29,041 nucleotides of DNA from a virus. Below, one piece after another: positions 1-29,041 of this stretch. Position 1 is the stretch's first letter. Each line of letters opens with the position of its first letter. The translations under genes and the position numbers were made by a program. The notes beneath the pieces were generated by a model. That model did no database searches. It saw only the letters and a program-made list of their open reading frames with translations, and had not been told where the DNA came from. The stretch spans positions 1-29,041 of IMG/VR virus record IMGVR_UViG_3300017948_000007. The stretch is one strand, 5' to 3'.

Positions 1-238
1 AGCCCGGGCCGGGGCCGCGGCGGTAGCCGGGGCGGTAGCCGGAGCCGTATCCGGAGCCGTGGCCGTAGCCGGAGCCGTAGCCGGAGCCGTAGCCGTAGCC
101 GTAGCCGTCGCCGTAGCCGGAGCCGTAGCCGTAGCCGGAGCCGTAGCCGGAGCCGGAGCCGTAGCCGTAGCCGGAGCCGTAGCCGGAGCCGGAGCCGTAG
201 CCGTCGCCGTAGCCGTCGCCGGTTTTTAAGCGCGCCAC
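1..238 (-). CDS. Gly-Tyr/Ser-rich dipeptide-repeat protein, partial (runs off the left edge)
   Basis: A minus-strand frame stays open from a GTG at 238 to the window edge, so the C-terminus is missing. After a short start (V-A-R-L-K-T) it is almost purely Gly-X dipeptides. Gly is nearly always GGC and X is Tyr (TAC), Ser (TCC), Asp (GAC) or once His (CAC), drifting to Pro and Arg near position 1. A purine-rich AAGGGG lies 7 nt before the GTG, and the start overlaps the end of the upstream 99-residue gene, like other junctions here. The frame is not certain. The other two minus frames are also open and read Ala-Thr/Pro or Arg-Leu repeats. The Gly-X frame could instead be reached from the upstream gene by frameshifting. 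I know of phage proteins with similar Gly-Tyr/Ser/Asp runs, but no function can be assigned. Confidence 0.45.
   Translation of the reverse strand, partial: MARLKTGDGYGDGYGSGSGYGSGYGYGSGSGYGSGYGYGSGYGDGYGYGYGSGYGSGYGHGSGYGSGYRPGYRRGPGPG
20..222. repeat. Degenerate hexanucleotide tandem repeat (GCCGTA/GCCGGA)
   Basis: About 33 six-base units of GCC followed by GTA, GGA, GTC or GTG on the plus strand. The invariant GCC reads as Gly (GGC) on the minus strand and the variable triplet as Tyr, Ser, Asp or His. The units become more degenerate toward position 1. Such arrays expand and contract by slippage and often break assemblies, which may explain why the window begins here. Confidence 0.85.
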
Positions 239-525
239 GGTGCAACCCCTTCGATGGATTTTCGCGCCACGTCGGTCGCGTCGATTACCTCGATCACTCC
301 AATCACTTCCTGTCTGGTAACTGCTGGCGGAAATTTACAATTTAGCGGATCCGAAACGCCTTCCTGTGCCATTTGGCTCAGGCTGGCTGCGCCCGACCAA
401 TACCACAGCCGCCGCGCGTTAAAGAGCACAATCATGGTTTCGCTGGGCCGGGACTCAATCTCCCCCGCGAAACACCCAGCTTGGGCCGCGCGGACAATCA
501 CATATTTGCGTTTTTTTGTTGCCAT
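226..525 (-). CDS. DUF6948-like small phage protein
   Basis: This 99-residue protein resembles from memory the DUF6948 family of small phage proteins. The basis is an N-terminal strand (KYVIVRAAQAG), a central NARRLWYWSGAASL segment, and a C-terminal strand and helix (EVIGVIEVIDATDVARKSI). The function of that family is not known to me. No signal peptide or membrane segment is visible. It follows terL by a 73-base gap that holds a parS-like palindrome and an AT-rich stretch, so it may have its own promoter. Its 3' end overlaps the start of the Gly-Tyr repeat frame. ATG start with a GAGGTGA-like sequence just upstream. The family assignment is by pattern only. Confidence 0.7.
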   Translation of the reverse strand: MATKKRKYVIVRAAQAGCFAGEIESRPSETMIVLFNARRLWYWSGAASLSQMAQEGVSDPLNCKFPPAVTRQEVIGVIEVIDATDVARKSIEGVAPWRA

Positions 526-570
526 GAGGTGAATTGTACGCCTATTTATTTATCGCGCGCAAGATATATA

Positions 571-584
571 GTTTCCCGTGAAAC
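571..584. promoter_or_regulatory. parS-like palindrome
   Basis: The 14-mer GTTTCCCGTGAAAC differs by one base from the parS-type core GTTTCACGTGAAAC bound by chromosomal ParB proteins. It lies in the 73-base gap between terL and the DUF6948-like gene, next to the AT-rich TATATA at 563-570. It could be a host ParB site, an operator, or chance. The phage's own ParB-like protein (3400-3942) shows no helix-turn-helix, so it is not an obvious binder. Confidence 0.3.
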
Positions 585-598
585 GCGGAAAAGTACCA

Positions 599-2005
599 TT
601 AGACCGGGCTGATTTGATAGCCGCCGCCTAGTACCATCCGCTGTGTCCGTGGCACGACCTTACAAAACGCCATCACCTCAGCTTCGGCGCGATCCGGCGA
701 CGGAATCCCGCGCTTCCGCGCATCCTCTTTCGGCTCTACTTGGATCTGTCCGCGGCTCAATTCGCGGTATTCCACAGCGGACAATTGCGCTTTTACATCT
801 TCGTCTGTCGCTCCCGGCAAATGGCTGATGTAATTATCTTTGTACATATCGCGCAGTCGGAAATAGCTTTCGGCTTTCGCGTTGAGGAATTGCTCGCTAT
901 CCATCGCCGCCGCGCCGGCCTTGAAGCTGCGCACATCGAGGTTCTGGTCTGCCAAGTGGAGAGCCATTCCGTGTCCGACCCCGACGGTGTCAACCACTAC
1001 CGGTCCAGGCGCATACCCAAATCGGCGTAGGTTGACAATCCAGCGCACGAGCGGACCTCGCGGATCAGCCTCGCTCCAAGCTCCACGGTCCAGCACTATG
1101 CCATTTACGCGGGCACAGGCCGCCGTTTCGTCGTCGCCGCCCGCCGCGACGTCTACGCCCACCTGAACCACGCAGCCCTTAGAACGGCTTATTTCGCCTT
1201 CCGTGGGCTCGCGGTCGGCTCGCTCGATCCAAGCGAGCGAAAACACCGCCCATTGCCCCTGTGTGGGAAACTCGCCGAGCACGCGGGACTGAAACCGCGG
1301 ATTCTGCGGTCCCCACTTCGCGTGCATTTCCTTGACCCAGCGGCGCCGCGTGAGCCAAGGGAACGGCGCGTAATCAAGCTGCTCGTCGGGCAGCTGTAGT
1401 AGTGACTCCAGCGTCAAACCGGAGAGATTCGGCGTGTCGAATGCGCTGATCGTGATGCACTGGTGTCCAGGCGTGGCGCGGAGTTTCGCGAAGTCATCGT
1501 ACACCGGGCCGCTCGGCACCGTCGGATTGCACAGCTTGACGATACGGACGTCTCCGGCCGCGCGGATCCCCTCGATCGCGTCCCACACGTCGGGGCCAAT
1601 GCCGATCGCCTCATCGGCGTAGATAGTAACGCGCTTGCCGTGGAAACCCTGGGCGTTGACGCCTTTCGCACTCGAGAACCCCTGCGCGTAGCACTTCGGC
1701 GATATCTCCCAACGCGTCGTGGTGGGTATCGGAATCTTACACGGCATCTTGCCGATTGCCTCGGTGATTTCGCCCCAGCCGGTTTTGACTTGGCGCAGCG
1801 TCGGCGCGATCCATAGCACGATTGATTCGTCGTAGCCCGCCAGTTCCCACGGCACCATGCCAGAGACGACGAAGGTCTTTCCTGAGCCGTGACAGCCTTT
1901 GATGGCCACGCTGCGATGTGTCGCGATGGCGTGACAGATCTCGCGTTGCTTTGACCAGAGTTGGCGGCGTAGAATCCCGCGCTGGAACTCAGCCGGTGGG
2001 AGCAT
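599..2005 (-). CDS. terL: Terminase large subunit
   Basis: DNA-packaging motor and headful/cohesive-end nuclease of 468 residues, the usual length for a TerL. The ATPase domain has a Walker A motif GCHGSGKT at residues 37-44, Walker B VTIYADE at about 126-132, and a coupling motif LCNPT near 158. The C-terminal RNase H-fold nuclease shows Asp285 (VGVDVAAGG), Asp339 (VVVDTVGVGHG) and Asp438 (SPDRAEAE), the expected acidic triad. The ATG at 2005 overlaps the small subunit by 17 bases, so the two are co-translated. In the mature virus it docks on the portal, which is absent from this window. Terminase sits here at the far end of the replication operon rather than upstream of the head genes. Confidence 0.96.
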   Translation of the reverse strand: MLPPAEFQRGILRRQLWSKQREICHAIATHRSVAIKGCHGSGKTFVVSGMVPWELAGYDESIVLWIAPTLRQVKTGWGEITEAIGKMPCKIPIPTTTRWEISPKCYAQGFSSAKGVNAQGFHGKRVTIYADEAIGIGPDVWDAIEGIRAAGDVRIVKLCNPTVPSGPVYDDFAKLRATPGHQCITISAFDTPNLSGLTLESLLQLPDEQLDYAPFPWLTRRRWVKEMHAKWGPQNPRFQSRVLGEFPTQGQWAVFSLAWIERADREPTEGEISRSKGCVVQVGVDVAAGGDDETAACARVNGIVLDRGAWSEADPRGPLVRWIVNLRRFGYAPGPVVVDTVGVGHGMALHLADQNLDVRSFKAGAAAMDSEQFLNAKAESYFRLRDMYKDNYISHLPGATDEDVKAQLSAVEYRELSRGQIQVEPKEDARKRGIPSPDRAEAEVMAFCKVVPRTQRMVLGGGYQISPV

Positions 2006-2363
2006 CGGGTGCCGATTGCATGTAGGCTCGGATGTCGGAGAAGTTCATGGCGCGGTCTTTGCCGTGCTCGTCCACGAATCGGTGTGTGTTGTCGTTCGTC
2101 TCGCGCCAGCCGGCGCGGGTCTTGAGCCAGAAGAAAGTCGCCGCAGGAACCTGGCCGCTGGTCGCCATCGCATAGCAGGTTTCCGCGACCTTGGCGTTCG
2201 CCTGGATGGCGGCGGTCTTGAGTTCTGCGGCGAAGTACTTGCGCAGTGTGATATGGCCGATGCCGATTACCGCGCCGATGTCTTCTTGCGGTACGCCGTA
2301 GCTCGCCATGGCGGTAACGATTGCGCGGTCTTTCTCGGTCGGGGCGAATGCTTTGCGTGCCAC
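1989..2363 (-). CDS. terS: Terminase small subunit
   Basis: A 124-residue DNA-binding subunit that should recognise the packaging site and hand DNA to TerL. Residues 8-45 form a predicted helix-turn-helix (DRAIVTAMASYGVPQEDIGA then IGIGHITLRKYFAAEL). The rest is helical with FFWLKTRAGWRE near residue 77-88, a segment common in phage small terminases. It starts with GTG, two bases after the ASCH gene's stop, and its 3' end overlaps terL. No good ribosome-binding site is seen, so translation is probably coupled. Position directly before terL and the fold support the call. Confidence 0.85.
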   Translation of the reverse strand: MARKAFAPTEKDRAIVTAMASYGVPQEDIGAVIGIGHITLRKYFAAELKTAAIQANAKVAETCYAMATSGQVPAATFFWLKTRAGWRETNDNTHRFVDEHGKDRAMNFSDIRAYMQSAPDAPTG

Positions 2364-2364
2364 A

Positions 2365-2664
2365 CTACAGCGTAGCGCGACGTTGCCAGCCCTGCAAATG
2401 CTTGATTCCGGGAGCGCTATCCAATATCGGGGTTGCGATGCGAATGCCGTACCGATAGCCGTCGCCGCGACGGAAGCGCTTGACGTGACGGACTGTCGCG
2501 AGGATTACCCGGTCAGTGCGCGACTCCTGGAGCACGATCAGTTCGCCGGCGCGGATGCTCTCTAGCCGCTTGTCGATGCCCTTGCGATCACGCCATTCGG
2601 TGCGCTTCCGGCCCTCCAGAATCGCGCGAAAGTACTGCGGGTAAAGACAGGCGATGTTGATCAC
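2365..2664 (-). CDS. ASCH/PUA-like domain protein
   Basis: A 99-residue protein consisting of a single ASCH-like domain: N-terminal strand plus YPQYFRAILEGRKRTEWR, then RAGELIVLQES, then an RVILATVRHVKRF strand. The pattern Y-x-x-x-I-x-x-G-x-K-x-x-E-x-R followed by a G-E/D turn is typical of ASCH. The fold is related to PUA/EVE/YTH domains that bind RNA or modified bases. It begins with GTG in a GTGA overlap with the Mom-like gene, so the two are expressed together. Inference: it could read, protect or regulate the modified DNA made by its neighbour, but no catalytic role can be shown. Confidence 0.75.
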   Translation of the reverse strand: MINIACLYPQYFRAILEGRKRTEWRDRKGIDKRLESIRAGELIVLQESRTDRVILATVRHVKRFRRGDGYRYGIRIATPILDSAPGIKHLQGWQRRATL

Positions 2665-3416
2665 GATTCCACGATAGCGGCTTTTGACATCTCTGTCGTA
2701 GGTGAAATCCCCGATATCGGTACTGTTTCGTGGAGCGTCCGGGTCGAATTCGAATCGCCCTCTCCGGCGTGGACCGCCGGCGTGTCGGCCAGATCACTAC
2801 GGACGCGCTTGGGATACGGCTGTGCGATCTCTGCGAGTTTAGCACGCATTTCGGCGTCGAGGCCGAGTGCATACCGGTGTTTCGGCTCCAGCCGAATGCG
2901 TTCGCAATCGCCCTTGAAGGTCACTCTCTGCGGCTTGCCGCGCGACATCTTCCAGCCACTGGCGGACACCTGCCGCGAGTGATGGAGCACGCCGTCCGCA
3001 TCCCGGTACATCGAGTCCGGCGCGCTTTTGCCGATGTACGTCCATCCGGCGCCCTGGTAGATTCCGCCGTGATGACCCGCGGCGGGGTCGGAGTAAGTGA
3101 GCAGCAATCGCAGGCCAGGCTGTGCGCGATGTAGGATTTTGCAGGCGATGGAAATTATCCGGCTGACCTCGACGCTGTGACTCTTGAGCGCTATCCGCGA
3201 GAGTTCTGCCGTGCCGAACTTGCCCGCGCCGAGTTTTTCGCCGATCTTCGAAACGCCGCCGGTACCGCAGCCGAATATCAGCGCCCCAACAAATCGTCCA
3301 TCGTCCCACACACCGAACTTAGTGAGCTTCCCAACGGGCATTTCAGGCCGCGAGTACCAGTGCTCGCAGGCGTAGCGCGCAGCCTCGTGAGAGCACCAAT
3401 CAAGGCGTAAAGACAT
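2661..3416 (-). CDS. mom: Mom-like DNA adenine modification protein (GNAT-related fold)
   Basis: A 251-residue protein closely resembling the Mom family. In phage Mu, Mom converts adenine to an N6-acetamido-type adenine and shields DNA from restriction. Recognisable blocks are EHWYSRPEMPVGK (residues 18-30), FGVWDDGRFVGALIFG (34-49), AELSRIALKSH (70-80), SRIISIACKIL (85-95), LLLTYSDPAAGHHGGIYQGA (104-123) and WTYIGKSAP. His19, Tyr21, Arg74, Asp110 and Tyr120 lie where Mom-type proteins are conserved. A basic tail ends PYPKR near residue 204, then about 45 residues of low-complexity tail. I chose the ATG at 3416, just after the ParB-like frame, rather than the longer upstream frame, because homology starts there. 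It overlaps the ParB-like gene by 17 bases and the ASCH gene by GTGA. Confidence 0.88.
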   Translation of the reverse strand: MSLRLDWCSHEAARYACEHWYSRPEMPVGKLTKFGVWDDGRFVGALIFGCGTGGVSKIGEKLGAGKFGTAELSRIALKSHSVEVSRIISIACKILHRAQPGLRLLLTYSDPAAGHHGGIYQGAGWTYIGKSAPDSMYRDADGVLHHSRQVSASGWKMSRGKPQRVTFKGDCERIRLEPKHRYALGLDAEMRAKLAEIAQPYPKRVRSDLADTPAVHAGEGDSNSTRTLHETVPISGISPTTEMSKAAIVES

Positions 3417-3942
3417 GTTTGCACGATGGACACGTGATCGGTTTTTTCTGATCCAGTCGGCCCTGTTCTTCCTCCGTGGCTGGCTGGAAGTTCGCGCCGC
3501 GGAAATAGGCATCCACTTGGGTAAGATCGAACGCCGTCGCCTTCAGATCGAAGTCGAGCGCTTTCAGTTCGCCGAATTCCCGCGCCAGGAGATCGGTGTC
3601 CCATTCCGCCTCGTCGTGAGTGCGATTATCGGCCAAACGAAGCCCTCTGACGGCCTCGGGCGAAAGGTCCGCCGCTACATGTACCGGAACCTGCGTCAAG
3701 CCAGCCAGACGAGCTCCCTGCCTCCGCAAATGGCCAATTACGATCACGCCTGCCCCGTCAACTACGATTGGCTGTCGCCAGCCGTACGCCTTGATGCTCG
3801 CGGCGACTTTGACGACCGCCTCCGGTTTCCACTTTCGGGCGTTCAGCGGGTAGTCCTGCGGTCGCTCGATATCCCACCACTCAACCGCGAAATTGGCGTT
3901 TATAGGCGATACTTTGGGCGATTTGGCTGCTTTTCGCTTCAC
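3400..3942 (-). CDS. ParB-like N-terminal domain protein with C-terminal zinc knuckle
   Basis: A 180-residue protein with a ParB/sulfiredoxin-type domain at about residues 20-110: YPLNARKW, VVKVAASIKAYGWRQPIVVD, VIVIGHLRRQGARLAG and VPVHVA, followed by LADNRTHDEAEWD. The IGHLRRQGA segment corresponds to the nucleotide-binding GxxR loop of ParB. The central helix-turn-helix and dimer domain of true partition ParB proteins are absent, and the end carries a single CPSCKH knuckle. This arrangement is common in phage proteins linked to DNA methylases or modification genes. GTG start in a GTGA overlap with the gene upstream. Position next to the Mom-like gene suggests a role in modification, for example as nucleotide-dependent partner, nuclease or regulator; that is inference. 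Confidence 0.85.
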   Translation of the reverse strand: MKRKAAKSPKVSPINANFAVEWWDIERPQDYPLNARKWKPEAVVKVAASIKAYGWRQPIVVDGAGVIVIGHLRRQGARLAGLTQVPVHVAADLSPEAVRGLRLADNRTHDEAEWDTDLLAREFGELKALDFDLKATAFDLTQVDAYFRGANFQPATEEEQGRLDQKKPITCPSCKHVFTP

Positions 3943-4178
3943 TTGGACCCGATTTTACCATCACTTCCGGACGCGTATCCCCGCGCTTTTCGGCCGGTGC
4001 TGATCTTCCGCACCTGGCCGGGGCCGCCGTGATCCGTGCCTGACACGTGGTAATCGCAGCCGCGCATCATGTGGACGTTGCCGCCCCAACGTTGGGCGAC
4101 CTGCACGCCGCCGGGGCCCCAATACTGCTCGTCGTGCGGTTCGCAGCCGTGGAGCGCGACGTACTCGGCGCGGGTCAT
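3939..4178 (-). CDS. Small hypothetical phage protein
   Basis: A 79-residue protein I do not recognise. It is Gly- and His-rich (CEPHDEQYWGPGG, HMMRGCDYHVSGTDHGG) with two cysteines and several histidines that might bind a metal, and ends in a basic tail. An AAAGAGG sequence 7 bases before the ATG supports the start. A ten-codon frame starting ATGA at the previous gene's stop ends ATGA at this start, which could relay ribosomes between the two genes. It lies upstream of the ParB-like gene in the same operon. Confidence 0.6.
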   Translation of the reverse strand: MTRAEYVALHGCEPHDEQYWGPGGVQVAQRWGGNVHMMRGCDYHVSGTDHGGPGQVRKISTGRKARGYASGSDGKIGSK

Positions 4179-4203
4179 GCGCTGGCCTCTTTCGACTTCG
4201 GTG

Positions 4204-4743
4204 TCATTCGTATCGCTCCCATGCGTCCGCCTCTTTCGTAAATCCGAGTTGCCGCGCGATTGGCGCCATTTCTTTCCACGGCGGCCACAAGCCTTTCTTT
4301 GGCTTAAAATGATCGCGCAGGCCGTCCCAGAGTTGTTTGCGCCGCTCCCTGGCGGTCTTTATGATCTCGCTCCAATCGCGCCCGCAGTCGAGACATTTGC
4401 CCTGCATGGCGACGCTCATTTTCTGCGGTGGCCCGTACTGCTTTCGCCATTCCTGCGTACGGTCTCGTCCGGCCTCTATGGCATCGGCGCGAACTTTGAA
4501 TAGCTCGGCGCCGATGACCATCAAATCGTGATCGGTCGGGCAGAATGAAGATTGCTCGCGACATCGCGCGATCAGATCCGGCTGACTAATGCGGTAGCGT
4601 TCGCTGGCAGCTTTGAGTCCCTGGAATAGACCCAGTTGGCCAGCGCGATCTTCAGGCCAGCTTGAGCAGCGGGAGAATGCCTGACGGCAGAGCTCCTCCG
4701 GCGTTGGTTCATTGGGTGGCTCATCATCGTACAAGTCAGACAT
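4204..4743 (-). CDS. Hypothetical replication-region protein
   Basis: A 179-residue, mostly helical and charged protein with no family I can name. The N-terminus is acidic (DLYDDEPPNEPTPEEL). The middle has CLDCGRDW, a possible half zinc site, and the C-terminus reads LWPPWKEMAPIARQLGF. The ATG at 4743 is preceded by GGAGGG at about 11 bases, inside the end of the initiator-like gene. A longer frame from 4761 lacks a better signal. Its position directly after the initiator-like gene is where many phages carry a helicase loader, but no Walker motif is present, so I do not assign that role. Confidence 0.65.
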   Translation of the reverse strand: MSDLYDDEPPNEPTPEELCRQAFSRCSSWPEDRAGQLGLFQGLKAASERYRISQPDLIARCREQSSFCPTDHDLMVIGAELFKVRADAIEAGRDRTQEWRKQYGPPQKMSVAMQGKCLDCGRDWSEIIKTARERRKQLWDGLRDHFKPKKGLWPPWKEMAPIARQLGFTKEADAWERYE

Positions 4744-5560
4744 AATTCGTTTTCCCTCCAATTACAATTCTTGGGACGGTCGAAAGCAGCAGTCCTGCCC
4801 CATGTTTTCCGTTGCGTCCTGGCGTCGCGTAACTCTCGCGGCAGGCCCTGGCGATGATGGGGTCGCTCAGCGCCTTCTCTACTTTCCCTGGTGGCCACCC
4901 ATCAGGAATAACGCCAGCTATCGCATGCGCGAGTTTGAGGCAGAAAAGATGATCGGCGGCTGCGTCGTGCTCCCGAATCACGGCGAGCGTCAGCGGATAT
5001 TCGTGCCGGATTGGTGCCGCCGCAACTGCAGGTTGTGGTTGCAAAACCGGAACCGAAGCCGAAACCGGAACCGAAGCCGTAACGGTCGGTTTTTGCATCC
5101 CTTTTGCATGGGGTTTTGGTGGTGCAAAATCCTGTTTTGCTGGTGCAAAATCGCTGCAAAACCGCCCAGATGCCGCCCGCTTCTCGGTGTCATGACGGGC
5201 TTTTGCTGCCTCTCGGCGCACGCTCGAAATGTGCGTATCTCTTGCCATTCTGCGACTATACACGCATCCTCGCTCATCTTTTGAGAATATTCCAAGGCGC
5301 TCCATTTCATCTAGGCAGCGCTGTACCGAAGTGTTTGGACGCCCAACTTTGGCGGCGATGTCACCACTCAGCATTGGTGTACCGTTGGGGAGCTCAAGGA
5401 ATCCGCGGTGCATCTCGTTGTCCGACATCCAGCACATCATGCGAATCCAGAGTCCTTGAGACGCCAAACTAAGGATCTGAACATCGCGTTCGAAGTCAGC
5501 CGTGTAGAACCAAAAGCCAGGGGCTTTCTTGTCTGATGGTGGTTTTTCGTTATTTTCCAA
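4736..5560 (-). CDS. Winged-helix replication initiator-like protein (lambda O / DUF1376-type N-terminus)
   Basis: A 274-residue protein. Residues about 14-110 resemble the N-terminal winged helix of phage replication organisers: GFWFYTADFERDVQILSLAS, LWIRMMCWM, GTPMLSGDIAAKVGR and LDEMERLGIFSKDERGCVYSRRMARD. A proline/alanine-rich linker follows at about 150-190, then a helical C-terminal part. It probably binds an origin or recruits a host helicase. The start is TTG, with AGGAG five bases upstream, overlapping the stop of a short upstream frame. The linker is encoded partly by an 18-bp tandem duplication at 5047-5079. Lambda O carries its origin repeats inside the gene, so this segment deserves attention as an origin candidate. 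Confidence 0.75.
   Translation of the reverse strand: MENNEKPPSDKKAPGFWFYTADFERDVQILSLASQGLWIRMMCWMSDNEMHRGFLELPNGTPMLSGDIAAKVGRPNTSVQRCLDEMERLGIFSKDERGCVYSRRMARDTHISSVRREAAKARHDTEKRAASGRFCSDFAPAKQDFAPPKPHAKGMQKPTVTASVPVSASVPVLQPQPAVAAAPIRHEYPLTLAVIREHDAAADHLFCLKLAHAIAGVIPDGWPPGKVEKALSDPIIARACRESYATPGRNGKHGAGLLLSTVPRIVIGGKTNYV
5047..5079. repeat. 18-bp tandem duplication inside the initiator-like gene
   Basis: CCGGAACCGAAGCCG occurs at 5047-5061 and again at 5065-5079, a period of 18 bases that encodes a doubled Ser-Val-Pro-Val-type linker. It may be simple linker expansion. Short direct repeats within an initiator gene can also be initiator-binding iterons, as in lambda O, but only two copies are present. 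Confidence 0.6.
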
Positions 5561-5561
5561 T

Positions 5562-5666
5562 TCATCTCCTAGCCGAGATGGCCTGGCGGGTGGCGCCGGC
5601 TAGAGCGCCACCGCTTCCCAGGCTTCCGATGAGGCCGGATTTGGGGTCCTGCACCTCAAAGAACAT
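5562..5666 (-). CDS. Possible 34-residue protein
   Basis: A short frame from an ATG at 5666 with GGAG about nine bases upstream. It encodes a 34-residue peptide with a Gly/Ser/Ala-rich centre (GLIGSLGSGGALAGATR). Its TGA sits against the TTG start of the initiator-like gene, the same near-contact junction seen across this operon, which favours real translation. There is no recognisable domain. Confidence 0.4.
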   Translation of the reverse strand: MFFEVQDPKSGLIGSLGSGGALAGATRQAISARR

Positions 5667-5689
5667 TCTACGCCTCTCCGCGGGCCGGA

Positions 5690-6028
5690 TCAAGCGGATT
5701 TGCGGCGCCACAAATTCACAAGTTCCGGCTCTCGATGTGCACACCATTTCCACCGTCCGCACACAAAGCATTGCCGCGTCATTGTGCCGTCATCGGGATC
5801 GGACGACCCACGGGGGACGTAAGGACCGGAAACACGGGGGACAAACGGAGTTAATTCTGCCGGCGGCGGAACTTTCGTGCTAGGGGTAAGCTTTAGCCGC
5901 ATCCGCTCGGCGTAGCGATCCAGCGCCTGCTTTCGTAGTTCGCCATGGCGGCGGGCTCCGAACTGGCCCGGTGGCGTCAACTCTGCCGGCCATGTGGACT
6001 CTGTCACCGGCAACATATTCACAGGCAT
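5690..6028 (-). CDS. Small protein with C-terminal zinc knuckle
   Basis: A 112-residue protein, Pro- and Arg-rich, with a C-terminal CFVCGRWKWCAH motif at about residues 86-97 that probably binds one zinc ion. No family is recognised. The ATG at 6028 has AGGAGG just four bases upstream; a GTG at 6022 in a GTGA overlap with the rusA stop is an alternative with better spacing. It sits between the resolvase and initiator-like genes, so a nucleic-acid-binding role in replication is plausible but unproven. Confidence 0.7.
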   Translation of the reverse strand: MPVNMLPVTESTWPAELTPPGQFGARRHGELRKQALDRYAERMRLKLTPSTKVPPPAELTPFVPRVSGPYVPRGSSDPDDGTMTRQCFVCGRWKWCAHREPELVNLWRRKSA

Positions 6029-6480
6029 AATTCCTCCTGACGGGGTCCGTCGTCGAGCACGCGGATGAAAATCTCACACCGAGGGCTGGCCGCATCCTTG
6101 AGCCGGCGCGAGCCGTCCCAATCCTCAATGATTTTATCGTTCGAAATTATTCCGGAGTCCTGCAGCAGGTCGGCCAGACTCTCGTAGAGTCCCGTGCAGT
6201 CTGACCGATTCGCGTCCTGGTAAAACAGAGCCTCAACGCTGATCGGGCTTGAGATGGGCAGCACAGTGCCCGCTGATTGTAGCAGGCGCCGGACCTCGTA
6301 ACACTGGCTCATTGCTGCCGTGTGCCAAGCTTCGTGGGCTTCCGATGGCAGGATCTTGGGGAAGCCCGGCATGTGGCCGCAGTGGCAGCGGTGCGCGCCT
6401 TTCTTCGGGATGTTGATAATCCTCTGGCTCGTCTTCTTGCTGCGCACCGCGCCGTGGATCACGAAGCCCGGCACGTCCAT
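6019..6480 (-). CDS. rusA: RusA-family Holliday junction resolvase
   Basis: A 153-residue endonuclease predicted to cut four-way junctions made during phage recombination before packaging. The RusA signature lies at about residues 85-120: a strand EALFYQDANRSD, then TGLYESLADLLQDSGIISND, then KIIEDW. Asp94 and Asp115 are 21 residues apart, like Asp70 and Asp91 of E. coli RusA. The position of Asp72 is Thr96, a change I recall in other phage homologues. A segment with HRCHCGHMPGF (residues 30-40) is unusual for RusA and may bind zinc. Its ATG shares one base with the upstream stop (TGATG). Confidence 0.88.
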   Translation of the reverse strand: MDVPGFVIHGAVRSKKTSQRIINIPKKGAHRCHCGHMPGFPKILPSEAHEAWHTAAMSQCYEVRRLLQSAGTVLPISSPISVEALFYQDANRSDCTGLYESLADLLQDSGIISNDKIIEDWDGSRRLKDAASPRCEIFIRVLDDGPRQEELCL

Positions 6481-7076
6481 CAGTTGAGCGTGCCCTTGTC
6501 CGCGCGGGGCTTGCGCTTGGATTGGTGCGTGCCTTCGCCCATCACGGCCGCCGAGGCCAGCGGCGCGCCGTCAGTCTCTTCGCTGGTGTCGTGCGCCTGC
6601 TCCTCCGAGATCAGCCGCTCTTGCTTGTCTTCGCCGAGATCCATTTCGGACTGCTGCTCGTAGTCGACGCGCAACTGGGCGGTGCCTTTTCCGATGGCCT
6701 CGATGTAAGCCTCCACGCGGGCCGCCGCGGCCGGCGCCGACGTCGTCAACTGAAAACGCAATTCGTTTTCGTGGCTGTCTTCGCCGACCTTAACGCGATG
6801 CACTTCGAAATTCGAGATGCTTGAGCAGTCCATCTGCAGTTCGTGTTGCCGCAGTTCCTTGCCGTCGGGAGTGAGGATGAAATGGCTAGCATTGATGTCG
6901 CCGTCGAGCTTCGCACTGGCGAATCCGGCCGGCGGTTCGCCCCATTCCATGGCATTTCGAACCGGCTCCGAGAATGCGGCGGTGAAGTTGATCTTGACGT
7001 ACTTAGCTCTGGCTTTTTCTTCGTAACGTAAGTCGGTAAAGCGGACTAACGCGGCGCGAAATATCAGTTTCGGCAT
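6480..7076 (-). CDS. Hypothetical recombination/replication-region protein
   Basis: A 198-residue protein I cannot place in a family. The first 140 residues look like a compact beta-rich domain (LIFRAALVRFTDLRYEE, KYVKINFTAAFSEPVRNAM, HFILTPDGKELRQHELQMD, FEVHRVKVGEDSHENELRFQL). A helix follows, then an acidic and finally basic tail (HQSKRKPRADKGTLN). An acidic tail after a beta domain resembles a single-stranded DNA-binding protein only in outline. AAAGGA lies about 11 bases before the ATG at 7076. It sits upstream of rusA in the recombination block. Confidence 0.7.
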   Translation of the reverse strand: MPKLIFRAALVRFTDLRYEEKARAKYVKINFTAAFSEPVRNAMEWGEPPAGFASAKLDGDINASHFILTPDGKELRQHELQMDCSSISNFEVHRVKVGEDSHENELRFQLTTSAPAAAARVEAYIEAIGKGTAQLRVDYEQQSEMDLGEDKQERLISEEQAHDTSEETDGAPLASAAVMGEGTHQSKRKPRADKGTLN

Positions 7077-7233
7077 GCTTTGTATGTTCCTTTGTAAGTG
7101 ACTTAGTAAGTTCTTTTTCAAACCGCGCCGGATTGTCAAAGCGGAGTCCACACGTGGCGCACTCGTATTGTGGACCGCCTGTCAACATGATCGCGCGATG
7201 GAACACGCGACACCAGAAACGCCGGAATTTCAC
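7003..7233 (-). CDS. Small protein with CxxC motif (possible zinc-binding)
   Basis: A 76-residue basic protein starting at a GTG in a GTGA overlap with the gene upstream. The middle has YECATCGLRFDNPARF, a C2-type half zinc finger; no second Cys/His pair is evident, so it may dimerise round the metal. It overlaps the next gene by 74 bases out of frame, far more than other junctions here. Either the real end was lost to an indel or the overlap is genuine. The overlap sequence encodes ELTKSLTKEHTKHAETD, which has no clear fold. Confidence 0.5.
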   Translation of the reverse strand: MKFRRFWCRVFHRAIMLTGGPQYECATCGLRFDNPARFEKELTKSLTKEHTKHAETDISRRVSPLYRLTLRRKSQS

Positions 7234-7514
7234 CGCGTCACCAGCAGCACGGAGAGCACTACGGCACAGCTTCCGAGCACGACGGCGAAGCATCCCCACC
7301 GCCATGCGCGCGCCGTCCACAGCGCAATCTCTTTCTCGCGGGCCTCAGTAATGCGCTCGTACGCCTGCGCATTGACGACTAGGCTCTGCTCAGCGCGACA
7401 CCGGGCCTCGCGCTCCTTGAGCCATCTGTCAACGCAGCCGGCATGCACGTCGCTATCCTTGGACGTGATCCCGTAAGCCTTGAGAAACTTCTCGTCCTGC
7501 TCACTCATCGTCAT
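7230..7514 (-). CDS. Small protein with C-terminal membrane anchor
   Basis: A 94-residue protein. A hydrophilic helical region (residues 1-70, rich in Glu and Arg) is followed by a single transmembrane segment near the C-terminus (GCFAVVLGSCAVVLSVLLV) and two or three terminal residues. It should be tail-anchored with its N-terminus in the cytoplasm. Starts at an ATG in an ATGA overlap with the previous stop; a second ATG lies two codons later. It sits in the replication operon, not the lysis cassette. Function unknown. Confidence 0.65.
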   Translation of the reverse strand: MTMSEQDEKFLKAYGITSKDSDVHAGCVDRWLKEREARCRAEQSLVVNAQAYERITEAREKEIALWTARAWRWGCFAVVLGSCAVVLSVLLVTR

Positions 7515-7711
7515 TTTTCGCCTCCGAAAGTTGCGGCGCGCCGATCCGCGATAATCTGGCGCAGGACTTCCAGCGCGGTCCGCTGCTGTCCCGGCGACAT
7601 CTGCCGGTACAAGTCCACGAAGGCGTCGAACGTGGTCTTGCGCGCGGTGCCGGCGTCGGAGCGCTTCTTCCTGGCGATGCCGCTCAGCGGCGGAGGTGTG
7701 GGGTCGCTCAA
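7511..7711 (-). CDS. Small hypothetical helical protein
   Basis: A 66-residue basic protein with one helical region (FDAFVDLYRQMSPGQQRTALEVLRQII). I chose the TTG at 7711, which overlaps the preceding stop as TTGA and has GAGGGG eight bases upstream. A GTG at 7720 would overlap that ribosome-binding site. No family recognised. Confidence 0.55.
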   Translation of the reverse strand: MSDPTPPPLSGIARKKRSDAGTARKTTFDAFVDLYRQMSPGQQRTALEVLRQIIADRRAATFGGEK

Positions 7712-7869
7712 AATGGGCACCCCTCGCTCGGATCATCGAGGCACTCGGGAAACAGGTGATTGCCTCCGCATGCCGGGCAAACTAAGTAACCCACCGATTC
7801 CATGTCTTCCTCGTCTCGCCCGAGCGGATCGCGCTGCGGGATCGGCTCCTCGATGTCACAGTTTTCCAT
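7708..7869 (-). CDS. Small acidic zinc-ribbon-like protein
   Basis: A 53-residue acidic protein ending with VCPACGGNHLFPEC, a CxxC pair with further Cys nearby that could hold zinc. The ATG at 7869 shares one base with the stop of the repeat/coiled-coil gene (TGATG), so it is translationally coupled. Too short for assignment beyond a probable metal-binding small phage protein. Confidence 0.6.
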   Translation of the reverse strand: MENCDIEEPIPQRDPLGRDEEDMESVGYLVCPACGGNHLFPECLDDPSEGCPF

Positions 7870-8672
7870 CAGAACACCACCTTTACGTGACGTACGCGGC
7901 CATCCATGATCGCATCCACCGGGCATGTGGCAGCATTCAGACCCTCTAGTATCTCCGCGCGGATCGACCGCCTCAAGGCCTCATCCGCCTCCCGTTTGGC
8001 CCGTGCGTCCGCATCGGCTTTGCGTTCTCGCTCCACCCGTTCCCGCTCTTTGACCACAGCCGCCGCCTTTGCTTTGTGCTCCGCTTTCACCCGTGCGGCT
8101 TCAGCGGCTTCGGCTTTGAGCCGCTCATCGCGCTCACGCTGGAGGCGTTCCGTTTCCGCCTTGCGCAGCCGGGCTAACTCTTCTTGCTCGGCCTCGAATC
8201 GCTTCCGATACGCACTCCTCACTTCCTGTTCCTCAATCCACGCCGCTACAAGGTCGATAGCGGCTTGATATCGACTCCACGGCTGGCACTCGGGATGGTC
8301 GGCCAATTCTTCTGGCAGTCCCTTTTGCCAATAGTCCAAATCGTGGACTACACATCCTACGCCGATCTGACGTAGCGAGTGCGGATACACGATGTACGGA
8401 TGGCATTGCACCTGAGTTGGCGTAGTCTGATACCTCACCCCGTCGCCGAGCGTCACCTCGTCGCCGAGCGTCACCTCGTCGCCGAGCCTCACCCCGTTGC
8501 CGAGCCTCACCCCGTTGCCGAGCGTCACCTCGTTGCCGAGCGTCACCCTGTTGCCGAGCGTCACCTCGTTGCCGAGCGTCACCCCGTCGCCGAGCGTCAC
8601 CCTGTTGCCGCCGGGCAGAATCCGACATCCGTCGAGCGTGGGCGCGATTGCGTATATCTCCGATGTCGTCAA
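7869..8672 (-). CDS. Hexapeptide-repeat (left-handed beta-helix-like) protein with coiled-coil tail
   Basis: A 267-residue protein in three parts. Residues 23-80 are nine or ten repeats of the hexapeptide x-V-x-L-G-x (VTLGNE, VTLGDG, VRLGNG), matching the [LIV]-G-x-x-V-x rule of left-handed beta-helices. Next is a compact segment with CHPYIVYPHS, IGVGCVVHDLDYW and HPECQPWSRY, rich in Cys, His and Trp. The last 130 residues are a long Glu/Lys/Arg/Ala coiled coil (EAEQEELARLRKAETERLQR onward), ending with a short domain. The TTG start at 8672 overlaps the previous stop (TTGA) and has GGAGG four bases upstream. A longer frame to 8930 would overlap two other genes. Probably an oligomeric scaffold or binding protein; I cannot name its partner. 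Confidence 0.75.
   Translation of the reverse strand: MTTSEIYAIAPTLDGCRILPGGNRVTLGDGVTLGNEVTLGNRVTLGNEVTLGNGVRLGNGVRLGDEVTLGDEVTLGDGVRYQTTPTQVQCHPYIVYPHSLRQIGVGCVVHDLDYWQKGLPEELADHPECQPWSRYQAAIDLVAAWIEEQEVRSAYRKRFEAEQEELARLRKAETERLQRERDERLKAEAAEAARVKAEHKAKAAAVVKERERVERERKADADARAKREADEALRRSIRAEILEGLNAATCPVDAIMDGRVRHVKVVF
8445..8606 (-). repeat. Nine 18-bp tandem repeats encoding hexapeptides
   Basis: Nine contiguous 18-base units, each beginning GCCGAG on the plus strand. On the minus strand each encodes x-V-x-L-G-x. The Val (GTG), Leu (CTC) and Gly (GGC) codons are identical in every unit. All differences fall in three codons: Glu/Gly/Arg, Thr/Arg and Asp/Asn, and each changes the residue. 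No synonymous difference is seen. Confidence 0.95.
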
Positions 8673-8824
8673 TTTGCCTCCATTCTGGCGCGGATTTCGT
8701 CCGAGTCGCACCGCGCCGCTACCAGCAGGGCAAGCTCGTCCTGCTGCCTGATAATGCAGGCCGAAAGCGCCGCGAGTTGCTCGGCCTCGGCCTGCGGGGT
8801 TAGTTCGATGGCTATGCGCGTCAT
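8669..8824 (-). CDS. Small hypothetical helical protein
   Basis: A 51-residue protein made of a short strand (TRIAIELTP) and one long helix (AEAEQLAALSACIIRQQDEL). The ATG at 8824 is in an ATGA overlap with the upstream gene, and its own stop overlaps the TTG of the next gene. It is bracketed on both sides by coupled junctions, which supports it as a real gene. No function can be given. Confidence 0.6.
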   Translation of the reverse strand: MTRIAIELTPQAEAEQLAALSACIIRQQDELALLVAARCDSDEIRARMEAN

Positions 8825-9018
8825 AGCAACTCCTGAGCCTCTTGCATGGCCTCGATGGCCCGCTTGATGTATCGCACGCGCTCTGGCCCGCGAATCGAAT
8901 GCCGCGCCATCTTGCCGTACTCGTCGGCATCGTACATCCAATCGAGCCAGTCTTTCGCGGGCTCTGGCTCCGGCCCCGCGTTGCTGGCGCGGTCGGGGAT
9001 TGTCTCGGGGGTGCTCAC
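8821..9018 (-). CDS. Small hypothetical protein
   Basis: A 65-residue acidic protein with a Trp/Tyr cluster (DWLDWMYDADEYGKMARHSI) and a C-terminal helix ending EAMQEAQELL. I prefer the GTG at 9018, in a GTGA overlap with the preceding stop and with GGGGAG seven bases upstream, over an earlier GTG at 9033. Not recognised. Confidence 0.6.
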   Translation of the reverse strand: MSTPETIPDRASNAGPEPEPAKDWLDWMYDADEYGKMARHSIRGPERVRYIKRAIEAMQEAQELL

Positions 9019-9236
9019 AGCGTCACTCCCCACATTTCGGCAACGCGCTGTACTTCGCTCATCGCCGAGGCGATATTCGCACGGGAGCCACTCTCTAGAG
9101 CCGCCCGTAACGCAAACCTCTCTTCGCGCATCATCCGCCGCGTGTCTGGCTGGTACGCCGAATTGACTTCGGCGTATGTCAGTGCGTTGTATATCTGAGT
9201 TGCGGTTCTTGTGATTTGGATTATTGTGTTTTCCAT
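9015..9236 (-). CDS. Small hypothetical protein
   Basis: A 73-residue mostly helical protein (ATQIYNALTYAEVNSAYQ, then MREERFALRAALESG, then NIASAMSEVQRVAEMWG). It follows a 117-base non-coding gap after the Gp157 gene that contains the palindrome CCGGCGCCGG. A purine-rich stretch (AAGATAAGAG) precedes the ATG. Not recognised. Confidence 0.6.
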   Translation of the reverse strand: MENTIIQITRTATQIYNALTYAEVNSAYQPDTRRMMREERFALRAALESGSRANIASAMSEVQRVAEMWGVTL

Positions 9237-9353
9237 GCTCTTATCTTGCGCCCTTTCCGGCGCCGGCGAAATCGGGACAATCCCCGGTTAACGATAGTTA
9301 GCGCGCTCCGGTGGCACGTCGGAATCCTTCGGCGCATCGTCCGGCCGCTGTCG

Positions 9354-10004
9354 TCATCGCAGCACCAACGAGTCGTGCCACTCCAAGTCGGCACCAGGCA
9401 CGTCCACGCCGCTCTTAATGGCCTTTTTGATCGCGCTCAGGCTGATATCCTCGGCGACGCGAATCGTGGCGACGCCCTCAACGATGCCGGCATCGGCAGA
9501 TGCTGTGCCCATCGCCGACAGATGTGCCCACAGCCACGCCGGCATCTTGACCGTGACGTTTTTGTACGCCGCGGGGATCTCGGCCGGCTCCTCGACCTGT
9601 ACGGCATCCGACTGGCGGATAAATAGCGTGTTGCTCTCCGTCTTGAGTTGCCGCAGGTTGCGCGACTGCATGACCGACACCACGTAGTCACGCAGCCACT
9701 TCTCCGCGCGCTCGAAGGTCTTGCGCCGCGCGTGGATGCGCTCTTGCTCAGCCTTGAGAGCATCCTGCTCCGTGGACATCCGGCGCAGCACGCCAGCTAT
9801 ATTGTCCGTTTTGGCAGCAAGCTCGGCACCGAGCTTGCTCAGCGCTGCGTCGATCTCTGCGAGTTGCGCGGTTAACCCCGCACGATCACCGTCCTCGGTC
9901 GGCTCGGCGAGTTGAGCCGCGACCATTTCGCGGCTCTCGAACCAGGCGCTGATATCGTCGGTCAGCGCCCATAGCGTGCGTTGCTGGACTGCCAGTTCAC
10001 TCAT
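9354..10004 (-). CDS. Gp157-family phage protein
   Basis: A 216-residue protein matching the siphovirus Gp157 family: a long coiled coil with AKTDNIAGVLRRMSTEQDAL and the E-x-x-R-I-x-A-R-R-K-T-F-E-R-A-E-x-W-L-R-x-Y core at about residues 64-110, then EIPAAYKNVTVKMP and AIKKAIKSGVDVPGADLEW. Members usually sit beside phage recombination genes, as here. The family was first linked to phage resistance in Streptococcus; its biochemical role is unclear. ATG start in an overlap with the bet-like stop. A C-terminal lysine-containing segment (SAIKKAIKSG) is typical of the family. Confidence 0.85.
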   Translation of the reverse strand: MSELAVQQRTLWALTDDISAWFESREMVAAQLAEPTEDGDRAGLTAQLAEIDAALSKLGAELAAKTDNIAGVLRRMSTEQDALKAEQERIHARRKTFERAEKWLRDYVVSVMQSRNLRQLKTESNTLFIRQSDAVQVEEPAEIPAAYKNVTVKMPAWLWAHLSAMGTASADAGIVEGVATIRVAEDISLSAIKKAIKSGVDVPGADLEWHDSLVLR

Positions 10005-10806
10005 TTGGCTGCTCCTGTTGGGACTCTTCCATCATTCGGCGTGTGCTATTCCAAAGCGCCGTGAAGCAACGCTTTGCATTACCAGGGCTGCGCCAGTTGT
10101 CCCCGGTGACCTGGAATTGCTCAAGCGTCTGATTCCAGGCTTCCTCGGATTCGTACTTTAGCCACGCTTTCTTGAGCTCGGCGAACGCCGGCCCGATTGC
10201 CTCCTTGCGCCCGAATGTGGCGAGAATTGCGGCCAGGGGATCGGCAGGCGCGGCTTCAGCCACGGGAGCCGACTCTACGGCCGGCTTCGGCTCAGGGGGC
10301 GCCACGGGCACCGGGCCGATCTCTTCCTCGGACACCACACCGTTGATCGCGAAGGACCGCTTGAGCGCCAGGACTTCTGCGACCTTGGATATCATCGCGC
10401 TCGGGTACTGGCTCCAGACGCCGGATTGCTTGCGGTACTCGGAGTAGTAGGCCTCGCAGATGATCGGATGGGCGCGGTCCTTGCGCCACACGGTGCAAGT
10501 GGCCTTGATTGGCACCATCTTGTCATCTCGATCCACGTGGGTGCTCATGCCGTCGAATTGCGGATGGCGGTTGGCGGCGGCCAGGTAGCCGTCGCGGCCA
10601 GCCATGATGCCGACGGAAGGCACAAACCAAACCTCGCGGAGAAACGGGTCCAGTCCGGTGGCTCGGCATACCTGGATGAACATCTTGAATTGGGCATCCG
10701 TGGCACCCTTGCACACGGTTTGCTTGAGGGTGTCGACCATCTCGCGCTGGTCGTACTTGTCGCGCGCAATCTCTGCGCTGGATGCTTGGACTAACTCACC
10801 GGGCAT
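9997..10806 (-). CDS. bet: Bet/RecT-family single-strand annealing protein
   Basis: A 269-residue recombinase that anneals complementary single strands during phage recombination. The conserved core is at residues about 18-165: DTLKQTVCKGATDAQFKMFI, CRATGLDPFLREVWFVP, IMAGRDGYLAAANRHPQFDG, CTVWRKDRAHPIICEAYYSEY, WSQYPSAMISKVAEVLALKR and FAINGVVSEEEIG, in the order of lambda Bet-type proteins. A Pro/Ala linker follows at about 170-195, then a helical C-terminal domain possibly for a partner protein. ATG start overlapping the 55-residue gene by 11 bases. No lambda-type exonuclease is visible in the window, so the 5'-3' resection enzyme must be elsewhere, host-derived, or an unrecognised gene. 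Confidence 0.9.
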   Translation of the reverse strand: MPGELVQASSAEIARDKYDQREMVDTLKQTVCKGATDAQFKMFIQVCRATGLDPFLREVWFVPSVGIMAGRDGYLAAANRHPQFDGMSTHVDRDDKMVPIKATCTVWRKDRAHPIICEAYYSEYRKQSGVWSQYPSAMISKVAEVLALKRSFAINGVVSEEEIGPVPVAPPEPKPAVESAPVAEAAPADPLAAILATFGRKEAIGPAFAELKKAWLKYESEEAWNQTLEQFQVTGDNWRSPGNAKRCFTALWNSTRRMMEESQQEQPNE

Positions 10807-10963
10807 CGGGATACCTCCACTCCTTGCCGTCCCAAGTCAAGCGGACCTTGATCCACTTGCCGTCAACTTGGCGGTTGGCGAGGTAGCTGTCGCCGATCTT
10901 TGGCTCGGGCGCGTTAATTCGTCCCGCCGCCGAGAATCCCTGCATGAATTGCTGTGCTGTCAT
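10796..10963 (-). CDS. Small hypothetical protein, 55 residues
   Basis: A short gene read directly from the sequence: it starts at the ATG at 10963, in an ATGA overlap with the upstream gene, and ends with TGA inside the start of the bet-like gene. The protein begins MTAQQFMQGFSAAGRINAPE and contains a beta-like segment (GKWIKVRLTWDGKEWRYP) with alternating aromatic and basic residues. The tight coupling on both sides argues for translation. Function unknown. Confidence 0.65.
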   Translation of the reverse strand: MTAQQFMQGFSAAGRINAPEPKIGDSYLANRQVDGKWIKVRLTWDGKEWRYPDAR

Positions 10964-11172
10964 AGTCCGCTCCGTTCCGCCAGCTCGTTCATCACTTCAA
11001 TGCGCTCGTCTTCATCCATGTCATCGTCAGACCACCGGGGCGCTTCGCAGGAATCCAGGAGGACAGTAAATCGCTTGCCATTGATCTCTCCATCCCACGT
11101 TTCGGTAGAGCGCTGGTTGAATCCAACCATGCCGCCTGACTCGCTGTGATTTGAGGTCTTCGTCAATGTCAT
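10960..11172 (-). CDS. Small acidic protein, first gene of the replication operon
   Basis: A 70-residue protein with a beta-like middle (WDGEINGKRFTVLLDS) and a strongly acidic stretch (WSDDDMDEDERIEVMNELAE). AAGGAG lies about nine bases before the ATG at 11172. It is the first gene after the late-operon terminator, so it should head the early transcript. Acidic early proteins of this size can be DNA mimics or regulators, but nothing here proves it. Confidence 0.65.
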   Translation of the reverse strand: MTLTKTSNHSESGGMVGFNQRSTETWDGEINGKRFTVLLDSCEAPRWSDDDMDEDERIEVMNELAERSGL

Positions 11173-11260
11173 CTCAGTTAGCTCCTTACATTTCTGAGAT
11201 TAGCGGTTTGCGGGATTTTCGGGAATGGGGGGGATCCCTGTTTCTGGTACTATTTCCCAA
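11173..11260 (-). promoter_or_regulatory. Likely leader/promoter region of the replication operon
   Basis: These 88 non-coding bases separate the late-operon terminator from the first early gene, so a promoter is expected here. The only candidate I can draw is a weak TTCCCG and TAATCT pair with 17-base spacing on the minus strand. A run of seven G and the palindrome GGGATCCC lie nearby and might bind a regulator. Location, not sequence, is the main support. Confidence 0.3.
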
Positions 11261-11296
11261 AATCAAAACGCCCCGCTGGAGCTATTCAGCGGGGCG
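11261..11296 (-). terminator. Intrinsic terminator at the end of the late operon
   Basis: A perfect 10-bp GC-rich stem, CGCCCCGCTG at 11269-11278 and CAGCGGGGCG at 11287-11296, with an 8-base loop. On the minus strand it is followed by TTTTGATTTT. It lies 73 bases after the stop of the last late gene and before the replication operon. Confidence 0.85.
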
Positions 11297-11368
11297 CAGT
11301 GTCTCAGGGTTTGTTTTTCGCTCGGAGGAACGATGGTGTGAAGATTATTCCACTTTTCGGGCCATCCG

Positions 11369-11704
11369 TCAAGTGGTGGTTGCCGGTGCGGTCGGAGCGC
11401 CAGCGAGCGCCACGGACAGCGCATTCATCGCCGCTACCACTTGATCAATCGTGGTGGATAGCGCCGACTCGCTCACGCCGGGATGCTGCGCGTTGACCAC
11501 CGCCGTGACGATGGATTTCTTCACCGCGCCCTGGCTGGCGTTGGTGACGAGGCCTTCGGCGGCGGTGATCGCGCCGAAGATGGTGTTGACGATCGGGCCG
11601 ACAACAGGGATAACGCCGACGATTGGCGCTACGCTCTTCTCAACCCCGGAGACCACACCGAAGATGTGGCCGATGGAAGAAAGTACCGATAGGAAGCTTG
11701 CCAT
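11369..11704 (-). CDS. Small hydrophobic late protein
   Basis: A 111-residue Ala/Val-rich protein. The N-terminal half is hydrophobic (IGHIFGVVSG, VAPIVGVIPVVGPIVNTIFGAI) and could form one or two membrane helices; the C-terminal half is helical and ends in a Thr/Pro/Ala tail. The ATG at 11704 has a strong AAGGAG seven bases upstream, better than the in-frame ATG at 11749. It is the last gene before the terminator. A holin or virion-associated role is possible, but a better-placed lysis cassette exists at 22006-23152. Confidence 0.65.
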   Translation of the reverse strand: MASFLSVLSSIGHIFGVVSGVEKSVAPIVGVIPVVGPIVNTIFGAITAAEGLVTNASQGAVKKSIVTAVVNAQHPGVSESALSTTIDQVVAAMNALSVALAGAPTAPATTT

Positions 11705-11728
11705 ATTTTTCTCCTTGGTTTCAATCCA

Positions 11729-11745
11729 CGCTGGCTTAGCCAGCG
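11729..11745. other. Perfect hairpin upstream of a small late gene
   Basis: CGCTGGCT and AGCCAGCG flank a single base, a near-perfect 17-base palindrome just upstream of the AAGGAG site of the 111-residue gene. There is no U tract after it, so it is not a terminator. It could be an RNA processing or translation-control hairpin. Confidence 0.4.
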
Positions 11746-11826
11746 ACATGGAACCTTCGCCGCGCTCCCGGCACCTCTCCGGCAGGATCAGGCCGGGCGC
11801 GTCCGACGAAAGTCCCCGTTTAGGGC

Positions 11827-12315
11827 TTAGGTGGTCGGCTTGCTCGACGTCTGCGAAGGGGTAGACGCGCCGCCGGAAGAGTTGACCACGACGGGCACAA
11901 GCGCGGCCAGAGTCTGCGAGATGGCCGTCGCCAGCGCCGAGGTGATGACCGGGATCAGTGAGGTGGCGAGGTTGGCGACGTTCGCCGCGACCTGCTCGGC
12001 TGAAACGCCGACACCACCGACGATAGCATCGCCGGTAGCGGTGCGCACGGGGTTGACGCTCTGCTGATTGTCGGTGTCGCCGGTCTGCGCCGTAGTGACG
12101 ACGTTGAGCGCAGCCAGGTGGCTCACGGTCTGTGCCTCATTCGCCACGCGGAACCGGAAGGACTCCCAGGCGTTATCGTGAGAGCCGTTGTTCGACTGGC
12201 GGCGGCGGGCATCGGATGCGGCATCGTCGCAGATGATTTTCATATTCAGGGCCAGCTCACCAGAATTCGGATTGAGCACGGCACCGGGAAACTGCGGATA
12301 GTTCACAGGGTCCAT
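11827..12315 (-). CDS. Hypothetical late protein with Ala/Val-rich C-terminus
   Basis: A 162-residue protein. The first 75 residues are polar (NYPQFPGAVLNPNSGELALN, then an Arg/Asn-rich stretch with DARRRQSNNGSHDNAWESFR). Residues 95-145 are hydrophobic and helical (VANVANLATSLIPVITSALA, ISQTLAALVPVVV), followed by a Ser/Thr tail. AAAGGAA lies about 11 bases before the ATG at 12315. It sits directly after the receptor-binding protein and could be a minor tail-tip or membrane-interacting protein. No family recognised. Confidence 0.65.
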   Translation of the reverse strand: MDPVNYPQFPGAVLNPNSGELALNMKIICDDAASDARRRQSNNGSHDNAWESFRFRVANEAQTVSHLAALNVVTTAQTGDTDNQQSVNPVRTATGDAIVGGVGVSAEQVAANVANLATSLIPVITSALATAISQTLAALVPVVVNSSGGASTPSQTSSKPTT

Positions 12316-12350
12316 AAACGGGGGTGATTCCTTTCGCGCCTATTCTAGCG

Positions 12351-15300
12351 CTAATGCGCCAGCTTGTACACCCTCACGGTGCCGCCGAATGTCCCGCCGC
12401 TGATTATGACGCGGAACGCGTTGACCGCCGCCGTATTGGTGTACCAGCAGTCGACGTCGAGCCGCTGGGCCGCTGATGCGTTGGCGCTGTCGTTGCCGAG
12501 CATGGCTCCGGTAAGGTTTTTGTAGTTGGTGCCGCCCGGATCGTACATATTGATCTTGCCCGCAAGCGTGTAAGATCCGGTTACCATCGTGCGGCCCGAG
12601 TAAGGAAAAAACTGAAAACTTGTCTGCCCGACATTGCCGCCTACGGTAGAGCCGAGATATGATCTCACAAAGTGAGACCATGAGTAGTTAGTCGACGTGT
12701 CGTAGCTTGTCCCGCCGTTAGTCGAGAACTCAATTGATATAGTAAGTCCTGTAGTGCTCGGTACAATGTCCTCAAAGTATATTTCGTATAAATCGCATGA
12801 CGAATCGTACCAACTTACAAAGTCGAGCTCGGTGGTGGTGCCGACAGTCGCCGTGTGCGATTCGGCAATGGAATACGAGCCGCTTCCACCACCCCCAGGA
12901 GCCCACTTGAGCCCGAGCGTCTGAGTGGAATCTGCGGTAAGAACGTCTCCGTTGCTGCCGATCGGAATGCGCGCGTTGCCCGTCGAGTATCCCCAGACAT
13001 CGCCCTTGGTCGTGAGCGGGCTCGGCGTGCCGCTCTGCGGATTGACGAGTACGTTGGTGGTCTGCGCCGGCGGCGATATCGCCGCGATACGGAACGCCAC
13101 ACTGGCGTATTGTGTCGCGACGCTCGCGCCCGCAAGAAGTGAGCTCGTGAAACTTCCCGCGCCCACTCCGGACTGGTAACTGTCTGCGATGCCAGGCTGG
13201 CTGGCGGTAGGCTCGTAGTCGAGCGCAACTTCCGGCGCGGTGACGCTCGGCGTTGTGTTGGGATTTACTAGCGCCGTAAACACCACATCGCCACTTGCAC
13301 CCGTCAATGTGAGTGCCGGCGCGACCGTCTGCGAGGTGCCGAACGTGTCGACTGGAGATACTTGATCGATGTCCTGGAAAGTCGCGACGGCCATCCATTC
13401 ACCGACGCCGGAGGAAATTGTGACAGTGCCAGCATGCGCAGAGATGGCCCAGAGGATGGAAATCACATTCGGGAGGCCGCCCGGGGTCGCGCCGAACACA
13501 GCCTGGACGTACGTGTTACCGAGGGTGTCGGTGACTGCCGGCGGATCCGTAAAAGAATTGTTCCCGGCGAGCACTACGACGATCAGGTCACCTATCGCTA
13601 CGGGATTAGTCAGCGCGAAGCTGGGTGTCCCTACCTTGTGTTGCGCCGTCGTCACATTTACCGGCGTAACGATCGGGGTTGTCGGCGTGACGATAGATCC
13701 GGTCGCCTGCCCGCGGTTGATGAATTGGACCAGGGCCGTGATCGCGTTGCCGATGTTCGCGCCGCCGAACGCTGTGTACTGCCACACGATCACGTTGTCA
13801 ACTGTGGTCATCTGGATCGTGGCGATGAGAAATGAGCCGCTAATTCCGGCATCGGGAAGGCTGATCGGCTGTAGCTGCCCGACCGCCAGACCGGGCCTCA
13901 GTGTGTAGAATGTGACCGTTGTGGCCGGCATGCCGTACTCAATCTCGTATGCGGTAGCGAGACTTAGTAAGTCATTGGGCAAGATCGGCTGGGTAACGTT
14001 GAACGAGTAATCGTACTCCGCGCTGGTCCCCTCGACGGCTTGTAACTGCTGCAAACTCGTAGCGTTCGGAGCCTGCGCCACTCCAGGAATCTCGGGCGTG
14101 TAGGTAACCACAAGCACGTCTGTGGACACAAGAATTGTGCCGCTGGAATCCTGCGTCAAGACCGCCGATCCTTGCGACCAATACCAATCGAATCCGACAT
14201 CCACACCGAGCACCCCGACGGTCTGCGATGCCGAATTGAGAGTGATTGTAGGTTCCGCTCCGACCGGAGCCGGCAGGTTGAAGGTTCGCGATGTGCCGTC
14301 GCCTTCGATCGTCGCGTTGAGCGTGTTGAGCAGGACTGCCGAGCCGATGGCATACACTTGATTTGCCATCTGGTTGTGGGTCGCGGTGATGCTCTGCGAA
14401 TATGGCGTGTCGCCCGCAAATAAGTCGGAGCCGTCGGCCACATTCCACGGCGCGTTGACGCCGCCGCGCGTGCCGAGCACAAACACGCGCCACGGATCGG
14501 TGGTCCAGTAGTACGCAGCAACGCTGGTGGTGAGCAGGCTTACGACTTGGTCGAGCAACTGGCCGATGTTGGCCCCCACCGGACACGCGAGCGATATTGT
14601 CGCGAGCCCGCTGGGGACGCTCACGTCAACGCCATCGTCCGACAGGTAGTCAAAAACGATGGTCGAAAAAACGACGTCTCCATCAATCGCCTCAAAGGTC
14701 TGTGGGATCGCTGGCGACACCTCACGGCGCTTGGCGAGGCCCATCCACGAGGCGCACTGCATGCTCCAGGCGTAGGGCACGCCGGGGACACCGGGTAGGC
14801 TCGAGGTGGTCAGTGTGTCGATGTAGCCGCCGAACAAGTCGCCGGTGTCGCTCGAATGCAGGTACACAGGCTGGCCGAGTTTGGGCGCTCCGAAACGATC
14901 CACGTAGGCGTTATCGACCGCGCCGAGCGAATTGAAAGTGCTGAATTGCAGGGTGTCGCTGGTGCCCGGCGCGATGCTCGAATTGTACTGGAATTGAGAC
15001 GCGCCGCTCGGCAAGTTCGCAACATCCGAAGCCATCGGAATCGGCCGGAAAAGTATGATGGTGGCGAATCCGGTATTGCTAATTGATGTGTCCGGTGCCG
15101 CGGCAAGTGTGACCTCGGTCGGACTCACGTACGTCGCAATCGTGGTGTGGAACAGCGCTCCCTGCACGAAGTACGCCGGCGGCATCAGCGCGTTGACCGG
15201 GCCGCCGCCAACAATAGCAATGGGCATGCCGACGTCGGAGGGCTCGAATGTCACGCCGGGGTTCGGGTAATAGCTCGTACCGAAGCTGACCCCGGATAGT

Positions 15301-15389
15301 GTCGTGCTGCTAGCGGTCGCTACTCCAACGGCGCAAATGCCGAGATAGCATGTGAGATCGTCGAAGTTTACGTGGGGCGTGTAACTCAT
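12351..15389 (-). CDS. Tail hub / receptor-binding protein fusion
   Basis: A 1012-residue protein in the place of tail-tip genes after the tape measure. Roughly residues 1-560 are a beta-rich hub-like part (GDLFGGYIDTL, ANIGQLLDQVVSLL, AYYWTTDPWRVFVLG, QPISLPDAGISGSFLI). A Thr/Pro/Val linker follows, then a beta-sandwich domain. Next is the widespread tail-fibre motif LTTKGDVWGYSTGNARIP with VLTADSTQTLGLKWAPGGG. The C-terminal domain (ELDFVSWYDSSCDLYEIYFE to GGTVRVYKLAH) has the typical fibre-tip ending. It probably combines the hub that caps the tail tube with the adhesin that binds the host. ATG at 15389, six bases after the tape-measure stop, with a weak GAGG upstream. Confidence 0.78.
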   Translation of the reverse strand: MSYTPHVNFDDLTCYLGICAVGVATASSTTLSGVSFGTSYYPNPGVTFEPSDVGMPIAIVGGGPVNALMPPAYFVQGALFHTTIATYVSPTEVTLAAAPDTSISNTGFATIILFRPIPMASDVANLPSGASQFQYNSSIAPGTSDTLQFSTFNSLGAVDNAYVDRFGAPKLGQPVYLHSSDTGDLFGGYIDTLTTSSLPGVPGVPYAWSMQCASWMGLAKRREVSPAIPQTFEAIDGDVVFSTIVFDYLSDDGVDVSVPSGLATISLACPVGANIGQLLDQVVSLLTTSVAAYYWTTDPWRVFVLGTRGGVNAPWNVADGSDLFAGDTPYSQSITATHNQMANQVYAIGSAVLLNTLNATIEGDGTSRTFNLPAPVGAEPTITLNSASQTVGVLGVDVGFDWYWSQGSAVLTQDSSGTILVSTDVLVVTYTPEIPGVAQAPNATSLQQLQAVEGTSAEYDYSFNVTQPILPNDLLSLATAYEIEYGMPATTVTFYTLRPGLAVGQLQPISLPDAGISGSFLIATIQMTTVDNVIVWQYTAFGGANIGNAITALVQFINRGQATGSIVTPTTPIVTPVNVTTAQHKVGTPSFALTNPVAIGDLIVVVLAGNNSFTDPPAVTDTLGNTYVQAVFGATPGGLPNVISILWAISAHAGTVTISSGVGEWMAVATFQDIDQVSPVDTFGTSQTVAPALTLTGASGDVVFTALVNPNTTPSVTAPEVALDYEPTASQPGIADSYQSGVGAGSFTSSLLAGASVATQYASVAFRIAAISPPAQTTNVLVNPQSGTPSPLTTKGDVWGYSTGNARIPIGSNGDVLTADSTQTLGLKWAPGGGGSGSYSIAESHTATVGTTTELDFVSWYDSSCDLYEIYFEDIVPSTTGLTISIEFSTNGGTSYDTSTNYSWSHFVRSYLGSTVGGNVGQTSFQFFPYSGRTMVTGSYTLAGKINMYDPGGTNYKNLTGAMLGNDSANASAAQRLDVDCWYTNTAAVNAFRVIISGGTFGGTVRVYKLAH

Positions 15390-15394
15390 ATTTC

Positions 15395-18300
15395 TCAGAA
15401 CCTCGCCCCCGCCGTCCTGAGCGCCTGCACGAGTCCAGCGGTCACCGCGGCTTGAACCTGAGCCTGCATCTGTGCCGATGAGCCGCCGAACGTTGCGCCC
15501 TGGAAGTTCGCGGTGACCTGGATCGGCGCGGAGCCCACGCCGGGGTTGTATCCCGGCACAGCGGGTGCCGTGTTGCTCGGTGTGCCAACAGTGGACCCCT
15601 GCGGATTTCCGCTGCCGTAGGATGTGGCAATCGGCGCACCAGCCGCCGTGCTGATTCCGCTTGTGCTCACGACGCCGGGGAGCGCCGAACTGGTCGTGCC
15701 GACGCCGACGCCCGACAGCCGCTGGAGTATTCCGCCGACGTCGGAGACCGTCTGCTGAGTGGCCGTGGCAATCGTGGCCAGGCTCGTGTTGATCGGGATC
15801 AAGCCGCCCGCCACAGTCGATATCTGCTGAGTCGCGCCGCCGATCGCGCCCGCCGCCGTGGTGAGCGCCGCGGACCCGCTGGTGCTGCTGGTCACGTCGG
15901 TGATGGTCTGCGTCAGATCCGCCGTGCTGCCCGTGCTCGTCGTGCCGCCGGCCGACGCCACTCCATTCGTGCTCACTGCCCAGATTTCGCCGGCCGCCTG
16001 GTGCGCGGTTACTGCGGGGTAACTGCCGCCGTCGATTGCGCTTGTGCCGGCGGTTCCGGTGGACGCCACGGGCGTTGTGGTGCCGGTCGCCGTCGTGCCA
16101 GTGGTACTGGTCACGATTGGCGATGTCAGAGCGGGCCCCAGAGCGAGGAGAGCCTGGTCGGTGGTTGCCGTCGTGCTCGCCGCCGCTGCTGTCGCGCCCG
16201 TGAGGGCGTTGAGCGCCGTCTGTGCTGTGGTTACCGCCGTCTGCGCATTCTGGATCTGTGCCACGGTGACACCGGCACCGCTGTTGAAAAACTCGTTGTA
16301 CGCCTGCAATGTGGCTTCAGCTTGCGCAAGAGCATCCTCGTCGAGCGCCTGGGCACTCGTGCCTTTGGCGGGCGTAAGCGCCAGAGCGGAGGCGAGTGCC
16401 GTAGCGAGTTGCGTTGCTGCGTCAGGCAGGAAGGTAACCGTCTCTTGGAGCGTGCCGGGCTCGGTCCCTGGGATGGCGGTTACATCAGTGATGTAACCTG
16501 GCTTCGAAAGAGATCCCTCATTGATGGCCTGAGCGCCGGTGCTCTGCGCCGATGCGAGACTGGAAAAATCAGTAGTAGCGGATTTGACAGCCGTCGCCAG
16601 CGCATTGACTTGTCCAGTCGCTGTGTTGGCGGCGGTTCCGACCGTGTTTATCCCGGTGGCCGCTGCGGTGGCCGCTGCGGGAACGGATTGCATTACATTA
16701 TTGAGGTTAGTCGTGCCAGAGGCGAGCAACTGAGCCGAAGTGTTGCCGGCGTTCTGCGCATCGGTAAGAGCTTTCTGCGCCTGGATAAGCGCCTGCTGTG
16801 CTGCGTAGAGTTGCGGTCCCTCATTTCCAAGGGATGTCTGCGCCGCCGTGAGATCATCTACTTTGGCCTTGGCCGCTACGACGGCGGCTTCCAGCAGCCC
16901 GGTCTGCGTCGTGACGTTGGACAGCCCCGCCGCCGCCACGGCGTTCTGCTGGTCCATGGCTATCTGAGCATTCAGAGCGGCAGTTTGCGCGGCGGCGACA
17001 TCAGAGAGTGCCGCTTTTCCAGCCAAGAACGCGGCGGTAAGTGCTGTGTATTTCGCCTCAGCGCCGGCGTATGCAACCGCAGCTTGTGCCCACGGCGCTA
17101 TCGAGTTGCTCACGTCCGCGCCCTGCTCAGCCGCCGCGACCGCCAGATTGACCGCCGCTGTCGTCGCGGCCTTCTGTGCGCCAGTGTACGCCGTCACTGA
17201 TATCGTTCCGGCGTCGAACTTCGTCTTTGCTTGATCCTCCGCTAGATTGGCCTCGTTGAGCGCTTGCTGCATGAGGCCGATTTGGCCGCCAGCGTCTGCC
17301 GCCGCGTTTCCTTGAGCGAGTTGTGCCGATTGGAGTTTGAATGTCGCGTTTTGCGCCGCCGTCGCGGCGGTCGCCACCTCTCCGAGAACCGTGTTCAGTT
17401 GCGACTGCTGCGCGGTTCCGTTTGCCACCGAGGTCTTGAGCGTGTCCTGCTCTTGCCGGAGTAAGTCGAGTTTCTGATCGGCAACGATAGCCGCCGCAGA
17501 AAGCGCCGTTAGGTTATCGCTCTGCGCAATCGTCTGGTCGGTAGCGAGTTGCGCCGATGAGGCCAGGTCAGTCATCGAGTTCACGACGCCAGCGGCGGCT
17601 TCGTCGATAGCCTTAAGCGATCCAGGGATGGGGACGCCAGCTGCGGCAGCAGCATTTTCCGCCGCCTCCATTTTGTTAAAGGCTGTCGTTACCTGCGCCT
17701 GAGTTGCGCCACCAGAATTGAATGCGGATAAAAGCGTCTGATAGGCACCCGCCGCCGCCTGGTATCCTAACGATGCCTTTTCCGCCGCCAGTTGATCGGC
17801 GACGATAGCAACTGTCGCGTTGCCCATTCCCTCTGGAGTCTTGCCGGCTGCCGCCACCAGCGCCTCCATGGCGTTGGTGAGGTCCGCTGTGTTGGCCGCA
17901 GCCTTGCCGTACAACGGCGCGCCGGTCGCGAGGGATGCTGTGACGGCGTTATACACTCCCACGGCGTTCTGGAATGCGGTGTCCTGAGTCTGGACATTCG
18001 TGGTCAGCGTCTTGAGCGCGCCGCTCAGAATCACGGCGCTATTGCCGGCGTTGAGTTGCGCCGTCTCGGCGTTTTCGAGCGTGCCAATCTCTTGTTGGAG
18101 GAACGCGATCAGCTTCGAATTCGCGTCGGCATTGTCCATGGTCGCCATGTTGTTGGCTTGCATGTACGCCGTAACCACGTTGATATTTCCACCCTCAGAC
18201 ACAAAGGCCTGCTCAAGACTGCGGATGGTATTCATCTGCTCGGTGTGATCGGCGATGTCCTGCTGCTGTAGATTGTGTGAAGCTAACAATGCCGCGGTCA

Positions 18301-19924
18301 GTTGCCCGATTGCCACAGCCGCAGCCGTAATTACAACAACTAATCCGCCAGTCACTGCTAGGGCACCCGTGGCCGCTTCACCTACTGCCGTTTCTGCGCC
18401 AGCGAAAAGTTCAAGCTGCTCGGCTTGCGCGCTCCAGTCTGCCGAGATTGCGCTGGTGACAAATAGATCATACTGATAGGCGGCTTCGGTGGCGGCGCCC
18501 CCGGCGGCTTCGGTGGCTTCCGCCTGCGCCGCGATCTCTGGGACCGCTTCCGCCGCAGCCCCTCCCATCCCAACACTCGCCGTAGCTGCGATGCCTTCGG
18601 CTCCCGCTGTACCGGCGGAAGTGATGCCCAATGTGGTCAGGAGCCCATTGACGGCTGGGAGAAATGTTTCTAACCCAGAGAGCGCTAATCCGAACGCACC
18701 AATAGCGCCGGTAATCGGGATGATGGCAGCAGCCACGAGCGCAAGCGCTACTGCGTTATCTTTGATTGGACCGGGCAGAGAATTGAACGCCGATATGGCT
18801 CCGTTAATGAATGGAACGATATCAGTCTTGGTGAGGGATATAAGGTCGCTGATCGTCGGTAAGAGAGCTTGGCCGACCTGAACCATGACAGCTTCCCACG
18901 CGTTCGCAAGCTGCTGCCACTGCCCGCCGAAGGTCTGTTGCGCGACTTGCTCTGCCGTGTTTCCGAGAGTGCTGAGCGCGGCATTTAGGACCGCGATGCG
19001 GCCCTGATCGTCGAGCGATTTGAACATCGCCGCCACGTTGGTGGACGTCGCCGCACTGGACCCCGTGACCTCGTCGAACGCCGCCGCGAGAGACGGAAGC
19101 GAAAGGCCCAACTGCGTCAGGGTGCGCGCGCTGGCGGTGCCGGCCGTGACCATCTGATCGAACCGCTGAGTAGCACTCTCGATGGATGTTCCCATCGTGG
19201 CCGCACCGTTCGCTACCAGGGCTAACTCGGCGTCAACGTCCGTGCCGGCCGGGACCATGGCGCTCATGCGCGTTGCCGCCGTCAGGAGTGACGGCATCGC
19301 CAGACCGTCAGACATCCCCAACTGCTCAAGTCCCTCGATGGTCTCCTGAGCGCCATCCGCGGACCCGGTGATATTAGTTAGAGCGATCGATGCCGTGGTG
19401 ATCGAGTCAGCTGCGCCCAGCGCCTCACTACCGAGCTCAGTCAGCCCCTCAGTAATGACAAGCGCCTCACCGACGGCCGCCATCTGCTCGGCCATCTCCG
19501 CGAGTTGGCCGCCGGCGCCCTCGGCACCTTCGCCGGCCTCGCTCTCGGATTCGGTGAGGTCGTCAAATCCGCCGGCCGCGCCGCTGGCGGCATCGCCCGC
19601 GCCGGCCGCCGCATCCCCAGCACCGTCAAACGATCCCGCGGCCCCATCCGCGGCATCTCCGGCCCCGCTGACAGAGTCGGTGAGGTCGCCGAGTTGTCCC
19701 GCCGCAGTGCCGGCGCTGTCACCCAGTCCCGAGGCACTATCGACCGCCCCGGCGATCGCGTCGTCAAAGTTAGTGACGCCCTCAGCCGCTCCGGTGAATG
19801 CGTCCGCGACATCCGCGCCGGCAGCGGTGGCCGCGGTTTCCATCGAATCGAAGTCGGCGAGGAGTTGGCTATAATCAGCGCCGATGGAGATATCAATGCC
19901 GCCAATATTCTCGCTGTCAGCCAT
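15395..19924 (-). CDS. Tail tape measure protein
   Basis: A 1509-residue protein, the longest gene, placed after the gpG/gpGT chaperone as in lambda-like tails. It sets tail length during assembly and helps DNA pass into the cell. The N-terminus (ADYSQLLADFDSMETAATAA) leads into a Gly/Ala/Asp repeat-rich stretch at residues 50-150. Then comes a conserved-looking helical region (TNITGSADGAQETIEGLEQL, TFGGQWQQLANAWEAVMVQV), hydrophobic segments at about 390-450 and 520-560 that could insert in membrane, and a long Ala/Gln/Thr coiled region. By the usual 0.15 nm per residue the tail would be about 225 nm. Its ATG overlaps the end of the gpT frame by eight bases. Confidence 0.93.
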   Translation of the reverse strand: MADSENIGGIDISIGADYSQLLADFDSMETAATAAGADVADAFTGAAEGVTNFDDAIAGAVDSASGLGDSAGTAAGQLGDLTDSVSGAGDAADGAAGSFDGAGDAAAGAGDAASGAAGGFDDLTESESEAGEGAEGAGGQLAEMAEQMAAVGEALVITEGLTELGSEALGAADSITTASIALTNITGSADGAQETIEGLEQLGMSDGLAMPSLLTAATRMSAMVPAGTDVDAELALVANGAATMGTSIESATQRFDQMVTAGTASARTLTQLGLSLPSLAAAFDEVTGSSAATSTNVAAMFKSLDDQGRIAVLNAALSTLGNTAEQVAQQTFGGQWQQLANAWEAVMVQVGQALLPTISDLISLTKTDIVPFINGAISAFNSLPGPIKDNAVALALVAAAIIPITGAIGAFGLALSGLETFLPAVNGLLTTLGITSAGTAGAEGIAATASVGMGGAAAEAVPEIAAQAEATEAAGGAATEAAYQYDLFVTSAISADWSAQAEQLELFAGAETAVGEAATGALAVTGGLVVVITAAAVAIGQLTAALLASHNLQQQDIADHTEQMNTIRSLEQAFVSEGGNINVVTAYMQANNMATMDNADANSKLIAFLQQEIGTLENAETAQLNAGNSAVILSGALKTLTTNVQTQDTAFQNAVGVYNAVTASLATGAPLYGKAAANTADLTNAMEALVAAAGKTPEGMGNATVAIVADQLAAEKASLGYQAAAGAYQTLLSAFNSGGATQAQVTTAFNKMEAAENAAAAAGVPIPGSLKAIDEAAAGVVNSMTDLASSAQLATDQTIAQSDNLTALSAAAIVADQKLDLLRQEQDTLKTSVANGTAQQSQLNTVLGEVATAATAAQNATFKLQSAQLAQGNAAADAGGQIGLMQQALNEANLAEDQAKTKFDAGTISVTAYTGAQKAATTAAVNLAVAAAEQGADVSNSIAPWAQAAVAYAGAEAKYTALTAAFLAGKAALSDVAAAQTAALNAQIAMDQQNAVAAAGLSNVTTQTGLLEAAVVAAKAKVDDLTAAQTSLGNEGPQLYAAQQALIQAQKALTDAQNAGNTSAQLLASGTTNLNNVMQSVPAAATAAATGINTVGTAANTATGQVNALATAVKSATTDFSSLASAQSTGAQAINEGSLSKPGYITDVTAIPGTEPGTLQETVTFLPDAATQLATALASALALTPAKGTSAQALDEDALAQAEATLQAYNEFFNSGAGVTVAQIQNAQTAVTTAQTALNALTGATAAAASTTATTDQALLALGPALTSPIVTSTTGTTATGTTTPVASTGTAGTSAIDGGSYPAVTAHQAAGEIWAVSTNGVASAGGTTSTGSTADLTQTITDVTSSTSGSAALTTAAGAIGGATQQISTVAGGLIPINTSLATIATATQQTVSDVGGILQRLSGVGVGTTSSALPGVVSTSGISTAAGAPIATSYGSGNPQGSTVGTPSNTAPAVPGYNPGVGSAPIQVTANFQGATFGGSSAQMQAQVQAAVTAGLVQALRTAGARF

Positions 19925-20285
19925 GGGCTTTCTCCTTCGCGACGATCTTCAATCCGGGGTTGTTCTTGCGCTCGGCGATGCGCGCGTATGCCTTGAGGTA
20001 CTGCTGTTGCACCCAGCGCTTGTTAAATTCGAGTTGCTTCTTTTCTTCGAGGGTGATCGGTAGCGGGCGCCCGTGGCCGCGACACCACTCCAGATTCAGC
20101 CAGGCGAACTCTACCGGCGTGAGTAGCCAGAACTCGAGCTCTGAGCGTCCCAGTCCGTCAGGGCTCGTGCCGAACGCCCAGAGCCTAACCCAGCGGTCCT
20201 CTTCGCTTAGCTGGCCGCTTCCTGCGGAGGAACTACCGCCAGCCTCTTCCGTCGGTCCTCCACTGCTTTTCCCACGGCGGCCCAT
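19917..20285 (-). CDS. Tail assembly chaperone gpT extension (made as gpGT by -1 frameshift)
   Basis: This frame encodes the T part of a lambda-type gpGT. It overlaps the gpG frame and lies one base back from it. Slippage at GGGAAAA (20273-20267) would join gpG residue Lys120 to the segment starting SSGGPTEEAGG, giving a fusion of about 236 residues. The T part has a Gly/Ser linker, then LTPVEFAWLNLEWCRGHGRP and a basic helical end (NKRWVQQQYLKAYARIAERK), as expected for the part that binds tail tube. An in-frame ATG at 20285 exists but has no clear ribosome-binding site. Its end overlaps the tape-measure start. Confidence 0.82.
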   Translation of the reverse strand: MGRRGKSSGGPTEEAGGSSSAGSGQLSEEDRWVRLWAFGTSPDGLGRSELEFWLLTPVEFAWLNLEWCRGHGRPLPITLEEKKQLEFNKRWVQQQYLKAYARIAERKNNPGLKIVAKEKAHG

Positions 20286-20626
20286 ACGACCTTTTCGACC
20301 GCGGTGAAATCGTCGATCCTGGTTGCCCAGTAATCGGCGGTCGGCGCGGTGTTGAGGTCCAGCTTCGTGGTGGATTTGTCGAGGAAATTCTCAGCGACCA
20401 TGCAGGAGAAAACAATGATGACGTTCTCGACGGCCTTATCGTTTGGGATAGTCGGCGGATCGGCTTTGTTTGGATTGGGCACAGTTCGCCCAGGCGCCAT
20501 GAGTTCGCCGATTTTCGCAGGATCCAGCCCGCGGCGCCGCATGAGCAGCTGCGCCGCGAGAGAAAGCCGCACGGTGAGATTTTCGTGCTCACCGATGGTA
20601 ATGGTCGGATAGTCTATTCCGGTCAT
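20207..20626 (-). CDS. Tail assembly chaperone gpG-like
   Basis: A 139-residue protein, the short form of the chaperone pair that holds the tape measure during tail assembly and is absent from the virion. It has a beta-start (YPTITIGEHENLTVRLSLAA), a helical core (AVENVIIVFSCMVAENFL) and WATRIDDFTAVEKVVWAAVG before the slippery site. Past the site it ends in a short charged tail. Most ribosomes are expected to make this form. Its position between tail tube and tape measure fits gpG. Confidence 0.83.
   Translation of the reverse strand: MTGIDYPTITIGEHENLTVRLSLAAQLLMRRRGLDPAKIGELMAPGRTVPNPNKADPPTIPNDKAVENVIIVFSCMVAENFLDKSTTKLDLNTAPTADYWATRIDDFTAVEKVVWAAVGKAVEDRRKRLAVVPPQEAAS
20267..20273 (-). 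promoter_or_regulatory. Programmed -1 frameshift slippery heptamer GGGAAAA
   Basis: In the gpG frame the codons read GTG GGA AAA GCA, so the heptamer G-GGA-AAA fits X-XXY-YYZ exactly with X=G, Y=A, Z=A. Slipping back one base keeps pairing as GGG-AAA and enters the gpT frame. Lambda uses GGGAAAG at the same gene junction. Confidence 0.85.
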
Positions 20627-20634
20627 GCATCACC

Positions 20635-21090
20635 TCACAGCGGGCCAGCGCCGAATACCACGGTGATGTTGTTGTCTACGCTGATCGTGCACGGCACAGT
20701 CAGCGCCTTGCCGATCGAGGCATCCAGCGGGTACTTCGAGAGGTATCCGTTGAAGAGCAGAGCGGTTCCGTCGGTGCCGGCGGCCAGGACGATCTTCCAC
20801 TGCTGGAGCGCGGGCGGTGCGGTGAGCACGAGGTCAAGCAAGATCTGGTCTTGCGCCGAGGCCGGCTCGGTGTACAGATCGAAAGTGATGTCCCCCGGCT
20901 TGAGCAGCGTGCCCAGCATGCGATGCGCGGTGCTCGTCTGGTTGCTGACATCGACCATGTCGATTGCCATGCCCGCGAACTTGATATTTCCGATGCGAGC
21001 CTGAAGCACGTACGTCGGCGGTGAAGTGGGACCGCCGAGGTACAGCTGGGAGTTATAAGATGCGATTGCGGGAAGCGCGAGTGATGCCAT
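20635..21090 (-). CDS. Major tail tube protein
   Basis: A 151-residue beta-rich protein in the tail-tube position, after the tail terminator and before the chaperones. The pattern (SYNSQLYLGG, ARIGNIKFAGMAIDMVDVSN, MLGTLLKPGDITFDLYTEP, WKIVLAAGTDGTALLFNGYL, VPCTISVDNNITVVFG) suits the lambda gpV/TP901-type tube fold; VDVSN...L..GDITFDL is typical of the family. It polymerises in hexameric rings around the tape measure. AGGAG nine bases before the ATG gives a strong start, as expected for an abundant protein. Confidence 0.83.
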   Translation of the reverse strand: MASLALPAIASYNSQLYLGGPTSPPTYVLQARIGNIKFAGMAIDMVDVSNQTSTAHRMLGTLLKPGDITFDLYTEPASAQDQILLDLVLTAPPALQQWKIVLAAGTDGTALLFNGYLSKYPLDASIGKALTVPCTISVDNNITVVFGAGPL

Positions 21091-21122
21091 GATGATCTCT
21101 CCTGTTACGGTTCGTGAAGCGG

Positions 21123-21584
21123 TTAAAAGTTCACATTGTTGCCAATGCGGAAATCCAGAATTTCAGTCCACGCTGCCGTGGGCTGTATCGATGGGTCGAG
21201 GACACCCCTCTGACTGAGTTTGAAGTTCGGCGCTGGCGGCGCGCTGGTCGGCGGCGAAAGAAACTGATTATTGACCGTGCAGTTGCAGCTCGGAAAGAAA
21301 CCGAAGATCAGGTAACTCGCAACGGCCTTAGCTTGCACGCTGTCCATGTCCCACACGTTGACTTGGATGCGGCACCAATCAATCGATAACGGGCCGCTCT
21401 GCGCGTACTGGAGCACGTCGGATATCTGCTGCACGGTGACGCACGTGCCCTGCCCGACGTAGCCTTTCGGTAGCTGAGTATCGAACATTCTGAAAGTACC
21501 GTTTGAGCCAAGCAAGTAACCCTGAAGTACTGGGTCGGACTGGGCCAACATCCGTATTTTTTGCAGCAGCGGAATGGTGCTCAT
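21123..21584 (-). CDS. Tail terminator / tail completion protein (DUF3168-like)
   Basis: A 153-residue protein between the head-closure protein and the tail tube, the standard place for the gene that caps the tube and joins it to the head. It has an N-terminal helix (IPLLQKIRMLAQSDPVLQGY), a P-K/G turn (DTQLPKGYVGQGTCVTVQQI) and WCRIQVNVWDMDSVQAKAVA, which matches the Q-I-D-V-W signature of DUF3168-type tail terminators. ATGA overlap with the preceding gene. The family is inferred from pattern and order. Confidence 0.72.
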   Translation of the reverse strand: MSTIPLLQKIRMLAQSDPVLQGYLLGSNGTFRMFDTQLPKGYVGQGTCVTVQQISDVLQYAQSGPLSIDWCRIQVNVWDMDSVQAKAVASYLIFGFFPSCNCTVNNQFLSPPTSAPPAPNFKLSQRGVLDPSIQPTAAWTEILDFRIGNNVNF

Positions 21585-22009
21585 AAGGTCGCCAACTTCA
21601 CGCGCACCCTGGTCATCTGAGATTGGCTGTCGCTCTCAACGCCGCTGATCTCGTAATTGAATCCGTCAATCAGCGCGATCCACGCGCCCTTGCCGTCGCT
21701 GTTCTCCCCGCGCCATCCGGCGTCGAGCGTCGGGAAGTAGCCGGCCAGCAGAACGTGATGCAACTCGCTGGCGACAATCTCTTCGAGCTCGCGAGCCTCG
21801 GTCGCAACGATACTTCCGCTGCTCTCTGGCGGTGCAGTGCAGTCGATGTCAGTCAGCCCAGCGACAGCGGTGTAGTCGAACTCCACCGCGCCGGTGGGTC
21901 CGATAGTAGGCACCGGCTCCATGGCTGTGAACAACGAAACGAACAAGCCGGTAGCGATAGCGGCCGGCATCACGCCCTGAATCGCCAGAGTGATGGCTGC
22001 CTGGTTCAC
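21581..22009 (-). CDS. Head closure / neck protein
   Basis: A 142-residue protein with a helical N-terminus (QAAITLAIQGVMPAAIATGL) and a beta-rich end (GAWIALIDGFNYEISGVESD, QMTRVRVKLATL). The final strand pair around ISGVESDSQSQMTRVRV resembles neck or head-closure proteins, which sit between connector and tail terminator. GTG start, GTGA overlap with the lysozyme stop. The role rests mainly on gene order. Confidence 0.55.
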   Translation of the reverse strand: MNQAAITLAIQGVMPAAIATGLFVSLFTAMEPVPTIGPTGAVEFDYTAVAGLTDIDCTAPPESSGSIVATEARELEEIVASELHHVLLAGYFPTLDAGWRGENSDGKGAWIALIDGFNYEISGVESDSQSQMTRVRVKLATL

Positions 22010-22479
22010 GCTGTCACCACCCCGAGGAATAGCGCGCGCTCAGCCGCGCGGCGCCTCACGAGTCCCGGCAGAATCACCAACTGGCCGTTGACGCGCCCGA
22101 ACTTCCAACTCAGCAGCGAGTTCGCCGCGTTCTGGTAGTCGCCTTCATTGAGGAATCGCAACATCGTCGTCGGGGCTCCCTGCGCATCTTCGAATCCTTG
22201 CCGCCCCATGTTGAACGCGAAGCATGTCAGCGCGTCGAATTGACATTGAGCCAACGGCACGGTGACGTACTTCGCGACGAGCGCACCGGCCGCCGCGAGG
22301 TCGCCCGCAAGGAACGCCTCAGCCTGCGTCTCGTCGATGAGATCCGGGGGCGGTCCCATGCTCACGTGCGCCGTGTGTCCCCAGCCAATCGTGGGCACAC
22401 CGCCGGAGTCGCGGTAGGCTTCAAGGCGCAGACCTTCGAATTGCTTCACGAGATTTGTGCACGCCTGGGAAGGATTCAT
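22006..22479 (-). CDS. Endolysin, T4-lysozyme-type (GH24)
   Basis: A 157-residue lysozyme that cuts peptidoglycan between N-acetylmuramic acid and N-acetylglucosamine at lysis. The catalytic Glu-8aa-Asp-5aa-Thr triad is at Glu15 (KQFEGLRLEAYRDSGG), Asp24 and Thr30 (VPTIGWGHT), spaced as in T4 lysozyme. Further conserved blocks are QFDALTCFAFNMG and LLSWKFGRVNG with LPGLVRRRAAERALF. No signal peptide or signal-anchor is visible, so it should need a holin to cross the membrane. ATG in an ATGA overlap with the small membrane protein upstream, which is the best holin candidate. Confidence 0.93.
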   Translation of the reverse strand: MNPSQACTNLVKQFEGLRLEAYRDSGGVPTIGWGHTAHVSMGPPPDLIDETQAEAFLAGDLAAAGALVAKYVTVPLAQCQFDALTCFAFNMGRQGFEDAQGAPTTMLRFLNEGDYQNAANSLLSWKFGRVNGQLVILPGLVRRRAAERALFLGVVTA

Positions 22480-22715
22480 TTCGCCGCGTTCTCCGTACCT
22501 TGCTTGAGCCCTTTCGCAAACTCTGATGAGGCAGTCACGCGCACGAGCTCATCCTTGATCGAGTTCGTGTTCTTTTCCAGAGTCACGATTGCATCTTTCG
22601 CTTGCGCTAAGTGGGTTGAGTTCCGTTGGGCAATCGCATTATTAACCATCCCCAGTACGGCGCTGGTGAAAGCTCCAACGGCAGCTATTAGCGAGATGGT
22701 TACGGCATCGCTCAC
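22476..22715 (-). CDS. Small membrane protein, holin candidate
   Basis: A 79-residue protein with one N-terminal transmembrane segment (residues 4-28, VTISLIAAVGAFTSAVLGMV) followed by a charged, helical C-terminal part. Position immediately before the endolysin with a GTGA start overlap supports a holin, but a single membrane helix and a long hydrophilic tail also fit other lysis-cassette accessory proteins. The other candidate is the 146-residue protein upstream. Confidence 0.65.
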   Translation of the reverse strand: MSDAVTISLIAAVGAFTSAVLGMVNNAIAQRNSTHLAQAKDAIVTLEKNTNSIKDELVRVTASSEFAKGLKQGTENAAK

Positions 22716-23152
22716 TTGCCAGCATCCTTCCGGCTCATCACAATATCGGTGAGTAGCCGCAGCGTCGAAGTGTGATCTGCTACCACTTGCTCAAGCCGGT
22801 CCTGTTTCTCGCACATGCCTTCGATAGCCTTAGAGGTCACGGCGTTAACCACATTCTGCGAAGATTGGAGCGCCGTGATGTTAGTCGCTAACTCAGAGAC
22901 TCTGTCAACTCCTTCGCGCCAGTCTTGTTTCATCTCCCGTAAGTCGGCGCGGAGATCTTCAGAGCGAACGATGTCGGCCTTGGTCTTTGCATCCGACAAG
23001 ACGAGGTCCGCTTTGTCTTTGGCTTCGCTTATTCCCTCCAGTTTCGCGGAGTTTATCCGCCACGAAAGCAGCCACGCTATTCCAGAGCCGAGCAAGCCGA
23101 CGCCAGCCCCAGGTATCCAATTCGGGTCCAATGCATGCTCCTTGGAATTCAT
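22712..23152 (-). CDS. Membrane-anchored coiled-coil protein of the lysis cassette
   Basis: A 146-residue protein with one N-terminal transmembrane segment (residues 13-32, PGAGVGLLGSGIAWLLSW) and a long coiled coil (ISEAKDKADLVLSDAKTKAD, LREMKQDWREGVDRVSELAT). The ATG at 23152 is in an ATGA overlap with the connector gene. It may be a holin, antiholin or spanin-like protein. No lipobox is visible, so a classic o-spanin is unlikely. Confidence 0.6.
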   Translation of the reverse strand: MNSKEHALDPNWIPGAGVGLLGSGIAWLLSWRINSAKLEGISEAKDKADLVLSDAKTKADIVRSEDLRADLREMKQDWREGVDRVSELATNITALQSSQNVVNAVTSKAIEGMCEKQDRLEQVVADHTSTLRLLTDIVMSRKDAGK

Positions 23153-23604
23153 GGGTAACAACCGCCTCCGGTCTGCCGTTGCAGCTGCGCAATCCAGCGG
23201 TCGCGGAATGCCCACACCGTATTCACCTGCTCGGCGATGGCGAAGGCGCCGCTGTCGTCATCCATCTGCATATACGAGTCGGCCTGCTTATTCAGCGCCG
23301 CCGCAGCAGCCGCCGGGTTGAGTTTCACATCGAGCAGGCCCGTCACACTCGCCAGCCGCGCCGCGTTGCCCGCGAGAGACCGCAGGGCCAGCGCAGCCGC
23401 ACGCAGGAAGTTGCTCGGCGTCTGCGATAAGTTGATCTGGCCTGCCGGTCCAGAAAAGAACATCGACGACTGCCATGTCATTTGGTTGACCTGCATGAAG
23501 CCGTTGATCTCTTCGTCCTGGAATATAGGATTAGTAGAGTCAGTGTCAGGAATGAGTAACCTGATATAGAAGACTGGCGTACCCGGAATGTAAGTAAAAG
23601 ACAA
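23149..23604 (-). CDS. Head-tail connector-like protein
   Basis: A 151-residue helical protein directly after the major capsid gene. The N-terminus (VFYIRLLIPDTDSTNPIFQD with DEEINGFM) followed by LRAAALALRSLAGNAARLAS is typical of gp6-type connector proteins that form a ring under the portal. I start it at the TTG at 23604, with GGAG eight bases upstream. The longer frame to 23655 runs through the terminator stem and is unlikely to be translated. Confidence 0.68.
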   Translation of the reverse strand: MSFTYIPGTPVFYIRLLIPDTDSTNPIFQDEEINGFMQVNQMTWQSSMFFSGPAGQINLSQTPSNFLRAAALALRSLAGNAARLASVTGLLDVKLNPAAAAAALNKQADSYMQMDDDSGAFAIAEQVNTVWAFRDRWIAQLQRQTGGGCYP

Positions 23605-23613
23605 GTCACTTAC

Positions 23614-23666
23614 TCCAAACAAACAAAAGCCGCCGCGCCGCCTCCCCCGAGTCAACGCGACGGCTT
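23614..23666 (-). terminator. Intrinsic terminator after the major capsid gene
   Basis: AAGCCGTCGCG (minus strand, 23666-23656) pairs with CGCGGCGGCTT (23637-23627) over 11 bases with one G-U pair, and is followed by TTTTGTTTGTTT. It lies 27 bases after the capsid stop and just before the connector start. Partial termination would keep capsid mRNA above that of the genes that follow. Confidence 0.85.
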
Positions 23667-23692
23667 AGAGTCGTCAACCAAGAACTTACTAA

Positions 23693-25144
23693 CTACGATC
23701 CGCTTCCGTTTGAGCCTACCCAACTTCTGCCATCGATTGCGCTGCCACCCATTACGCCCATGCACTTGAGCGACTGATTGTTGCTCCAGAAGTTGCCCAT
23801 GGTCGGGTCGGGTCCGCCGCCCATCCGTTGCGTGGTCGGGATCTCGGTGAACAATTGCGGCTCCTTGAATCCGGTCAACGTACCGAACTCGATGCCGGGC
23901 CGCTCTTGCGAATCCGGCTCGCAAGCCATGAACCAGGAGTACGGATTGTTCGCGGCGACGATCGAGAGGTACGGGTCGTACACCAGCGTGAGGTTTTCCA
24001 TCGCCCAATTTTTCACCTTGAGCAGTTGGCCGATGAGGTTGGTCGATGCGCCCGCAACGCCTCCCTGTGCGCTGGTCAGAATCTCCAGGCTGTTGGCCAA
24101 GTTTTTGGCGGTGCCGTAGTCGTAGCGGCCGTAAATCAAGAACGTGGGTCCGCCCATCATGATCGGGTCGCCGGTCGAGTCAACCTGTCCGGCCAGGATG
24201 TTGTAGCCGTCCACCACCGCCTGAATCTCCAGGCGCGGATTGGTGCTCGACGCGCCGTTAGCCGTCGAGATTCGGTTATTAAAGCCCGAATTGAAAAGAG
24301 CCACGCCGGCCGGCGGCGCGCCGGGGATGCCGACGTAATTGCCGCTGGTGTTGGGGCCGTTCACATCGGCATACAGCGACGTGATGAACTTGCTGATTCC
24401 GCGGTTGCCCTTGATCGCGAGACGCTTCGGCACATCCTTGAAAATGCCCAAGTCGTCGCCGACGAACGCGGCCCAGTTGATCGAAGCGCCCGCCTGGAAT
24501 AACCAGGGCGAGTACGTGACAGCGGCGGTCGAAGTCAGCGGAGTGGGCGGCGATGCGCCATTCTGCGGCGTGGGCCCTAACAGCGCGAACTGCGGAGGCA
24601 GCCCGCCGGGATCGCTGCCGGTGTACGGCGTCACGAGCCCGTCGTCCATGTAGCGTTTGACTTGCCGGAAGTCGCGCAGATCTTTCTGGCGGGCCAGCAT
24701 CATGTTGGGAATCGGCCACGCGTTGAAAAATCCGTAATACAGGCGATCGATCACATCCGCAAAGAGCGCTTGGTAATCGGTGACCGCCATGGTTTCGCGG
24801 AGCCCGATCAGTTGGCCGCCCATCCCCGAATAGATGCCGGGGTAGGTCTGGCGCAGATGCTCGACAAGCACGGGGTTCGTGGGCCGCATGGCCTCACGAA
24901 AAAAGATCGGATCGAGCGAGCCGCGCATCACGTCGGCCAGCAGTCGCGCGGCCTCATTAACACGGCGCGCCTGGTGCGCGTTGGACGCCCGCCGGGCCTG
25001 CATGTAGCCTTGGACGTGCGGCGCCATGGCATCGTGACTCCACGAGGAGAGCTCGGCGACTGGAGAGAACCCGTCGTTTCCTCCGACCGGCCCGAACTGA
25101 TCGGCGCCAGGAGCGCCCATGGTTACCATTTTGATCGATGGCAT
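23693..25144 (-). CDS. Major capsid protein
   Basis: A 483-residue protein that should build the head shell, with an HK97-type fold inferred from position and pattern. The N-terminal part is helical (ASNAHQARRVNEAARLLADV). Then comes LRETMAVTDYQALFADVIDR, LYYGFFNAWPIPNMMLARQK and FRQVKRYMDDG, which resembles Mu gpT-like head proteins. The middle has SPWLFQAGASINWAAFVGDD and a late YDPYLSIVAANNPYSWFM strand. A strong AAGGAG site six bases before the ATG at 25144, and a terminator right after the stop, fit very high expression. Flanked by decoration and connector genes. Confidence 0.9.
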   Translation of the reverse strand: MPSIKMVTMGAPGADQFGPVGGNDGFSPVAELSSWSHDAMAPHVQGYMQARRASNAHQARRVNEAARLLADVMRGSLDPIFFREAMRPTNPVLVEHLRQTYPGIYSGMGGQLIGLRETMAVTDYQALFADVIDRLYYGFFNAWPIPNMMLARQKDLRDFRQVKRYMDDGLVTPYTGSDPGGLPPQFALLGPTPQNGASPPTPLTSTAAVTYSPWLFQAGASINWAAFVGDDLGIFKDVPKRLAIKGNRGISKFITSLYADVNGPNTSGNYVGIPGAPPAGVALFNSGFNNRISTANGASSTNPRLEIQAVVDGYNILAGQVDSTGDPIMMGGPTFLIYGRYDYGTAKNLANSLEILTSAQGGVAGASTNLIGQLLKVKNWAMENLTLVYDPYLSIVAANNPYSWFMACEPDSQERPGIEFGTLTGFKEPQLFTEIPTTQRMGGGPDPTMGNFWSNNQSLKCMGVMGGSAIDGRSWVGSNGSGS

Positions 25145-25154
25145 GATTTTCTCC

Positions 25155-25565
25155 TTAGCCTACCGACAAGCGGATCAACGCCTGCGTGTCTGTTGCTCCG
25201 CTGGCCACCGGCACGTATGTCGGATCGAGGAAGCCGAAAGGTACGTCCGCCGAATCACCCGAGATCCAGAGGGCCGTGGTGAACGTCGGTCCCCCCGTCA
25301 CCGGTACGCTGGTTCCGCTTGCATACAGCTTGTCGCCGGGGTTGATCGCGAGACCGGTTATCGGCGAGTGAGTGCTCGAGCCCTCCACCGTGCCGTTGAA
25401 CGAGCCGCTGAAATAGAACGTCGCGCCGCCCGTGCTGGACTGGTAATCGTTCAGCGCGCATGCCGGCTCCGAGCCGATGAGCACGAGGTCACCGCTTTTG
25501 ACCGTCGTCGGGCAGAGGCAGAACCGCTGGGACGTTGGCGTCCCCATAAAACCTTGATTTTTCAA
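25155..25565 (-). CDS. DUF2190-like head decoration/fibre protein
   Basis: A 136-residue beta-rich protein between protease and capsid genes. The pattern KSGDLVLIGSEPACALNDYQ, GATFYFSGSFNGTVEG, AINPGDKLYASGT and a final strand (DTQALIRLSVG) matches DUF2190 proteins, which decorate phage heads in the same gene position. The start is TTG in a TTGA overlap with the protease stop. GGGAGG five bases upstream makes the TTG convincing. Confidence 0.75.
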   Translation of the reverse strand: MKNQGFMGTPTSQRFCLCPTTVKSGDLVLIGSEPACALNDYQSSTGGATFYFSGSFNGTVEGSSTHSPITGLAINPGDKLYASGTSVPVTGGPTFTTALWISGDSADVPFGFLDPTYVPVASGATDTQALIRLSVG

Positions 25566-27181
25566 TTTGTCCTCCCGCGCAAAGCAACTTCGGCCAGCCG
25601 GTAGTGGCCGTCGGCGCCGGGGCGCTCATCGAGCAGCGTGCCCCAAGCCTCGGCGTATGTCGCCGTCTCGGCCTTCGCGCGCTCGGCGAGTGCCACGCGC
25701 TGAGACTCGGTGAGTTCGGGCGCGGCAGGCGCAACGCCCATGCCGGTTACCCGCGGACCCGCGCCGATCGCGCCGCCGAATCGCCGCGCCTCGGTGTTGA
25801 TGGCCTCAACGAATTTCTTGGCATCGAGCGCGCCCGCTTCCTTGGGGACGCCGCGGTCAACCACGGTCTCGATGATGTACATCTTAGCCGACTCGTTGAG
25901 CGCCACGCCTTCGAGCGTCCGCGCGCCCAGTTCGATGGCTTCTCGGCGAACGTCCTTTTCCACCAGGCGCGAAAGCAGCGCCTTCTCTTCGACTGTCATA
26001 GAAGACTCCTCTTCGGTTGTGGCGCCGCGCGCCGATTCGGTCAAAATCATTCCGCCAGCTCCGGCACGCGTCACGACGTCGACGCTCTCCGCGCTGGTCA
26101 ATTCCTTGAGCACTGGTCGGCCTTCGCGCGTCTTGCCGGACTCCGCGACGCCCGATGCTCTGATGCTCATCCCAACGTGCGGGGCTTTCTCTTCGACCGT
26201 CTGCGCGTGATCCGCAAAGACCTTCATGCGACCGTAGAGGCCGGGGCCTTTCGCGTGCGACTCGTGATAGACGGCGTCGGTGGTCAGCACCCCCGCGAGA
26301 TTCCGGACGTCGCCCTCCGGCCGCGCCGCTTCCTCTGCCGCCGTCTGGTGATTGAGGTACACGTGAGTGCCAGCCTTGAAGACGTTGGGCCCGTCGCGCT
26401 TGAGCACTTCGGCAGGGTAGAACGCCGTCGAACCCTTGCCGGGCGCGATCAGCTTAATCTCGTAATCTGCCTTCGCTTCCGTGAGGCGGATAGCCTCCAG
26501 TGTTGCCGCAGATTCGACCAAACGCAGGCTACCATCAGCAGCCCCCACGCGAGATTCTTGAGCATCGGCGTCCCCATCCTGCCAGGCCTTCGGCAACTCA
26601 CTCGTCCAGCCCTTTGCCTTCGCAATCCGGATGATGTTTTTCTTGATCACATCCGTGCTGTAGTTGCCGGCGCCGGCGCGCCCGATACTGCTGGCCGCCG
26701 CGCTCACATCCGCCGCCTTGAGAATCGGGAAGCTCTTCCCTTTGCCAGCGAAGTCTCCGGAGCCCGCGGCATCGCGCTCTTTCTTCGAGACGAATCGCTC
26801 GGACAGTGGGATCGCGCCCTTGGTGTAGAGCTTGGCCGACTCCATCGCCGCGTAGTGATCGGCGTCGTCCGGCTGCTCCTCGTACGTCATACGGGGCTGA
26901 ACCTTGACGGCCTTATCGGTTTGCAGTGTGTAGTCGTCGTCGCTGCTGTCGGTGCCCTTGGAGTAGGGCGCTTTCATGGTGCTGTCGCCGCACTGGTAAA
27001 TGCAATCGCCGCTATCCTCGTCGCCGGTGTGATCCTGGTAATAGCCGTAAGTGCCGGTGCCGGAGTGGGCCGCACTCACCGCGTCGGAAAGCTTGCCGCG
27101 GAGTTCGTTGGATGACAAAGACTCGGACGATTCCTGAAGGCGTTGCGCCAGAATGAAGTACGCCGCGCGAAGGATGCTCAC
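25562..27181 (-). CDS. Capsid maturation protease with N-terminal extension and scaffold-like C-terminus
   Basis: A 539-residue protein (551 if the TTG at 27217 is used). Numbering from 27217, residues about 135-210 resemble a DUF6582-type domain (FVSKKERDAAGSG, GKGKSFPILKAADVSAAAS). Residues about 250-395 look like a prohead protease: VYLNHQ with His290, then HVGMSIRASG with Ser351 about 60 residues later and ESVDVVTRAGAGG. His and Ser spacing fits the U35-type serine protease fold. The last 140 residues are helical and charged (EEKALLSRLVEKDVRREAIE), as in scaffold domains fused to proteases. The GTG at 27181 begins a more phage-like N-terminus (SILRAAYFILAQRLQ), but neither start has a clear binding site. 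A TGA overlaps the decoration gene's TTG. Confidence 0.75.
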   Translation of the reverse strand: MSILRAAYFILAQRLQESSESLSSNELRGKLSDAVSAAHSGTGTYGYYQDHTGDEDSGDCIYQCGDSTMKAPYSKGTDSSDDDYTLQTDKAVKVQPRMTYEEQPDDADHYAAMESAKLYTKGAIPLSERFVSKKERDAAGSGDFAGKGKSFPILKAADVSAAASSIGRAGAGNYSTDVIKKNIIRIAKAKGWTSELPKAWQDGDADAQESRVGAADGSLRLVESAATLEAIRLTEAKADYEIKLIAPGKGSTAFYPAEVLKRDGPNVFKAGTHVYLNHQTAAEEAARPEGDVRNLAGVLTTDAVYHESHAKGPGLYGRMKVFADHAQTVEEKAPHVGMSIRASGVAESGKTREGRPVLKELTSAESVDVVTRAGAGGMILTESARGATTEEESSMTVEEKALLSRLVEKDVRREAIELGARTLEGVALNESAKMYIIETVVDRGVPKEAGALDAKKFVEAINTEARRFGGAIGAGPRVTGMGVAPAAPELTESQRVALAERAKAETATYAEAWGTLLDERPGADGHYRLAEVALRGRTN

Positions 27182-27254
27182 GCGCCGATGATAAGCGGTT
27201 TGTTTATCACACGCCAAACTTCGGGACGATTATTATTAAAAACCAAAACTGCGA

Positions 27255-27260
27255 TAGAAT
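27255..27260 (+). promoter_or_regulatory. Possible -10 element TAGAAT
   Basis: TAGAAT, five of six matching TATAAT, in an AT-rich stretch between divergent genes. The expected transcription start is only a few bases before the ATG at 27271, so the mRNA would have almost no leader. No good -35 is found at 17 bases (ATTATT). Confidence 0.25.
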
Positions 27261-27270
27261 GATTTGGCAT

Positions 27271-27597
27271 ATGGCCACAGCGCTTCCGCCGCTCTCACGA
27301 ACGACTGAAAAGACTTGCTCGAAATGCAAGGAGGCACAATCCGACAAGGACGACGCCTGGTGTAAGGGCTGTCGCAGTAAGTATCAGCAGGAATATTACG
27401 CGATGAGCAAGTGGCGCAACGAGCGCCGCGGGATTCTCCGCGGTATGCAGGCGATGCGCGAGGCTATCGCGGGATACTTCCGCCAGTACGGTGGCCGTCC
27501 GTTCATGGGTGCGGAGGTTGCCGCGGCAGTCGAGTCGATGCCTGGTCCGCAGGTCGCGCCGGAAGACGCTAAGGCTTCGACTTCTCCGTCGGCTTAG
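27271..27597 (+). CDS. Zinc-ribbon small phage protein, the only plus-strand gene
   Basis: A 108-residue protein. It has a four-cysteine knuckle, CSKCKEAQSDKDDAWCKGC at about residues 16-34, followed by RSKYQQEYY. That C-x-x-C-K ... C-x-x-C-R-x-x-Y-Q-x-E-Y-Y pattern is common in small phage proteins that probably bind DNA. The rest is helical and basic (WRNERRGILRGMQAMREAIA). An earlier in-frame ATG at 27259 lies inside the possible -10 element, so I start at 27271. It is opposite to every other gene and overlaps the convergent gene by 29 bases. It may be a separately regulated transcription factor or a late acquisition. Confidence 0.75.
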   Translation: MATALPPLSRTTEKTCSKCKEAQSDKDDAWCKGCRSKYQQEYYAMSKWRNERRGILRGMQAMREAIAGYFRQYGGRPFMGAEVAAAVESMPGPQVAPEDAKASTSPSA

Positions 27598-28000
27598 GCG
27601 CGTGACTGATGGCATCCGCGATCATCTGCCACGCTGGCCCAACTACTGTCCCGCCTGGGTAGGCTCGCCCGATTCGATCTTTGATCGTGGTCAATTCGGC
27701 CATCGTCAGAATCGCATCGTGCTTGTCCGGGTAGATCTTCCCCGCGAGAATCCAGTTATCGTACTTCGCGCTTCCCTCTGCTTTATCGTCGCCGGGGATT
27801 CCGTTCACGAGCGCATCTTTCGCCACCGCTCCGAAGGTCGCCACCGTGGGAAGCTTCCCGTTTGGTGGCGTCCATGGGAGTGGTGCGCCGTCGAGATCCT
27901 TCAGTACTTGGGTGCAATCGATATGGATGGCTTCCTGCCCTTGCAGAAGCATCAGAAACCATCCGAGTACGAAGAAAGCAGCGTAGAGGTAGCGTTTCAT
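27569..28000 (-). CDS. Exported or membrane-anchored hypothetical protein
   Basis: A 143-residue protein with a basic start and one hydrophobic stretch (KRYLYAAFFVLGWFLMLLQG) that can be a signal peptide or anchor. The rest (IDCTQVLKDLDGAPLPWTPP, DALVNGIPGDDK, WILAGKIYPDKHDAILTMAE, IGRAYPGGTVVGPAWQMI) looks like a small folded domain. I do not recognise it. The ATG at 28000 is in an ATGA overlap with the upstream stop; a second ATG at 28012 is possible. Such proteins near the tail fibre can modify the host envelope, for example in superinfection exclusion. Confidence 0.65.
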   Translation of the reverse strand: MKRYLYAAFFVLGWFLMLLQGQEAIHIDCTQVLKDLDGAPLPWTPPNGKLPTVATFGAVAKDALVNGIPGDDKAEGSAKYDNWILAGKIYPDKHDAILTMAELTTIKDRIGRAYPGGTVVGPAWQMIADAISHAPKPTEKSKP

Positions 28001-28602
28001 TGATTTACCCATGCCGTGCCGTTATACCAGTATCCATATCCGGAAAGTAGCCCAGCACCGTAACCCGTTTGAACCGCCGAATATTGCCCTTGCACCGTGG
28101 TCTGGATCGTAGCCGCAGAAGTTGACGCCGCGACCGCGACTGACCCGGCAACCTCCACGGTAGTGCCAGCGACAAGCGCCGCATTTTCAGCCGCACTCGC
28201 GCCAGCCCATGAGCTTGTTGGGCAGGTGGTTGCGCATGGCAACGGCACGGGCGTCACGGTGGTGAACCAGAAAATATAGCTGATCGTGACCGTCGCATTT
28301 TGCGGGTTGACAGAGCTTCCGACTACGATAATTTGCTTGGCTGGTCCAATGGCCGTGTAACCCGAGGTGAAGCCGCTACACGCCGTCCCCGTTGGCAGCA
28401 CGAAGGTAAGCGCGTTCGTTGTCGCGGTCTTTGCTGTCGAGTTGAACGTTGCTGCCGTCCCCGAGATTGAGAAGCCCTGACTTACCGCGATCCCGTGGGC
28501 CGTAGCGTTAATAGTTGCCGTTTGCCCCGAGCAGGTGATTGAGCTTATTGTTGCCGCCTGAACACTCGCGGCGAGAATGAGAGCAGTGAGAAGCTTTCGC
28601 AT
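27997..28602 (-). CDS. Secreted Thr/Ala-rich hypothetical protein
   Basis: A 201-residue protein with a clear signal peptide (RKLLTALILAASVQA, probable cut after AxA near residue 17). The mature part is beta-rich with many Thr, Ser, Ala and Gly residues and several cysteines (SITCSGQTATINATAHGIAV, ACSGFTSGYTAIGPAKQI, LPCATTCPTSSW). The end is Tyr/Gly-rich (LLSGYGYWYNGTAWVNQ). It resembles adhesin- or fibre-like modules, but a signal peptide is unusual for a virion protein, so it may act outside the host cell. AGGA nine bases before the ATG. Coupled to the next gene by ATGA. Confidence 0.65.
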   Translation of the reverse strand: MRKLLTALILAASVQAATISSITCSGQTATINATAHGIAVSQGFSISGTAATFNSTAKTATTNALTFVLPTGTACSGFTSGYTAIGPAKQIIVVGSSVNPQNATVTISYIFWFTTVTPVPLPCATTCPTSSWAGASAAENAALVAGTTVEVAGSVAVAASTSAATIQTTVQGQYSAVQTGYGAGLLSGYGYWYNGTAWVNQ

Positions 28603-28604
28603 GA

Positions 28605-29041
28605 TTAAAATCCTATCGCAAAAAACGAAATCACGTCACCGGATACCGTGGTGCCGGTGATGACGCACGTCGAAGAACTACCGCCCGTTGTCTGTGCAAT
28701 CAAATTAGCTGGGGTCGTCTCATCGTTTGCCACGCACACCCAGCCCGTTGTGGACGTTGGCAAGGTGATCGTTACCGTACAGGTACCTGTGGTGCCGCTT
28801 GCAAATGTGCCTGCTGTGGCCCCTCCTACGGTAGTGCCAGCAGAACAGCCGGAGATGGCGAACTTGGTTCCGCTTGAAATGACTGAGGGAGATTTGAGGG
28901 TGCCACTGAGGGTGGCGCTCCCAGCCCCTGGATCGGATGGCGAGGACCCGAGATAGAGGCCGCCGCTTAAGTACAACTCCATCCAAGTTGTCCCGCCGGG
29001 CTGAAACACAATAGGCCCGGCTGATCCTGTGTTGGCCCCGG
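28605..29041 (-). CDS. Tail-fibre-like protein, partial (5' end outside the window)
   Basis: The frame is open to the right edge, so only the C-terminal 144 or so residues are seen. The segment NTGSAGPIVFQPGGTTWMEL followed by LYLGSSPSDPGAGSATLSGT and a Cys-containing beta-rich end (KFAISGCSAGTTVGG, CTVTITLPTSTTGW, VSGDVISFFAIGF) is typical of phage fibre or needle-type C-termini. A GTG at 29009 could be taken for a start, but the similarity to repeated fibre motifs begins upstream of it, so I treat this as truncated. Confidence 0.65.
   Translation of the reverse strand, partial: GANTGSAGPIVFQPGGTTWMELYLSGGLYLGSSPSDPGAGSATLSGTLKSPSVISSGTKFAISGCSAGTTVGGATAGTFASGTTGTCTVTITLPTSTTGWVCVANDETTPANLIAQTTGGSSSTCVITGTTVSGDVISFFAIGF

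Follow-up and report, generated by a model that had tools for sequence, protein, structure and literature searches.

A tRNA-Gly-like RNA is the partner most tightly tied to the DNA-modifying enzyme Mom at the viral locus studied here, and within one large section of the Mom family its link to the enzyme is near-obligate. This RNA, referred to below as the tRNA-Gly-like structure (TLS), was absent from the initial annotation of the same DNA, which had described protein genes. Its structure, its glycine identity and its tie to mom genes suggest that a charged tRNA supplies the glycine for the Mom modification.

The mom locus and its enzyme

The DNA analysed, hereafter the window, is a 29,041-nt viral contig (IMG/VR record IMGVR_UViG_3300017948_000007, positions 1 to 29,041). 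On its minus strand the order, 5′ to 3′, is ParB-like gene, mom, ASCH gene, terS and terL, and the three genes that the initial annotation had placed ahead of terS-terL were all recovered as minus-strand ORFs. The features are as follows.

3400..3942, minus strand: ParB-N-like protein, 180 aa, with a C-terminal CPxC..H tail, overlapping the mom start (phrog_620, E 1.8e-38; ParB_N, E 4e-5)
2661..3416, minus strand: mom, a Mom-family GNAT-fold DNA adenine modification enzyme (PF25680, E 6.8e-33)
2731..2806, minus strand: TLS within the mom 3′ end (CM R1, 78.8 bits, E 9.1e-18; covariation)
2771..2773, minus strand: TLS anticodon TCC, positions 34-36 (cmsearch alignment)
2731..2734, minus strand: TLS discriminator U73 and encoded CCA end (cmsearch alignment; U73 in 68/68 and 100/100 of two later TLS sets)
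2365..2664, minus strand: ASCH (PUA-like) protein, 99 aa (Pfam ASCH, E 0.0068; GxKxxExR motif; fold match 3iuw)
1989..2363, minus strand: terminase small subunit, terS, a neighbour (phrog_309, E 4.5e-9)
599..2005, minus strand: terminase large subunit, terL, a neighbour (phrog_2, E 2.4e-25; Terminase_6N, E 3.9e-5)

The locus is well supported as a Mom-type adenine hypermodification cassette. The Mom protein scores 114.5 bits against Pfam PF25680, above the curated cut-off of 27.1, and matches phrog_1384 in PHROG (E 1.2e-39). The best PDB fold match of its predicted structure is Mu Mom itself (8BV8, E 1.2e-11, TM 0.74 by target length), so that the Mom-type enzyme named in the initial annotation is confirmed by both profile and fold. 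The mom ORF opens at 3512 (2661-3512), and comparison with relatives places the true start probably near 3416 (MSLRLDWC). The Mom core is predicted by AlphaFold with a pLDDT of ~97; its conserved part ends at the residues PYPK, about 5 nt ahead of the TLS, and the TLS-encoded tail of the protein (residues ~240-283) is predicted to be disordered. The other fold matches of Mom are CoA-dependent acetyltransferases. A CoA pyrophosphate loop (R/Q-x-x-G-x-G/A, from strand 4 to the next helix) could not be recognised in the sequence and predicted secondary structure of Mom, where the corresponding place, between the strand at 101-109 and the helix at 116-130, is occupied by KSHSVE.

Elsewhere in the window, tandem repeats with an 18-bp unit were seen at 8-221 (GCCGGAGCCGTAGCCGTA, at the contig end) and at 8435-8610 (TCACCCCGTTGCCGAGCG, inside an ORF), and at 9354-10806 a Mu Gam-like end-protection protein adjoins a Bet/RecT-like annealing protein.

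Structure, glycine identity and distribution of the TLS

The window TLS is a cloverleaf with a UCC anticodon, U73, an encoded CCA and a T stem with a bulged A, and it carries G33 instead of U33. Leads to this structure came first from two annotated phages with a tRNA-Gly beside mom and from two more such tRNAs found by ARAGORN at mom 3′ ends; at other loci the DNA that follows the conserved PYPK of Mom contains the same cloverleaf almost everywhere, usually within the mom frame. When the window was scanned with CM R1, a model built from the TLSs of 37 loci, the TLS stood well clear of the next best match, which reached 12.4 bits. ARAGORN with relaxed settings calls the window copy as tRNA-Gly(tcc). 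Neither ARAGORN nor Rfam at default settings detected it in the window, and default tRNA finders mostly miss TLSs that are embedded in the mom frame. A blastn search with the window TLS returned short chance matches only, in phage records, and folding of the single window sequence gave a structure whose stability exceeds that of shuffles only slightly (z -1.4), which is not decisive. Compared with the nearest relative of the window (L006), the TLS shows 97% identity, and compared with a second relative (L008) 89%; the corresponding values for the mom core DNA are 86% and 78%.

Comparative data establish the fold. In the alignment of the 37 TLSs, 96.6% of pair cells are standard and compensatory changes are seen in 17 of the 21 pairs, while none of 500 shuffles gave a comparable result and shifting the partners by 1-3 columns leaves only 36-44% paired. 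RNAalifold, given the alignment alone, recovers the cloverleaf. Two further TLS sets are 97.0% and 98.7% paired, both having been found by, and aligned to, the model.

The glycine identity set recognised by E. coli glycyl-tRNA synthetase (GlyRS) comprises G1:C72, C2:G71, G3:C70, U73, C35 and C36. Among the 37 seed TLSs the three acceptor pairs and U73 are invariant and C35/C36 are kept in at least 90%, and all of these bases are present in the window copy. Every readable anticodon in the second set is a glycine anticodon (64/64: TCC 40, ACC 21, CCC 3), with U73 in all 68 members and an encoded CCA in 59 of the 68; in the third set U73 is likewise found in 100 of 100. Features associated with translation are less well kept. 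U33 is present in 34/64 TLSs of the second set, and in the third set it is found in 20 of 67 TLSs that follow mom (mom-first) compared to 28 of 31 that precede it (TLS-first). Most mom-first TLSs have the bulged A in the T stem, and hence no regular 5-bp T stem, and many of them have degenerate loops.

The link between the TLS and Mom was assessed from both directions. In a forward test, all 67 other viral Mom loci gave an R1 match beside mom on the coding strand, 66 of them at E < 1e-5 and one weakly (0.013). The reverse search used only the T arm with its bulged A as a pattern in viral contigs, and for 115 of the 119 matches the same strand also encodes a Mom-family protein; 112 lay within 300 nt of mom, 76 with the TLS after mom and 36 with the TLS before it, and the four remaining matches lay 26-345 nt from the edge of their locus. 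As a negative control, loci were fetched with the window ParB-like protein: a TLS was found in none of 30 without Mom, and in all four tested that have Mom. In ten bacterial genomes (~49 Mb), picked because each contained such a locus, all 13 matches of 62 bits or more are located at mom genes. Four of these genomes’ Mom genes were new to the analysis (G001:C110, G005:C35, G005:C36 and G008:C52), and each has a TLS. Where a genome contains between two and four Mom genes, each is accompanied by one TLS. The matches below 62 bits that were checked are ordinary tRNAs, and the carriers also have ordinary tRNA-Gly genes. Two local variations in copy number were seen in other loci: a single Mom locus with two TLS copies of equal score (L189:1312-1381 and 2023-2092), and loci with two or three tandem mom genes where a TLS was seen only behind the last mom (L066, L041, L050, L056 and L126).

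The TLS is embedded in the mom ORF in 116 of 139 loci, but it is found in all three phases relative to the mom frame, and some copies lie partly or fully outside the ORF. Coding constraint was considered as the source of the conserved bases, and was rejected on the three phases and on the non-ORF and antisense copies. Gene order also varies. In two Chloroflexota contigs (L105:3921-4950 and L106:3851-4800) the order is TLS-mom-ParB, and in the Microbacterium phages Blett and Phonegingi an annotated canonical tRNA-Gly lies on the strand opposite mom. That the association survives these arrangements (mom-TLS, TLS-mom and opposite-strand canonical tRNA-Gly) indicates that the link between TLS and Mom is functional.

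In a tree of 114 Mom proteins a TLS accompanies 94, a proportion that is not a family-wide frequency, as sampling began from the window Mom. The TLS-bearing proteins include deep branches, namely one that unites a Pseudanabaena phage with a Verrucomicrobiota contig and one from Chloroflexota. The tree requires at least seven changes, so the TLS has been lost or gained several times. No TLS was found at the Mom loci of Mu-like Pseudomonas, Salmonella, Aeromonas and Psychrobacter phages, of phiEf11, of Yersinia and Serratia, or of most Bacteroidota, and the existence of such loci means that a dedicated RNA is not essential across the family. A cultured Pseudanabaena phage, Pan3, whose Mom is very divergent, has an unannotated UCC TLS at the end of that Mom (L081:3412-3480) and is a possible experimental model.

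The ParB-like and ASCH neighbours

The initial annotation described the gene upstream of mom as encoding a ParB-N-like protein with a zinc knuckle. By its phrog_620 match the protein is ParB-like, and the zinc knuckle is reduced to a single C-terminal CPSCKH, whose CxxC is shared by 86 of the 92 relatives that lie beside Mom. Against Pfam ParB_N the protein scores 24.0 bits, slightly below the cut-off of 26.3. A full TIGR00180-type ParB, with helix-turn-helix and dimerisation parts, was not recognised in this protein of only 180 aa (23.2 bits against a cut-off of 58.45). The Mu protein Com is encoded directly upstream of mom, and the ParB C-tail in the window (ITCPSCKHVF, within 3400-3450) resembles half of the Com zinc finger, of which it is a possible analogue.

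A ParB-like gene lies immediately upstream of mom in 152 of 174 Mom loci, some of which are near-copies of each other, and a ParB gene beside Mom can already be seen in annotated phages. Relatives of the protein also occur without Mom, and in most of the ten tested an N6/N4 DNA methyltransferase is either fused to the relative or encoded next to it downstream. Close relatives of the window ParB (up to 75% identity) form the N-terminal domains of such methyltransferases in L313-L344; in one of these loci (L341) the next gene encodes a PAPS-reductase-like protein, as in phosphorothioation systems. Given that fusions of this ParB family to N6/N4 DNA methyltransferases exist elsewhere, ParB more likely has a general accessory function in base modification, and it seems to assist phage DNA-modifying enzymes in general.

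The gene downstream of mom was initially called ASCH (PUA-like), and this call holds for a divergent member of the family. The protein scores 17.5 bits against Pfam ASCH (PF04266), below the cut-off of 21.2, but the GxKxxExR signature is present as GRKRTEWR. The best PDB match of its predicted model, for which the pLDDT is only 67, is the ASCH protein 3iuw (E 1.6e-3), with YTH and THYN1 among the weak matches. ASCH was seen only in L006-L022 and L018/L019, and it adjoins Mom only in the window’s own clade (near relatives of 78-93% identity). When the downstream neighbours at 80 Mom loci were scanned with Pfam, terminase genes dominated, ASCH fell outside the 25 commonest families and its sole reported member was that of the window. 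The three-gene co-occurrence implied by the initial annotation is therefore seen for ParB and Mom and not, beyond this clade, for ASCH and Mom. A relative of the window, L018 (5900-6260), is missing ParB, Mom and TLS as one unit, the last by a TLS model search of the locus, and retains an N-terminally altered ASCH in which the apparent first ~13 residues of ParB run straight into ASCH residue 16. ASCH is probably a clade-specific local extra and not a core part of the system.

Proposed source of the glycyl group

We hold with good confidence that the core of the system is Mom together with a dedicated tRNA-Gly-like RNA, which would be charged by GlyRS and from which Mom would transfer glycyl to adenine N6, followed by a rearrangement. 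In the first step, the TLS would be released from the mom transcript by RNase P and 3′ processing. The intact glycine identity set suggests that host GlyRS can charge it, while the sequences predict that many TLSs, without U33, part of the D/T-loop contacts and a regular T stem, would be poor substrates for EF-Tu and the ribosome. Mom, with a GNAT fold but without the usual CoA pyrophosphate loop, may then move glycyl from the tRNA onto adenine N6 in DNA, probably with the assistance of ParB. Chemical precedent would allow N6-glycyl-adenine to become N6-carbamoylmethyl-adenine, the known Mom product, with the glycine nitrogen ending on C6 and the carbonyl as the carboxamide. What the comparisons establish is the RNA, its glycine identity and its linkage to Mom, while the steps from processing to rearrangement are proposed. 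Mom relatives without a TLS would draw on host tRNA-Gly or another donor. More broadly, we are reasonably confident that this is a tRNA-dependent DNA base modification, in which the glycine used by Mom comes from a dedicated, mostly non-translating glycyl-tRNA, or from host glycyl-tRNA in the Mu-like relatives.

In 1983 Swinton et al. reportedly identified the Mu Mom product as purin-6-yl glycinamide, so that the base modification and the tRNA agree in their amino acid. Use of aminoacyl-tRNA by GNAT-like proteins has precedents in Fem and leucyl/phenylalanyl-tRNA-protein transferase. In staphylococci, a non-proteinogenic tRNA-Gly with weakened use by EF-Tu and the ribosome feeds the GNAT-like Fem aminoacyl transferases; there the acceptor is a peptidoglycan precursor, whereas here DNA adenine is the proposed acceptor, and the genes for RNA and enzyme are physically linked. 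To our knowledge, the question of how Mom builds its bulky adenine dates back to the identification of the product in the 1980s, the acyl-CoA donor being a guess. Several points count against the proposed mechanism. In hot water, N6-glycyl-adenine yields N6-carboxymethyl-adenine with loss of ammonia, according to the passage of PMC12135143 that cites Chheda and Hall; this rearrangement gives an acid and not an amide, and an amide outcome would require the enzyme. An acyl-CoA such as glycyl-CoA has also been proposed as donor (PMC7824862), which argues against a tRNA. The CoA-dependent acetyltransferases among the other fold matches of Mom, the Mom loci that lack a TLS and the low z of the single-sequence window fold likewise count against the proposal.

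Several other explanations of the locus were weighed. The TLS could be a cis-acting element of the mom mRNA, bound by Mom, GlyRS, RNase P or the ParB zinc tail, that controls translation or processing and donates no glycine. Its position inside the ORF at most loci would fit this, as would the conserved CxxC tail of ParB, encoded by a gene that overlaps the mom start, and the precedent of Mu, where mom translation is controlled by the zinc-finger protein Com (PMC6483171). We consider this unlikely, since some TLSs precede mom and are separated from it by a gap, and others are canonical tRNA-Gly genes on the opposite strand, from which a tRNA fold could not act in cis on the mom mRNA, and since the discriminator, acceptor end and anticodon are kept exactly for glycine, often with an encoded CCA. 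The reading put forward in the initial annotation, in which ParB, Mom and ASCH together make, use and sense modified adenine in time with packaging, draws on the overlap of the three genes in the window’s clade and on the ability of ASCH/YTH/EVE-like folds to bind modified bases. It appears quite improbable: no ASCH is found beside Mom outside that clade, and ASCH persists in L018 where Mom is missing. The timing to packaging gained no support beyond adjacency to terminase, though such adjacency is common.

Phages often carry tRNAs, and tRNA-Gly genes are annotated in Blett, Phonegingi and B2_17, so the TLS might be an ordinary phage tRNA for glycine codons that lies near mom by chance or is moved with it as a unit. 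This is very unlikely and was rejected on the exclusive association with glycine and Mom, which extends over very divergent phages and bacteria, and on the non-translating features, namely the absence of U33 in about half or more of the mom-first TLSs, the bulged A in the T stem and the degenerate loops; the bacterial carriers, moreover, already have ordinary tRNA-Gly genes. Many prophages integrate in tRNA genes, and the TLS might be a remnant of an integration (att) site derived from a host tRNA-Gly gene. We give this idea hardly any credence and rejected it: the TLS forms the entire cloverleaf and shows compensatory changes, unlike a 3′ fragment that is identical to a host tRNA, and it lies by the terminase in most sampled phages.

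Among known systems, phage Mu com-mom (PF25680, 8BV8) uses an enzyme of the family and fold found here (E 1.2e-11 in the structure comparison, 1.4e-28 in the profile comparison) and resembles the window in having a small gene with zinc-type cysteines upstream of mom; the Mu-like locus examined (L077) has neither TLS nor ParB, whereas the window has both. A ParB gene adjoins Mom in Blett, StevieBAY and phiEf11, as it does in the window. The Arthrobacter phage StevieBAY also has an unannotated TLS with its Mom, the Enterococcus phage phiEf11 has ParB-Mom without a TLS, and the canonical tRNA-Gly of Blett is annotated on the strand opposite mom, unlike the same-strand TLS of the window. Phage ParB-domain N6/N4 DNA methyltransferases share a close ParB with the window, but their enzyme is not Mom and there is no TLS. 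The ASCH superfamily (PF04266; 3iuw) shares motif and fold with the divergent window protein.

The proteins thus belong to known families, and the novelty lies in the combination of RNA and enzyme. No report of a tRNA with Mom was found in the open-access literature, a search that did not extend to preprints and most subscription journals, and no record or paper was found that links the Blett-type tRNA with Mom. Within the literature searched, Mom, ParB-Mom pairs and phage tRNAs were known already, and a tRNA-like RNA as a standing part of a DNA-modification system is new. We know of no earlier link between the translation machinery and DNA modification. A further lesson is that standard annotation overlooks conserved tRNA-like genes that lie hidden within ORFs. 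The link between TLS and Mom makes the source of the glycine specifically and cheaply testable, and the enzyme/RNA pair could be used to install an amino-acid-derived group on DNA. If the proposal is true, these loci would represent a new kind of DNA-modification system, one with its own tRNA component, and would link the translation machinery to DNA modification.
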